From Methanobrevibacter sp. (GTDB lineage Archaea; Methanobacteriota; Methanobacteria; Methanobacteriales; Methanobacteriaceae), in contig JAFRFB010000030.1 of NCBI GenBank assembly GCA_017434555.1, positions 1-57,652 on the forward strand: a stretch of 57,652 nt of DNA, read 5' to 3'. The translations under genes were made by a program, and so were the position numbers. The notes under the pieces were generated by a model. It did not search any database, was not told the DNA's origin, and saw only the letters and a program-made list of their open reading frames with translations. Below, piece by piece: positions 1-57,652 of the stretch (positions are counted from its first letter, which is position 1; each line of letters begins with the position of its first letter).

Positions 1-144
1 GTTTTAAGAGGGTCTTTGTTTAATTAAATAGATTTAAATTTTATAGGGATTTATTCCTTGAAAGGAAGTCAATGTGTAATTTCAACTGATAGAAATACCA
101 GTTTTACACATCGACATTAAAGTTAAATAGTGGACAGTCCCCTA
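1..144. mobile_element. Probable insertion-sequence end, truncated by the window edge
   Basis: No gene lies in the first 331 bases. The sequence GGACAGTCCCC at 132-142 resembles the reverse complement of GAGACTGTCC found at 57513-57522 near the other edge. Inverted-repeat ends of this kind are common on archaeal insertion sequences. Bases 54-67 form a short hairpin (TTCCTT/AAGGAA), and 68-79 with 104-115 form a 12-bp stem with one mismatch. The first frame is open from the edge to a TAA at 25-27, which could be the last codons of a transposase, but eight codons prove nothing. The orientation suggests the element body lies to the left, outside the window. Bases 145-331 are AT-rich spacer with a TATA-like stretch at about 300-312. 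Confidence 0.35.
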
Positions 145-331
145 ATATTTTTTATTTTATCTTATACACATTTATATCTCATTTACATATTATTTAAATT
201 ATATTATGTTATAAAATTAGTAAATTATTGAATAGATATTTAAAATTCAATAATTTCTGCCAACACCATTATAAATTATTTGAAAATTTTGAATTTAAAT
301 TAATATATAATTAAATTCATAACTGTTTATT

Positions 332-976
332 ATGGAATTGAAAAAAATCAACAGATACGTATTGTATTTACTTTCATTATTCATTATCTCTTTAGGTGCT
401 TCTCTTTCAATTAAGGCCAATTTGGGAACTTCACCATTAATTTGTCTTCCATATGTCTGCAGTTTAATTTCCAATCTAAGCGTTGGAGTAGTTATTTTCA
501 TATTCACTGTTTTTTACATAGTAATACAGATTCTGCTTCTGGGTAAAGGTTTTGAAAAAAGGCAATACCTGCAATTTATAATTGGTTCCATTTTCTCTTT
601 TTTCATTGATTTTACATTGATGCTTGTAAATTTCGTTAATCCTTCAGGTTATCTCAATCAATTTCTTTTGCTTTTGTTCAGCTGTCTGGTGGTTGCTATT
701 GGGGTACTTTTGGAAATTCAAACTGAAGTCGTTTATCTTCCGGCAGATGGTGTTATTGTAGCTATTTCTCAAGTGTTGAAAAAGGAATTTCCTAAGGTAA
801 AGCCTTTCGTTGACACGTCAATGGTTATTATGGCAGTTATTTTATCAGTTGTATTTTTAGGCTATCTTGGTGGAGTTCGTGAAGGTACAATCATTTCAGC
901 ATTGATAATAGGCCCAATCGTTAAAATACTTCAAAAATACTTTGATTCACCAATTTCTAGGCTCTTTGAAAAATAA
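332..976 (+). CDS. YitT/YczE-like integral membrane protein
   Basis: This 214-residue protein is almost entirely hydrophobic, with about five or six membrane segments (roughly residues 8-28, 38-70, 76-98, 104-127, 160-180 and 187-200). The N-terminal run with SLGASLSIKANLGTSP is typical of the YczE/YyaS/YitT group of predicted membrane proteins, whose substrate is unknown. No Shine-Dalgarno sequence precedes the ATG. A TATA-like element at about 300-312 lies some 26 bases upstream, so the transcript may be leaderless. The gene stands alone, ahead of uvrA, with 83 bases between them. The fold assignment is reasonable but a function cannot be given. Confidence 0.7.
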   Translation: MELKKINRYVLYLLSLFIISLGASLSIKANLGTSPLICLPYVCSLISNLSVGVVIFIFTVFYIVIQILLLGKGFEKRQYLQFIIGSIFSFFIDFTLMLVNFVNPSGYLNQFLLLLFSCLVVAIGVLLEIQTEVVYLPADGVIVAISQVLKKEFPKVKPFVDTSMVIMAVILSVVFLGYLGGVREGTIISALIIGPIVKILQKYFDSPISRLFEK

Positions 977-1059
977 TTTTACTCGTCAAATGCTCTCACT
1001 AATAGTTTATATAGGATAGAACAATAATATTATATTACTTATATTTTTGGGAGATTATT

Positions 1060-3942
1060 ATGACAGATGAGTCTAAAAAACAGATTGTCATCAAAGGGGC
1101 AAGGGAGCATAATTTGCAAAATATTGATGTTAGTGTCCCTCGTGATGAATTTATAGTTATTACAGGACTTAGTGGTTCGGGTAAGTCTTCACTGGCTTTC
1201 GACACGATTTATGCTGAAGGGCAGCGCAGATATATCGAGTCATTGTCCGCTTATGCAAGACAATTTTTAGGTCAAATGAAAAAGCCGGAAACGGATTATA
1301 TTGAAGGTTTGTCTCCAGCTATTTCTATTGATCAAAAAACAACCAGGGAAAACCCCAGATCAACGGTAGGTACCATTACGGAAATTTATGATTATTTGAG
1401 ATTATTGTTTGCAAGAATAGGAATTCCCCACTGTCCTAATTGTGGTCGTGAAATATCCAACCAGACAATAGGACAAATTGGTGATAGTATAATAGATGAA
1501 GGAGAAGGTCTTAAAATCCAAATACTGTCTCCAATTGTAAATGATAGAAAAGGTCAGCACAAGGATGTCTTGGATGACTTAAGAAACAAGGGTTTTGTTC
1601 GTGTAAGGGTTGACGGCGAAATTCGTGAATTGGAAGAGGACATTGAACTTGCAAAAACCTATAGGCATAGCATTGATGTTGTAGTGGACCGTTTAAAAAT
1701 CAGAAGGGGTGTTGATTTTAAAAGAAGATTGGTTGACTCTTTAGAAACTGCAACAAATTTTTCAGAAGGTTTAATCACAGTATTATTTGATAATGGTGAA
1801 GAAAAATATGAAAAGAAATATTCAGAGCATTTTGCCTGTGTTGACTGTGGAATAAACTTCCAGGAATTGACTCCACGTATGTTTTCCTTTAATGCTCCAC
1901 AGGGCGCATGTCCTGAATGTAACGGTATTGGTTCCAAAATGGAAGTTGATCCGGATTTGATAGTGCCAAATCCTAATTTGACATTGAATGAGGGTGCTAT
2001 TGCGCCATGGTCAAAATCATCCAAAAAGGAAAATTACTATTATCAGATGCTTGAAGCGGTTTCAAATCACTTTAACTTCAGTATGGATGTTCCATTCAAT
2101 GAACTTCCTCAAGAATATCAGAATACGGTATTATATGGATGCAATGATAAAATACCATTCACTTTTAAAAGAAGAAACAAGTCATATATGGTAAACCGTA
2201 AATTTGAAGGTGTCATTCCAAGAATGGAGAGATTATATCTTGAAACCAAATCAAATTACTCAAGACATTACATTTCAAAATTCATGAGTGACAGAAAATG
2301 TCATGTCTGTAATGGTAAAAGGTTACGTCCGGAAATACTTGCAGTTACTGTTGGAGGCAAATCCATTGCTGATGTTGTAGAACTTCCAATAAAAGATTCC
2401 TATCAGTTTTTCCTTGATTTGGAATTAACTGAAAGAGAACTATTCATTGCTAAAGAGGTTTTAAAAGAAATCAGGGAAAGGTTGAAATTCCTGGTTGATG
2501 TAGGGCTTGATTATTTATCTATGGAGCGTTCTTCAGGTACATTGTCCGGTGGAGAAGCCCAAAGAATAAGACTGGCTACCCAAATCGGATCAGGTCTTGT
2601 TGGTGTTTTATATATTCTGGATGAGCCTAGTATCGGTCTTCACCAAAGGGACAATGTCAAGTTAATCGGAACATTGAAAAGGCTTAGAAACCTTGGAAAT
2701 ACCGTTGTAGTCGTTGAACACGATGAAGAGACAATATTATCCGCAGACCATGTTGTGGATATAGGTCCCGGTGCCGGTGAGCATGGAGGTAAGATTATAG
2801 CTCAGGGAACTCCCCAGGAAATCATGATGTGTGAGGATTCAATCACCGGAAAATACTTATCAAGAAAAGAAGTGATTGATGTACCTAAAACACGCCGTGA
2901 AGGAAACGGGGAATTCATTACAATCAAAGGTGCTAAACAGAATAACTTAAAAGATATTGATGTTGAAATTCCTTTAGGTAAATTCACTTGTGTTACTGGT
3001 GTAAGTGGATCCGGTAAAAGCAGTCTGATAAATGAAATTCTCTATAAGGGAACAAAAGGGGAATTGTCCAATAAATTCACCTTCGCAGGAAAATACGATG
3101 AAATTGAAGGATTAAAAAATATCGATAAGGTAATAGCTATTGACCAAAAGCCGATTGGACGTACACCAAGGTCAAATCCTGCAACATACACTGGAGTATT
3201 CACTGATATCAGAGATTTGTTTGCCAACACTCCGGAATCCAAGGCACGTGGATATAAGCCCGGCAGATTCTCTTTCAACGTTAAGGGTGGAAGATGTGAA
3301 GCTTGTTCCGGTGACGGTATAGTTCAAATTGAAATGCACTTTTTGGCTGATGTTTATGTTCCGTGTGAAGTCTGTGGCGGTAAAAGATACAATGAAGAGA
3401 CATTAGATGTCCGTTATAAAGGTAAAAATATCTATGAAGTCCTTGAAATGACTGTTGAAGAAGCTTTAGAATTCTTTGAACACATTCCTAAAATACATAA
3501 GAAACTTAAAACATTATATGATGTCGGATTAGGTTATATGAAAATAGGTCAGCCTGCAACAACATTGTCCGGTGGTGAAGCTCAAAGAATCAAGCTGGCG
3601 AAGGAATTGTCAAGAACAAGTACGGGTAAAACATTATACATTTTGGATGAACCTACTACAGGCCTTCATTTTGCTGATATTAAGCGGTTGCTTGACGTAT
3701 TGGCAAGACTTACCGATGCAGGTAATTCCATCGTTGTCATCGAGCACAATCTGGATGTTATTAAAACTGCAGATCACATCATTGACCTAGGTCCTGATGG
3801 AGGAGATGGTGGAGGACGTGTTATTGCAACAGGAACTCCAGAAGAAGTATCTGAAAGTGGAACCTATACCGGTGACTTTTTAGATAAAATTCTCAATGAA
3901 AACATAACTCCATATGCAAAAGAATTAATGGATGCTAAATAA
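1060..3942 (+). CDS. uvrA: Excinuclease ABC subunit A (UvrA)
   Basis: UvrA is the damage-sensing ATPase of nucleotide excision repair. It binds distorted DNA as a dimer and loads UvrB. The 960-residue length is normal. Two ABC modules are visible: Walker [10 protein letters not shown] near residue 37 and GVSGSGKSS near 647, and the signature [12 protein letters not shown] near 495 and [12 protein letters not shown] near 837. Zinc-binding CxxC pairs occur near residues 124 (CPNCG), 254-285 (CVDCG, CPECNG), 411 (CHVCNG) and 746-775 (CEAC, CEVCGG). The ATG follows a GGGAG ribosome-binding site at 1049-1053. uvrC lies in this window 40 kb away and uvrB is not present. Archaeal uvrABC genes are generally thought to have come from bacteria. 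Confidence 0.97.
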
Positions 3943-3954
3943 TATTTTTAGCAT
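3932..3954 (+). terminator. Putative terminator of uvrA
   Basis: An 8-bp inverted repeat (ATGCTAAA 3932-3939, TTTAGCAT 3947-3954) overlaps the uvrA stop codon and is followed by a T-rich stretch. The hairpin may be incidental, since archaeal termination depends mainly on the T-tract. Confidence 0.4.
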
Positions 3955-4000
3955 TTATATTTATTTTTTAATAATTTCTTTTTAAAAATAGTCTTTTTTT

Positions 4001-4215
4001 AATCAATGTTTATTGTGAAGATGAACTTCACAATATCGGAAAAAACATTGATTTTCACCAGTTTATTTTGAATTTTTTTTAAAAAAATTCTAGAGATAAT
4101 TTATCTCTAATTTTGAATTGTTTTTTTAATTATTTAAATATTATTATAATTTGTTTATCCAATTGTTTAGTTCGCTTTCAAAGATTACATACTCCTAAAC
4201 AAATTTTTTCCGATA
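4001..4215. other. Palindrome-rich intergenic region, possible structured RNA or MITE remnant
   Basis: This part of the 473-base gap between uvrA and the DUF368 gene has no credible ORF but many perfect inverted repeats. 4011-4020 pairs with 4026-4035 (10 bp, 5-base loop), and 4001-4010 pairs with 4044-4053 outside it. 4034-4045 pairs with 4204-4215 (12 bp). 4091-4109 is a palindrome centred on AGAGATAAT/TTATCTCT. 4148-4157 pairs with 4196-4205 (10 bp). The first and last stems are mutually exclusive because they share the bases around 4034-4045. The remaining gap to 4415 holds the TATA element of the next gene at about 4383-4395. Confidence 0.4.
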
Positions 4216-4415
4216 ATCAGTTAAATATTATCCTTAAACATAACTTATCAATTGTCTTCAATTAAATGGGGACTATTGATGGATTATCATAGCATCATTA
4301 TTTGATTTGAAGTCAATATTGTTCTTAGAAGGTTATTTTGATGGAATTTGTAATTTTTGTTAATCCAAAGCATTATAAATGAAGATTATATAAAACTAAT
4401 AGTTGAGGAGATAAT

Positions 4416-5282
4416 GTGAATTTTGATTTTTATGAAGCATTTTTAATTTTTATTCGTGGTATATTAATGGGTTCGGCAGATATCGTTCCTGGTGTCAGCG
4501 GAGGAACTATAGCATTAATTACAGGAATTTATGAACGTTTAGTAGGTTCAATCAGTAAAATTAACTTTAAATTTATCAAACCATTGTTTAAATTGGATTT
4601 AAAAGGATTTTGGAGAGAACTTTTAGATGAAATAGACTTTGCATTTTTCATTCCTTTGGTTTTAGGTATTGGAATTGCAATGCTTACTATTGCTAAGGTT
4701 GTAACTTATTGTATGGATGTTTACACTGCACTCACTTATGCATTTTTCTTAGGTCTTATTATAGCTTCAGCTTATATTTTACTTAAAAAAATACCTAAAT
4801 TAGAAATAAAACATATTGCTTTTGTTATTTTAGGTTTAATTTTAGCTTATATCTTTGTTAGTTTAAATCCTATAGCTGCAAATCATTCCTTGCCGGTAAT
4901 ATTTATTTCCGGTTTAATTGCAATCTGTGCTATGATTTTACCCGGAATTTCCGGATCTTTTCTATTGCTGTTGCTTGGCCAGTATGAATACATGTTAACA
5001 GCACTTCATGAGTTGCATTTTACAGAATTAATCGTTTTTATCGTTGGTGCGGTAATCGGTATTTTAGGATTTTCCAAACTCCTGAATTTTTTACTTAAAA
5101 GATATGAAGAAGTGACAATGGCATTTCTTATTGGTGTAATGTTAGGTACTTTAAAAATCCCTGCATTAAACGTTTTAGGCAATGTTTCTTTTGATATTGC
5201 AGGTTTGCTTCCATGCCTAATCGTTGCTGTCATTGCATTTGTTTTAATTATTGTTTTGGAAACAAGATTTACAAAAGAATAA
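4416..5282 (+). CDS. DUF368 membrane protein (polyprenyl-phosphate transporter family)
   Basis: This 288-residue protein has about eight hydrophobic segments and the DUF368 signatures: MGSADIVPGVSGGTIALITG near residues 16-35 and ILPGISGSFLLLLLGQYEY near 171-190. The two glycine/serine-rich loops are an internal duplication typical of the family. Bacterial DUF368 members (PopT) have been proposed to flip undecaprenyl phosphate back across the membrane. In an archaeon the counterpart would be recycling a dolichyl-type carrier for surface glycan or pseudomurein precursors, which is inference. The start is a GTG, supported by GAGGAG about 5-10 bases upstream and a TATA box at about 4383-4395. 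The transcript appears to end at the hairpin at 5285-5303. Confidence 0.85.
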   Translation: MNFDFYEAFLIFIRGILMGSADIVPGVSGGTIALITGIYERLVGSISKINFKFIKPLFKLDLKGFWRELLDEIDFAFFIPLVLGIGIAMLTIAKVVTYCMDVYTALTYAFFLGLIIASAYILLKKIPKLEIKHIAFVILGLILAYIFVSLNPIAANHSLPVIFISGLIAICAMILPGISGSFLLLLLGQYEYMLTALHELHFTELIVFIVGAVIGILGFSKLLNFLLKRYEEVTMAFLIGVMLGTLKIPALNVLGNVSFDIAGLLPCLIVAVIAFVLIIVLETRFTKE

Positions 5283-5284
5283 TT

Positions 5285-5319
5285 CTCCAACTATTAGTTG
5301 GAGTATCTCACTTTTTTTT
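5285..5319 (+). terminator. Terminator hairpin with T-tract after the DUF368 gene
   Basis: A perfect 8-bp stem, CTCCAACT/AGTTGGAG, with a three-base loop lies at 5285-5303. A run of T residues follows at about 5311-5319. Confidence 0.7.
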
Positions 5320-5386
5320 TAAAAATCTGTTTTAATAGTGATTTTATACTCAAATTTATTAACAATTAAAACTATATTTTAATATA

Positions 5387-7969
5387 ATGCTAGTTTTAAA
5401 AAAAATAAAAAAACAGTGGAGATTATATCCTATCGGTTCACCAAAAGGGGCATTGAATCATAAAAGAGAGCCCGAATATGTGGGTAATATTAAATTTACA
5501 CAAAATGGTGATTCTTTAGCTATTTCTAGATTTATAGCAGATTATAATTTTAAAGAAAATTCGACTTTAAATGAAAAGCTAATCCCTCCGGGTGAAGTAA
5601 ATAAGCTTCTTCGTTCTCAAGCTGTTTTTTTAGCAACTCCTGATGAAAAGGTGGAAAATTTCTTAAAATCCCTTAATGTTAAAGTCAGACACACTCGAGT
5701 ATGCGATTACTGTGCCTATGATGGAAAAATCACTATCGTAAACTCCGATTTTTCATATAATTTTCAAAATCAGTTGTTATGTAAAAATTGTGCATTTGAC
5801 ACAATTAAAAATGAAATTAAACTTCAGGGTTTTGATAAAAATATTTTCAGGAACTTAAAATCAATACTTGAAAAAACTGATGATTTGGAAAAAACATTAT
5901 CGGTTCTTGATCCTCATTTCAACCCTTTAAAAAATAAAAATCTAACATTATTTGACAGAACTTCTACCAAATCAAGGCTTAAGATTCCAACTGTTGAAAT
6001 GAAGCGATTAAAAATTAACCCTGATTTTAGAGACATTCTAATTAAGAACGGCAACGATAAATTATTGCCTGTCCAGTATCTGGCCATTCATGAAGGATTG
6101 CTTAAAGGAGAAGATTTGCTTGTTGTAAGTGCAACGGGAAGTGGAAAAACTCTTGTCGGTGAACTTGCAGGTATCACACAGGCTTTAAAAGGTAAAAAGT
6201 TTATTTTCCTTACTCCTTTGGTAGCTCTGGCCAATCAGAAATATCGCGATTTCAAAAAGAAATATAAGAAATTAGGTTTAAATGTAGCCATTAAGGTTGG
6301 CCGCAATCGTGTAAAGGCAAAAGGCGAGTTGAAACTTCCTGACAGTGATGTATCTGGAGCTGACATTGTTGTTGCAACTTATGAAGGAATCGATTTTCTT
6401 TTAAGAAATGGAAATTCTCATACTTTAAGCAATTTGGGGGTTGTTTTAATAGATGAAATCCACATGATTGATGATGAGGACAGAGGAACCAGATTAAACG
6501 GACTGATTAAGAGAATAAAGAATTTATATCCTCAAACTCAGATTATAGGGTTATCAGCTACCGTAAAAAATCCGGAATTTTTAGCTCAGGAATTCAATAT
6601 GAAGCTTGTGGAGTATCCTGACCGTCCTGTACCTTTGGAGAGACATTTGGTTTATATGAGAAGCGAGTCATCAAAACGTCACCTGATGGCTAAATTAGCC
6701 AAAAAGGAATTCAATACCAAATCTAAAAAGGGTTATCGAGGTCAAACCATTATATTTACAAATTCAAGGCGTAAAACCCATAAAATTGCTAATTTCCTCC
6801 AGGAAAAGCATATCAATGCTGCTGCATATCATGCGGGACTGTCATATTACAAAAAGGAAAAAATAGAAAAGGACTTTGATAGAGCCAGATTGTCGGTTGT
6901 GGTAACGACTGCGGCATTGGCTGCAGGTGTTGATTTTCCGGCTTCACAGGTAATATTTGACTCTTTGGTTATGGGAAATAAATGGATTAATCCAAATGAG
7001 TTTTCACAGATGCTCGGTCGTGCAGGAAGACCAAGCTATCACGATAGAGGTATTGTTTATCTGCTTCCGGAAATTGGAAACGACTTTGCAGGAGAAAGTG
7101 AAGAATCAAAAGCACTGGAATTACTTGAAAGCAATAGTGAAGATGTATTTATTGAATATGATGAAGAAAGTTCATATGAACAGATTTTAGCAGATATTTC
7201 ATCAACATCCATCAAAAATATGGATGAATTAAATAAATTTTATAAGGATATTGATGTACCAATCAGTTTGGAAATTGCGGTTCGTGAAATGTGTGAGTTA
7301 GGTTTAATAAGTGATGACTTTAAAATAACTAAATATGGAAGGGCTACATCAGTTTCATTTTTAAGTATTGATGATGCTGAATTCATTAGAACTGCCTTGG
7401 ATGATTGGGATTATTTAATTAATTATGTTAAATTGTCCCCAATGTATAAAAATAAACAGGAATTTGATAAATTACAAGTAAAGATTATTGCAATGGCTTT
7501 GGATTTGGAATTATTTGAAAATGCATATTTGTCTTCAGTTATTCACAATCAAATAGCCAATGCTTTAAAAATCAAGTTTTCGACAAGGTTATTTGCAGAG
7601 TCGACTTTGGATATTATTTCATCCGGTGAAGCTTTAGAAAAATTGGATTCTAAATTCCAGGATGCTTTAATACGCCTTCAAAGTGACTTTTTAAAATGTA
7701 ATTGTCAGGACAGGCCATTTTGCAGATGTATGCAACTTGGAATTTCAGAAGTGATAATTCATGAACGTCTGAAAGGTAAAGATCCGGTTGACATTTCAAA
7801 AAAGCTCTTTAGAAAATATCAGATTCAAGTCTATCCGGGAGATATATTCTCATGGCTGGATAATTTTGTTAAAAACTTGGATGCTATTGAAAGAATAGCT
7901 AAAGCTTTTAATCGCAGGAGTATTGGACGTAAAACTTCTTATTTAATTAAAAAAATAGAAAACGGGTAG
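5387..7969 (+). CDS. Archaeal superfamily II DNA/RNA helicase (DUF5814/COG1202 type)
   Basis: An 860-residue helicase. A cysteine-rich N-terminal domain has CDYC near residue 106 and CKNC near 133, consistent with the DUF5814 zinc module. The SF2 core follows: Walker A SATGSGKT near 248-255, DEIH near 355, GLSAT near 388, and QMLGRAGRP near 541 in the second RecA domain. The C-terminal part holds a second cysteine cluster, CNCQDRPFCRC, near 771-781. Proteins of this type are archaea-specific and their exact role is not established; repair or recombination is likely. There is no Shine-Dalgarno sequence. A TATA-like stretch about 26 bases before the ATG suggests a leaderless transcript. The next gene, a HerA-like ATPase, starts four bases after the stop, so the two are probably co-transcribed. 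Confidence 0.88.
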   Translation: MLVLKKIKKQWRLYPIGSPKGALNHKREPEYVGNIKFTQNGDSLAISRFIADYNFKENSTLNEKLIPPGEVNKLLRSQAVFLATPDEKVENFLKSLNVKVRHTRVCDYCAYDGKITIVNSDFSYNFQNQLLCKNCAFDTIKNEIKLQGFDKNIFRNLKSILEKTDDLEKTLSVLDPHFNPLKNKNLTLFDRTSTKSRLKIPTVEMKRLKINPDFRDILIKNGNDKLLPVQYLAIHEGLLKGEDLLVVSATGSGKTLVGELAGITQALKGKKFIFLTPLVALANQKYRDFKKKYKKLGLNVAIKVGRNRVKAKGELKLPDSDVSGADIVVATYEGIDFLLRNGNSHTLSNLGVVLIDEIHMIDDEDRGTRLNGLIKRIKNLYPQTQIIGLSATVKNPEFLAQEFNMKLVEYPDRPVPLERHLVYMRSESSKRHLMAKLAKKEFNTKSKKGYRGQTIIFTNSRRKTHKIANFLQEKHINAAAYHAGLSYYKKEKIEKDFDRARLSVVVTTAALAAGVDFPASQVIFDSLVMGNKWINPNEFSQMLGRAGRPSYHDRGIVYLLPEIGNDFAGESEESKALELLESNSEDVFIEYDEESSYEQILADISSTSIKNMDELNKFYKDIDVPISLEIAVREMCELGLISDDFKITKYGRATSVSFLSIDDAEFIRTALDDWDYLINYVKLSPMYKNKQEFDKLQVKIIAMALDLELFENAYLSSVIHNQIANALKIKFSTRLFAESTLDIISSGEALEKLDSKFQDALIRLQSDFLKCNCQDRPFCRCMQLGISEVIIHERLKGKDPVDISKKLFRKYQIQVYPGDIFSWLDNFVKNLDAIERIAKAFNRRSIGRKTSYLIKKIENG

Positions 7970-7973
7970 AAAA

Positions 7974-9542
7974 ATGTTTGTAGAAGATAAAATTTTAATC
8001 GGTGGTGATGTTTATTTACTACCGAAAATGGCAAATAGGCATGGTTTGATTGCAGGTGCAACAGGAACCGGTAAGACTATAACTCTTAAAACACTGGCTG
8101 AATCTTTCAGTGATATGGGAGTTCCAGTATTTTTAGCTGACATGAAAGGAGATATTTCAGGACTTGCAAAGACAGGTGAAATGAATGATAATGTCGCTAA
8201 AAGAATTGAAGGATTGGATTCATTCAAGTTAAAATCATATCCTGTTGAATTTTGGGATTTATTTGGTCAGAAAGGTTTGCCTGTACGTGTAACCTTATCT
8301 GAAATGGGTCCTACATTATTATCTAAAATTTTAAACCTTACAGAAGCTCAAAGCGGAGTTTTAAATATTGTATTTAAGGTTGCTGATGAAGAATCTTTAC
8401 TTATTATTGATATTAAAGATTTAAAATCAATGATTAACTATGTGGTTGAAAATAAGGATACTTATGAACCGATTTATGGCGCAATTGCCGCTAAATCAGC
8501 CAATACAATTTTAAGAAATCTGATTACCTTAGAAGATCAGGGAGGAAACGATTTCTTCGGTGAAGTTGCTTTGGACTTGGAGGACTTTATAAGAGTTGAT
8601 GATTCAGGATGTGGTGTAATCAATATTCTGGATGCTCAAAAATTGTCCTTATCTCCTGAAATCTATTCATCATTTTTACTTTGGATGTTGTCCTCACTAT
8701 ATGAACAGTTACCTGAAGTGGGAGATGCTGATAAGCCTAAATTTGTATTTTTCTTTGATGAAGCACATTTGATATTTGACGGTATGGGTGCAGAATTCTT
8801 AAAGAAAATTGAACAGATTACTCGTTTAATCCGTTCAAAAGGTGTTGGATTATACTTTATTTCCCAGTCTCCATCAGACATTCCTGATGAAATTTTAGGT
8901 CAATTGGGTAATAGAATTCAGCATGCGTTAAGGGCTTACACTCCAAAAGACCAAAAGGCAGTTAAAGTTGCAGCCCAAACATTCAGACCAAACCCTGAAT
9001 TTGACACTGCTGATGTTATTTCCAATTTGGGTATTGGTGAAGCTTTGGTTTCTGTTTTGGATGCTGACGGTGTTCCAGGTATTGTTCAAAAGGTTAATAT
9101 TGTTGCTCCTCAATCTTATATTGGTCCTATTGACGACAGTTTAAGGGCCGAGTTAATTAACCTGTCTGAATTTAAGGAAAAGTATTCTCAAGCTATAGAT
9201 AATGAATCAGCTTATGAAATCCTTGCAAATAAAATAAATCAAAATGAAAATATTGAAACTGAAGTTCCTACAACTCCTCAGGTAAGTGAAGAAGTACCTC
9301 CTCAAGCACAAGAAGCTCCTCAAGCACAGGAAGCTCCTCAAAATCAACAGGATGCACCTTTATCAATTGGTGGTTTTGATTTGGGAAGTATTTTAGGTGG
9401 CGGACAAAGTGCTTCAGGTAAAAGAGCTAAAAAGACTCCTCAACAAAAAGCTGTTGAACAAGCAGCAACAGCTGCAGCAGGTACCATTGCACGTGAAGTT
9501 TCTAAAGGTATTGTTAGGGGACTCTTCGGTCAGATGAAGTGA
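7974..9542 (+). CDS. HerA-like P-loop ATPase (DUF853 family)
   Basis: This 522-residue ATPase resembles the HerA/FtsK-like DUF853 family (YjgR in bacteria). Walker A GATGTGKT is at residues 28-35 and a DEAH Walker B at 262-265, with the RSKGVGLYFISQSPSDIP segment that follows in this family. The last 80 residues are low complexity, rich in Pro, Gln and Ala (PQAQEAP repeated near 445-455), then end in a Lys- and Ala-rich tail. That tail could be flexible or bind nucleic acid. It lies directly behind the SF2 helicase gene, which suggests joint work in DNA processing. The family function is not settled, and no nuclease partner of the NurA type is visible nearby. Confidence 0.87.
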   Translation: MFVEDKILIGGDVYLLPKMANRHGLIAGATGTGKTITLKTLAESFSDMGVPVFLADMKGDISGLAKTGEMNDNVAKRIEGLDSFKLKSYPVEFWDLFGQKGLPVRVTLSEMGPTLLSKILNLTEAQSGVLNIVFKVADEESLLIIDIKDLKSMINYVVENKDTYEPIYGAIAAKSANTILRNLITLEDQGGNDFFGEVALDLEDFIRVDDSGCGVINILDAQKLSLSPEIYSSFLLWMLSSLYEQLPEVGDADKPKFVFFFDEAHLIFDGMGAEFLKKIEQITRLIRSKGVGLYFISQSPSDIPDEILGQLGNRIQHALRAYTPKDQKAVKVAAQTFRPNPEFDTADVISNLGIGEALVSVLDADGVPGIVQKVNIVAPQSYIGPIDDSLRAELINLSEFKEKYSQAIDNESAYEILANKINQNENIETEVPTTPQVSEEVPPQAQEAPQAQEAPQNQQDAPLSIGGFDLGSILGGGQSASGKRAKKTPQQKAVEQAATAAAGTIAREVSKGIVRGLFGQMK

Positions 9543-9547
9543 TTGAT

Positions 9548-10030
9548 ATGGCGCACCCTCATGTTGATGCAATTAATTCAATGGAAGATGCATCTAAATT
9601 GATAGATATAATTAGTGAATCTAAAATAAATTATGTTCGAAGCAATTTAAGCATACATCTTCATGAAAGTCAAATAAAGTTATTGAAGAATGTAGATAAA
9701 CACTCAAAAAAACATCATAGAAAGGCAAGAGTTAGGCATTACGCTAAAATTTCAGAAGATGACAAACACTTCAAGCTTCACTCAAAATTATATCTAAGAA
9801 AATATGAAAAACTGGCTAAAAAAGATCTGGTGGAAATCTTGGACGTTGATGATTTGCCATATGATGTCATATTAACTGACTATGGTGAAGAAATATTAGC
9901 TCAAATCAAGTCATTGGAAAGTGATTGGGCTCAAATTGCCGACTGTGATATCGAAGAGTTAAGAAAAATTGCGCTCAATACTTTTGAAATTTCATATAAG
10001 TTCAAGAAAAATCAGAAATACCAATTCTAA
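9548..10030 (+). CDS. Hypothetical protein, possible winged-helix fold
   Basis: I do not recognise this family. The product is about 160 residues, with a very basic His/Lys-rich stretch (KHSKKHHRKARVRHYAK) around residues 55-70. The segment after it, LAKKDLVEILDVD followed by LTDYGEEILAQI, reads like the recognition helix, wing and final helix of a MarR/ArsR-type winged helix. The ATG at 9548 is preferred; an in-frame GTG at 9539 would overlap the end of the HerA-like gene. Either way it is tightly coupled to the helicase-ATPase pair and may be a DNA-binding accessory. It overlaps the convergent GIY-YIG gene by 29 bases. Confidence 0.7.
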   Translation: MAHPHVDAINSMEDASKLIDIISESKINYVRSNLSIHLHESQIKLLKNVDKHSKKHHRKARVRHYAKISEDDKHFKLHSKLYLRKYEKLAKKDLVEILDVDDLPYDVILTDYGEEILAQIKSLESDWAQIADCDIEELRKIALNTFEISYKFKKNQKYQF

Positions 10031-10427
10031 ACGGACATGCTATTGAGTTGTAAGCATTAATTACTTCATCAATAGCTTCTTTTCTATTTTTAAAGTAATA
10101 CAGGTGGCTATCACATTCACAGTCACTGCATCCGAAGTCTGCTATATAATCATTTCTTTTAGACAGGTTCTTTGATAATTCACATTCTACTTTTTGGTCA
10201 ATGTTGTATATCACTTCTATGACTTCGCAATATTTCAATAGGTAATCTATGTGCCAGTGGAGCTTTTTTGATTTGGACAGATGTCTTTTTACACGGGATT
10301 CCAAACCGTTCATGGCCGAGCCGATATATGCGTAATAACCTTTTTTAAATTCAATTTTCAGTTTTTTACCTATTTTCAGATTTTCATCTTCATCAACTTT
10401 GATAATAAGACAATAGCAACCTTTCAT
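10002..10427 (-). CDS. GIY-YIG nuclease-like protein, Uri family (DUF123)
   Basis: A 141-residue protein starting MKGCYCLIIKV, with GYYAYIGSAMNGLESRVKRH near residues 30-49. This matches the GIY-YIG module of the Uri/DUF123 group, in which the first motif is degenerate. LHWHIDYLL near 57-65 and the Cys-containing FGCSDCECDSHLYYF near 98-112 are also typical. Related proteins are small stand-alone nuclease-fold proteins of uncertain substrate. No ribosome-binding site is visible, so a leaderless start is likely. It is convergent with the preceding gene and divergent from the TPR gene. Confidence 0.85.
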   Translation of the reverse strand: MKGCYCLIIKVDEDENLKIGKKLKIEFKKGYYAYIGSAMNGLESRVKRHLSKSKKLHWHIDYLLKYCEVIEVIYNIDQKVECELSKNLSKRNDYIADFGCSDCECDSHLYYFKNRKEAIDEVINAYNSIACPFRIGISDFS

Positions 10428-10599
10428 TAATTTAATTATTTTTTTTGCTTGCTTTAAATATTTTTTACCTTATCAAGTAAATATTGCTTTCACCTTATTT
10501 TTTTAATTAAAGGAAGTTATATTGTTTAAAGAGGTAATAGATAAATTTAAAAACTATATATTATAAATTAAGTAATATGATTTACTTTTGGTGAAAATT

Positions 10600-11535
10600 A
10601 TGAATTTTTATGAATACGGTGATGACAAAATTGATGTGCTTGAAAATGTAATTTCTTTAATCAGTACCAGGCAATATGATAGTGCACTTGAATGTATGGA
10701 AAATTTGGATTCCAATGAATTCAGTGATCCTTTACTTCTGATGAGTAAGGCGCAGTGTCTTTTAAGGTTGGATGAAAAAGAAGAAGCACATAAATTATAT
10801 GAAAAAGCTATTGATGTTTGTGATGAAAAGTTAAAAGTTGAAAAAGACCCTTTCATTTTAAACATTAAGGGAAACTGCAACTTGATTTTAAAAAATTATT
10901 CTAAAGCTATTGAATGCTATGATGAAGCATTGGATATTGATGATAAAAATTCTCTTGCATTAAGTTTCAAATCAGTTGCATTAATCAGGCTGGATGAAGA
11001 GGATGCCGCTTTTGACTGTTTTGAAAGGCTTTTAAAAATTGATTCTGATAATAATGATATTAAACTTTTCAAGGTACAGTATCTAAACACTATTGAAAAG
11101 TATGATGAGTCAATGAAGATATTGGATGAGGTAATGGAGGGTTCTTTTGAATATCCTCATGCATATATGCTTAAAGCCGATGCACTCTTTGAAACTCATA
11201 ATATTGATGAAGCATTGGTCAATGTCAATAAGGCTCTCGAATTAAATCCCGACATTTCATATTCATGGTATTTGAAGGCAAAGATTTTCATGGCTAAAGA
11301 TAATTATACAGATGCCCTGATATATTTTGATAAGGCTTTAGATATTGATGCAAACATTGATTGCTATCTATTTGATAAGGCATCATGCTATTTGAATCTG
11401 CTTGAATATGAAAGTGCATATAATACATATGAAAAGGCTTTCAAGTTAAATCCACATAGCGGGGGAATTGCAAACCCGGATATATTTCTTGATTTCATTA
11501 AGGATTTGGAATCGATTGATTTTATAAAAGATTAA
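10600..11535 (+). CDS. Tetratricopeptide-repeat protein
   Basis: About 311 residues built of repeated 34-residue helical pairs. Clear TPR units include YSKAIECYDEALDIDDKN, IDEALVNVNKALELNPD and YTDALIYFDKALDIDANI, so roughly seven or eight repeats run through the protein. TPR arrays mediate protein-protein contacts, and the partner cannot be deduced. There is no signal peptide or membrane segment, so it is probably cytoplasmic. The ATG at 10600 is chosen because GGTGA at 10590-10594 gives the usual spacing; upstream TTG and GTG codons fall within that site. Many such TPR proteins occur in methanogen genomes. It is followed 15 bases later by the DUF371 gene. Confidence 0.85.
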   Translation: MNFYEYGDDKIDVLENVISLISTRQYDSALECMENLDSNEFSDPLLLMSKAQCLLRLDEKEEAHKLYEKAIDVCDEKLKVEKDPFILNIKGNCNLILKNYSKAIECYDEALDIDDKNSLALSFKSVALIRLDEEDAAFDCFERLLKIDSDNNDIKLFKVQYLNTIEKYDESMKILDEVMEGSFEYPHAYMLKADALFETHNIDEALVNVNKALELNPDISYSWYLKAKIFMAKDNYTDALIYFDKALDIDANIDCYLFDKASCYLNLLEYESAYNTYEKAFKLNPHSGGIANPDIFLDFIKDLESIDFIKD

Positions 11536-11550
11536 AATAAATATAATATT

Positions 11551-11967
11551 ATGGAATTTAAAATCAAATCAAAAGGGCATAAAAATGTATCTTCTGTGCA
11601 TAAATCAACCTTTGAGATAACAAAGGATTTAGAAATCGGACCAACTGCCGATTGTATAATTGGAGTAGCTATGGATGAGTCCATGTTGGATTTTTCTCAA
11701 GAGTTTAAGGATAAAATTGCCGATTCCAATACGAAAATTGCTGTTTTATTGGACACTCCTAATGCTCATGATGAAATAATAGGTTATGGGCATGAAGATT
11801 TAACTTTAACTCATCCTACAGATATTGTCTGCAGAACAAGTGATTATACATGCTCCCGTACATTGATGATAAAATCTTCAAAAGCTGCCCGTGATCTTGA
11901 TTTGGATTTAATTAATGATTTAAAAAATGAACAAATATTGGAAGTTACTATTAAAATCCTTGAATAA
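11551..11967 (+). CDS. DUF371 archaeal conserved protein
   Basis: A 138-residue protein with the DUF371 pattern: GHKNVSSVHKSTFEITKD at the N-terminus, GPTADCIIGVAMDE in the middle and IVCRTSDYTCSRTLMIKSSKAA near residues 91-112. The family is confined to archaea and has no known function; conserved His and Cys residues suggest an enzyme. It follows the TPR gene closely and precedes the tRNA-Leu gene. No clear ribosome-binding site precedes the ATG. Confidence 0.82.
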   Translation: MEFKIKSKGHKNVSSVHKSTFEITKDLEIGPTADCIIGVAMDESMLDFSQEFKDKIADSNTKIAVLLDTPNAHDEIIGYGHEDLTLTHPTDIVCRTSDYTCSRTLMIKSSKAARDLDLDLINDLKNEQILEVTIKILE

Positions 11968-12023
11968 TAGATAACTTTATATAATAATTAAAACATAGTT
12001 ATTTATAACCACTTTTGTTTTAT

Positions 12024-12107
<84 letters not shown>

Positions 12108-12191
12108 CTATTCTAAAATATTTTTTTTCAAGTAACTATTTATGTATTAAAAATAAAAGATATATTAATTAAGAAATGTATGGTGATTATT

Positions 12192-13046
12192 ATGAAGGCT
12201 GTTATTCCCGCAGCAGGTTTTGGTACAAGATTTTTGCCTGCTACAAAAGCGCAACCTAAAGAGATGTTGCCTGTTTATGATAAACCGACTATTCAGTATG
12301 TTATTGAAGAAGCCGTTGCTTCTGGTATAGATGATATTTTAATTGTTACTGGTAGAAACAAACGTTCTATTGAAGATCACTTTGATAAATCTTTTGAGCT
12401 TGAACAAACTTTACAAAGTGCAGGTAAAGATGACCGTTTAAAGCAAGTCCGTGCAATTACAGATTTGGCCGATATTTGTTATGTAAGGCAAAAAGAGCAA
12501 AAAGGACTTGGTGATGCAATTTACTGTGCTAAAAAACATATTGGTGGAGAAGCATTCGCTGTACTTTTAGGAGATTCCATTACTAAAGGTCCCACACCAT
12601 GTACAAAACAATTGATTGATGTTTATAAAAAATATGGGGCATCTGCAATTTCTCTTGAAGAGGTTCCTAAAGAAAAAGTAGAAAGATACGGTATTATTAA
12701 AGGAAGTGAAGTGGAACCTGATGTTTATAAAATAGATAAACTTGTTGAAAAACCACTGGCTCATCAAGCTCCATCCAATTTGGCTATTATGGGCAGATAT
12801 GTATTGACTGGAGATATCTTTGATAAGATTGATGAGACCGAACCTGGTGTTGGTGGAGAAATTCAGTTAACTGATGCTTTATCAAAATTAGACGCAATTT
12901 ATGGAAATACATTTGAAGGAAAAACCTATGACATTGGAAATCGTTTCGAATGGCTTAAGACTTCCATTGAATTTGCACTTGATGATGATGAATCAAAAGA
13001 TGCATTGATTGATTATATGAAATGCATGATAAATAAATGTGAATAA
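12192..13046 (+). CDS. galU: UTP--glucose-1-phosphate uridylyltransferase (GalU)
   Basis: GalU makes UDP-glucose from UTP and glucose 1-phosphate for glycan synthesis. The 284-residue protein opens with MKAVIPAAGFGTRFLPATKA, the nucleotide-binding signature, followed by PKEMLPVYDKPTIQYVIEEA. Later family motifs include LLGDSI, VEKP near residue 187, and GVGGEIQLTDAL near 219-230. The ATG at 12192 is favoured over an upstream in-frame ATG at 12180 because GGTGA at 12182-12186 then lies at the usual distance. galE is in the same window at 51.4 kb and could act on the product. The gene seems monocistronic, with a terminator hairpin at 13046-13062. Confidence 0.95.
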   Translation: MKAVIPAAGFGTRFLPATKAQPKEMLPVYDKPTIQYVIEEAVASGIDDILIVTGRNKRSIEDHFDKSFELEQTLQSAGKDDRLKQVRAITDLADICYVRQKEQKGLGDAIYCAKKHIGGEAFAVLLGDSITKGPTPCTKQLIDVYKKYGASAISLEEVPKEKVERYGIIKGSEVEPDVYKIDKLVEKPLAHQAPSNLAIMGRYVLTGDIFDKIDETEPGVGGEIQLTDALSKLDAIYGNTFEGKTYDIGNRFEWLKTSIEFALDDDESKDALIDYMKCMINKCE

Positions 13047-13078
13047 ATCCCTAAAAGGGATTATTTCTTCTTTTTTTT
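13046..13078 (+). terminator. Terminator hairpin after galU
   Basis: The stem AATCCC/GGGATT with a five-base loop occupies 13046-13062, overlapping the last base of the stop codon. A T-run follows at 13071-13078. It separates galU from the convergent radical SAM gene. Confidence 0.65.
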
Positions 13079-13093
13079 AAAAAAAATAAATAA

Positions 13094-14236
13094 TTAAGGT
13101 TTCATGGCTAAATCCATTATGCTAAATGCTTCGCCTTCTTTTTTAACCCTTGGTTCCTGAAATCCTGGAATTGCACTTTTCATGAATTCCTTGTTCATTC
13201 TTTTTGAAACTTCAGCGAATATCATTTTATATGCCGTACACTGAGGATCTACTGCTTTTGGTGTTTGATGTGCTACAACAGCATTGTAAGGACATCCTCC
13301 TTCACAATATTTAACATATTTGCAACGTTTACAGTTTTCACCAACATATTCCCTGAATTCCTGAAGCTTTTTCCATGAATCTGATTCTTTCAAATCATCG
13401 AAACTAGGATTTGTCTTAACGTTTCCAAGAACATATTCAGGCATTCCAACGAATCTGTAACATGGATAGATTGATCCTTCAGAACCTACGGCAAGTGTCG
13501 TTCCGATACAGTCTGCAAATGTACATAATGTTCCTCTTCGCCTTAAAGTACTTTTGCAGATGTGGTCTAAATCCATTACACTGAATTTATCCAAATCGTA
13601 GAGGTATTTGTCAAGCCAGTCGACTAGAAGTTTACCATGTTCTTCCTGGTCAAGCGCCCAAGGGTCCGCATTATCCCCTCTAAGTGATGGAAGGGCTGCA
13701 TGAATCTTAAGATTCATTCCGTTTTCTTTAAAGAAATCGTATAGTTCGTCACTGTAATCTTTTGAGTAGTCAGTTACTGTCAATACAAAGTTAATGATTA
13801 GTCCTTTTTCTTTTGCCCTGTTAAATCTTTCCATAGTTTTATCAAAGTATCCTTCTCCCCTTTGATAATCGTTTATTTCTTTGGGACCATCTATACTGGT
13901 ACTTACTACGACATTATATTTTTTAAACAGGTCAATTAACTCGTCAGTAAGTAACCAGATATTGCTTTGAAGTGAAAAACCTTCAAAATTATCTAGTCTA
14001 GAAAGCTTTTCCAGTGCTGTTTCGTAAAAGTCATATCCTGCAAGCAATGGTTCTCCGCCATGAAAAGTGAAATGAACTTTATCATCTCTGAAATCCTCAA
14101 GCCATGTGATAATATCATCTATAATGCTCAAGTCCATCATTTCTTTTTTATTTTCAGAACCCCAACAGTATTTGCAATTGGATGGACAGTTTAGGGTTGG
14201 AATAATCATTACGTGAAATGTCATTTTATCAGGCAA
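13094..14236 (-). CDS. Radical SAM/SPASM enzyme, putative peptide- or protein-modifying (TIGR04083-like)
   Basis: A 380-residue radical SAM enzyme. The [4Fe-4S] motif CPSNCKYC has Cys at residues 17, 21 and 24, followed by HGGEPLL near 59-65, the SAM-binding GGEP. The C-terminal half has SPASM cysteines: CTFADC, IYPCYRF, and the cluster CKRCKYVKYCEGGCPYN with a further Cys in DPQC. This layout is shared with sulfatase-maturing enzymes and RiPP-modifying enzymes. I recall a methanogen family, TIGR04083, that looks like this. It overlaps the small CxxC protein gene upstream by eight bases, so that protein is the natural substrate candidate. An alternative start is Met5 at 14224. The chemistry performed is unknown. 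Confidence 0.85.
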   Translation of the reverse strand: MPDKMTFHVMIIPTLNCPSNCKYCWGSENKKEMMDLSIIDDIITWLEDFRDDKVHFTFHGGEPLLAGYDFYETALEKLSRLDNFEGFSLQSNIWLLTDELIDLFKKYNVVVSTSIDGPKEINDYQRGEGYFDKTMERFNRAKEKGLIINFVLTVTDYSKDYSDELYDFFKENGMNLKIHAALPSLRGDNADPWALDQEEHGKLLVDWLDKYLYDLDKFSVMDLDHICKSTLRRRGTLCTFADCIGTTLAVGSEGSIYPCYRFVGMPEYVLGNVKTNPSFDDLKESDSWKKLQEFREYVGENCKRCKYVKYCEGGCPYNAVVAHQTPKAVDPQCTAYKMIFAEVSKRMNKEFMKSAIPGFQEPRVKKEGEAFSIMDLAMKP

Positions 14237-14435
14237 TTTTATTTAATTCTTTTAAGAGTTCTTTTTTCTCGTCTTCTTCTATATTCTCATTTACAAAGAA
14301 AATGTAACCACATTCTTCACATTTGAAAGCATTAAGCTCAGCATGTGCACGATGGTTGTCTAAAAGTTTTCTTTGTGCAATTTTATCTTTGGAACCGCAT
14401 TTTGGGCATGGTTCTAATAATTCTTCAAGTTTCAT
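14229..14435 (-). CDS. Small Cys-rich protein, candidate radical SAM substrate (TIGR04165-like)
   Basis: A 68-residue protein with two CxxC pairs, CPKCG at Cys10/Cys13 and CEECG at Cys39/Cys42, followed by an acidic C-terminal tail rich in Glu and Lys. It looks like a zinc ribbon. I recall a methanogen family of such peptides (TIGR04165) that co-occurs with TIGR04083 radical SAM enzymes. Its gene precedes and overlaps the radical SAM gene by eight bases, implying translational coupling. GGTGAT (reverse complement of ATCACC near 14440-14445) provides the ribosome-binding site. It may be a modified peptide or simply a zinc-binding partner; sequence alone cannot decide. Confidence 0.8.
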   Translation of the reverse strand: MKLEELLEPCPKCGSKDKIAQRKLLDNHRAHAELNAFKCEECGYIFFVNENIEEDEKKELLKELNKIA

Positions 14436-14625
14436 TTTATCACCTTAATTAATCTTTTGGTTTTTTAGGTATTTATGTTTTTTATTTATAAATTTACTGG
14501 TTTTTAATTAACCGTTAAGTTTAAATAATATGTTTCAGTCACGACAATTTTTATCAGTGAGCTCAACAAGCTTTAAATACTAAATAATTTAATATAATTT
14601 TGTTAATTAACTATCCGGTGATATT

Positions 14626-14769
14626 ATGCCAAATGATTGGTATGACTTTTTTAGAAAAATAATAAGTGATGAAACACTCAAAGAATCAAGCGACTATGTA
14701 AGGGAAAAAATTTGGAGAGAAACACAAGACGTTAGAAAATCTCAAGATTGGCAGAGACGCAGGAGGTGA
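14626..14769 (+). CDS. Small ORF, 47 residues, unknown
   Basis: An ATG at 14626 follows GGTGA at 14618-14622, the same ribosome-binding site and spacing as annotated genes here, and opens a 47-codon frame ending TGA at 14767-14769. The product begins MPNDWYDFFRKIISDE, has a charged middle and ends in four arginines (QRRRR). It is soluble, with three tryptophans and a basic tail, and has no Cys and no signal peptide. I do not recognise the family. It lies divergently from the radical SAM pair and convergently with the aldo/keto reductase. Because it is short, conservation is needed to prove it is translated. Confidence 0.5.
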   Translation: MPNDWYDFFRKIISDETLKESSDYVREKIWRETQDVRKSQDWQRRRR

Positions 14770-14830
14770 AATTGTTTTGAAGTGTAATCTTATTTTTTGA
14801 TTTAAACAAACATTTAAAAATTTTTTCTAA

Positions 14831-16054
14831 TTATCTACCCATTATCTTATTAAACATTGTAAATATTGGCATTCCAATTTTTGTTATAAATCCTACTTTT
14901 AAACCAAAGAAGTGACCTTCAAATTCCTTTTCCACTTTTTTAAGCTCTTTTGGAATATCAAGTTTTTGCGGACATTTTCTTAAGCATTTTCCGCAACCGT
15001 TACATCTGCCGGCATTTCTAGGTTTATTCATAGCGCCTCCAACATACTGATAGTAGTCAAATAATGATGGTGATATAAATCCTTTCTGATTAAAGAGGTA
15101 TTTTTCATTGTATATTTTCATGCATTCTGGAATATTTACGCCTCGTGGGCACGGCATGCAGTAACCGCATGTTGAACAGTTTATTTTAAGTAAACGGCTT
15201 ATAACTCTTTTAACTAATTCAATGGTTTCCATATCCTCAAGGCTCATGGATAATGCTTCTGTATTGTTTGCTACTTTAAGGTTTTCTTTAATTTGTTCCA
15301 TGGTGTTCATTCCGGAAAATACTGTTGTAACATTTCTGTTGTTTAAAACCCATTCCAAAGCCCATTCGGCATTGCTTTTATTTGGGTTTGCCTGTTTGAA
15401 AATTTCTTCAGCTTCCTCTGGCATTTTTCCAGCTAGAATTCCACCTTTTAAAGGTTCCATTACAAATACTCCAATGCCTTTTGAAGTTGCATATTCTATT
15501 CCGTCACGGCTGGCCTGTACATTTTCATCAAAGTAATTATACTGAACCATCACCACATCCCAATCATATCCGTCGATTAATATTTCAAATTCTTCTTTTG
15601 CACCATGATATGAAAATCCTATATGTTTGATTTTACCTGCAGATTTCGCATCACCAATAAATTCGATTAATCCTTTTTTTAATAGTTTATTCATAGTTTT
15701 CAAGTCTACTGAGTGAATTAAATAATAATCAATGCAGTCTCTTTTAAGTCGTTTTAGCTGATCATCTAAAATGCTGTCCATATCTTCTCTTTTTCTGATT
15801 TGAAATGCAGGCAGTTTTGTTATTATCTTTACCTTATCCTTATATTCTCCTGTCAATACGTCTCCTAGGAATTTTTCACTGTTTCCATAGATATATGCAG
15901 TGTCGATTACATTGACTCCATTGTCTATTGCATAGTAAATCTGTTCTCTGGCCTTTTCGTAATCGATTTTACCGTTTTTTTGAGGCAGTCTCATTGCTCC
16001 AAATCCCAATGGTGAAAGTTCTTCGCCGGTCTTTTGGATTAATCTGTTTTTCAT
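14831..16054 (-). CDS. Aldo/keto reductase with C-terminal 4Fe-4S motifs
   Basis: A 407-residue member of the aldo/keto reductase superfamily fused to a ferredoxin-like tail. The TIM-barrel part has GFGAMRLP near residue 18, DTAYIYGNSE near 51-60 (catalytic Asp and Tyr), ITKLPAF near 78-84 (Lys) and YYLIHSVD near 111-118 (His). The C-terminal 110 residues hold CSTCGYCMPCP and CNGCGKCLRKCP, enough cysteines for two iron-sulfur clusters. This architecture is common in anaerobes; the substrate is unknown, and a link to ferredoxin rather than only NADPH is likely. The start MKNRLIQKTGEELSPLGFG aligns well with the family. Its upstream region contains the 34-bp direct repeat. Confidence 0.9.
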   Translation of the reverse strand: MKNRLIQKTGEELSPLGFGAMRLPQKNGKIDYEKAREQIYYAIDNGVNVIDTAYIYGNSEKFLGDVLTGEYKDKVKIITKLPAFQIRKREDMDSILDDQLKRLKRDCIDYYLIHSVDLKTMNKLLKKGLIEFIGDAKSAGKIKHIGFSYHGAKEEFEILIDGYDWDVVMVQYNYFDENVQASRDGIEYATSKGIGVFVMEPLKGGILAGKMPEEAEEIFKQANPNKSNAEWALEWVLNNRNVTTVFSGMNTMEQIKENLKVANNTEALSMSLEDMETIELVKRVISRLLKINCSTCGYCMPCPRGVNIPECMKIYNEKYLFNQKGFISPSLFDYYQYVGGAMNKPRNAGRCNGCGKCLRKCPQKLDIPKELKKVEKEFEGHFFGLKVGFITKIGMPIFTMFNKIMGR

Positions 16055-16106
16055 AGTCTTACTTTAAACTTTTTTGAATATATACTCTTTGAGTAGTAAT
16101 TTATTT

Positions 16107-16173
16107 AAAATGATATTGAAAACAAGTAATAATTTTTTTTAAAATGATATTGAAAACGAGTAATAATTTTTTT
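16107..16173. repeat. Tandem 34-bp direct repeat in the divergent promoter region
   Basis: Two adjacent copies begin at 16107 and 16141 and differ by one base (AACAAGTAATAA versus AACGAGTAATAA). Each contains AGTAATA, a degenerate form of the AGTAATACT palindrome that follows downstream. They lie between the aldo/keto reductase gene (minus strand) and the P-type ATPase gene (plus strand), in a 383-base gap otherwise filled by the operator array. Confidence 0.8.
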
Positions 16174-16187
16174 AGAAAAACTCCTAA

Positions 16188-16424
16188 AAGTAATACTGTG
16201 TATATAAATGAAAGCAAAAAAAGTAATACTTTTATATGGGAAGTTACAAAAAGTAATACAGGGTATTTAAACGAATTCAAAAAAAGTAATACTTTTGGCT
16301 GTTTGTATTACTTTGTGTTTTGACCAGTATTTATTTTTTTAATTGGTTTTCAGAATATGGGATTTCAATTGAAAATTTTTCTGTAATAGTGGGTATATAA
16401 ATGAATTCAAAAAAAGTATTACTT
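16188..16424 (+). promoter_or_regulatory. Iterated promoter-operator array upstream of the metal P-type ATPase
   Basis: The core motif is a 13-bp odd palindrome, AAAGTA-W-TACTTT. Core copies start at 16188, 16221, 16251 and 16284, spaced 33, 30 and 33 bp apart, with reverse or alternate-centre copies at 16305-16313 and 16414-16424. A 63-bp module containing two cores and a TATA-like GTATATAAATGA or GTATTTAAACGA is repeated (16188-16250, 16251-16313), and a third partial module occurs at 16383-16424. In the last, the TATA box at about 16393-16402 predicts a start near 16420, so the operator at 16414-16424 would sit on the transcription start, as for a repressor. The regulator is unidentified; metal responsiveness is inferred from the gene controlled. 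Confidence 0.75.
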
Positions 16425-16437
16425 TCGGGTGAAAAAT

Positions 16438-18456
16438 ATGATAGATAAAATAACAGATTTTCTCTTTGGACTAAAAATGACAATAATTTCAGGAGTATTT
16501 TTATTAATAGCCATTATTTTCATGATTTTAGGAATTGACACTCCGATTTACTTAAACCCTGCATGGGGAACGGTAATAATTAGTGGAATTCCAATGTTAT
16601 TGCTAGCTATGACAAGACTGGTGCGTGAAAAATGGATTTCATCAGCACTATTGATTGCAATAGCTATGATTGCTTCCCTATTAATTGGGGAAGTATTTGC
16701 TGCCGGTGAAGTAGCATGGATTATGGCACTTGGTGCTTTATTGGAAGATTGGACTGTTGAACGAGCGAAAAAAGGTTTGAAAAACTTAATAGACTTAACT
16801 CCTCAGACTGCTAGACTTACCAATGGAGATGTAATACCTGCTAGTGAGGTTAAATTAGGAGATAACATAAGAATCTTGCCTGGTGAAAACATTCCTGTTG
16901 ACGGTGAGATAATCAAAGGTACAAGTTCAATTGATCAGTCAGTAATGACTGGAGAGTCTTTACCTATTGACAAAACAGTCGGTGATGAAGTATTCTGTGG
17001 AACTACAAATATGTTTGGCGCCATTGATATTAGGGCTACAAGCTTATCTGAAGATTCCTCTCTTCAAAAGTTAATTGATTTGGTCAAAGCGGCAGACGAA
17101 AAACAAGCGCCAACACAAAGGATTGCAGATAAATGGGCAACATGGCTAGTTCCAATTGCTTTATTGATAGCTATTGCTGCATGGCTTGTCACAGGTAATA
17201 TTGAACGTGGAGTCACAGTTCTCGTAGTATTTTGTCCATGTGCTTTAATCCTAGCTACTCCAACGGCCATTATGGCCGCTATCGGTCAGGCAACAAAACA
17301 TGGTGTATTAATCAAATCAGGTGAAGCATTAGAAAAATTGGGTGGTCTAAATACATTGGTATTTGACAAAACCGGAACCTTGACTTATGGAAATCTGGTT
17401 GTATCCGATATTATTCCATATGATGTATCTGAAGGTGAATTATTACGCTTAACTGCATCATGTGAAAGCTTTTCCGAGCATCCATTGGCTAAAGCTATTG
17501 TAAGTAAAGTTAAAGACGACAATATTGAAATCAGTGATGTGGAAAACTTTGTGATGTATCCTGGTTTGGGTGTATCATGTGAAATTGACTCTGATAAAAT
17601 TTATGCGGGAAACCTTAAATTCCTAAATGAAAATGGATTTGATAATGATATAACAAGTGATTTGGATAAACTTAAAAATGAAGGTAAAGCAACGGTTATC
17701 GTTGGAAGGAATGATGAGATTATTGGTATTATCGCACTATCAGACATGATACGTGAAGATGCACCTGAAATGATTAATAACCTCCACGATATTAAAAGCA
17801 AAACAGTATTGCTTACAGGTGATAATAAACAGGCTGCTGATTATTTCGCCTCAAAAGTAGGTATCGGTGAAGTTCATGGTAATTTGCTTCCAGAAGAAAA
17901 GCTGGAATGGATTAGCAAATATCAGGAAAATGGTGAAAATGTCTGTATGGTTGGTGATGGTGTAAATGATGCTCCGGCACTTAAAACAGCTAATGTGAGT
18001 GTGGCAATGGGATCTATGGGTAGTGATGTAGCTATTGAAGCAGCAGACATTGCTCTTTTAGGGGATGAAATTTCAAAAATCCCATATCTTAAAAAATTAT
18101 CCAATTCAACATTGTTTACTATTAAAGCCAACATTATTATTTCAATGACAATTAATGCAGTTGCTATAGTTTGTTCAGTTTTAGGTCTATTGAACCCTGT
18201 TACTGGAGCTATAGTTCACAATGCAGGGTCTTGTCTGGTTGTTTTAAATGCGGCATTGTTATATGATAGGAATTTTGATAAGAAAAGTAAAAATTCTAAA
18301 CACAACCACTATCACACACATGAGGATGGCATCCATACACACAGTCATGAAAATGTAGAAATTATTGATGAAATTCAAACAGAAAATGGTGTTCGTCATT
18401 TGCATGCCCATACCCATCCGATGAATAGGCATGCATGTGAAAGCTATCATAACTAA
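16438..18456 (+). CDS. Heavy-metal translocating P1B-type ATPase with His-rich C-terminus
   Basis: An ATP-driven metal exporter of about 672 residues. Numbered from the ATG at 16438, the membrane metal site CPC is at 266-268, the phosphorylated Asp in DKTGTLT at 310, the HP dipeptide at 348-349 and GDGVNDAP near 506-513. TGES appears in the actuator domain. There is no N-terminal metal-binding domain. Instead the last 55 residues carry 13 histidines (for example HNHYHTH and HLHAHTHP), pointing to Zn, Ni, Co or Cd rather than only copper; metal specificity is inference. GGTGA at 16428-16432 sets the start. It is preceded by the operator array and terminated by a hairpin at 18475. Confidence 0.93.
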   Translation: MIDKITDFLFGLKMTIISGVFLLIAIIFMILGIDTPIYLNPAWGTVIISGIPMLLLAMTRLVREKWISSALLIAIAMIASLLIGEVFAAGEVAWIMALGALLEDWTVERAKKGLKNLIDLTPQTARLTNGDVIPASEVKLGDNIRILPGENIPVDGEIIKGTSSIDQSVMTGESLPIDKTVGDEVFCGTTNMFGAIDIRATSLSEDSSLQKLIDLVKAADEKQAPTQRIADKWATWLVPIALLIAIAAWLVTGNIERGVTVLVVFCPCALILATPTAIMAAIGQATKHGVLIKSGEALEKLGGLNTLVFDKTGTLTYGNLVVSDIIPYDVSEGELLRLTASCESFSEHPLAKAIVSKVKDDNIEISDVENFVMYPGLGVSCEIDSDKIYAGNLKFLNENGFDNDITSDLDKLKNEGKATVIVGRNDEIIGIIALSDMIREDAPEMINNLHDIKSKTVLLTGDNKQAADYFASKVGIGEVHGNLLPEEKLEWISKYQENGENVCMVGDGVNDAPALKTANVSVAMGSMGSDVAIEAADIALLGDEISKIPYLKKLSNSTLFTIKANIIISMTINAVAIVCSVLGLLNPVTGAIVHNAGSCLVVLNAALLYDRNFDKKSKNSKHNHYHTHEDGIHTHSHENVEIIDEIQTENGVRHLHAHTHPMNRHACESYHN

Positions 18457-18474
18457 ACAATTTTCTTAATATTT

Positions 18475-18503
18475 AATGATTAATTTAAAATTAATCATTT
18501 TTT
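18475..18503 (+). terminator. Terminator hairpin after the P-type ATPase
   Basis: AATGATTAA (18475-18483) pairs with TTAATCATT (18491-18499) and runs directly into T residues. It is a good terminator candidate closing the ATPase transcript. Confidence 0.6.
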
Positions 18504-18616
18504 CTTATTTTTTATAATATTTTATGTTTTGTTTTACAATATATCATGATAAATCATTATATTTATAAGGTATCCTTTACAAATTTATTATTAATTTTAA
18601 TTATGAAGTGAATATT

Positions 18617-19519
18617 ATGTTAACCTCTGTTCAAAAAGAAATATTACAAACACTAATAAACTTATATCAATCTTCAAATGGAAAATCTATTAAAGGAGAA
18701 GACATCGCTGAGGTTATGAATCGAAATCCTGGAACTATTCGTAACCAAATGCAATCACTTAGAAGTCTAAGTCTTGTTAAAGGGGTTCCTGGTCCAAGAG
18801 GAGGATATAAACCAACAATCGAAGCATATCATTCTTTAAATATTTCTATTTCTGATAAGGAAATCAAGGTCCCGATTTATAAAAACAATGAAAGACTGGA
18901 AGATATTTCTGTTGCAAAAATTGAATTTACTTCCGTACCGCAGCCTGCTGAATGTGAAGCTGCCATTAAAGTACTTGGAAGCATTAAAGATTTGAATCTT
19001 GGAGACACTGTTAAAATCGGTCCGACACCTGTAAATAATCTAAGTATTATTGGAGAAATCGTTGGAAGAGATGATATGGATAATATATTGCTTATAGATA
19101 CAAACACCATCAGAAGTATTCCAAAATTAACTGTAGGTGATATTGCAAGCAAAGACGTTATTTCCTTAAAAATTGACTGTAATATAAAAGAAGCTGCTAA
19201 AATATTTTCACAAAATGCAATTGACGGTGCACCGGTAATGAAAGACGGAAAAGTTGTTGGTGTATTTACAGTTACTGATTTGGTACATGCCATTGCTGAA
19301 GATAAGGATGATGCTACTGTTGGAGAGTTGATGTCAACAAAGGTAATTATCATTAATGAAGATTTAAAGCTGGTTAAAGCAATTGAAATATTATTTAGAA
19401 AATCTATTTCAAGATTGATTATAGCGGACAATGATAATAATCTACTTGGAATTGTTACAAGAACAGATTTGATAGAATCAATAACTAATTTTAAGCAATT
19501 CCCTATTCATGTTAATTAG
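18617..19519 (+). CDS. Transcriptional regulator: winged HTH with CBS-domain pair
   Basis: A protein of 300 residues. The N-terminus (about 1-70) is a winged helix-turn-helix, with GEDIAEVMNRNPGTIRNQMQSLRSLSLVKG typed here only in outline as residues 25-55, followed by a glycine-rich wing (GPRGGYKP). The middle (about 80-180) is a predicted sensor or dimerisation domain. The C-terminal 120 residues form two CBS motifs, IDGAPVMKDGKVVGVFTVTD and SRLIIADNDNNLLGIVTRTD, which commonly bind adenine nucleotides. The family is common in methanogens and its targets are usually unknown. ATG 18617 is preferred over GTG 18608. The deoxyhypusine synthase gene follows nine bases later, so the two may be co-transcribed. 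It could regulate the adjacent metal ATPase, but nothing shows this. Confidence 0.85.
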   Translation: MLTSVQKEILQTLINLYQSSNGKSIKGEDIAEVMNRNPGTIRNQMQSLRSLSLVKGVPGPRGGYKPTIEAYHSLNISISDKEIKVPIYKNNERLEDISVAKIEFTSVPQPAECEAAIKVLGSIKDLNLGDTVKIGPTPVNNLSIIGEIVGRDDMDNILLIDTNTIRSIPKLTVGDIASKDVISLKIDCNIKEAAKIFSQNAIDGAPVMKDGKVVGVFTVTDLVHAIAEDKDDATVGELMSTKVIIINEDLKLVKAIEILFRKSISRLIIADNDNNLLGIVTRTDLIESITNFKQFPIHVN

Positions 19520-19528
19520 TGTGATTTA

Positions 19529-20446
19529 ATGGATAAAGTAAAGCAGTTGGATCTTAAAAAAGATATGAAAGTATCTGAATTAATAGAGCAGTTTGATCAG
19601 TCAGGCGTTTTAGGTTCAGGTAGAGTGGCCAGGGCTTCAAATATTTTACGTGACATGATTAAAGATGAAGAAATGTGCGTTTTCATGAGTTTGGGAGGTC
19701 CATTAATACCTGGAGGCCTTAGAAATATCGTAACTGATATGATAAGAAATAAACATGTAAATCTAATCGTTTCAAGCGGAGCCAATATCACTCATGACAT
19801 GCTTGAAGCATTCGGCGGAAATCATTATCGTGATGAGGGACGTGATGATGAAGATTTGAATGCTGATGGAATTGGAAGAATTGCCGATATAAATGTGGGA
19901 TCTGATGATTTTACAATATTTGAAAGTGAAATAATTAAAATTTTTGAAGATATTTCAGCACGCAGACCTAAAATATCAATACAGGAATTATTGTATGAGG
20001 TAGGGCTGCTTATTGATGATGAAAACTCATTTTTAGCAACTGCAGCACGCATGAAAACACCGGTCTTTGCACCGGGTTTAATTGACAGTATGTTCGGTTT
20101 GCAGTTGTGGATGTTTACACAGGATCATGACTTTACTGTTGATGCAGTAGCTGATATGCATTATTTGTCTGATTTGGTCTTTGACAGTGAAAGGATTGGT
20201 GGAATTCTTTTAGGTGGGGGCTTGACTAAGCATTATACATTAGCTTCAACATTGCTTCGTGGAGGCCTTGACTCAGCTATTCAAATAACAATGGACAGAC
20301 CTGAAGCAGGCAGTTTAAGCGGAGCGCCTCTGCAGGAAGCAAAATCCTGGTCCAAAGCAAAATGCGGTTCAACTCTTGAAACTGTAATTGGTGATGTTAC
20401 TGTTATATTTCCATTAATCTATGCATCGGTTTTAGATAGTATTTAG
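19529..20446 (+). CDS. dys: Deoxyhypusine synthase
   Basis: Transfers the aminobutyl group of spermidine to a lysine of translation factor aIF5A, the first step to hypusine. The 305-residue length is normal for archaea. Family features include FMSLGGPLIPGGLRNIV near residues 51-67, VSSGANITHDMLEAFGG near 76-92, GGGLTKH near 231, and the catalytic lysine segment EAKSWSKAKCGS near 275-286. It follows the HTH-CBS gene and ends at a bidirectional hairpin shared with the DUF5654 gene. Confidence 0.94.
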   Translation: MDKVKQLDLKKDMKVSELIEQFDQSGVLGSGRVARASNILRDMIKDEEMCVFMSLGGPLIPGGLRNIVTDMIRNKHVNLIVSSGANITHDMLEAFGGNHYRDEGRDDEDLNADGIGRIADINVGSDDFTIFESEIIKIFEDISARRPKISIQELLYEVGLLIDDENSFLATAARMKTPVFAPGLIDSMFGLQLWMFTQDHDFTVDAVADMHYLSDLVFDSERIGGILLGGGLTKHYTLASTLLRGGLDSAIQITMDRPEAGSLSGAPLQEAKSWSKAKCGSTLETVIGDVTVIFPLIYASVLDSI

Positions 20447-20505
20447 GTGTTTGGATTCAATTATCTATTTTTTAATGGTGTTTGGTTCAGTTTTTTAAAA
20501 AAATT

Positions 20506-20531
20506 AAAAAGGAAAAGTGTTTTTCCTTTTT
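20506..20531. terminator. Bidirectional terminator hairpin
   Basis: A perfect 11-bp inverted repeat, AAAAAGGAAAA/TTTTCCTTTTT, with a four-base loop lies between two convergent genes (dys on plus, DUF5654 on minus). It touches the DUF5654 stop codon. Its A/T flanks give a T-tract in either direction. Confidence 0.75.
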
Positions 20532-20775
20532 ATTCGTCTAATTCAATACCCATTCTTGCAGCAAATCTTGCTAAGAGTACAGTAACGATAACTGCAATAA
20601 TGGTAACGATAATTGCATAAGTAAATAAGCTGGATAATGCACTTCCGGTACCGACAAATTCTTCAATTAATTTTTGAATTGCATCATTCCATGCTAAACC
20701 TGCAACGAATGCAAAAGCAGTAGTAATTAAACCTAAGATGGTTTCCATAATTAATTTTCCTACTTGAGATGCCAT
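20530..20775 (-). CDS. DUF5654 small membrane protein
   Basis: An 81-residue protein with two hydrophobic helices (about residues 10-30 and 47-70), separated by a short loop with NDAIQKLIEEFVGTGSAL. This arrangement matches the archaeal DUF5654 family, whose function is unknown. A strong GGAGG site (CCTCC near 20786-20790 on the plus strand) precedes the ATG, suggesting high expression. Single-gene unit, convergent with dys. Confidence 0.82.
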   Translation of the reverse strand: MASQVGKLIMETILGLITTAFAFVAGLAWNDAIQKLIEEFVGTGSALSSLFTYAIIVTIIAVIVTVLLARFAARMGIELDE

Positions 20776-20870
20776 TATGTTTTCCTCCTTTAATTTTTTT
20801 GTTCTTTAGCTAAGTAGAACATATTATTTTATATATTTAATTATTAAAATAGTTTTAGTTAATTTTAACA

Positions 20871-21509
20871 TTATTTTAGTAAATTTTCACAGGCCTGTTT
20901 TGGATCTTGTGCTTCATATATGCTTCTTCCGACGATGATTGCATTGGATATTTCCAAGGTTTTTTTAGCGTCTCCGCCCTGTTTTCCAACACCCGGTGAT
21001 ATTATGTATGCATCATCTCCGACAATATTTCTAATGTCTTGTAATCTGTTAAGGCGTGTTGCTGGTGCTACATAGTTTTTAATTCCCATTTCAACACCCA
21101 TATTTGCAATTTCATCAGCTGCAGGCTGCAGAAATTTTTTAGCTCCTGGATGTGACATTTCTGTGAGCAAAAAGAGTTCTTTTTCATATTTGTTTGCAAC
21201 ATCAAGGCATGCTCCTACACTGTCAGGACCTACAAATCCATGACAGATTATTGCATCTGCTCCTGCTTTGAATGTTTCTTCACAGATTTTTTCATTGGTT
21301 GCATCAATGTCTGCAACTTTAAAATCACATATTACCTTAAATCCGAATTTATCTTTAAGCTTTTGAATTATTTTAAGACCTTCAGCAAGTGCAAGAGGAT
21401 AACCTATTTTTATAGTGTCTATATTGTCATTAATTTTTTCACATATCCTCATTGCCTCACTTTCACTACCTACGTCCAATGCTAAAATTAAATTGTTTTT
21501 TATATTCAT
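20871..21509 (-). CDS. pyrF: Orotidine 5'-phosphate decarboxylase (PyrF)
   Basis: Converts OMP to UMP, the last step of pyrimidine nucleotide synthesis. The 212-residue TIM barrel begins MNIKNNLILALDVGSE, contains the catalytic DFKVADID near residues 62-69 (Asp-x-Lys-x-x-Asp type), and ends with the phosphate-binding ISPGVGKQGGD and IIVGRSIYEA. The internal Met at 21509 is chosen as the start because the 20 residues upstream in the same frame do not belong to the family. The gene is divergent from cbiM. Confidence 0.94.
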   Translation of the reverse strand: MNIKNNLILALDVGSESEAMRICEKINDNIDTIKIGYPLALAEGLKIIQKLKDKFGFKVICDFKVADIDATNEKICEETFKAGADAIICHGFVGPDSVGACLDVANKYEKELFLLTEMSHPGAKKFLQPAADEIANMGVEMGIKNYVAPATRLNRLQDIRNIVGDDAYIISPGVGKQGGDAKKTLEISNAIIVGRSIYEAQDPKQACENLLK

Positions 21510-21648
21510 GTAAATTATATTTGTAAATGTTACAATAAGTATTTTTTTAAAATAGGCTTGTATAATCAATGAATTTTTTCAAGTTAAGTTGAATATATAT
21601 TAATTAAATATTATATATTTAAATACTAGAATGTACAAAAAGTTACAT

Positions 21649-21696
21649 ATCAAATTGAATTTAAATTCTATAAATTTAAGTTTGCCTAAATTTGAT
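21649..21696 (+). promoter_or_regulatory. Structured leader upstream of cbiM
   Basis: The 5' region of cbiM can form a long two-part hairpin: ATCAAATT (21649-21656) with AATTTGAT (21689-21696), enclosing GAATTTAAATT paired with AATTTAAGTTT around a small loop. A TATA-like stretch at about 21608-21620 would place transcription start near 21640, so the hairpin would open the mRNA leader. A second possibility is chance pairing in AT-rich DNA. No known archaeal riboswitch class is recognisable. Confidence 0.4.
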
Positions 21697-21729
21697 AATT
21701 AATAAAATATTTTAAGAGAGGAATTTATC

Positions 21730-22395
21730 ATGCATGTTATGGAAGGATATTTACCATTTATGTGGTGTATAATATGGTTTGTGATATCATTTATTATAGT
21801 CGCATTTGGTGTATATCAAATTAAAAAAATAGTGGATGAAACTCCCGAATCTAAAGCATTACTTGCTGTTAGTGGGGCATTTATGTTCGTCTTATCATCT
21901 TTAAAATTACCTTCTGTTACTGGAAGTTGTTCACACCCTTGTGGTAACGGATTAGGTGCAGCATTATTTGGTCCTGCAGTTACTGCAGTTTTAGCAACCA
22001 TTGTTCTTCTTTTCCAAGCAATCTTACTTGCTCACGGTGGATTAACAACTTTAGGTGCAAACATTTTCTCAATGGGTATCGTCGGACCATTTATTGCATG
22101 GATTGTATACAAAGGTTTAACCAAAGCTAATGTTTCTTCAACAATTGCAATTTTCTTTGCAGCATTTTTAGGAGATTTATTAACTTATGTAGCTACTTCA
22201 TTCCAATTAGCTTTAGCATTCCCTGCTCCAAGCTTTGCTACTGCATTAACTAATTTCTTAACTATCTTTGCTGTAACTCAAATTCCATTAGCTATTGGTG
22301 AAGGTATTTTAACTGTAATTATTTGGGACAGATTAAAAGAATACAAACCTAAATTATTAGACAAACTCGGTGCATTAGCTCCTAATGAGGCATAG
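21730..22395 (+). CDS. cbiM: Cobalt ECF transporter substrate-specific subunit CbiM
   Basis: CbiM is the metal-binding membrane component of the CbiMNQO cobalt importer. The protein starts MHVMEGYLP; the free N-terminal Met-His is essential for Co2+ coordination in this family, so the start at 21730 is secure. At 221 residues it has about six or seven membrane helices, with [17 protein letters not shown] and [18 protein letters not shown] as further signatures. It heads a four-gene operon with cbiN, cbiQ and cbiO. Cobalt is needed for the corrinoid of the methanogenic methyltransferase Mtr. Confidence 0.96.
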
Positions 22396-22403
22396 GTGAT
22401 ATT

Positions 22404-22691
22404 ATGAATAGAAATACTTTAATACTTTTAGCGGTTATCTGTGCAATCATCTTTATTGCACCATTAGTTATGTATCAAGGTCATGGAGAAGATGATGGAT
22501 ACTTTGGTGGATCTGATGATGCAGCAAGTGAAGCTATCGAAAGTACTAATTTCAAACCTTGGTTTTCATCAATTTGGGAACCACCTAGTGGTGAAATAGA
22601 AAGTTTATTATTTGCTCTTCAAGCAGCTATTGGAGCAATCATTATTGGTTACTTCTTTGGATACTGGAGAGGTCAAAGGAAAGTAGAATAA
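22404..22691 (+). CDS. cbiN: Cobalt transport protein CbiN
   Basis: A 95-residue auxiliary subunit with two membrane helices (about residues 5-23 and 68-86), separated by an extracytoplasmic acidic loop containing GHGEDDGYFGGSDDAA. CbiN interacts with CbiM to allow metal loading. GGTGAT precedes the ATG, and the gene lies eight bases after cbiM. The size and layout fit the family. Confidence 0.93.
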   Translation: MNRNTLILLAVICAIIFIAPLVMYQGHGEDDGYFGGSDDAASEAIESTNFKPWFSSIWEPPSGEIESLLFALQAAIGAIIIGYFFGYWRGQRKVE

Positions 22692-22727
22692 CTGCTTTCT
22701 TATTTTTTTCTTTTTTTAGGGGTTATC

Positions 22728-23420
22728 ATGAAATTTGATATGGATTACATTGCTCACAATAACGCTTTAACAGAATCAAATCCTTATGTTAAACTGTTTT
22801 TAACAATTATTTTGTTGGCTCTCACGTTAATACTTGACAATCTATATTTTGATGTTATTATTTTTGTTGTAATGTCAGTTGTCATATTGGGTGTAGCTAA
22901 AATAAATTATAGATCTTATTTGAAGTTTTTATCTATTCCAATGGCTTTTCTTGTAATAACATGTATATTTTTAGTCTTTTTCTTTGGAAAAGGTGAGGTT
23001 ATTTATGAAACAGGAATATTTGGAATCGTTGTTAGATCAGACTCCCTTCATTATGCAATTTATACATTTATGCGTGTAATCGGATGTTTGCCTTGTTTAG
23101 GGTTTTTGGCACTTACAACACCTATTGCAAATATTTTACATTGTTTAGAATCATTAAAAGTCCCTAAAATTCTCATTGAGATAGCACTTTTGATGTATAA
23201 TACAATATTCATCTTCTTAAATGAAATTGACACGATGAAAAAGGCACAGGAAACTAGATTAGGATATCATTCTTATATGTCCTCATTTAAATCATTAGGT
23301 GCCCTTGCAAGTACAATATTTTTAAGGTCACTTGATAAAAGTGAAACGCTACAGAATTCATTAGATTCAAGAGGATATAGTGGTGAACTTCCTGTATATG
23401 TACCAAAAAAGGAGAGTTAA
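22728..23420 (+). CDS. cbiQ: Cobalt ECF transporter T component CbiQ
   Basis: The 230-residue transmembrane coupling subunit links CbiM to the ATPase. It shows about five hydrophobic helices and the family's coupling motif region near residues 166-205, with ETRLGYHSY and SLDKSETLQNSLDSRGY, which contact the ABC subunit. Third gene of cbiMNQO. Its stop overlaps no neighbour, and cbiO starts at 23422, one base later. Confidence 0.93.
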   Translation: MKFDMDYIAHNNALTESNPYVKLFLTIILLALTLILDNLYFDVIIFVVMSVVILGVAKINYRSYLKFLSIPMAFLVITCIFLVFFFGKGEVIYETGIFGIVVRSDSLHYAIYTFMRVIGCLPCLGFLALTTPIANILHCLESLKVPKILIEIALLMYNTIFIFLNEIDTMKKAQETRLGYHSYMSSFKSLGALASTIFLRSLDKSETLQNSLDSRGYSGELPVYVPKKES

Positions 23421-23421
23421 A

Positions 23422-24255
23422 ATGTTAGAAGTTAAAAATTTAAAATACTCATACAATAAAGATTATCAGGCACTTAAAGGAGTCAGTTTAAAAGTTGAAA
23501 AAGGGGAAATGGTTTCTCTTTTAGGAAAAAATGGTGCTGGAAAATCCACATTATTTTTACATTTGAATGGAATTTATGAACCTGATGAAGGAAAAGTTTT
23601 CATTGACGGTGAAGAATTAAAATACGATAAGAAATCATTACTTAAATTTAGACAAAAAGTAGGTATCGTTTTTCAAAATCCTGATGACCAAATTTTTGCA
23701 CCTACAGTTGAAGAGGATGTTGCATTCGGTCCTTTGAATTTAGGATTGTCTATGGAAGAAGTTCAAAATAGAGTTGAAGAAGCTTTAGCCCGTGTTGGAA
23801 TGAGCGGGTTTGAGAAAAAAGCACCTCATCATTTAAGTGGTGGTCAAAAGAAAAGGGTTGCTATTGCAGGGATTCTTGCCATGAAACCTGAGATTATGGT
23901 TTTAGATGAACCTACCGCAGGTTTGGATCCTCAGGGAGTAACAGATTTATCCAAATTATTGAATGAATTAAATAATGAAGGTATTACTATCCTTATTTCT
24001 ACTCACGAAGTCGATTTAGTTCCTAACTATGCTAATAGGGTATTTGTTCTTGTTGACGGTTTATTAATCGGTGAAGGAACTCCTAAAGAGATTTTTGCGC
24101 AACCGGAAATTCTTGAAAAGGCAAACTTGAAAGTTCCTATCGTGACTGAACTGTTCCAAAAGCTTGAAAAAGATGGGTTTGATATGGAAAATGATTATCC
24201 TTTGACTATTGATGAGGCTAGGGATAAGTTTCTTGAATTGTTAAACAAAAACTAA
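23422..24255 (+). CDS. cbiO: Cobalt ECF transporter ATPase CbiO
   Basis: The 277-residue ABC ATPase that drives cobalt uptake. Walker A LLGKNGAGKSTL is near residues 32-43, the Q-loop FQNPDDQIF near 81-89, the signature LSGGQKKRVAIAG near 135-147, Walker B MVLDEPTAGLDP near 155-166, and the switch His in STHEVD near 193. An upstream TTG-type extension within cbiQ exists, but GGAGA just before ATG 23422 fixes the start. Only one ATPase gene is present, so a homodimer is expected. Confidence 0.95.
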   Translation: MLEVKNLKYSYNKDYQALKGVSLKVEKGEMVSLLGKNGAGKSTLFLHLNGIYEPDEGKVFIDGEELKYDKKSLLKFRQKVGIVFQNPDDQIFAPTVEEDVAFGPLNLGLSMEEVQNRVEEALARVGMSGFEKKAPHHLSGGQKKRVAIAGILAMKPEIMVLDEPTAGLDPQGVTDLSKLLNELNNEGITILISTHEVDLVPNYANRVFVLVDGLLIGEGTPKEIFAQPEILEKANLKVPIVTELFQKLEKDGFDMENDYPLTIDEARDKFLELLNKN

Positions 24256-24296
24256 TTTTTTTTTATTTCGTTAATTTTATAATAAAATAGATTTTT

Positions 24297-24849
<553 letters not shown>

Positions 24850-24860
24850 AAAGGTGTAAA

Positions 24861-25565
24861 ATGGAAAATGAAATAGCTATGGAAGATAAAAATTCAACTT
24901 TTGTGGTTCTTCCTGCATATAATGAAGCAACAAGAATCAGACCAGTTCTTGAAGATATAGCTCGTAAAGGTTACAATATGGTCCTTGTTAATGATGGTTC
25001 TTCCGACAATACTTTGGAAGTCATTAAACAAGTAAAGAAAGAATTTCCAGATAAAATCCATATTTTTTCTCTACTGATTAATCGTGGTGTTGGAATAGCT
25101 ACTCAAACAGGTTTTGAGGCTGTTTTAAAATTCAATCCGAAATATATTGTCAGTATGGATTCTGACGGACAGCATTCTGCTGATGATTTGGATGAAGTAA
25201 TAAAACCATTAGTAACAGGTGAAGCGCAAGCTGTAATTGGTGTAAGGCCTTTTAAAGACATGCCAAAATCCAGAAGCTTTGCAAATTCCATCATGAACAT
25301 TTTAACAAGGATATTCTATAGGGTAAATGTAAGTGATTCTCAAACGGGTTTTAGAGCAATAACTGTTGAGGCATTAGATAAAATATCAATCAATGCTACA
25401 GGTTATCTCATATCTTCTGAATTTATACGTGAAATTAATGATAATAATATTCCATTTGCAGAAGTCCCAATTCAAACAATTTACACTCCTGAAACTCAAG
25501 CTAAAGGAACAAATGTGAAGGTTGCATTTAAAATATTGTTACAAATGATTAAACATCAGTTTTAA
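24861..25565 (+). CDS. Family 2 glycosyltransferase (dolichyl-phosphate mannose synthase-like)
   Basis: A 234-residue GT-A enzyme. VVLPAYNEATRI near residues 13-24, VLVNDGSSDNT near 40-50 and SMDSDGQHSADDL near 95-107 (the DxD metal/nucleotide site) are typical of the DPM/GT2 group. SQTGFRAI near 153 is also conserved. No membrane anchor is present, but DUF2304 downstream is a frequent membrane partner of such transferases. It probably moves a sugar from a nucleotide donor to a polyprenyl phosphate. GGTG precedes the ATG; the gene starts 11 bases after ribC. Confidence 0.88.
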   Translation: MENEIAMEDKNSTFVVLPAYNEATRIRPVLEDIARKGYNMVLVNDGSSDNTLEVIKQVKKEFPDKIHIFSLLINRGVGIATQTGFEAVLKFNPKYIVSMDSDGQHSADDLDEVIKPLVTGEAQAVIGVRPFKDMPKSRSFANSIMNILTRIFYRVNVSDSQTGFRAITVEALDKISINATGYLISSEFIREINDNNIPFAEVPIQTIYTPETQAKGTNVKVAFKILLQMIKHQF

Positions 25566-25574
25566 GGTGAAAAA

Positions 25575-25922
25575 ATGTATTTATATGCTTTAATATTTCC
25601 AATAATTTCTATAATTGCCATTATCTGGTTTATTACCAGATACTTTAAAGGAAAAAATTCACTTATAACCGTAGTTTTATGGTCTATATTTTGGATTATA
25701 GTTAGTCTATTCGCAATTTTTCCAAATGTCAGTAGTGCATTTGCACGATTATTTGGTATAACTCGTGGTTTGGACTTTGTAATTATTTTAGTATTTGTAG
25801 TATTGTTTTACACAGTTTTAAAATTATATTTCATTGTAGATAAAATGCAAAATGAAATCAATACTCTTGTAAAGGAACTTGCATTGAAAAATGAAATTAG
25901 TTTAGATGATGAGGAAGAATAA
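25575..25922 (+). CDS. DUF2304 membrane protein
   Basis: A 115-residue protein with three hydrophobic helices (about 2-20, 31-50 and 65-88) and an acidic C-terminal tail with coiled-coil character (KMQNEINTLVKELALKNE). The arrangement matches DUF2304, commonly encoded beside GT2 glycosyltransferases. It may anchor the upstream transferase in the membrane. AAGGTGA precedes the ATG, and the downstream gene starts six bases after the stop. Confidence 0.83.
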   Translation: MYLYALIFPIISIIAIIWFITRYFKGKNSLITVVLWSIFWIIVSLFAIFPNVSSAFARLFGITRGLDFVIILVFVVLFYTVLKLYFIVDKMQNEINTLVKELALKNEISLDDEEE

Positions 25923-25927
25923 TATTT

Positions 25928-26587
25928 ATGATTTATTTTAGAGGATGCACTGCACGTGAAAAAGAAACATCAATCGCTGATGCTACTGAAGAATTATTAA
26001 AGTTGGCTGGTGTTGAATATAGGATTTTAGATGATGAAAAATGCTGCGGATCAGTATTGCTTAGAACAGGTTTTATTGAAGAAGCGCAGGAACAGATTCA
26101 AAAAAATACTGAAATATTATCTGGAGAACTGATATTGACATCATGTGCAGGATGTTATAAAACCCTAAAGCAGGATTATAATGATTTGGATGTCATTCAT
26201 ATTTCTCAATTTTTAAGTCAATTGATTGATGAAAATAAATTAAACTTCCATAAAAAGGATTTGAATGTTACATATCATGATTCCTGTCATTTGGGAAGGC
26301 ACTGCAATATATTTGATGAGCCGAGAAATGTTATTTCAAAACTGGCTAATCTGATAGAAATGGAAAATAACCATGAAAACAGCTTATGCTGCGGTGCCGG
26401 AGGCGGAGTAAAATCTGCCTATCCGGAAATTGCATCTCAAATGGCGGATTCAAGAATTTCTCAGGCAATTGATACTGATGCTGATTTATTGGTCACACCA
26501 TGTCCATTTTGTAAGCTTAATTTAAAAGATCGTGGATTGGACGTTTTGGATTTAACTGAATTTTTAGTAAAATACGGTGGTGAGTAG
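25928..26587 (+). CDS. CCG-domain (HdrB/LutA-like) iron-sulfur protein
   Basis: A 219-residue protein with two cysteine-rich CCG modules. The first has KCCGSVLLRTG near residue 39 and SCAGCYKT near 75; the second SCHLGRHC near 118, LCCGAGGG near 154 and TPCPFCKLN near 190. Such CX(n)CCGX(n)CXXC domains bind unusual [4Fe-4S] clusters, as in heterodisulfide reductase HdrB, and occur in LutA and GlpC-type redox proteins. It abuts the LUD-domain gene, the next one, with no spacing, so the two probably form a redox enzyme. The electron donor and substrate are unknown. Confidence 0.87.
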   Translation: MIYFRGCTAREKETSIADATEELLKLAGVEYRILDDEKCCGSVLLRTGFIEEAQEQIQKNTEILSGELILTSCAGCYKTLKQDYNDLDVIHISQFLSQLIDENKLNFHKKDLNVTYHDSCHLGRHCNIFDEPRNVISKLANLIEMENNHENSLCCGAGGGVKSAYPEIASQMADSRISQAIDTDADLLVTPCPFCKLNLKDRGLDVLDLTEFLVKYGGE

Positions 26588-27790
26588 ATGAAAAGCAGTG
26601 AACTTGAAACGATGAGAAAATCATTCAATACTGTCAAGTCAAGATCATCTGAAATTAAGGACTCACCTCAAGTTAAACGACTGGAAAAACGTGTCCGTGA
26701 AATTAAAAAATATTCCATTGAAAATTCTTCTAAGTTATATGAAGAGGCCATTGAATCATTCAAAAGAAATGGAATCGATGTCGAGTTTGCCGAAAGCAAA
26801 GATGATGCCATTGACATCATTTTGGATTTGATTAAAGACATAGACAATAAAGTCATCGCCAAGGCAAAGTCAAATACTTTGGGTGAAATTGATTTAAAAA
26901 GCAATTTGGCCGATAAAAATTGGGATGTTGTTGAAACAGACCTTGGTGATAGGATTTTACAACTTAAAAAAACTGACAATAAACCGGTTCATCCGACTGG
27001 ACCTGCTTCTCATTTAAATATTTCCGAAATTACTGATATTGTTAATGATTCACTTGAGGGCAATGTCAATCCTGTTGCCCGTGAAATCATGGAACTTGTA
27101 AGAAAAGATGTGCTAAATCGTCTAGAAAATGCAAGTGTAGGTATATCCGGTGCTAATGCTATAGCTGCCGAAGAAGGCTCATGCATAATGGTTCACAATG
27201 AAGGTAATATTTCAATAGTTTCACTGAAAGACTTGCATATAATTGTAGCTGGAATTGATAAAATTGTACCTTCTTTGGAAGATGCCGTTTCTGTTTCAAA
27301 ACTGGAAACTGTCTATGCTACCGGAAACTATGTGACATCATATATGAATGTAATATCCGGTCCGTCCAAGACTGCGGATATTGAAAAGAAATTGCTTAAA
27401 AACATGTATGGTGCCGAAAGGGTTGTTGTAATACTTTTAGACAATGGACGAAGCTCTGCAAGTGAGGAATGCCTGTGGTGTATAGGTTGTGGAAACTGTG
27501 TCGTTCACTGTCCGGTTTATAATGCAGTCGGAAATGAGTTCGGATTCAACAATTATCTGGGCGGAAGAGGTGTTGCAATGTCAAAATTCATTGAAGATGA
27601 TGAGACATGTTATAATTCAGGTCTTTACATGTGTACACTATGTGGATTGTGCACTCTAAACTGTCCTGTATCTATTCCGACAAATGAAATAATAGAAAAT
27701 ATGAGAAAATTATCCTCTGAAGTTGGCTTTTATCCTAGAGTTCATGGAAAAATCAAGGATAATGTCACTAAAAAGGATTCTCCATATTAA
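26588..27790 (+). CDS. LUD-domain iron-sulfur protein (LutB-like)
   Basis: A 400-residue protein. The first 270 residues form a LUD domain, with ANAIAAEEGSCIMVHNEGN near residues 189-207 and HIIVAGIDKIVPSLEDA near 218-234. The C-terminal quarter has two ferredoxin motifs, CLWCIGCGNCVVHCP near 295-309 and CTLCGLCTLNCP near 350-361. It resembles LutB of the LutABC lactate-oxidation complex, but LutC is absent. The partner is the CCG protein directly upstream. In a hydrogenotrophic methanogen lactate oxidation would be unexpected, so a different substrate is likely. The gene ends before a 233-base promoter-containing gap. Confidence 0.87.
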   Translation: MKSSELETMRKSFNTVKSRSSEIKDSPQVKRLEKRVREIKKYSIENSSKLYEEAIESFKRNGIDVEFAESKDDAIDIILDLIKDIDNKVIAKAKSNTLGEIDLKSNLADKNWDVVETDLGDRILQLKKTDNKPVHPTGPASHLNISEITDIVNDSLEGNVNPVAREIMELVRKDVLNRLENASVGISGANAIAAEEGSCIMVHNEGNISIVSLKDLHIIVAGIDKIVPSLEDAVSVSKLETVYATGNYVTSYMNVISGPSKTADIEKKLLKNMYGAERVVVILLDNGRSSASEECLWCIGCGNCVVHCPVYNAVGNEFGFNNYLGGRGVAMSKFIEDDETCYNSGLYMCTLCGLCTLNCPVSIPTNEIIENMRKLSSEVGFYPRVHGKIKDNVTKKDSPY

Positions 27791-28023
27791 AAATCTTATT
27801 TTTTTTACAGTGTTCCATATGTTTTAATCAAGAAATGATTTAGAATAAAAACAACATTTAACCATGCTTGCCTGAAATGGTTTTTCATAATTATCTTTTT
27901 TTGAATATACTATTGAAAAATATTGATTTCTTTTCTCTTATAAAGCATATACTTATAAAGAAGGAATTCCAAATATAAATATATTATATTTTAATATTTT
28001 ATTATTATAAACGGAGGAAATAC

Positions 28024-28737
28024 ATGCTTCTATTAATTAGTCCTATAAACCATGAAGAAGCTCTTGAATCTATTAAAGGTGGAGCAGATATTGTTGATGT
28101 AAAAAATCCTAAAGAAGGATCTTTAGGTGCTAATTTCCCTTGGGTAATAAAAGAGATTAGGGAATTAACTCCTGAAGACAAGTTAGTCAGTGCTACTTTA
28201 GGTGATGTGCCTTATAAACCAGGTACTGTTTCTCTTGCAGCAATGGGTGCTCATGTTTCTGGAGCAGATTATATTAAAGTAGGATTATATGGAACCAAAA
28301 ACTACGATGAAGCTGTTGAAGTTATGAAAAACGTATCTAAAACTGTCAAAAATGTAAGTCCAGATACTATTGTAGTAGCTGCCGGATATGCTGATGCTCA
28401 TCGTGTTGGTGCTGTTGATCCTATGGAAATTCCAAAAGTAGCCCGTGATGCAAACTGTGATTTGGCAATGTTGGATACTGCTGTAAAAGATGGCCATACA
28501 TTATTTGATTATTTGGATATTGATAAGTTAACTGAATTTGTTGAAGAAGCTCATAGTTATGATTTAAAAACCGCTCTTGCAGGATCTGTTAAAAAAGATC
28601 AATTAAAACCATTACATGATATTGGTTGCGATGTGGTTGGTATTAGAGGAGCTGCCTGTGTTGGCGGTGACCGTAATACCGGTAAAATCCATCATACTGC
28701 TGTGGCTGAATTGAAAGAATTATGTGATTCATTTTAA
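28024..28737 (+). CDS. mfnB: (5-formylfuran-3-yl)methyl phosphate synthase (MfnB)
   Basis: Condenses two glyceraldehyde 3-phosphates to the furan precursor of methanofuran, the C1 carrier of the first step of methanogenesis. The 237-residue TIM barrel starts [13 protein letters not shown]; Lys27 in [12 protein letters not shown] corresponds to the Schiff-base lysine of this family. Further signatures are [12 protein letters not shown] near residues 57-68, YIKVGLYG near 81 and [12 protein letters not shown] near 212-223. A GGAGG ribosome-binding site at 28013 precedes the ATG, and a TATA-like stretch lies at about 27970-27990. guaB follows 13 bases after the stop. Confidence 0.94.
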
Positions 28738-28750
28738 GTAGGTGTTTTTA

Positions 28751-30232
28751 ATGTTTTCTAAAAAAGTTCAAGAAGCAAGAATGTCTTATACATTTGATGA
28801 TTTTTTACTTACTCCTAACGCTAGCCGTGTAGAGCCAAAGGATATTGATACTACCGTTGAATTGTCCAAAGGTATTAAGTTAAATATCCCTATTTTAAGT
28901 GCTGCTATGGATACCGTTACTGAATCAGACCTTGCTATAGCTATGGCACAGGAAGGTGGTATTGGAGTAATTCACAGAAACATATCATTGGAAAAACAAG
29001 TTGAAGAAGTTAAAAAGGTTAAAACTGCTGAAGACTTAACAATTCGTGATGTTGTAACCATTACTCCGGATTCAACTATTTTGGATGTACAAAATAAAAT
29101 GCAGGATGAATTAATCAGTGGTCTTCCTGTTGTTGACGGTGATAAAATTATTGGTATTATCTCCAAAAGAGATATCAGACCAGTTTTAAAATCAGAACCT
29201 AATAAAACAGTTAAAGACATAATGACTTCTGATGTTGTTACTGTTGAAGAACCAATTACTGCTGAAGAAGCTTTAAATATTGCTTATGAAAACAAGGTAG
29301 AAAGATTACCTGTTCTTCATGATGGAAAATTGGTCGGAATTATTACTATTAAAGATATTTTAAATCAGGCACAATACCCTAATGCTGCCCGTGACAAAAA
29401 TGGCAATTATTTGGTTGCTGCAGCCTGTGGACCATTTGATTTGGAACGTGCAATAGCGCTTGATGAAGCAGGTGCTGATATTATTTCAATTGACTGTGCT
29501 CATGCTCACAATTTAAATGTTGTTGATTACACTCAAACCATTAAAGAAAATATCGATGCTGAATTATGTGTCGGTAACATTGCAACTGCTGAAGCGGCAG
29601 AAGATTTAATAGCTAAAGGCGTAGATGCCCTAAAAGTAGGTATCGGTCCAGGTTCAATGTGTACTACCCGTATTGTTGCAGGTGTTGGTGTACCACAACT
29701 CACTGCGATTTCTGATGTTGCTGATGTAGCAGCAGATCATGGCATTCCTGTTATTGCAGATGGAGGTATCAGATACTCCGGTGATGTAGCTAAAGCTATC
29801 GGTGCCGGTGCAGATGCAGTAATGTTAGGTAATTTACTTGCAGCATCCTACGAAGCTCCTGGTGACGTTGTTGTTATGAACGGTAAACAATACAAAAAAT
29901 ACCGTGGAATGGGATCAATGGGAGCTATGACCAGTGAATTTGATGGTGGTGCTGACAGATACTTCCAAGGTTCTAAAAGTAAAATGAACCACACAAAATA
30001 TGTTCCTGAAGGAATTGAAGGTGCAGTACCATACAGAGGAACTGTTTCAGAAATTTTATTCCAATTAGTTGGTGGTTTAAAATCTTCAATGGGTTACTGT
30101 GGAGCTGAAGATATCGCTGACATGCAGAGAAAAGCTAAATTCGTTAGAATTACCAGCAGCGGTATTAAAGAGTCACATCCTCATGATTTGTTAATCACTA
30201 ATGAAAGTCCTAATTATCACTCTTTCGATTAG
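28751..30232 (+). CDS. guaB: IMP dehydrogenase (GuaB)
   Basis: Oxidises IMP to XMP, the first step to GMP. A 493-residue protein with a TIM barrel interrupted by a pair of CBS domains (about residues 95-205: [18 protein letters not shown] and [15 protein letters not shown]). The catalytic cysteine is in GPGSMCTTR near residue 303, and the flap includes [11 protein letters not shown] near 382-392. The ATG at 28751 is preferred; an in-frame GTG at 28742 overlaps the GGTG ribosome-binding site. It probably shares a transcript with mfnB. A hairpin at 30260-30285 follows. Confidence 0.96.
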
Positions 30233-30259
30233 GATATTGGGTTAATATTTGATGGTATT

Positions 30260-30285
30260 TTAAGAAAATACATTATTTTTCTTAA
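30260..30285 (+). terminator. Possible terminator hairpin after guaB
   Basis: TTAAGAAAA (30260-30268) pairs with TTTTCTTAA (30277-30285) over an eight-base loop, and a T-rich stretch follows. It is AT-only, so modest in strength. Confidence 0.45.
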
Positions 30286-30419
30286 ATTTTCCATTAACTT
30301 TAAATATGATGTAGTACAATATTATTACATTAGATAATTTTATGATTGTTTTTAATCATGGTAAATCTAAATGATTTACATTTTTTATTATTATTTTTAT
30401 AGAATGGAGAGAAATTAAA

Positions 30420-30689
30420 ATGGCAAGAACTAAAAAAGTTGGTATTACAGGTAGGTTCGGTGCAAGATACGGAAGAAAAGCTAAAAGATCTGTTAAAATC
30501 ATCGAAGAAAACATGAAAAAAAATCATGTTTGTCCTAAATGTGATAGACCTTATGTAAAAAGACAAGCTGCTGGAATTTGGAAATGTAGAAAATGTGGTG
30601 CAGTATTCACCGGTGGAGCTTATGTTCCTCAAACCCCTATGGCAAAATCTGCAGCACGTAGTATCAGAGACATTAAAGTGGAGGAATAG
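30420..30689 (+). CDS. rpl37A: Large-subunit ribosomal protein eL43 (L37Ae)
   Basis: An 89-residue zinc-ribbon ribosomal protein of the archaeal/eukaryotic type. It starts [19 protein letters not shown] and carries CPKCDR at Cys38/Cys41 and CRKCGA near 57-60, the four zinc ligands. It heads the conserved archaeal cluster eL43-rpoP-brix-pcc1-pfdB-DUF3194, reading without interruption for almost 2 kb. GGAGAG lies just upstream of the ATG. Confidence 0.96.
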
Positions 30690-30692
30690 TCC

Positions 30693-30866
30693 TTGTATAA
30701 GTGTCCACGCTGTGGAACAGAAGTAGATCAAAAAAGCTACATGGACAATAAATGTCCAAACTGTAGATATAGGATTTTATTTAAAAATGTTCCAGAAGTA
30801 ACCCGTTGGGTATCTGCAAGCGTTCCTGACGGAAATATGGTCAACAGAGTCGGCCTTAAAAAATAG
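30693..30866 (+). CDS. rpoP: DNA-directed RNA polymerase subunit P (Rpb12 homologue)
   Basis: A 57-residue frame starting with TTG, three bases after the eL43 stop. GGAGG at 30680-30684 gives eight bases of spacing, so the TTG start is well supported. The product begins [12 protein letters not shown] and has a second knuckle [11 protein letters not shown], matching the RpoP zinc ribbon in which CPxC(G)YRIL is diagnostic. RpoP stabilises the archaeal polymerase assembly platform. After RILFK the sequence differs from the usual RPPVVKxVxAR tail and continues about 26 more residues, longer than many archaeal RpoP proteins. The position between eL43 and Brix is standard for archaea. Confidence 0.85.
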
Positions 30867-30927
30867 ATTTAAATCAAGATTTTTATCTTGTTTTATCTAT
30901 AATATTTTTTTACTATTTTTGATTTAA

Positions 30928-31413
30928 ATGTTAATTTCAACTTCTAGAAAGCCTTCTCAAAAAACAAGAAAGTTTTGTAAAAATTTAGCTCATTCAACGG
31001 ATTCTACATCTGTTAATAGAGGAAAAATGAATATGAGAGAACTTTTATTAAGAGCTCTTGATGAAGATGAAGTTAACTTAGCTATTGTTAATGAGATTAA
31101 AGGAAATCCAAGTAGGATTACTTTTTACTCCAATAAAGGGGAAGTATTACTTACTATTTTAATCAGTGTTACAACTACAAACGAAAGACTCAATATTTCT
31201 CCGTCACAATTGAAAATAGTCAGTGAAGTTCAAAAGTTAAACTGCTTAAGTGATATTTTGGGCTTTGAATTAGTTGATGAGGCAGACGCTAATTATATTC
31301 ATATTACTGGTGGATATGAGGACTTAATAGCTAAAATAAATTTCATTAATAAATTTGGAGATAAACTTGATTTCCAGATTAATGTTAAAAAGATTTTAGA
31401 TAAAGATGATTGA
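30928..31413 (+). CDS. Brix-domain ribosome biogenesis protein
   Basis: A 161-residue single Brix-domain protein. The N-terminus MLISTSRKPSQKTRKFCKNLA is the conserved Brix start, followed by an RNA-binding alpha/beta domain (STSVNRGKMNM and later LGFELVDEADANYIHI). It is related to Imp4/Brix1 of eukaryotes and is expected to help assemble the large rRNA. Its stop overlaps the start of pcc1 by eight bases, indicating translational coupling. No ribosome-binding site is evident upstream of the ATG, so a leaderless or internal promoter is possible. Confidence 0.88.
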   Translation: MLISTSRKPSQKTRKFCKNLAHSTDSTSVNRGKMNMRELLLRALDEDEVNLAIVNEIKGNPSRITFYSNKGEVLLTILISVTTTNERLNISPSQLKIVSEVQKLNCLSDILGFELVDEADANYIHITGGYEDLIAKINFINKFGDKLDFQINVKKILDKDD

Positions 31414-31675
31414 TAATAGTCCTTTGGAATCTGTAAAAAGTCAGATTAATATCGAGTTTGACAATTCTGATCAAGCCAAAATCATTTATGATTCAATTAT
31501 TTTGGAATTTGAAACGGCTCCTGATTACAGATCAACTATGAATTTAACTCTTGATGATAACAGCATTATTATTGATATTGATGCTCAGGATTCAACATCA
31601 TTTAGAGCTTCAATAAATTCTGCAATTAAGTGGATTAATTTATCATTACAAATAAATAATTTAACAAATATATAA
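31406..31675 (+). CDS. pcc1: KEOPS complex subunit Pcc1
   Basis: Pcc1 dimerises within the KEOPS complex, which with Kae1, Bud32 and Cgi121 makes t6A at position 37 of ANN-decoding tRNAs. The 89-residue size, the early IEFDNSDQAKIIYDSI and the ending SFRASINSAIKWINLSLQI fit the Pcc1/CTAG family. It overlaps the Brix gene and lies in the standard archaeal order between Brix and prefoldin beta. No other KEOPS gene is in this window. Confidence 0.85.
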   Translation: MIDNSPLESVKSQINIEFDNSDQAKIIYDSIILEFETAPDYRSTMNLTLDDNSIIIDIDAQDSTSFRASINSAIKWINLSLQINNLTNI

Positions 31676-31691
31676 ATTAAAAGGTGATTAT

Positions 31692-32048
31692 ATGGAAATT
31701 CCTGAAAATATACAACAGCAATTAAATCAGTTTCAACAGTTACAACAACAAGCTCAAGCTGTAACTATGCAAATTCAAACTGTTGAAGTTCAAATTCAAG
31801 AAACTGAAAAAGCATTAGAAGAATTAAAAAATACTGATGAAAATACTGAAGTATTCAAACAAGCAGGTAATTTACTCATTAAAGTAGATTATAAAGATGC
31901 TTTAGATGACGCTGAAGATAAGTTAGAAACTCTCAAGTTAAGAAAACAAACTATGGCTCGCCAAGAAGAAAGAGTCATGAAAAAACTTGAAGAAATGCAA
32001 ACTAATATTCAAGCTGCTATGCAAGGAATGGCTCCTAATGGAGCTTAA
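31692..32048 (+). CDS. pfdB: Prefoldin beta subunit
   Basis: A 118-residue coiled-coil chaperone subunit that, with prefoldin alpha, carries unfolded proteins to the thermosome. The N-terminal and C-terminal helices are Gln/Glu-rich heptads (QQQLNQFQQLQQQAQAV; ALDDAEDKLETLKLRKQTM) around the central strand segment VFKQAGNLLIKVD near residues 55-67. AAGGTGAT precedes the ATG at 31692. It is followed by DUF3194, the usual archaeal neighbour. Confidence 0.95.
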   Translation: MEIPENIQQQLNQFQQLQQQAQAVTMQIQTVEVQIQETEKALEELKNTDENTEVFKQAGNLLIKVDYKDALDDAEDKLETLKLRKQTMARQEERVMKKLEEMQTNIQAAMQGMAPNGA

Positions 32049-32072
32049 TTCTATTCTTTTTTTTAGATTATT

Positions 32073-32357
32073 ATGTCCAAACTTAAAAAACTGTCATCCG
32101 ATGATTTAGATACTATTTCTACAGATTTTGGTGAAATTCTGGAAGTTGAAGTTTCCAAAGTCATTTCAACCAAGGAACTTGAAGACCTTGATTTGGATAT
32201 TGAAATCAATTATGAAAATGATCAGCTGGATGTTGATGTCGATTTAGGCGTTTCTTTTGATGAGTTATCTGAAATCAATCAGGATATGTTAAATGAAGCT
32301 ATTGATGAAGCTTATTTGAAGTTTGATTCATATATTGATGAAAATTTCAGAGAATAA
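32073..32357 (+). CDS. DUF3194 protein, prefoldin-associated
   Basis: A 94-residue acidic protein of the DUF3194 family, usually encoded directly after prefoldin beta in archaea. It is rich in Asp and Glu (LEDLDLDIEINYENDQLDVD) and ends with EAYLKFDSYIDENFRE. The function is unknown; the constant neighbourhood suggests a role in chaperone or ribosome assembly. The conserved cluster ends here, before a long intergenic region. Confidence 0.85.
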   Translation: MSKLKKLSSDDLDTISTDFGEILEVEVSKVISTKELEDLDLDIEINYENDQLDVDVDLGVSFDELSEINQDMLNEAIDEAYLKFDSYIDENFRE

Positions 32358-32376
32358 TTATTTTTTTTAAACCATT

Positions 32377-32444
32377 AAGTATTACTTTTTATTATATTTT
32401 TATTATATTTAGTAATACTTTTTTATAAAAAAGTATTTATACTA
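32377..32444 (+). promoter_or_regulatory. Palindromic operator sites and TATA box upstream of a candidate small RNA
   Basis: The 695-base gap 32358-33052 opens with AAGTATTACTT at 32377-32387 and AGTAATACTT at 32411-32420, two copies of the palindrome seen before the P-type ATPase, 34 bp apart. A TATA-like TATTTATACTA follows at 32434-32444. A transcript would start about 25 bases later, near 32460-32465, where the candidate small RNA begins. A third, weaker copy (GTATTACTTTTGAGTAATA) lies at about 32625-32643 between the two candidate transcripts. Confidence 0.5.
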
Positions 32445-32464
32445 TTAAAACATACTATAATATA

Positions 32465-32560
32465 GTTTGAAGTTAATTTATTATAGATAGCTTAGCAACG
32501 GATGAACACAAAAATTTTTTCTGTCTTTCAAAATTCCCTCTTTCGAACTTCAAACTTTTT
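32465..32560 (+). ncRNA. Candidate small RNA
   Basis: A stretch of about 95 bases is bounded by a perfect 10-bp terminal stem, GTTTGAAGTT (32465-32474) with AACTTCAAAC (32546-32555), followed at once by a T-run. The enclosed sequence is less AT-rich than the surrounding gap (AGCTTAGCAACGGATGAACA) and has no ORF. A TATA-like element lies 20-30 bases upstream. It does not match a tRNA, RNase P or SRP RNA, and lacks the C and D boxes needed for a box C/D guide. Its identity is unknown. Confidence 0.5.
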
Positions 32561-32945
32561 TCTTATTTTTTTATTTTTTTATCTTAAACAAGTTAATTTT
32601 AGTTTTATCAATTAATTTTTATAATGTATTACTTTTGAGTAATATTTTACATACTCTAATGACATTTTCAAGCAAACTTTATAGATTTATGATTATTTTA
32701 AAGAGTCTTTTTTTAAAAAATATATTATATTTTATCTATTATTTTAGTTTGTTTAATAAAAATATTTAATTTTAAACAATATTTACTATATTTAGGTTTA
32801 ATTAAAATTTATTTATTCAAGTATAATTTAATTTTTTTAAATTATAGGTAACTTTATATACTATAATATTATACATATTATACAAGGGTTAAAAATCATA
32901 TTTTTTATACTCTCCCCTAAATTGATCATTATTTTTAATTTTCAA

Positions 32946-32977
32946 AATTAGGCTAAAATTTATTTTTTAGTCTAATT
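32946..32977 (+). other. Strong hairpin in the intergenic region, possible end of a second short transcript
   Basis: AATTAGGCTAAAA pairs with TTTTAGTCTAATT (13 positions, one G-T). A TATA-like CTTTATATACTAT at 32853-32864 could start a transcript near 32885 that includes GGG at 32885-32888 and CTCCCC at 32913-32918 and ends after this hairpin. The region between 32561 and 32850 shows no ORF, only AT-rich sequence. Confidence 0.3.
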
Positions 32978-33052
32978 TTCCTCCTATTGTTTTTATGCTT
33001 TTTTTTAAAATATTAATACTGTATTAATTAAATTAATAATTAAGGTGATAAT

Positions 33053-33739
33053 TTGATTAAAAAGATACCTGTTTTAGATTTAAAAGATGGTCAAGCAGTA
33101 AGTGGTAAATCTGGTTTAAGAGATACATATCAACCGTTACAAACAGTATTTGCACCATCATCCAATCCTGTTGAAATTGCTCAGGGATTGAAATTAAATG
33201 GAGCGGATGAACTATATATTGCAGACTTGGATTTGATTGAAAGCAATGGCCATAACATTAATGACATTAAAATGGTTAACACGATCCTGCCGGTAATACT
33301 TGATGCAGGAGTAAAAAATCTAGAATCATTTTCATTTTTCCTCGATTACGCTTTTAAAATCATAATTCCAACAGAAACATTGGAAAGCATAGATGATTTA
33401 TATGAAATCTGTGCTAAATATCCAAAAGAAAGAATTGTCATAAGCGTTGATGTAAAGGATGATGAACTATACTCTAAAAACTTGAATTTAACGCTTAAGG
33501 AATTTAAAGATGTATTGATTGACATTGATGTATCACAAATAATTCTTTTAGATATCAGTGGTGTTGGAACTGGAAAAGGATATAATGAAAAATTATTAAA
33601 GGAATTTGATGATTTAAAAGATAAGTTAATAATGGCCGGTGGATTAAATAAGGATTCTATTGATGAATTGGAAAAATTAGGTATAAAAAAAGTATTGGTA
33701 GGAACAAGCCTACATTCAGGTGAAATTAATATTATCTAA
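33053..33739 (+). CDS. HisA-like TIM-barrel protein (COG1411 type)
   Basis: A 228-residue barrel related to the histidine enzyme HisA. It opens KKIPVLDLKDGQAVSGKSG, shows ELYIADLDLIE near residues 52-62, and ends with the phosphate-binding IMAGGLNKDSIDEL and KKVLVGTSLHSG. The set of residues differs from true HisA/HisF and matches the archaeal HisA-related group of uncertain function; a role in coenzyme or sugar-phosphate metabolism is possible. The start is TTG, with AAGGTGAT at 33042-33049 at good spacing. It converges on the 59-residue membrane-protein gene with a short overlap. Confidence 0.82.
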   Translation: MIKKIPVLDLKDGQAVSGKSGLRDTYQPLQTVFAPSSNPVEIAQGLKLNGADELYIADLDLIESNGHNINDIKMVNTILPVILDAGVKNLESFSFFLDYAFKIIIPTETLESIDDLYEICAKYPKERIVISVDVKDDELYSKNLNLTLKEFKDVLIDIDVSQIILLDISGVGTGKGYNEKLLKEFDDLKDKLIMAGGLNKDSIDELEKLGIKKVLVGTSLHSGEINII

Positions 33740-33915
33740 ATAAGTGAGCTTAAAACAACATAAGGGAAAGCACACGCTACAACAAATAATACAATGCCTA
33801 ATCCCAGTTTAGGATTGTTATCATCCAAGATACCGGACATTACAAATAATAATCCGAAAAATCCGAAAAATACAGGTAATATATGAGAAAATATTGTTGT
33901 TCCAGTTATTGCCAT
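33736..33915 (-). CDS. Small membrane protein, 59 residues, unknown
   Basis: A minus-strand frame starts ATG at 33915, with AGTGATT just upstream as ribosome-binding site, and stops TAG at 33736-33738. The product starts MAITGTTIFSHILPVFFGFF and is two hydrophobic helices (about 9-28 and 38-57) around a polar turn with DDNNPKLGLG. I do not recognise the family. The clean two-helix design, the ribosome-binding site and the four-base overlap with the convergent HisA-like gene argue for a real gene. It fills what would otherwise be a gap before the CDF gene; bases 33916-34121 hold only AT-rich promoter sequence. Confidence 0.65.
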   Translation of the reverse strand: MAITGTTIFSHILPVFFGFFGLLFVMSGILDDNNPKLGLGIVLFVVACAFPYVVLSSLI

Positions 33916-34121
33916 TTTTAATCACTAATATTCTTTTAATTTTTAAATTATATAAATCTAATTATATGTTTAAATGTATTTGGCTTCTTTAATCATACTC
34001 TTTGGAAAAATATTCATTGTTAACCTCAATTGTAATTTTTTGAAAAATAAAATATACTTTATTTTTTCTTTTTTTTGTTTTAACTAACTTTTTTATTCTA
34101 TTAATGTTAAATTAAATAATT

Positions 34122-34970
34122 ATGAGAATTGATACGCATCATCATCACAAAAAAGCCGGAAAAAATTTGGCTTTTGTATTTTTCATGAATCTTACATTTA
34201 ACATAATTGTCATTGCAGGTGGGATTGCAACCAACAGTATGGCAATTTTGGCAGACTGCATTCATGACATGTCAGATACTATTTCAATTGCTATTGCATG
34301 GCTTTTAGAGAAAGTATCTCAAAAGGATTCATCTGATAGCTATTCTTATGGTTATCAAAGATTTTCTATTCTCGGTGCGGTCATCACTTCTATTTTTGTA
34401 ATTGTAATGGCATTTGTAATACTTTCAGAGGCTATTCCGAGATTGTTTAATCCGGAAGGAGTTGATGCCGGTGGAATGCTTATAGTTGCCATTATAGGAT
34501 TAATATTTAAATCAATTTCTGTATGGAAGCTTCATGATGGAGAAACATTTAATGAAAAGGCTATTTTATTCCATCAGCTTGGAGATGTATTTGAATGGTT
34601 AACAATATTGATATTAAGTATTATTCTAATATTTTGGGATGGAGCACCATATCTGGATCCATTTATATCAATCGGTATTGCATTATGGTTAATATTTAAC
34701 TTGGGAAGAAATCTATATAAATCTCTTCAGGTATTGCTTCAAAAAACACCGGACAATTTTGATGTTAATGAATTTAAAACCAGTATTTTGGCTATTGAAG
34801 GAATTAATGCAATAGATGATTTTCATATCTGGTCACTTGACGGCATTGATTCTGTCATGACACTTAAAGTGGCTGCTGATAAGGGATATAATCAGGAAAA
34901 TATTAAAAAAGAGATTTATAGTATTTCAAATAGATATCATGTTGTAGATATCACAATTGAATTTGACTAG
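34122..34970 (+). CDS. Cation diffusion facilitator (Zn/Co/Cd/Ni-type exporter)
   Basis: A 282-residue metal/proton antiporter. It begins with a His run (THHHHKK, residues 5-11), followed by membrane helices. Metal-site residues appear in ADCIHDMSD near residues 46-54 and HQLGDVFEW near 147-155, the two HxxxD motifs typical of Zn-type CDF proteins. The last 80 residues form the cytoplasmic metal-binding domain (IDDFHIWSLDG). No ribosome-binding site is seen, so it may be leaderless. A second metal exporter in the window is the P-type ATPase at 16.4 kb, but this gene lacks the 13-bp palindrome. Confidence 0.92.
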   Translation: MRIDTHHHHKKAGKNLAFVFFMNLTFNIIVIAGGIATNSMAILADCIHDMSDTISIAIAWLLEKVSQKDSSDSYSYGYQRFSILGAVITSIFVIVMAFVILSEAIPRLFNPEGVDAGGMLIVAIIGLIFKSISVWKLHDGETFNEKAILFHQLGDVFEWLTILILSIILIFWDGAPYLDPFISIGIALWLIFNLGRNLYKSLQVLLQKTPDNFDVNEFKTSILAIEGINAIDDFHIWSLDGIDSVMTLKVAADKGYNQENIKKEIYSISNRYHVVDITIEFD

Positions 34971-34983
34971 TAATTTGATTTTC

Positions 34984-35814
34984 ATGACAATAGTTAGCAT
35001 CGGTCCTGTTACAAAGGACTTAATAATCAGAAAAGATAAAAAAGAATCAAAAACTGGAGGAGCCGTTTATTTCCAGTCATTTGTTTTTGATGAGTTTTAC
35101 CCAGACTATCTAATCATTACAAACTGCTCAGATATGGGTTTAATTAAGGATTTTCCGGATAAAAATAAAGTTAAATTAATTGAAAAAGATGAAACCCATT
35201 ATTTTATCAATGATTATCCGAATAATGATGATTTTCGCATTCAATCAAGCAATTTTGCAAAAATTTCCATCGCTAAAAAAGATTTGGAAAAGCTTTTGCC
35301 TGAAAATATTGATGCCTTTATCATCAATCCATTGAATGCATTTGATTTTCCAAAAGAAACTATTGATTATCTAAAAAGTTTTAATGTGCCGATTTATATG
35401 TCTCTTCAGGGATTTTTAAGATATCCTAATGAGAAAATAGGAGATAATTATTCCATAAAGCTGAAATTAACCTCAGACGTTAAAGATATAACTTCGGATA
35501 TTGACGGGCTTTTTTTAGATGAAAGTGAAGCATTAATATTATTTGAAAACAATGACTATAAAGACTTTAATATTAATGAAATTATCATTACTAACGGATC
35601 TAAAGGCTCAAGAGTCATTTCAGATGAAGAATATAAAATTGAAGCTGTTAAAAATGATAATGTGATTGACTCCACAGGTTGCGGAGACACTTATATGGCA
35701 GCTTATATTTCAAAAAAATTAACCAGCAAATCCATTTTAAAATCCGCTAATTTCGCATCAAAAATAGCCAGTGATAAACTATCCTTTTTTGGACCATTTA
35801 AAAGCGATATTTAA
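34984..35814 (+). CDS. PfkB-family carbohydrate kinase
   Basis: A 276-residue sugar or nucleoside kinase of the ribokinase fold. MTIVSIGPVTKDLIIRKDK starts the fold, GGAVYFQS near residues 25-32 is the substrate-binding GG motif, NGSKGSRV near 205 precedes the ATP site, and STGCGDTYMAAY near 233-244 holds the catalytic Asp and anion hole. The substrate cannot be told. The ATG at 34984 is used; the ORF could extend to TTG codons at 34957 or 34975. The gene follows the CDF gene by 13 bases. Confidence 0.85.
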   Translation: MTIVSIGPVTKDLIIRKDKKESKTGGAVYFQSFVFDEFYPDYLIITNCSDMGLIKDFPDKNKVKLIEKDETHYFINDYPNNDDFRIQSSNFAKISIAKKDLEKLLPENIDAFIINPLNAFDFPKETIDYLKSFNVPIYMSLQGFLRYPNEKIGDNYSIKLKLTSDVKDITSDIDGLFLDESEALILFENNDYKDFNINEIIITNGSKGSRVISDEEYKIEAVKNDNVIDSTGCGDTYMAAYISKKLTSKSILKSANFASKIASDKLSFFGPFKSDI

Positions 35815-35882
35815 TAATAAGTAAACTTTATTAATTACGGTGTCAATAATTATATATAATTTAAAGAATTTTTAAAAAATAA

Positions 35883-38800
35883 ATGATCATCATGTTGTCC
35901 AATTCATCTAATAATAATAAAATCGAAAGGGAGTTCGAAAACTTACGAAAGGAGTTACTGGATTTAACTTTAAGAAATCAGTTGCTTAATTTCAAGTCCA
36001 GAGCTAAAACTATCAAAATCAATAACCAAACTCCGATTAATATCTTCCAGACATTAGTTTTACAAGAAAACAAAATGTATTTTGTATCTAATAAGAAAGA
36101 TAAGAAGGAAGAAAAATCTTCAGTTTGGGACCATATTCCATTTGATTTCAGTAAGTTTTCAGAAGGAAATAAAAAGCTGGAGGTTGATTTAACTCCAAAT
36201 GAGCTCCAAAAGAGATTGTATTATATTAATAACCAGGCTAAAACAATGCTTCAGGAGCAGGGTTACAATATTTTATATTTAGCAGTTGGATTTTTGGAAT
36301 GGATTGACAAATCCAAACCAAGACAAACTAATAAGGCTCCTTTAGTTTTAATTCCTGTTTCTATGGAGAGAAAAAAAGTAGGTGAATCATTTAATTTGGA
36401 ATGGACTGGAGAAGATATTCAAACAAACATTTCCCTTAAGGCGAAACTTATTGAAGGAGGTATAGAACTTCCTGATTTTGAATTTAAAAAATATGGTGAA
36501 GTAATAGACCATTATATTGAAAAAGTAAAACATGCCGTTCACAAGATGGAAAACTGGAGAGTCAATCATGAAATTGCATTAGGTTTCTTTAGTTTTACAA
36601 AATTTGTAATGTATAATGATTTAAATCCGGATAGCTGGGAGGCAAATGTGGATTTAACCAAAAATGAATTGATTCAGGCAATTTTCAATCCTGCTAAAAA
36701 TAATGTTGAAGCATTCAATGAAGAGGACATTGACTCACAGCTTCAATATCAGTCAATGTATCAGGTTTTAGATGCCGATTCATCACAGATTGCTGCAATT
36801 CAGGATGTAAAAGCAGGAAGAAACCTTGTTGTGGAAGGACCGCCGGGAACAGGTAAATCACAAACTATCGTTAATTTAATTGCTGAATTGCTTGCAGAAG
36901 GCAAATCAGTCTTATTCGTATCAGAAAAAATGGCAGCATTGGATGTTGTAAAAGACAGACTTACCAATGTAGGTTTGGGTAAATTCGTTTTGGAACTTCA
37001 TTCACATAAAACCAGACGTAAAAAATTCCTAAAAGACCTTCAAAAGGCAACTACCGTAAGGGCTGTTGACACTTTAAATATCGACCAGACCATAAGAAAA
37101 CTTGAAACCTTAAAGATACAGCTGGACGAGTATGCAAGTGTTATTCACCGGCCTGTATCTGCTGTAAATTTATCTGCATTCCAGTTATATGGTATGAAGG
37201 AAGCGGCTGATGATCACTTTTCACGTAAACAAAGCATAATGCCTTTGGTGAGATTCAATAATCCCGAATCAATAACGTTAAAGGATTTGGATGATATTAT
37301 TTTGTCTTTGGAAAGTGTTGCCGAGTTGTATCAGACCATTTCAAAGGAAAATCCATGGAGCAAATGCTCTCCTAAGAGTTTGCTTCCAGGGGATTTAAGG
37401 GAAATAGAAATGTTAATCAACGATACATTAAAATCTCTTGATGCCTTTTTGGTTGAACGTGGAAGAGTTTATGACATTTACGGTATTAAAAAGCCCGAGA
37501 CATTAAACGAGTTTAAAAAATCCCTTTCTGCTTTTGACATTATAAAAACTCAAAATTCCGAATTGATTGATGCTCAAATATTGAAATCCGGTGCATGGGA
37601 CAATAATAATGATGACCCTTACAGGTTAATACAGGAATTGGCAAAATATCAAAGGGTTGCAGGAGTATTGGATAAATTCAATCCAAACATTTACCATGCA
37701 GATATCGACAGGATAATCTATGAACTGAATGAACTCTCCCATAAGAAATTCCGCTTCTTTAAGGGCAATCAGCATCTTGATCTTGTTGAAAGATATTATA
37801 ACTATCCTGTTCAGGACGATATCAACACTATCATTGATGACTTAACTCAAGCAAAAGCAGCTATAAGGCTTAAAAAGAATTTGGAAGCTAATGAACAATT
37901 AGCTAAAAGATATTATGGTGGATATTGGCATTTGAATGCTGATGTTAATGATTTAAAAGCTATTGCTCAGTGGATGACTCAATTTACAGCACTTACAAAT
38001 GAAGGCATATTTTCACAAAATACCATTGACATTTTATCAAAAGATTTATTCGACATTAATCCGGAAAGAGATTTGGTTGACTATATTGATTCCGGAAACG
38101 AATTCAGCAATGATTTGGATAAATTAAAATCAAAATTAAACCCAAGAAGTAAATTAATATTTAAAAAAGGTGCAAATGATGTTGCATTTGAAGAATGGCA
38201 ATCACAATTATACAACTGGAGAGGACAGCTTTCAAGTCTCCATTTATGGTCCCAGTATCTGAATACTAAAAATTCACTTAAAGGAGCAACTGCAGAGCTA
38301 TTTGTAGATTCAATCGAAAAAAGAAACATTAAAAAAGATGATGTCAAATCACTGGTTGAAGGAAACTTTGCAGATTCCATGCTCAATATCTTATTTGTCG
38401 AAAACCATGAATTGGCTACATTCATTGGTGAACTTCATGAAAACAGAATAAGGGAATTTAAGGATCTGGACAGAAAAATCTTAGTCCTGAATCGTAAAAG
38501 AATCTTCCATAAGTTAAACAGCAATATTCCACAAATATTTGGTGCAACAGAAAATCCTCAGGCAAAAGTGCTTGCAGGAGAGTTTACTAGAAAAAGCGGA
38601 CACCTTCCTGTTAGAAAATTATTGGAAAAAGCAGGAGGAATGATTAAACAGATTAAACCATGTTTCATGATGTCTCCGTTATCCGTTGCACAGTATCTTG
38701 ATCCAACCAACGAAGAATTGCAGTTTGATGTAGTAATTTTTGACGAAGCAAGTCAGGTAAAACCTGAAGATGCATTAGGTGCATTCATGAGAGGTAAAAC

Positions 38801-41800
38801 TGCGGTTGTAATGGGAGATACTCAACAGTTACCTCCAACATCATTCTTTGATCAGATGGCCAGCGGAGAAAGTGACGAAGAAGAGGCAACTTCTCTTGAC
38901 ATGGAAAGTATTCTGCATTTATGTAAATTGTCATTCCCTGTTAAAATGCTTAAATGGCACTACAGAAGCCGTCATGAATCATTAATTAATGTTTCCAATA
39001 AGGAATTTTATGATAACGAATTGCTCGTATATCCTTCACCTTCACATAATGACTCAGAATTGGGATTAAAATTCCATTATAATCCTGATACTGCATATGA
39101 CAGAGGTTCATCTTCTGCAAATCCAAAAGAGGCAGAAGATGTTGTTGAAGCTATATTTGACCATTTTGATAGATACGGTGATACTAAAAGTTTAGGTGTC
39201 GGTACATTTTCCGTTGCACAAAAGAATGCAATTTTAGAAAAATTGGAAGAAAGACGCCGTGAAAGACCTGAATTCGAACCGTTATTCTCAGAAAATAAAG
39301 ATGAAAGATTCTTTGTTAAAAACCTTGAAACCATTCAGGGAGATGAAAGAGACGTTATTTTAATCAGTGTAGGATATGGTTTTGACAATGAAAGGAAAAT
39401 GTCTTTAAACTTCGGTCCGCTAAATCAGGATGGTGGTGAAAGAAGATTAAATGTACTGATTACACGTGCAAGACAAAAATGTGTTGTATTTTCCAATTTT
39501 AAAGCTTCAAGTATGAAATTAACTGCAAATCCTCCTCATGGTGTAAGGGCATTGAGAGAATTTTTAGAGTATGCTGAAAACCTAACTATGGGTACTCATA
39601 CAGGTGAAGAACATACTTCAGCACCATTTGAAGATGCTATAGCAAGTTTTCTTGAAGAAAACGGTTATATTGTAGATAAACAGATTGGATGTGCAGGATT
39701 TAGGGTGGATTTAGCTATTGTTGATGAAGAAAACCCTGGAAAATATATTTTGGGAATCACAACCGATGGAAAAATGTATGCATCCAGTAAAGTTGCACGT
39801 GACCGTGACAGACTCCGAGAACAGGTACTTGAAGGCCTGGGATGGAAACTTTATCATTTATGGTCTACAGACTGGTACAGAAACCGTGATTTGGGACGTA
39901 AAAAATTATTGGAATTCATTGAAAAATCCATTAAAGAAACCCGTAAAGAACAAAAAATAGCTCGTGAAAAAGAAGAAAAACGTAGAATTGAAGTTGAAAA
40001 AAGAGCTGAAGAATTAAGGAGAAAACGTGAACAGGAGCTTGAAGAACAAAAGAAAAAAGAAGCTGAAGAAAAAGCAGCAGCTCTTGGAGACAATGTAGAA
40101 GTAATACTTCCTGATGGCCTTGACTTTGATGATGATATAATTTTTGTAAGTAAAGATTCTGATGATGACTTTGATGATGATGGTATAGAATTTGTCCAGG
40201 ATGAATCTCCTAGTGAGTTTGTTGAAGCTGAAGAAGAAGCTAAGGAAGATATTAAAATGAAATCTCCTAGTGAGTTTGTTGAAGCTGAAGACGATGTTAA
40301 AGATGATATTAAAGTGAAATCTCCTAGTGAGTTTATTGAAGTGGATGAAGAATCCAGTGCCTTTGATGACTTTATTTTCAAAGATGATTTAGAAGAATCT
40401 TCGGATGATGATAATCAAACTCCAGATATTGATGATAATTTAGAAGTCACTGATAAAGATGACTCTGATGATGATAATCAAACTTCAGATATTGATGATA
40501 ATTTAGAAGTCACTGATAAAGATGACTCTGATGATGATATTGATTTAGAATCTGGTGATGATTTGAAAGATTCTGATGATTCTGAAGTCATATCTTTTGA
40601 AGATGATGAAATATCTGAAATTATTAATGAAAGTTTAGATGAAAGCTTTGAAAAAATTAACTCTTCAAATACTGATGAAGACGAAATTATTGAAGAAGAA
40701 TCTGATGATATAGATATTGATGAATTTTTTGAAGAATTAACTGATGATGACTCTAATAATCATTTAGATGATGGTGGAGAAGATGAAGATACACTTGAAA
40801 GTGATAAAGACGGTAGCGAAGATGTTCCATATACAGACGAAGAACTCACAGAAGAAATCCAAGAAGAATCCGAAGAAGAAATAGATGAGGATTCAGATTC
40901 TCCAAAAGTTAAATTTGGATCCAGTATTTCTAAAGTTTCTAGTGGCGGAATTTTGTCTTCAATTAAAAATAAATTTTCACGCTTTAGTGATGATGAAACT
41001 TCAGATGATGAATCAATTGATGAAGTAAGTGACATAATTAAAGATAAGCTAGATAATGATGATGGATTTATATATGTTGACCACGATGATGACGAAATCA
41101 TTGAAGAGGATGATGTAGATGACGTTATTGATGAAGAAATCATTGATGAAACTCCTGAGGAGGTTATCATTGAAGATGATATTGATGATGAAATCACAAA
41201 AGAAAGTGCTCTAGATGAGGAAATTATCGATGAAACTCCTGAGGAGGAAATCGTTGAAGTTGATGATATTGATGAGGAAATTATCGATGAAACTCCTGAG
41301 GAGGAAATCGTTGAAGTTGATGATATTGATGAGGAAATTATCGATGAAACTCCTGAAGAAGAAATTATCCCTGAACCTGTTAACAAAACAAATAAAAAAC
41401 CTAAAGTTACTTTCAACAAATCTACCGACAGTATAGATGTAGATGAACTTTCACCTGTTGAAAATGAAGTTAATCATGATAATTTAGACGTTGAATCTGA
41501 CGATTATAAGATTGATTTAGATGAAGATTTTGATATTCAACATGTAAAAGAAGAGGAAACTGCTGATTTGGACGAAGATTCTGATATTCAACATGTAAAA
41601 GAAGAGGAAACTGTTGATTTGGGTTCAGATGATGAATATATTCATGTAGAACATGATGATATGCAAGTTGATGAAGAAACAGTTCAGGATAATGAAGTTG
41701 ATGATGTAAAACATGACTTGGATGAAGATAAAGTTGATTTAGGTCCTGATGAGGATTATATTTATGTAGATCACAGTAATGATGAAGAAAGTATCATTGA

Positions 41801-43559
41801 TTATTCCGAGGATGAAAATGAACCTCCTGTTGTTGAGGTAAATCCTTTGAAAAATATTTTATTCGGCGATAGAAAGCCAAAAAATCAGGATGGAATAAGT
41901 GAATCTAAATTTGCAAATGCCATTAAAGGCACTACTAAAATTAATTTAACAAAAGAAGAGGTTGAAACAGTCCATGGAGAAATTATTGATGATGAATTAA
42001 TTGACCCTAAACCTGCTCCTGAAGATGATGATGTGGTTGAAGTTGAAATTCTTTCTGGAGATTATAAAGCTCGCAATGTGGATGTTAATCCTCTTAAAGA
42101 TATGAATGATGATGTAATTGAACATGAAAATAAAGACTTTGAAGATAGAAAGAATGTTGTGTTTAAAAGAAATGTTGATGGTGTATCTGAAATGACGAAA
42201 AACAGAATTATTAAAGAAAATGATTTTAATCGTGTAATTGATGAGGCTTTTGAAAATCATCCTGACGGCAGTCTTGATGATGAAGATATTTCTAATCTTG
42301 CTTCTGTACTGGTAAGTAAGGCATTCGATGATGTAATTTCTGATGCATTTAATGAAAAAGATGATGGATATAATGCAGAATATGAAGACAACCTTGAAGA
42401 TAATCAAGAAAATATTGTAAATAATAATGTTAATGAAGTGGATAGTCAAAAAACAAATCCAATATCTACATCACCTGATGGTGTTACTTATTATAAGGGC
42501 ATTAATGATGTAAACAGTCCTTTAAGAAAAAATAATTTGTATTATGATGAGGAGAAAAACAAAAATAAATCAGTTAAAGACTCCATCAGAAGCGGTATAC
42601 GTGATATAAAATATATTCGCAAATCCTTAAATGAAATCGAAAACCCGACACAGGTAGGATACGTTTCTGTTGTAGATAGGACAGAAGAATATGATGAAAG
42701 TGAATATTTAACTCCAATTCAGGATTATGAAGGCGAAGAATATGTCCCTCAGGATGAAGGATTAACATTCGCTGAAAAAGAGGAATTAAGATACGAACGT
42801 GAACTTCAAATGGAAAGACTTAAAAAAGAGTTATCCAGTGATGAAGATACCATAGTCACAATTCATGAAGAGGAAAGGCGTGAAGACAGAAAAGATCAGG
42901 CCTTGGAAGATATTATTCAGATAGCTGATGAAGATTATAAAGAAATTGAAAAAGAGAGATTTAAAAGCAATAATACTTTAAAAGCATTTGATGATAATAA
43001 GATTCCAAAAAGAGGCAAAGTTGAAGATGAAATTGTGGATTATAAGTTTGCAAGCGATTTCGGACTAAATTCACAAGATGATTTATTCAACCAGCCGATT
43101 GAAAATGTATCTAAATCAATTAATGAAATTATTTCTGTAGAAGGTCCAATTCATGTAAATGAGGTTGTAAAAAGAGTTAAAGATAGCTGTAATATTAAAA
43201 GAGCAGGTTCTAAAATGAAAAAGCAAGTTCAAAAAGCTATTAAGGAATCTGAAAAATCAGGAAATATTATAAGGATTGGAGACTTTTTATATGATGCCTC
43301 AAGCAATGATGTTGTTATCAGAAGAAGGGTAAAACCGAAAATAGATTTAATTTCAGATGAGGAAATCGCCAAAAATATTGAAACGATTCTCTCCCACAAG
43401 CAAAGTCTGACAACAGCCAGTTTAACAAGAGAAGTTTCACGTAATTTCGGTTTCAAATCAACGTCCCGTAAAACATCATTTAAAATAAAAAGTGTACTGG
43501 ACTCCATGATTGCAGAAGGTACTGTTAAATTATATAATGATATTGTTGAGCTCAATTAG
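35883..43559 (+). CDS. Giant DUF4011 superfamily-1 helicase with REase-like and DUF3320-like domains
   Basis: A 2558-residue protein. Residues about 15-300 match DUF4011 (LLDLTLRNQLLNF near 22). An SF1/Upf1-like helicase core follows: Walker A GPPGTGKSQT with Lys325, Walker B DEASQV at 954-959, MGDTQQLPPTSF near 981, and ITRARQKCVVF near 1193. Residues about 1247-1340 are a Vsr/MTES_1575-like nuclease domain (FRVDLAIVD, ARDRDRLREQVLE, WSTDWYR). A Lys/Glu coiled coil spans 1348-1404. About 980 residues of Asp/Glu-rich tandem repeats follow, then a DUF3320-like C-terminal region (about 2389-2558, EGPIHVNEVVKRVKD). Similar proteins lacking the acidic segment are usually near 1500-2000 residues. 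A TATA box at about 35847-35858 suggests a leaderless ATG at 35883. uvrC follows nine bases after the stop. Function is probably DNA repair or phage defence. Confidence 0.88.
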   Translation: MIIMLSNSSNNNKIEREFENLRKELLDLTLRNQLLNFKSRAKTIKINNQTPINIFQTLVLQENKMYFVSNKKDKKEEKSSVWDHIPFDFSKFSEGNKKLEVDLTPNELQKRLYYINNQAKTMLQEQGYNILYLAVGFLEWIDKSKPRQTNKAPLVLIPVSMERKKVGESFNLEWTGEDIQTNISLKAKLIEGGIELPDFEFKKYGEVIDHYIEKVKHAVHKMENWRVNHEIALGFFSFTKFVMYNDLNPDSWEANVDLTKNELIQAIFNPAKNNVEAFNEEDIDSQLQYQSMYQVLDADSSQIAAIQDVKAGRNLVVEGPPGTGKSQTIVNLIAELLAEGKSVLFVSEKMAALDVVKDRLTNVGLGKFVLELHSHKTRRKKFLKDLQKATTVRAVDTLNIDQTIRKLETLKIQLDEYASVIHRPVSAVNLSAFQLYGMKEAADDHFSRKQSIMPLVRFNNPESITLKDLDDIILSLESVAELYQTISKENPWSKCSPKSLLPGDLREIEMLINDTLKSLDAFLVERGRVYDIYGIKKPETLNEFKKSLSAFDIIKTQNSELIDAQILKSGAWDNNNDDPYRLIQELAKYQRVAGVLDKFNPNIYHADIDRIIYELNELSHKKFRFFKGNQHLDLVERYYNYPVQDDINTIIDDLTQAKAAIRLKKNLEANEQLAKRYYGGYWHLNADVNDLKAIAQWMTQFTALTNEGIFSQNTIDILSKDLFDINPERDLVDYIDSGNEFSNDLDKLKSKLNPRSKLIFKKGANDVAFEEWQSQLYNWRGQLSSLHLWSQYLNTKNSLKGATAELFVDSIEKRNIKKDDVKSLVEGNFADSMLNILFVENHELATFIGELHENRIREFKDLDRKILVLNRKRIFHKLNSNIPQIFGATENPQAKVLAGEFTRKSGHLPVRKLLEKAGGMIKQIKPCFMMSPLSVAQYLDPTNEELQFDVVIFDEASQVKPEDALGAFMRGKTAVVMGDTQQLPPTSFFDQMASGESDEEEATSLDMESILHLCKLSFPVKMLKWHYRSRHESLINVSNKEFYDNELLVYPSPSHNDSELGLKFHYNPDTAYDRGSSSANPKEAEDVVEAIFDHFDRYGDTKSLGVGTFSVAQKNAILEKLEERRRERPEFEPLFSENKDERFFVKNLETIQGDERDVILISVGYGFDNERKMSLNFGPLNQDGGERRLNVLITRARQKCVVFSNFKASSMKLTANPPHGVRALREFLEYAENLTMGTHTGEEHTSAPFEDAIASFLEENGYIVDKQIGCAGFRVDLAIVDEENPGKYILGITTDGKMYASSKVARDRDRLREQVLEGLGWKLYHLWSTDWYRNRDLGRKKLLEFIEKSIKETRKEQKIAREKEEKRRIEVEKRAEELRRKREQELEEQKKKEAEEKAAALGDNVEVILPDGLDFDDDIIFVSKDSDDDFDDDGIEFVQDESPSEFVEAEEEAKEDIKMKSPSEFVEAEDDVKDDIKVKSPSEFIEVDEESSAFDDFIFKDDLEESSDDDNQTPDIDDNLEVTDKDDSDDDNQTSDIDDNLEVTDKDDSDDDIDLESGDDLKDSDDSEVISFEDDEISEIINESLDESFEKINSSNTDEDEIIEEESDDIDIDEFFEELTDDDSNNHLDDGGEDEDTLESDKDGSEDVPYTDEELTEEIQEESEEEIDEDSDSPKVKFGSSISKVSSGGILSSIKNKFSRFSDDETSDDESIDEVSDIIKDKLDNDDGFIYVDHDDDEIIEEDDVDDVIDEEIIDETPEEVIIEDDIDDEITKESALDEEIIDETPEEEIVEVDDIDEEIIDETPEEEIVEVDDIDEEIIDETPEEEIIPEPVNKTNKKPKVTFNKSTDSIDVDELSPVENEVNHDNLDVESDDYKIDLDEDFDIQHVKEEETADLDEDSDIQHVKEEETVDLGSDDEYIHVEHDDMQVDEETVQDNEVDDVKHDLDEDKVDLGPDEDYIYVDHSNDEESIIDYSEDENEPPVVEVNPLKNILFGDRKPKNQDGISESKFANAIKGTTKINLTKEEVETVHGEIIDDELIDPKPAPEDDDVVEVEILSGDYKARNVDVNPLKDMNDDVIEHENKDFEDRKNVVFKRNVDGVSEMTKNRIIKENDFNRVIDEAFENHPDGSLDDEDISNLASVLVSKAFDDVISDAFNEKDDGYNAEYEDNLEDNQENIVNNNVNEVDSQKTNPISTSPDGVTYYKGINDVNSPLRKNNLYYDEEKNKNKSVKDSIRSGIRDIKYIRKSLNEIENPTQVGYVSVVDRTEEYDESEYLTPIQDYEGEEYVPQDEGLTFAEKEELRYERELQMERLKKELSSDEDTIVTIHEEERREDRKDQALEDIIQIADEDYKEIEKERFKSNNTLKAFDDNKIPKRGKVEDEIVDYKFASDFGLNSQDDLFNQPIENVSKSINEIISVEGPIHVNEVVKRVKDSCNIKRAGSKMKKQVQKAIKESEKSGNIIRIGDFLYDASSNDVVIRRRVKPKIDLISDEEIAKNIETILSHKQSLTTASLTREVSRNFGFKSTSRKTSFKIKSVLDSMIAEGTVKLYNDIVELN
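40206..40376 (+). repeat. 57-bp tandem repeat, about 3 copies, coding
   Basis: TCTCCTAGTGAGTTT begins units at 40206, 40263 and 40320, encoding the 19-residue unit SPSEFVEAE... The first two units are close to identical for about 30 bases and then vary. It lies inside the giant helicase gene. Confidence 0.85.
40404..40529 (+). repeat. 63-bp tandem repeat, two copies, coding
   Basis: Units start at 40404 and 40467 and encode 21 residues each (DDDNQTxDIDDNLEVTDKDD). They are identical over most of their length apart from a Pro-to-Ser codon change. Confidence 0.85.
41130..41372 (+). repeat. 57-bp acidic tandem repeat, about 4 copies, coding
   Basis: Units start at 41214, 41271 and 41328, with an older 54-bp copy at about 41130. 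The units at 41214-41270 and 41271-41327 appear identical at the base level and encode the 19-residue DEEIIDETPEEEIVEVDDI. Identity of that degree suggests recent duplication. Confidence 0.88.
41532..41633 (+). repeat. 51-bp tandem repeat, two copies, coding
   Basis: GATATTCAACATGTAAAAGA begins at 41532 and again at 41583. Each 17-residue unit reads DIQHVKEEETxDL with a short variable part. Confidence 0.8.
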
Positions 43560-43568
43560 GTATTTTAA

Positions 43569-45320
43569 ATGTCAACAAAAATTACATCTCCCGAAAATTT
43601 ACCAAAAAAGCCCGGCGTTTATATAATGAAAAATGCTGAAGGCGAAATTATCTATATAGGTAAGGCAAAAAACCTTTTGAATAGGGTTCGTTCTTATTTT
43701 AGGGAAAAGCTAGACCGGCCAAAAACTCAAATATTGATGAGTCATTTTGACAGTCTGGAATACATTTTAACTAACTCAGAAAAGGAAGCTTTAATTTTAG
43801 AAGCCAATCTGATTAAAAAGCATCATCCCCGTTATAATATACAATTAAAGGATGATAAACGTTATCCTTATGTTAAAATAACCAATGAAAAATTCCCTCG
43901 TCTCGTTATTACAAGAAATATCACTAAAAATGGAGTGTTTTACGGACCTTTCACTGATGTAGGTTCTGTAAGAAGAACTGTTAAGTTTTTAAAGTCATTA
44001 TTTAAAATCAGAACCTGCCGTAACATGAATGGTCCATGTTTAAATTCTCAGATTGATTTGTGTTATGCTCCATGTGATGGAAAAATCACAGAAAAGGAAT
44101 ATGCTGAAATAATTAATAAAATTGACTTGTTTTTCCAGGGAAAATATTCTGTAATTGTTAAAAATCTTAAAAAGGAAATGAAAGAAGCAGCTGAAAAAGA
44201 AGAATATGAAAAGGCTGCCGTTTTAAGAGATCAGATTGAATCAATAGAAGAGATTATGGAAAAGCAATTTGTTGACTTGGTCGATGATGATTTGGACCAG
44301 GATGTAATAGCTATTGCGAAGGGAAAAACTGACATTTATGTTGTAATAATGCCCATTAGAAATGGGAAAATCACAGGCCGTGATGACTTTTTGATGAGTG
44401 GATCTGAGGACGATTCGACATCAGAGATTCTCTCTTCTTTTATTCAACAGTATTACGGTTATAACAGACATGTTCCAAAACAGATTCTTTTAAGTGAAGA
44501 AATTGCTGATAAGGAATTGATTGAAGAATGGTTAAGTGACCTTAGAGGCAATAAGGTTCATATCAAGGTTCCGCAAAAAGGCGTTAAATTAAGGCTTGTT
44601 AAAATGGCTGAAAAGAATGCTGAGATTATCAGGCATCAAAAGAAAAAACTGGAAAATTCTTTAATCGAACTTAAAAAATATTTAAAGCTTGAAAAGGTGC
44701 CTCGCGTTATTGAAGGTTATGACATAAGTAACATTTCCGGTAAATTTGCTGTAGGCTCAAAGGTATCATTTAAAGATGCAAAACCAAATAAAAAGATGTA
44801 TAAACATTTTAAAATGGAAACTCCAGGACCTAATGATTTTGCAATGATGAAAGAATTGTTAACTCGCCGTTTAAAATTAATCGAAACAGATCCTGAACCT
44901 GATTTGATTGTTATTGACGGAGGTAAGGGTCAGTTGGGTATGGCATGTGACGTTTTGGATGAATTGAACTTAACTCACATTCCTATTATAGGTCTTGCAA
45001 AGGAATTTGAAGAAATCTATCTTCCAAACTCAAAAAGACCGATTATAATTCCTAAAAACAACCGAGCTCTCCATCTTCTCCAGCAGGTAAGGGATGAATC
45101 TCACCGTTTTGCTATTACATATCATAGAAAGCTTAGAAGTAAAAATATATCCGAATCCAGTCTTGATGACATTAAAGGCATTGGTAAAAAGCGTAAAATT
45201 AATCTTTTAAAGGAATTTGGAAGTATTGAAAATATAAAAAATGCAAGTCTGGAAGAGTTAAGCAATGTTGATGGAATGAGTAAAAGTTCTGCCCAAAATG
45301 TTTTTGATTACTATCATTAA
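43569..45320 (+). CDS. uvrC: Excinuclease ABC subunit C (UvrC)
   Basis: UvrC makes the two incisions in nucleotide excision repair. The 583-residue protein has a GIY-YIG domain (KPGVYIMKNAEGEIIYIGKA near residues 12-31), a Cys-containing linker (CRNMNGPCLNSQIDLCYAPC near 143-162), a UVR motif with EYEKAAVLRDQIESIEE near 215, the RNase H-like 5'-incision domain (IEGYDISNISGKFAVGSKV near 378) and tandem helix-hairpin-helix motifs at the end (IKGIGKKRKINLLKEFGSI). It starts nine bases after the giant helicase stop, so the two are probably one transcript. Its partner UvrA is encoded at 1.1 kb. A short GGGC...CGCC hairpin with a T-run follows the stop. Confidence 0.96.
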   Translation: MSTKITSPENLPKKPGVYIMKNAEGEIIYIGKAKNLLNRVRSYFREKLDRPKTQILMSHFDSLEYILTNSEKEALILEANLIKKHHPRYNIQLKDDKRYPYVKITNEKFPRLVITRNITKNGVFYGPFTDVGSVRRTVKFLKSLFKIRTCRNMNGPCLNSQIDLCYAPCDGKITEKEYAEIINKIDLFFQGKYSVIVKNLKKEMKEAAEKEEYEKAAVLRDQIESIEEIMEKQFVDLVDDDLDQDVIAIAKGKTDIYVVIMPIRNGKITGRDDFLMSGSEDDSTSEILSSFIQQYYGYNRHVPKQILLSEEIADKELIEEWLSDLRGNKVHIKVPQKGVKLRLVKMAEKNAEIIRHQKKKLENSLIELKKYLKLEKVPRVIEGYDISNISGKFAVGSKVSFKDAKPNKKMYKHFKMETPGPNDFAMMKELLTRRLKLIETDPEPDLIVIDGGKGQLGMACDVLDELNLTHIPIIGLAKEFEEIYLPNSKRPIIIPKNNRALHLLQQVRDESHRFAITYHRKLRSKNISESSLDDIKGIGKKRKINLLKEFGSIENIKNASLEELSNVDGMSKSSAQNVFDYYH

Positions 45321-45406
45321 GGGCTAAAATCGCCTTTTTTTACATTAACTTTATATATAAGGATGTTAATATTTACTTTTAAAGAATTGTTAAACAGGTT
45401 TATATT

Positions 45407-45934
45407 ATGGTAAAATGTCCAAGATGTGGTTATGACAATACTTCATCAACCACATATTGTGAAAACTGTTCTTATATTTTGAAAGGTTCCTCTACTGGTC
45501 AAAAAAAGGGTGGATGGAAAATGGGAACAGTTAAAAAAATAGCTTTAATTATTGGAATAATTGCTATTGCATTGATTTTATTTTCAGTTATTTATAATTT
45601 CACACAGCCTTCCAATGAAGAATCCTTAAACGTTATTGTAGCAGACTCTAACGTACAGGAAGGCTCATCACATCCTTACGAAGTAAAAGTAGTCTATGAT
45701 GGAACATGGTATTCCAAATCTGGAGAACCATCTTCACTTCAGGAACAGTCCAATCAAGGTAATCATACATTTAATCTTGACTGTGCTGCATGGGATAAGG
45801 TTTATGTTTTAGCTGAAAAGACTGATGGTGCATCAGGTGTAATGAAAGTTCAACTCATAAGAAATGGTGAGGTTGTAGCTGAGAATTCAACTACTGATGG
45901 TACTAATCAGATAACAATTAACTATCAAAGTTAA
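45407..45934 (+). CDS. Zinc-ribbon, single-pass membrane protein with extracytoplasmic domain
   Basis: A 175-residue protein. The N-terminus has CPRCG...CENC (Cys4, Cys7, Cys18, Cys21), a zinc ribbon. One membrane helix (about residues 44-65) follows, and then an extracytoplasmic domain of about 110 residues with SHPYEVKVVYDGTWYSKSG. Proteins with a zinc ribbon, a single helix and an outer beta-rich domain are frequent in Methanobrevibacter-type genomes; the function is unknown. It ends four bases into the overlap with the convergent gene. Confidence 0.75.
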   Translation: MVKCPRCGYDNTSSTTYCENCSYILKGSSTGQKKGGWKMGTVKKIALIIGIIAIALILFSVIYNFTQPSNEESLNVIVADSNVQEGSSHPYEVKVVYDGTWYSKSGEPSSLQEQSNQGNHTFNLDCAAWDKVYVLAEKTDGASGVMKVQLIRNGEVVAENSTTDGTNQITINYQS

Positions 45935-46230
45935 TTTTCAAGTTCATTAGCTTTTTGGTTCAATAATTCAACAAGTTCATCAGTTTTGTAGATTCTGATT
46001 TCTTCAGTTTCAGGTCTGAAGATTTTCATAAATGTAATCAAATCATTGCATAACTGGTCGTATTGAATATTAAGTGTATTAAAGTTAGACAGTAGTCCAA
46101 TTAGTTGATCTCGTTCTAATTTTTTATTTTCCCTAGTTACTTTTTCCATGTTTGCAAAATGAGTTTCAATCAATAATTTGTCATTTTCTAAACTGTTAAT
46201 ATATTCTTGAATTTTGTTTTCACAACTCAT
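45931..46230 (-). CDS. Hypothetical coiled-coil protein
   Basis: A 99-residue, mostly helical protein starting MSCENKIQEYINSLEND. It is rich in Leu, Glu and Asn, and has no membrane segment. I do not recognise the family. ATG 46230 is chosen because GTGATA precedes it; the frame could extend three codons. It is convergent with the zinc-ribbon gene and overlaps it by four bases. Confidence 0.6.
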   Translation of the reverse strand: MSCENKIQEYINSLENDKLLIETHFANMEKVTRENKKLERDQLIGLLSNFNTLNIQYDQLCNDLITFMKIFRPETEEIRIYKTDELVELLNQKANELEN

Positions 46231-46302
46231 ATTTATCACTTAATAAATATTTTTAAATAGTTTCATTAATAAAAATTTGTATAATATAATGGGGCAAAAA
46301 CT

Positions 46303-48009
46303 ATGATTAAAGTTGAAAATGTAAGTAAATCATACGAATTAGACGACGGAAATTTCGTTGTAGGTCTTAAAAATGTTAGTTTTGAAGTTAAAGAAGGAGA
46401 AATACTCGGAATCATGGGAAAAAGTGGTTCAGGTAAAACTACACTTTTAAGGGCTTTAAGAGGTGTTGAACATATTGATGATGGTAAGATTACAGTTGAC
46501 ACCGTAAGTGTAGATGGAGACTCCTCACAGTTTTATTATAATGAGCTTAAAAAAGTAACGGCTATTCACCTTCAAAGGTCATTTGGATTATGGCCGGATA
46601 CAGTTCGTGAAAATGTTTTAAGGAAATTGTATTCTCGCCGTTATTTTGATGAAGGCGGAACAGATTTTGAAGTTGCTGAAAGTGAATTTGGAGAAGAAGC
46701 AGATAAGATTTTGGAATTGGTATCTTTAACTCATAAAAAAGACCATTATGCTTCTGTTTTAAGTGGTGGTGAAAAACAAAGATTAATCATAGCTCGTCAA
46801 CTTGCAAAACAGCCTAAGGCATTACTTTTGGATGAACCTGCAACAATGGCATGCCCTAAAACAAAACAAGAAATCCTTGATGCAGTTAAAAATATCAATA
46901 AGGAATTAAATATTACCGTAGTTTTAGTTTCTCACCTGCCCGAAGTTCAAAAATACCTTGCAGACAGAGTAATATTGATGGAAGATGGTGAAATTAAAAA
47001 GGAAGGTACTCCTGAAGAGATTACTGAAGAATTCATGAGTGGAATGGATCCTATTGTGGATATTGAAAATATTTCCACTGATGAAGATGTTATTGACGTT
47101 AAAGATATTTATAAAAGATTCTATTTGTTGACCGGAGGGGAAGTTCTTCAAATTGAAGACATTAATTTCAAGGTACAAAAAGAAAATATATTAAGTTTAA
47201 TAGGTCCTAGTGGTGCTGGAAAAACAGTTCTGCTTAGAATGCTTGCTGGATTAGACGATTCAGATAAGGGGGATGTCCTCTATCAGGTTGACGGTGAATG
47301 GCATGATATTGCTATTGCCGGAATCGGACGTATGAAAATCCGTTCAAAATTAGGTTTCATGCACCAGGAATTCTCTTTAGTCCATTATGCTACAGTTTTT
47401 GACCAGTTAGCTACTAGATTAGGTTATAAAAATCAAAATGTTGTAAAAGAAGCTCGTGAAAGAGCTGAAAGAATGGGCCTCAGTGATGAATTGCTGGATT
47501 CTCTTTATTTACTCACAGATTTACAGGAAAATGAAGCAAGAGCCCGTCTTGAACAGGTTGGACTTGCTCCTGATATACTGGATGATTTATTCCCTAAATT
47601 CCCGGCAACTGCAACTCGTGAAGCGGTTAAGGACATATTTGAAAGCCTTGACCTGGATATGGACATTTTACAGAGAAAATCCTATGAACTGTCCGGTGGA
47701 CAAAAGGTACGTGTAATGCTTGCATTGATATTGGTTTCAAAACCAGAATTCCTTCTTTTGGATGAACCGTTTGGAGATTTGGACCCTATCACATTAAGGA
47801 CAGTTACAAATTCCCTTAAAAAGATATCCAAGAAGTATAAGATTACAATTGTCATGATTTCACACAACACTGATTTCATCAAGGAATTGTCCAACAGAGC
47901 ACTCTTTATGGATGACGGTAAGATAATCGATGACAGTGAAGATATGGATAAAATAGTCGATGACTTCATTGATTTCTGTCATGCAAGCTATTTAAAAGAG
48001 GATGAATAA
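46303..48009 (+). CDS. atwA: Methyl-coenzyme M reductase system component A2 (AtwA)
   Basis: A soluble protein of 568 residues with two ABC ATPase domains. The first has MGKSGSGKTTLLR near residue 36, LSGGEKQRLIIARQLA near 149 and LLDEPATMACPKTKQE near 173, the last typical of component A2. The second has IGPSGAGKTVLLR near 303, LSGGQKVRVMLA near 464 and LLLDEPFGDLDP near 484. A2 is involved in ATP-dependent reductive activation of the nickel cofactor of methyl-CoM reductase, the final enzyme of methanogenesis. The universal stress gene follows with no spacing. Confidence 0.85.
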   Translation: MIKVENVSKSYELDDGNFVVGLKNVSFEVKEGEILGIMGKSGSGKTTLLRALRGVEHIDDGKITVDTVSVDGDSSQFYYNELKKVTAIHLQRSFGLWPDTVRENVLRKLYSRRYFDEGGTDFEVAESEFGEEADKILELVSLTHKKDHYASVLSGGEKQRLIIARQLAKQPKALLLDEPATMACPKTKQEILDAVKNINKELNITVVLVSHLPEVQKYLADRVILMEDGEIKKEGTPEEITEEFMSGMDPIVDIENISTDEDVIDVKDIYKRFYLLTGGEVLQIEDINFKVQKENILSLIGPSGAGKTVLLRMLAGLDDSDKGDVLYQVDGEWHDIAIAGIGRMKIRSKLGFMHQEFSLVHYATVFDQLATRLGYKNQNVVKEARERAERMGLSDELLDSLYLLTDLQENEARARLEQVGLAPDILDDLFPKFPATATREAVKDIFESLDLDMDILQRKSYELSGGQKVRVMLALILVSKPEFLLLDEPFGDLDPITLRTVTNSLKKISKKYKITIVMISHNTDFIKELSNRALFMDDGKIIDDSEDMDKIVDDFIDFCHASYLKEDE

Positions 48010-48435
48010 ATGTTTGACGTTATCTGTGTACCTGTTGACGGGTCCGAATATGGATATAAAGCAGCTGACGTAGCTATTGAAATAGCTGAGAAATTTTCAT
48101 CTAAAATAGCTGCTGTTCATGTTTTGGAGGAATTTTCCTTCAGCAGCTATGATTCCGAAGAGGATAGTGGTGATGCGATTTTAGCAAAGATTAGCAAAAA
48201 AGCTGCTGAACATAATGTTGAAGTTGTGGAACATCTGTTAACTGCCGATGCTTTAAGGGACATGAAATTTATTGTTAACCAAACTGGTGCTGATTTGGTT
48301 GTTATTCATAGATTTGGCTCTGATAATGAAAGATTTGTGTCTTTTGAAGAAAACAGTGTCAGTGATCACCAAATTGGTTCAGTTGCAGAAAGGCTTTTAA
48401 GAATTTCTGATGTGCCAGTTTTGCTTGTTAGATAA
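48010..48435 (+). CDS. Universal stress protein (UspA family)
   Basis: A 141-residue Rossmann-like protein: MFDVICVPVDGSEYGYKAADVA at the start, IAAVHVLEEF near residue 34, and LLRISDVPVLLVR at the end. The usual ATP-binding GxxGxxxxG motif is incomplete (IHRFGSDNE), so nucleotide binding is uncertain. The ATG lies directly after the atwA stop codon, so it is likely translated together with atwA. Confidence 0.85.
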   Translation: MFDVICVPVDGSEYGYKAADVAIEIAEKFSSKIAAVHVLEEFSFSSYDSEEDSGDAILAKISKKAAEHNVEVVEHLLTADALRDMKFIVNQTGADLVVIHRFGSDNERFVSFEENSVSDHQIGSVAERLLRISDVPVLLVR

Positions 48436-48447
48436 TTTGGTGGTAAT

Positions 48448-49914
48448 TTGTATTTTTTAGAAAAAAAGGAAGATTTTGGTAAATTTTTATTTGCTTTTGG
48501 TGTATTTTTCTTAATTTATACTTCTTTTGTAGCATTTACAAAATTGGGGGTATGGGAAGATGAGATGTTTACAATCCAGTTAATTAAACACCCATTATCT
48601 CAAATGTTTTATTATATGGCACATGATGTTCATCCACCATTATATTATTTAGTTTTTAAATTTATTTCTAAAATAGCGTTTACATTAAATATAACTCATG
48701 ATTTAAAATTAATAGGTAGATTTGTATCTCTTCTGCCTATATATTTAATTTTTATCATAGCAACAACTAAAATCAAAAAAAATTTCGGATGGTTAGTTAC
48801 AGGAATTTTTTCATTAAGTGTTATTTCCATGCCCCAGTTAATGAATTATGCAGTGGAATTAAGAATGTATTCTTTAGCACTGTTCTTAATCACAATATGT
48901 TTTGTTGTTTCATATGAGATAATTAATAATATAAATAATAAAAAAAATTGGATTTTATTAACTGTTTTTTCTATTGCAGCAACATATACTCATTATTATT
49001 GTGTTTTGGGTGTATTTTTGATCTATTTATTTATTTTCATTAAATTATTCAGAATTAATAAAAATGAATTAAAGATTTGGTTGATATCAGCATTTTTATG
49101 TGTTGTCAGCTTTTTACCTTGGTTAAATGTTTTCTTATATCAAACATCAGTTACTTTCGATAGATATTGGATTCCAGAAATCTCATTTCAAAGTGTAATT
49201 AATTGCATATTCTATATTTTTTCACCAGAAAATCTTATTATTTATGGTAATGAATCGCCAATCATTTCCATTTTTGGTGTATTGTTATTTATCAGTATTT
49301 TAACAGTTATTTTATTATATCTAAAAAATGAAAAAGATTCAATTGGTAATTTTGCAATCTGTGGAATTTTAATATTTATTCTGGTGCCTGTAATTGGATT
49401 AAGCATTTCAATAATCAAAACTCCTGTTTTCATTGCAAGGTATATGATTCCATTTTTGGGTATTTTTTGGTTGTCAATTAGTATTTTACTTTCAAAGCAT
49501 TATGATAAAAAAATTATTTTTGTTTCAATAATAAGTATTTTTTTAATCTGTTCTCTTATGTGTGGATTTAATTTCTATAATAATCAAATTGATAAAATAG
49601 ATCATGAAAATTCAATGTATAATTCAACCAATAGGTTAATTGGAGAAAATGATATATTGATTATTGAAGGACCTGTCAGTACTGGAAATGCATTTTTTTG
49701 TTTTGTTTATGATTATCTTTTGAATGATACTCAAATTATACCGATGAATCCGTTTAATACGGAAGATGTGGAAGTTGTGATTCAAAATATTAATTATACA
49801 GTACAATCTAATCCCGATAAAAAGATATTTATAATTACTTTTCATCCAGATGATATTAATGCTACAATTGGAATGAATGATACTTTTAAAAGTGTCATTT
49901 TCCAATTAAGTTAA
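48448..49914 (+). CDS. GT39/ArnT-like membrane glycosyltransferase
   Basis: A 488-residue protein with about ten or more membrane helices and a soluble C-terminal tail of roughly 90 residues. GVWEDEMFTIQLI near residues 34-46 has the WxDE-type acidic motif of polyprenol-phosphate-sugar-dependent transferases, and DVHPPLYYLVFK near 63-74 is the second signature. It probably transfers a sugar from a lipid carrier to an external acceptor. The start is TTG, with GGTGG at 48439-48443. It follows the usp gene by 12 bases but faces different work, so co-transcription may be incidental. Confidence 0.8.
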   Translation: MYFLEKKEDFGKFLFAFGVFFLIYTSFVAFTKLGVWEDEMFTIQLIKHPLSQMFYYMAHDVHPPLYYLVFKFISKIAFTLNITHDLKLIGRFVSLLPIYLIFIIATTKIKKNFGWLVTGIFSLSVISMPQLMNYAVELRMYSLALFLITICFVVSYEIINNINNKKNWILLTVFSIAATYTHYYCVLGVFLIYLFIFIKLFRINKNELKIWLISAFLCVVSFLPWLNVFLYQTSVTFDRYWIPEISFQSVINCIFYIFSPENLIIYGNESPIISIFGVLLFISILTVILLYLKNEKDSIGNFAICGILIFILVPVIGLSISIIKTPVFIARYMIPFLGIFWLSISILLSKHYDKKIIFVSIISIFLICSLMCGFNFYNNQIDKIDHENSMYNSTNRLIGENDILIIEGPVSTGNAFFCFVYDYLLNDTQIIPMNPFNTEDVEVVIQNINYTVQSNPDKKIFIITFHPDDINATIGMNDTFKSVIFQLS

Positions 49915-50069
49915 TAATCTTTATCTATTATTTTAATAATAATAAATAAATTTTTAATTTTTTAATATAATTAAAAATAATTCTTTTTTATCATAAATAT
50001 TTAAATAGAATAAAAACATTATTATTAATAACTAAACTTTTTAGTTTGTTTTTTAAGAAAGGAGATATT

Positions 50070-50237
50070 ATGATAGTTAAAGAATGGTGCTCATTCTGCG
50101 GAGAATGCGCAGGGGTATGCCCAAGAAATTTAATACAAGTAAGAGAGTATGCTTTAGTTTTTAATGAAGATGACTGTAAAGATTGTGACACTTGCGTTAA
50201 AGCTTGTCCAATAAACGCTTTAGAAAAGGAGGACTGA
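50070..50237 (+). CDS. 2[4Fe-4S] ferredoxin
   Basis: A 55-residue ferredoxin with two CxxCxxCxxxCP motifs: Cys7, 10, 13, 17 and Cys36, 39, 42, 46. The ATG at 50070 follows GAAAGGAGA at 50057, a strong ribosome-binding site; the ORF upstream of it is not needed. It is four bases before the geranylgeranyl reductase gene, so it probably donates electrons to that enzyme. Confidence 0.9.
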   Translation: MIVKEWCSFCGECAGVCPRNLIQVREYALVFNEDDCKDCDTCVKACPINALEKED

Positions 50238-50241
50238 TTTT

Positions 50242-51420
50242 ATGATTGAAACTGATGTAATAGTAGTTGGTGCAGGACCAGCCGGTTCAAGTGCAGCTAA
50301 ACATGCTGCTTTAGGCGGTGCAAAAGTTATTTTAATAGATAAAAAATCTGAAATTGGATCTCCAAAAAGATGTGCTGAAGGAGTTTCAATCGAAGGACTT
50401 GAAAGATTGGGAATAAAACCTAATCACCGTTGGATTACCAAAAAAATTGAAGGTGTAAGGATACAATCCCCTGACGGAACCGATATATGGTTAACCGAAG
50501 ATCAGGTAAAACTCCCTGAAGCAGGTTACATTCTTGAACGTAAAGTATTTGATAAATATATGGCAATGGATGCTGCAAGAGCAGGTGCTGAAATCAGAGT
50601 CAAAACTTTAGTAACCGGTGTTGAAAAAATTAAAGACGGTTATATTGTTGAAACCGAATCCATGGGAAAAGAAGAGACCTACAAGTGTAAAATTTTAATT
50701 GCTGCTGACGGTCCTGAAGGACATGTCGCAAGATGGGCAGGTCTTAAACCAGCTGCAAAAGCAAAAGAAATGGAATCTGGTGTACAATACGAAATGTGTA
50801 ATGTGGAATTTGAAAAACAAGGAGTTATTGAATTCTATTTAGGTTCATGCGCACCTGGAGGTTACGTATGGATTTTCCCTAAAGGTGAAGATATTGCAAA
50901 TGTCGGTTTAGCAGTTTTACCTCATAAGGCTGAAAAAACCGCAATTGAATATTTGGATGATTTCGTTGCAAACTCTCCTTATTTAAAAAATGCTCAGGCT
51001 GTTGAAATCAACGTTGGTGGAGACCCAGTAGGCGGAATGACTAAAAAACTTTATGATGATAATATTATGGTTTGTGGAGATGCAGCAGGCCAGGTTAACC
51101 CATTGACCGGTGGAGGAATTATCAGCGGAATGACTGGTGGAATGTGTGCCGGTCAGGTTGCTGCAGAAGCCATTAAAGAAGATTGTTCTAAAAAATTCTT
51201 AAAACAATATGATACAATAGCTCACGAAGCACTCGATCATGAAATTAAAAGATATAAAAAAGTTCAGGAATATTTACTCACTTTATCTGATGAAGAATTG
51301 GACAGTATTGCCCATGCATTTGAAGATGAAACTTTCGAAAAAATATCAACCACTGAAATTGTTAAAAAATTAGTTAAAATTTCACCTAAAGCTTTATTGA
51401 AACTAGGTAAATTTGTATAG
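50242..51420 (+). CDS. Digeranylgeranylglycerophospholipid reductase (geranylgeranyl reductase family)
   Basis: Saturates the isoprenoid chains of archaeal membrane lipids using FAD. The 392-residue protein starts with the dinucleotide-binding VIVVGAGPAGSSAAKHAA (residues 5-22) and has PKRCAEGVS near 48-56 with the conserved Cys. LAVLPH near 231 and VCGDAAGQVNPLTGGGIISG near 275-294 form the second FAD motif. The immediately upstream ferredoxin is the probable donor. The gene starts four bases after the ferredoxin stop. Confidence 0.92.
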   Translation: MIETDVIVVGAGPAGSSAAKHAALGGAKVILIDKKSEIGSPKRCAEGVSIEGLERLGIKPNHRWITKKIEGVRIQSPDGTDIWLTEDQVKLPEAGYILERKVFDKYMAMDAARAGAEIRVKTLVTGVEKIKDGYIVETESMGKEETYKCKILIAADGPEGHVARWAGLKPAAKAKEMESGVQYEMCNVEFEKQGVIEFYLGSCAPGGYVWIFPKGEDIANVGLAVLPHKAEKTAIEYLDDFVANSPYLKNAQAVEINVGGDPVGGMTKKLYDDNIMVCGDAAGQVNPLTGGGIISGMTGGMCAGQVAAEAIKEDCSKKFLKQYDTIAHEALDHEIKRYKKVQEYLLTLSDEELDSIAHAFEDETFEKISTTEIVKKLVKISPKALLKLGKFV

Positions 51421-51430
51421 GGTGTTTTAA

Positions 51431-52399
51431 GTGATTTTAGTAACTGGTGGAGCAGGTTATATTGGTGCGCATACTGCTAAAGCATTACATAAAGCAGGAT
51501 ATGAGACTGTTGTAGTTGATAATTTATGTAAGGGTTATGAAAATTTTGTAAAATGGGGAAACTTTGAAAACTATGATTTCGGAAGCAAAGACCTACGTGA
51601 AGTCTTTGAAAAATATGATATAGATGGAGTATTGCACTTCGCTGCTTTTTCATCTGTTGCAGAATCTGTTGAATTCCCACAAAAATATTTCAAAAACAAT
51701 TACAAAAACACACTAAATCTCTTGCAAATCATGAGAGAATTTGGTGTTGATAAATTCATATTGTCTTCAACTGCTGCAGTTTACGGTAATCCCGAAAAAG
51801 TCCCTATTACAGAAGATCAGGAATTAAAACCTATTAATCCTTATGGTCACTCCAAATGGATTACAGAAAAGGCTTTAGAACGTGAAGCTGAAAAAGGAGA
51901 CTTTAATTACGTATCTTTAAGATACTTTAATGCTGCAGGATGTGACTTTGACTGTGAAATTGGTGAATATCATGACCCTGAAACTCATTTGATTCCATTG
52001 GTTTTGGATGCGGCTATCGGAAAAAGAGATTCAATTTCCATATTCGGTACTGATTATGATACTCCCGACGGTACCTGTATCCGTGATTATATTCATGTTA
52101 ATGATTTGGCCAGTGCCCATATTGCAGCTTATGAATATTTATGTGAAAAAAATGAGTCAAACATTTTCAATTTAGGTAATGGACAGGGATATTCTGTCCG
52201 TGAAATCATTGACATGTGTAAAAAAGTCACACAGCGTGATTTTAAAGTTGAAATAGCTGATCGCCGTGAAGGTGATCCTGATATTTTAATTGCAGATGCA
52301 TCTAAAATCGAAAAGGAATTAGGCTGGAAACCTAAATATGATTTGGAATGCATTGTTTCATCTGCCTGGAAATGGCATCAAAAAGTAAACAGTATTTAA
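51431..52399 (+). CDS. galE: UDP-glucose 4-epimerase (GalE)
   Basis: An NAD-dependent epimerase of 322 residues interconverting UDP-glucose and UDP-galactose. It starts with VTGGAGYIGAHTAKAL (residues 4-19), has LSSTAAVYG near 112-120 and the catalytic YGHSK near 139-143, and the C-terminal motifs RYFNAAGCD and VNDLASAHIAA. It starts with GTG at 51431; GGTG at 51421-51424 is the likely ribosome-binding site. The substrate could come from GalU at 12.2 kb. UDP-N-acetyl sugars may also be accepted, as in other archaeal GalE proteins. Confidence 0.93.
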   Translation: MILVTGGAGYIGAHTAKALHKAGYETVVVDNLCKGYENFVKWGNFENYDFGSKDLREVFEKYDIDGVLHFAAFSSVAESVEFPQKYFKNNYKNTLNLLQIMREFGVDKFILSSTAAVYGNPEKVPITEDQELKPINPYGHSKWITEKALEREAEKGDFNYVSLRYFNAAGCDFDCEIGEYHDPETHLIPLVLDAAIGKRDSISIFGTDYDTPDGTCIRDYIHVNDLASAHIAAYEYLCEKNESNIFNLGNGQGYSVREIIDMCKKVTQRDFKVEIADRREGDPDILIADASKIEKELGWKPKYDLECIVSSAWKWHQKVNSI

Positions 52400-52409
52400 A
52401 GGTTTTATC

Positions 52410-53303
52410 ATGGAAAACAACAACTATGGATCTAAAATCGATGTTAGAATAATTGTATCCAATCTGGATATTGCCGGACTGGTTTCAAAGGCTGTTGACA
52501 GTGCTCAACTTGAAAAGGATTATAATGTTGTTGTTTCTTCTATAATACCAACCACTGATTTGGAACTTGCTAAAAAAGTAGCTAACGGTGCAGATATTAT
52601 ACTTATAGGCGGATATGGTCAGGACGATAACTTCAATATGTTATTCAATGATTTAAAAACAGATTTTAATCATATAGGTTTATTCGATTACAATAATGTT
52701 CTGTTTGAAAGTGAAGAGGTAAATGCCGAACTTGCTCAAAAGGAAATATTGAATTCAATCATCAAGTCAACACTTTCCTATTCTTTAAATTTAATTAATA
52801 TCCATACTTTAGAAAACACACTGTTAAAACTAACACACAATTATAATAACTTGCTTGATGATTACAATAAACTTATTAAGGAAAATGAAGTATTGTCTAT
52901 GGAAAACAATGATTTACACGAAGACATAAATACTTTAAAGTCTGATTTTACTAACTTCAAAAACAGGTTTGAAGATATTCACAATAAGGATTTTCTTGAA
53001 ATTTATAAGTTGGATGAATTGTGGTATGAAGTTTTCAGGCAGAATTTGGCTGATGATGAAAAGATTGTAATAGCTACAAATAAGTTCAGACCGGATAATA
53101 TTCTTGTTGGACAAGGTTTTATTGCAGCACAATCTAGAAATCATGCTATTGACTGGTTAAAAATTATTAAAACCGCTTTAATTTTTGTAGAAGATAATAA
53201 AGAAGAATTAGTTGAAGAATTATCTTCAAAACGTCCTACTAAACCTCCTGAAGTTCGTGAGGACTATGATTTACCAAACACTTTTGAAAATTTCTGGGAG
53301 TAA
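52410..53303 (+). CDS. Hypothetical protein with central coiled coil
   Basis: I do not recognise this 297-residue protein. Residues 10-110 look like an alternating beta/alpha (receiver or Rossmann-like) domain: DVRIIVSNLDIAGLVSKAV and GADIILIGGYGQDDN. Residues about 130-200 form a long Leu/Asn/Glu coiled coil. The C-terminal 90 residues (LDELWYEVFRQ, RPDNILVGQGFIAAQSRNH) are a third unit. It is probably cytoplasmic. It starts 10 bases after galE and precedes purF by about 65 bases. Confidence 0.65.
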   Translation: MENNNYGSKIDVRIIVSNLDIAGLVSKAVDSAQLEKDYNVVVSSIIPTTDLELAKKVANGADIILIGGYGQDDNFNMLFNDLKTDFNHIGLFDYNNVLFESEEVNAELAQKEILNSIIKSTLSYSLNLINIHTLENTLLKLTHNYNNLLDDYNKLIKENEVLSMENNDLHEDINTLKSDFTNFKNRFEDIHNKDFLEIYKLDELWYEVFRQNLADDEKIVIATNKFRPDNILVGQGFIAAQSRNHAIDWLKIIKTALIFVEDNKEELVEELSSKRPTKPPEVREDYDLPNTFENFWE

Positions 53304-53368
53304 AAACATTATTATTTTTATACTAGGTTAAAGAAAAATAATAATTGATAATTATATGGTGTTTGCAA

Positions 53369-54790
53369 ATGCAAGGTGAGATGGAAGATAAGTGTGGTAT
53401 AGTAGGAATTCATTCCAAAGACATATCTAGGAATGTTTCTTCTTTTGTTTATTATTGTTTATATGCTTTACAGCATAGAGGTCAAGAATCCGCTGGAATA
53501 GCTACTTTTAATCAGGATAAAGGATTAAATTATTATTGTGGTATGGGTTTAATCACTGATGTTTTTAAAGATTATGAAATTAATAATCTTGATGGAAATA
53601 TTGCAATTGGTCATGTAAGATATTCTACAACAGGCCAATCCAAATTAGAAAATTCCCAACCTTTTGTTACTGATTTTGATGATGGTTTTATTGCCATGGC
53701 CCATAATGGTGATATTGTTAACTCCGGTGAATTAAGAGAAGAACTTATAAAAGACGGTTATGAATTTAAATCAGACACCGATTCTGAAGTAATCTGTTAT
53801 TTACTTAAAAAAGAGCATCACGATAACAATAAAAGTATTCTTGATGCTATTGAATCTGTTTCTCGCCAGCTTGTTGGATCTTATGCATTAGTTATCCTCG
53901 TTAATGGTGATTTGTATGGTGTACGTGGTCCTATGGGAATTAAGCCGTTAGCCGTTGCAAAAAAAGGGGATGATTTTGTATTGGCTTCTGAAACTGTTGC
54001 ATTTGATGTAATTAATGCTGAATTCATAAGAGACATTGTTCCCGGCGAAGTTGTTTACTTTGAAAATGATGAAATTAAAAGCCACATGTTGGAAATCGCT
54101 GATGAAACTGACTTATCTCACTGTATGTTTGAATATGTTTACTTTGCAAGACCTGACAGTACAATAGATGGTATTAACGTTTACCAAACCAGATTAAATA
54201 TTGGTAAGGAATTATATAAATTATATCCTATTGACGCTGATGTTGTCATTCCAGTACCTGATTCATCAATTCCTGCAGCTATAGGTTATTCAAGAGCTTC
54301 CGGAATTCCTTATGGTGAAGGTTTAATTAAAAACAGGTATGTTGGAAGGACATTTATTATGCCAACACAGGAAGAGCGTGAGTTGGCTGTTAGACTTAAA
54401 TTAAATCCTATTAAAGAAGCTATTAAAGGTAAAAAGATTATTTTAATCGATGACAGTATTGTTAGAGGAACAACATCTAAAAAATTGCTTGATTTGGTTA
54501 AAGAAGCTGAACCTGCTGAAATTCATTTCCTGGTAGGTTGTCCTCCTGTAATAGCGCCTTGTTTTTATGGAGTAGCTATGGCTACTAAAAAAGAATTGAT
54601 TGCTGCTAATTTCAGTATTGAAGAAATTAAAAAACAGTTAAATATTGATACATTGGGTTATATTACATTAGATTCTCTTATAGATGCTATTGGAATGCCT
54701 GCTGAAGATTTATGTTTGGGCTGTTTGAATGAAGAGTATCCAACAGAACTTCCTGATGATATTGAGGCTGAAACCTATTATAAACCTTAA
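53369..54790 (+). CDS. purF: Amidophosphoribosyltransferase (PurF)
   Basis: The first committed step of purine synthesis: PRPP and glutamine give phosphoribosylamine. About 473 residues. The catalytic N-terminal Cys is in KCGIVGIHS after a short propeptide, followed by [14 protein letters not shown] near residue 37 and [11 protein letters not shown] near 86. The PRPP site [15 protein letters not shown] is near 365-379, and CYGVAMAT-type and CLGCL near the C-terminus are further family features. The start could be ATG 53369 or ATG 53381; the second has the ribosome-binding sequence very close to it. The Cys would be exposed by processing either way. Confidence 0.95.
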
Positions 54791-54799
54791 GAGATTAAA

Positions 54800-56047
54800 A
54801 TGCCTGAATTATTAGCTCCTGCCGGAAATTTCATATCACTGCGTGCTGTTTTAGAAAACGGTGCTGATGCAGTTTATTTTGGCTTGAATGAATATAATAT
54901 GAGAGCGAATGCTCGAAACTTTTCTATTGATGATTTGGCTAAAATATCTAAGATTTCTGAAGAATATGGGGCGAAAACTTATTTATGCACTAACATTATT
55001 TTAAAAGAATCTCAAATAAACGAGCTTAAAAATAATCTTGAAAAGATTTCATCTTCACAAATCGATGGGCTTATTTTATCTGATATCGGATTAATAGAGG
55101 ATGCTGTATCACATGGTCTTGAAGCACATGTAAGCGTTCAGGAAAACGTAACGAATTCACATACGCTGAAAACTCTACATAAACTCGGTGCTAAAAGGGC
55201 AATTTTATCCCGTGAGTTGTCCATTGATGAGATAACTGAAATTACCTCCAAATCTCCAATTGAAACTGAAATATTTATTCATGGGGCAATGTGCATGGCA
55301 ATTTCAGGCAGATGCTTTTTAAGCTATGGTCTTTATGGAAGAAGTGCAAACTGTGGGGATTGTCTTCAGCCTTGCCGTAAAAACTGGACTTTAACCTTTG
55401 AAGAATCTCAAAATGATGCAGTTTCAAATACTTCCGATGTTTTGGACGAGTCCTTTGTCATTTCAGAGGCTTATGATGACACATACAGGACTAACTTTTT
55501 TTCACCAAAGGACATGTGTATGATAGAACATATCCCTGAATTGATTAAAACAGGTGTATCATCATTTAAAATTGAAGGAAGAGCACGCAGTCCGGATTAC
55601 GGCGCAATGGTAACTTCTGTTTATCGTGAAGCTATTGATTCTTATTTGAATAATCCTGATGAATATGAATTCAATCCTCAATGGAAAGAGGAACTTGAAA
55701 GTGTTTTTAACAGGGGATTTGACACAGGATTTTACTTTGACATTCCATGTGAAACCAGTGAAACCAACCAATCCAAATATGTTAAAAAGGACATTGGTCA
55801 GGTCGTTAATTATTATAATAAAGTTAAAGTTGCAGAATTAAGGATATGGGACGATTTAAAGATTGGTGATAAAATCATGGTTCAGGGTGAAACCACAGGA
55901 TCTGTTACCCATACAATTGATTCCATGCAGATTGAAGGTAAAGACATTAAGGAAGTTTCAAAAAATTCAAATGTAGGTGTTTTACTTCCTTATAAAGTTA
56001 GAAAAAATGATTATGTTTATAAATTAATTGAGAGGTCACAACAATGA
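54800..56047 (+). CDS. Peptidase U32 family protein
   Basis: A 415-residue U32 family member. It starts MPELLAPAGNFISLRAVLE, has NGADAVYFGLNEYNMRANA near residues 20-38, and the family hallmark EIFIHGAMCMAISGRCFLS near 156-174, with a Cys-rich CGDCLQPCRKNW segment at 189-200. Most relatives, such as TrhP, UbiU/V and RlhA, act in RNA hydroxylation or ubiquinone-related hydroxylation and carry an Fe-S cluster. Here the target is unknown. The stop overlaps the cfbC ATG (ATGA), so the two genes are translationally coupled. Confidence 0.9.
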   Translation: MPELLAPAGNFISLRAVLENGADAVYFGLNEYNMRANARNFSIDDLAKISKISEEYGAKTYLCTNIILKESQINELKNNLEKISSSQIDGLILSDIGLIEDAVSHGLEAHVSVQENVTNSHTLKTLHKLGAKRAILSRELSIDEITEITSKSPIETEIFIHGAMCMAISGRCFLSYGLYGRSANCGDCLQPCRKNWTLTFEESQNDAVSNTSDVLDESFVISEAYDDTYRTNFFSPKDMCMIEHIPELIKTGVSSFKIEGRARSPDYGAMVTSVYREAIDSYLNNPDEYEFNPQWKEELESVFNRGFDTGFYFDIPCETSETNQSKYVKKDIGQVVNYYNKVKVAELRIWDDLKIGDKIMVQGETTGSVTHTIDSMQIEGKDIKEVSKNSNVGVLLPYKVRKNDYVYKLIERSQQ

Positions 56048-56838
56048 TTAAAAAAATAGCAATTTATGGAAAAGGCGGAATTGGAAAAAGTACGACTGTA
56101 GCTAATCTCTCTGCTACATGGGCAAGTGATGATTTAAATTGCCTTGTCATCGGTTGTGATCCAAAAGCAGATACCACACGTACATTATATGGGAAAAGAA
56201 TTCCAACTGTTGTTAACACTTTAAAGGATAATAGAAATCCTGAAAGGGATGATTTGGTTTTTAAAGGATTTAAGGATATTTTATGTGTTGAAAGTGGAGG
56301 TCCTGAACCAGGTGTTGGATGTGCCGGACGTGGTGTAATCGTTGCAATGAAAAGACTTGAAAAGATCGGCATTTTTGATGAAGACCTCGACGTTGTCATA
56401 TATGACGTATTAGGTGATGTGGTATGCGGAGGTTTTTCAGTGCCTTTGCGTGAAAAATATGCTGATGAGGTATTGATTGTTACATCAGGTGAATATATGT
56501 CACTTTATGCTGCAAACAATATTGTCCGTGGTGTTAAAAAACTTAAAGGTAACTTAAGTGGTATTATCTGCAATTGCCGTAATGTTGACAATGAAGAAGA
56601 AATTGTTAACGAATTCGCTAAAAAAATAGGCACACATGTTATTGGTACAATTCATAGAAGTAATTTGATTCAAGATGCTGAATTAGATGCAAAAACTGTT
56701 GTAGAAAAATACCCTGAAAGTGATGAAGCTGGTGAATACTTCGAGCTTGCTTCAAGTATAATGAATAATGAAAATATCTCAATTCCGGAACCTATGGATG
56801 ATGAGGAATTTGAGGAATTTTTCAAATCTTTTAGTTGA
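56044..56838 (+). CDS. cfbC: Ni-sirohydrochlorin a,c-diamide reductive cyclase, reductase component (CfbC)
   Basis: A NifH-like ATPase of 264 residues that delivers electrons to CfbD during synthesis of coenzyme F430, the nickel cofactor of methyl-CoM reductase. It starts with the P-loop IYGKGGIGKSTTVAN (residues 7-21), has GCDPKADTT near 38-46, the cluster cysteines in GPEPGVGCAGRGV near 86-98 and DVLGDVVCGGF near 121-131. It overlaps the U32 gene by four bases, with GAGGTC at 56031 as ribosome-binding site. CfbD is not in the window. Confidence 0.9.
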   Translation: MIKKIAIYGKGGIGKSTTVANLSATWASDDLNCLVIGCDPKADTTRTLYGKRIPTVVNTLKDNRNPERDDLVFKGFKDILCVESGGPEPGVGCAGRGVIVAMKRLEKIGIFDEDLDVVIYDVLGDVVCGGFSVPLREKYADEVLIVTSGEYMSLYAANNIVRGVKKLKGNLSGIICNCRNVDNEEEIVNEFAKKIGTHVIGTIHRSNLIQDAELDAKTVVEKYPESDEAGEYFELASSIMNNENISIPEPMDDEEFEEFFKSFS

Positions 56839-56843
56839 TTAAT

Positions 56844-57494
56844 ATGAAAAAACTTTGTATCTTTGATTTTGATGGGACATTATTCGACTCAGTAGAAGAT
56901 GTCGTAATATGTTTTAATGAAGTATTGTCAGAATACGGCTTTCCTACTTTAACGAGAGATGAGTATATTCCTTGTTTGGGTGGAAACATTGATGACATTG
57001 TTTCTAAAATATTGGGACCAAATAGCACTCCTCAAAATATAGAAAGCATTAAGAAAACCTACTTGGATTTATATGCTTCCTCTAAAAAGGAAAAAACTAT
57101 TCCGTTTCCGGACGCTAAGGAAACTCTAAAATATTTGGAGGACAAAGGAATATTGCTTGCTATAAATTCAAACAGATTAAATTTTTCCTTGAATGAATTT
57201 GTTTTAAAATATCTCTCAGATATAGACTTCGTATCCATTGAAGGACAAAACATTGACTCTCCGCCTAAACCGGACCCATTTGGAGTAAATAATATTCTCA
57301 ATAAGACAAATTTGAGTTCGGATGAAGCATTGTATATTGGAGATTCAATGACTGATATTAAAACGGCTCAAAATGCTGGTATTGATTGTGTAATTGTTGA
57401 ATGGGGATATGGTGATGAAACTGCATTTAATCATGATTATCCATTAAAGGTCATCAGTGAATTTTCACAATTATATGATTTATTTGATTTTTAA
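56844..57494 (+). CDS. HAD-superfamily phosphatase (phosphoglycolate phosphatase-like)
   Basis: A 216-residue HAD hydrolase. Motif I DFDGTLFDS (nucleophile Asp8, acid Asp10), motif II INSNR near 113-117, a Lys in the PPKPDPFG segment near 147 (motif III) and GDSMTDIKTAQNAG near 167-180 (motif IV) are all present, with a small alpha-helical cap. Phosphoglycolate phosphatase or a related small-phosphate phosphatase is likely. The ATG at 56844 is used; an in-frame TTG lies at 56835 in the cfbC overlap. It follows cfbC directly. Confidence 0.88.
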   Translation: MKKLCIFDFDGTLFDSVEDVVICFNEVLSEYGFPTLTRDEYIPCLGGNIDDIVSKILGPNSTPQNIESIKKTYLDLYASSKKEKTIPFPDAKETLKYLEDKGILLAINSNRLNFSLNEFVLKYLSDIDFVSIEGQNIDSPPKPDPFGVNNILNKTNLSSDEALYIGDSMTDIKTAQNAGIDCVIVEWGYGDETAFNHDYPLKVISEFSQLYDLFDF

Positions 57495-57512
57495 AAAAAG
57501 TTGAAGAAAAAT

Positions 57513-57652
57513 GAGACTGTCCAATAAATAATTTTTTCTAATTTTTTTATTTTTTTGCTTATTATTGTTTTTAAATTTCTTAATTTTTAATTTAGTTTTT
57601 TAAAAAGTAGTTAATTATAAATATGTGAGAAGATAAATAGTTATTTAACGCA
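57513..57652. mobile_element. Probable insertion-sequence end, truncated by the window edge
   Basis: GAGACTGTCC at 57513-57522 starts 18 bases after the HAD gene stop and resembles the reverse complement of GGACAGTCCCC at 132-142. The remaining 130 bases are AT-rich with no transposase ORF, so only an end can be seen and the body would lie to the right. The match is short, so the identification is tentative. Confidence 0.35.

Follow-up and report, generated by a model that had tools for sequence, protein, structure and literature searches.

A core Methanobrevibacter helicase with a long acidic arm and a probably nuclease-dead Vsr-like domain

Several pipelines file DUF4011 helicases as defence proteins; here we describe one branch of them that is core. 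The window, by which we mean the whole 57,652-nucleotide stretch of Methanobrevibacter DNA analysed (contig JAFRFB010000030.1), encodes a member of this branch in which a very long Asp/Glu-rich segment separates the helicase core from the C-terminal domain. The locus raises the question of whether such a protein belongs to defence at all, and of what its acidic segment could do. A sequence-only reading had linked the architecture to antiphage defence (Hhe) and proposed that the segment could be a DNA mimic, a tether or an autoinhibitory arm.

Anatomy of the protein

The gene is an uninterrupted open reading frame of 2558 codons (35883-43559), on the + strand like every feature located below. 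From this frame, its domains and its orthologues we describe the product as a 2558-aa DUF4011 / UPF1-like SF1 helicase / Vsr-like / acidic arm / winged-helix tail protein. Pfam finds DUF4011, AAA_11/AAA_12 (a split UPF1-like SF1 helicase), MTES_1575 and DUF3320 in that order, and together with the ORF check this bears out the coordinates and the anatomy first put forward, that of DUF4011, helicase, Vsr-like domain, acidic repeats and DUF3320. DUF4011 (aa 24-189; 35952-36449; PF13195, E 9e-45) is matched once in the 3.15 Mb source genome, in this protein alone. AAA_11 covers helicase domain 1A (36777-36986) with its Walker A sequence GPPGTGKSQ (aa 319-327), and AAA_12 the stretch from motif II (VIFDEAS, D954) to domain 2A with motif VI, LITRAR (38733-39497). 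An apparently degenerate MTES_1575 Vsr-like nuclease-fold domain follows (aa 1249-1346; 39627-39920; Pfam E 4e-31), and from it a long Lys/Glu-rich helix, recognised by composition and in the AF2 model (aa 1346-1400; 39918-40082), leads into the acidic disordered arm (aa 1401-2398; 40083-43076), which has a counterpart in every long-arm orthologue. The protein ends in DUF3320 (Pfam match to aa 2399-2446, E 4e-12) and a C-terminal tandem winged-helix tail (together aa 2399-2558; 43077-43556).

Walker A and the Walker B sequence DEAS are invariant in all 85 proteins aligned, and the motif VI arginine is retained in the same alignment. Structure prediction, which the sequence-only reading had proposed as a check, returned a UPF1-like motor fold in a model of moderate confidence (residues 230-1400; pLDDT 74, pTM 0.49), whose best PDB fold matches are Senataxin, Sen1, Aquarius, IGHMBP2, UPF1 and Dna2; motifs and nearest folds alike identify the motor as a UPF1-like SF1B helicase. 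Residues 1335-1399 form a single continuous helix in this model. For the tail, AF2 predicted a tandem winged helix with confidence (pLDDT about 84-95), as two helix-helix-helix-hairpin units; a PDB fold search returned weak individual matches only, to tandem winged-helix proteins (ESCRT-II, SelB, AlkX).

The Vsr-like domain and the genomic setting

The core had been described as a helicase-nuclease, and this description held for the fold (REase_MTES_1575) and failed for the catalytic residues, which are not intact. Vsr pairs Asp51 with His69 (PMC11879112) and has an unorthodox FXH instead of the (D/E)XK half-motif (PMC1189080). In the window protein, where residue equivalence is by motif alignment and not from a solved structure, D1276 and D1295 are kept, T1293 stands at the half-motif Glu and A1300 at the position of Vsr His69. 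The catalytic Asp is accompanied by neither the half-motif Glu nor the Vsr His, as an active Vsr-type or PD-(D/E)XK nuclease would require, and the Hhe nuclease motif D...IECDG...YH is absent, with ITTDG...YA found where plasmid Hhe has IECDG...YH. Across the long-arm clade the Vsr His is lost in 58 of 58 proteins and the motif Glu in 47 of 58, replaced by T, Q, I, N, M or K; over the whole tree the Glu position needs seven changes. Archaeal paralogues, by comparison, keep the Glu in 12 of 12 cases and the His in 11 of 12, and D...(I/V)ECDG...YH is present in Hhe and six other bacterial relatives and missing from one Acinetobacter and one phage relative.

These alignments indicate that the Vsr-fold domain is probably nuclease-dead, although with D1276 and D1295 in place it may have residual activity. 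Its conservation among long-arm proteins (mean major-residue fraction 0.86) resembles that of the motor (0.87-0.89), which argues that the domain has been retained for a purpose other than cleavage, the simplest being nucleic-acid binding. Because the Glu and His are also absent from the orthologues of Methanothermobacter and Methanocorpusculum, which have no arm, nuclease decay characterises the core lineage, not the arm; the idea that arm growth caused it is not supported.

A single-copy core orthologue, roughly 69-96% identical, is found in 64 of 67 Methanobrevibacter genomes. In a 65th (G057) the arm, tail and uvrC are present and the contig breaks off inside the arm, and the two genomes with no orthologue (G036, G059) have no uvrC either, so that these absences are probably assembly gaps. 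Orthologues also occur in Methanobacterium-like genera, Methanovirga and Methanothermobacteraceae; one from the last family (L177, in G149) is split over several frames, as a pseudogene or through sequencing error. Methanosphaera has lost the gene as a lineage: none of 20 genomes holds a core orthologue and 19 of the 20 hold uvrC, with only more distant, patchy relatives (41-46% identity) present.

In the window, uvrC (43569-45320; TIGR00194, 639 bits) begins 9 bases downstream of the helicase gene on the same strand. Its start lies 0-14 nt downstream in 28 of 29 complete Methanobrevibacter loci (L032-L060), and in the other (L057) it is immediately adjacent or overlapping. Upstream stand pfkB-like, cation efflux, HisA/HisF-like, prefoldin and IMPDH genes and downstream, after uvrC, genes for a zinc-ribbon protein, an ABC ATPase and a universal stress protein, in an order retained in nearly all complete loci of the genus. 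The neighbours differ in the ruminantium group (g9), the Methanobacterium-like genera and Methanothermobacter, and adjacency to uvrC is confined to genera g1, g3 and g6. A promoter and terminator scan of the helicase-uvrC junction used bacterial consensus sequences, which carry little information for an archaeal host. Likely co-expression with uvrC suggests a role in DNA repair or in clearing blocked DNA/RNA structures; coupling to repair would not be obligatory, given that Methanosphaera has uvrC and no helicase gene and that uvrC lies elsewhere outside g1, g3 and g6. Other features of the window include uvrA (1060-3942, about 32 kb upstream of the helicase-uvrC pair), genes for a DEAD-box helicase with DUF5814 and then a HerA-like ATPase on the same strand (5387-9542), and AT-rich direct repeats of 33-34 nt in an intergenic stretch beside a P-type ATPase gene (16092-16293).

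Accessory DUF4011 paralogues of 1663-2477 aa with an intact nuclease motif were also seen (L178, L180, L181, L182, L184), some of them with a long insertion in mid-helicase; L182, L183 and L184 lie near restriction or other defence-like genes. Several paralogues are near type I restriction, HKD-SNF2 or BrxHI-like genes, whereas the orthologue sits among housekeeping genes, and this divides the family into two kinds, core and accessory.

Composition and history of the acidic arm

The segment between the core and DUF3320, put at about 980 Asp/Glu-rich residues in the sequence-only reading, measures 998 aa (1401-2398). It is 35.8% Asp+Glu and 8.9% Lys+Arg, with a net charge of -268 and no Trp or Cys, and its charge-hydropathy value of +0.36 lies far on the disordered side (core, -0.07). 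Acidity is densest in residues 1401-1990 and low in 2191-2398. Few places in the genome have a run of eight acidic codons and the helicase gene has none, so the acidity of the arm is dispersed, not homopolymeric. As far as composition goes, the arm fits a DNA-mimic protein as a candidate role.

Several different tandem repeats had been noticed in the segment, and TRF resolves four distinct arrays: 57 nt x 2.6 with an SPSEFVEAE unit (40204-40352), of which near relatives have 0-1 copy; 63 nt x 2.2 with an NQTSDIDDNLEVTDKDDS unit (40404-40539); 57 nt x 2.7 with an DEEIIDETPEEEIVEVDDI unit (41214-41365); and 51 nt x 2.2 with an DLDEDFDIQHVKEEETA unit (41513-41622), the last three not found in near relatives. 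Internal protein repeats cover 28% of the arm, against 0.8% in composition-matched shuffles. Two elements stand out in the alignment. The motif (F/Y)I(Y/H)V(D/E)H occurs three times (aa 1729-1734, 1919-1924 and 1959-1964, in the region 41067-41774) and in 1-4 copies in most of Methanobrevibacter. A stretch at about aa 2231-2253 that includes IRDIKYIRKSLNEI (42573-42641), modelled as a helix by AF2, is recognisable by motif scan and alignment across most long-arm genera. No PCNA-interacting peptide of the QxxLxxFF type was found in the arm or tail of the window protein or eight orthologues. The conserved, docking-like helix and the winged-helix tail fit a tether or an autoinhibitory arm.

We traced the arm on a tree of the helicase core built without the Vsr domain, counting linkers of more than 300 residues as long arms. 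All 58 long-arm sequences form one clade, in which a single change explains the trait; on this tree, the long arm arose once. With lengths counted from where the nuclease domain stops, so that the roughly 55-residue Lys/Glu helix is included, the arms of these 58 proteins span 317-1125 residues and are 22-37% D/E, with a negative net charge in every one. The minimum of 317 belongs to a gene with its frame broken in the arm (L187), the shortest otherwise being 397, and arm length and net charge go together over the 58 proteins (Spearman -0.94). The linker is an acidic 136-208 residues in the Methanobacterium-like outgroups, 71-86 residues in Methanothermobacter and about 65, not acidic, in Methanocorpusculum. 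Since Methanothermobacter gets by with a nearly arm-less orthologue, the arm is an addition made in one lineage.

It had been proposed that the segment be compared in related strains, and that the idea would fail if orthologues carried the same long acidic spacer with identical repeats and were purely housekeeping. Relatives do share the spacer, but not the repeats: the arrays of the window protein are missing from relatives with 90-94% identical cores (apart from the 0-1 copy of one array), and most long-arm relatives contain their own repeats. Arm and charge thus persist while repeats turn over; length is retained as well, as are the helix near 2231-2253 and, across most of the genus, the (F/Y)I(Y/H)V(D/E)H motif.

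Comparison of near relatives gives a dN/dS of 0.16-0.36 for the arm, against about 0.03-0.05 for the core, values by which the arm segment is judged to be translated and constrained. At its acidic sites D/E interchange makes up 28% of changes, against 15-27% expected neutrally, and a depletion of acid-to-base changes in the arm was not seen; site-by-site selection on charge is accordingly weak or absent, and any selection there is would act on a bulk property.

Function and relation to defence systems

We found no experiments on any orthologue in the literature. The reading we prefer, and to which we give about an even chance, is that of a core genome-maintenance helicase, probably nuclease-dead, whose engagement with DNA is tuned by a polyanionic tether, through a mechanism that we infer. 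Methanobacteriales would share a core helicase passed on by vertical descent, and the protein would be its form in the Methanobrevibacter lineage, made up of a UPF1-like SF1 motor, an N-terminal DUF4011 and a Vsr-fold domain that probably does not cut and may still bind nucleic acid, with a polyanionic disordered arm joining a putatively DNA-binding winged-helix tail to the body. The arm would have come from expansion of a short acidic linker, its growth and turnover continuing by tandem duplication. It may be an electrostatic competitor of DNA at the positively charged surfaces of the motor, the Vsr-fold domain and the tail, and could double as a long tether with the helix at 2231-2253 as its docking point. 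The helicase would then be kept away from ordinary DNA and act only at places where its tail, or a partner, has a hold.

If the protein were an active antiphage nuclease-helicase like Hhe, ProA or PDC-S37 that has become constitutive in Methanobrevibacter, this would account for the domain order, which is that of Hhe, and for the matches to the PADLOC models PDC-S37 (the best, 1652 bits over 12-1396) and Hhe (PDLC02194, 690 bits); defence genes can turn core, and paralogues of the same family adjoin defence genes in some genomes. The HMM search proposed for the core recovered its DUF4011, helicase, Vsr-like and DUF3320 domains, but the scores stay below the curated cut-offs both for Hhe (NF042953; 919.5 bits, cut-off 2000) and for ProA (NF058533, the best NCBIfam model; 1331.5 bits, cut-off 1500). 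PDC-S37 is itself a prediction and its label does not discriminate, as the paralogues and the Methanothermobacter orthologues all match it. Instead of the mobile or patchy distribution typical of a defence gene we find a core gene, essentially genus-wide, among fixed housekeeping neighbours before uvrC, and the nuclease residues that Hhe and the paralogues retain are lost. We regard this explanation as very unlikely, and the antiphage link drawn in the sequence-only reading is not supported for this orthologue. A viral origin was rejected, the matches on viral contigs being to the P-loop and no more than 70 residues long. A related Vsr domain does occur on one phage scaffold, itself unverified.

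The protein might instead be a dedicated nucleotide-excision-repair factor working with UvrC, for example in clearing an incised strand or stalled transcription. The uvrC start within 15 nt in Methanobrevibacter, the presence of uvrA in the same window and the likeness of the helicase fold to Senataxin/UPF1/Dna2 speak for this; the adjacency is, however, limited to g1, g3 and g6, Methanosphaera dispenses with the helicase while keeping uvrC, and the genome holds two other UvrD-family helicases, on which ground the sole role of a UvrD substitute for UvrABC was rejected. We think such a dedicated role unlikely, with the proviso that it overlaps our preferred reading, so that confidence in one does not exclude the other. 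The arm has also to be weighed by itself. That it is functionless, a fast-evolving low-complexity linker grown by replication slippage and tolerated, would agree with its species-specific, quickly turning-over repeats, a dN/dS about ten times that of the core, charge that is not conserved site by site and retention of the gene in arm-less relatives. Yet AT-rich drift should favour Lys and Asn besides Asp and Glu, whereas net charge is negative in 58 of 58 proteins; the arm is never shorter than 317 aa, its dN/dS is well under 1 and its helix motif is conserved across most long-arm genera, and we consider lack of function improbable. Methanobacteriales package DNA with histones, and histone chaperones typically have long acidic disordered tracts, so the acidity of the arm could mark a module that chaperones histones or other chromatin proteins, as in eukaryotic remodellers. 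Methanothermobacter also has histones, however, and its orthologues are almost arm-less, and we know of no histone-binding motif in the arm; we hold out little hope for this idea.

A bolder form of our preferred reading, which we offer as doubtful, is that a defence-type helicase-nuclease was domesticated in one archaeal lineage into a nuclease-dead, UvrC-coupled maintenance machine, with a new arm of up to about 1100 residues that would gate access to DNA by charge and not by sequence. A core gene with decayed nuclease residues means that the defence label misleads across a genus of gut and rumen methanogens. The orthologues also form a natural series, from no arm through a short acidic linker to arms of 400, 700 and 1000 residues, that would allow direct measurement of what a disordered acidic arm does to a helicase.

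Set against known systems, the window protein shares the DUF4011-helicase-MTES_1575-DUF3320 order with PDC-S37, belongs to that family by order and score, and has arm-less outgroup orthologues that match the model end to end; it differs in its roughly 1000-residue acidic arm, its lost nuclease residues and its place as a core gene beside uvrC. PDC-S37 is a predicted defence candidate, of a class set up by embedding whose members mostly have no experimental validation (PMC12988326). Hhe has the same DUF4011, SF1 helicase and Vsr-like domain, the last about 49-50% identical, but keeps IECDG...YHS, is plasmid-borne and has no acidic arm in its model. ProA is colinear from profile position 352, with positions 1-351 unmatched in the window protein. 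The DUF4011 gene flanking cDHS1 in Pseudomonas aeruginosa is likewise core, present in every isolate, with no acidic arm reported, a likeness drawn from its description and not from its sequence (PMC10250203). FASTKD4 is a precedent and not a relative: its Vsr-like fold has also lost the partner of the catalytic Asp and binds without cutting, but in a mitochondrial RNA-binding protein (PMC11879112). We see in the window protein a new, core form of a familiar type of protein rather than a new antiphage system.
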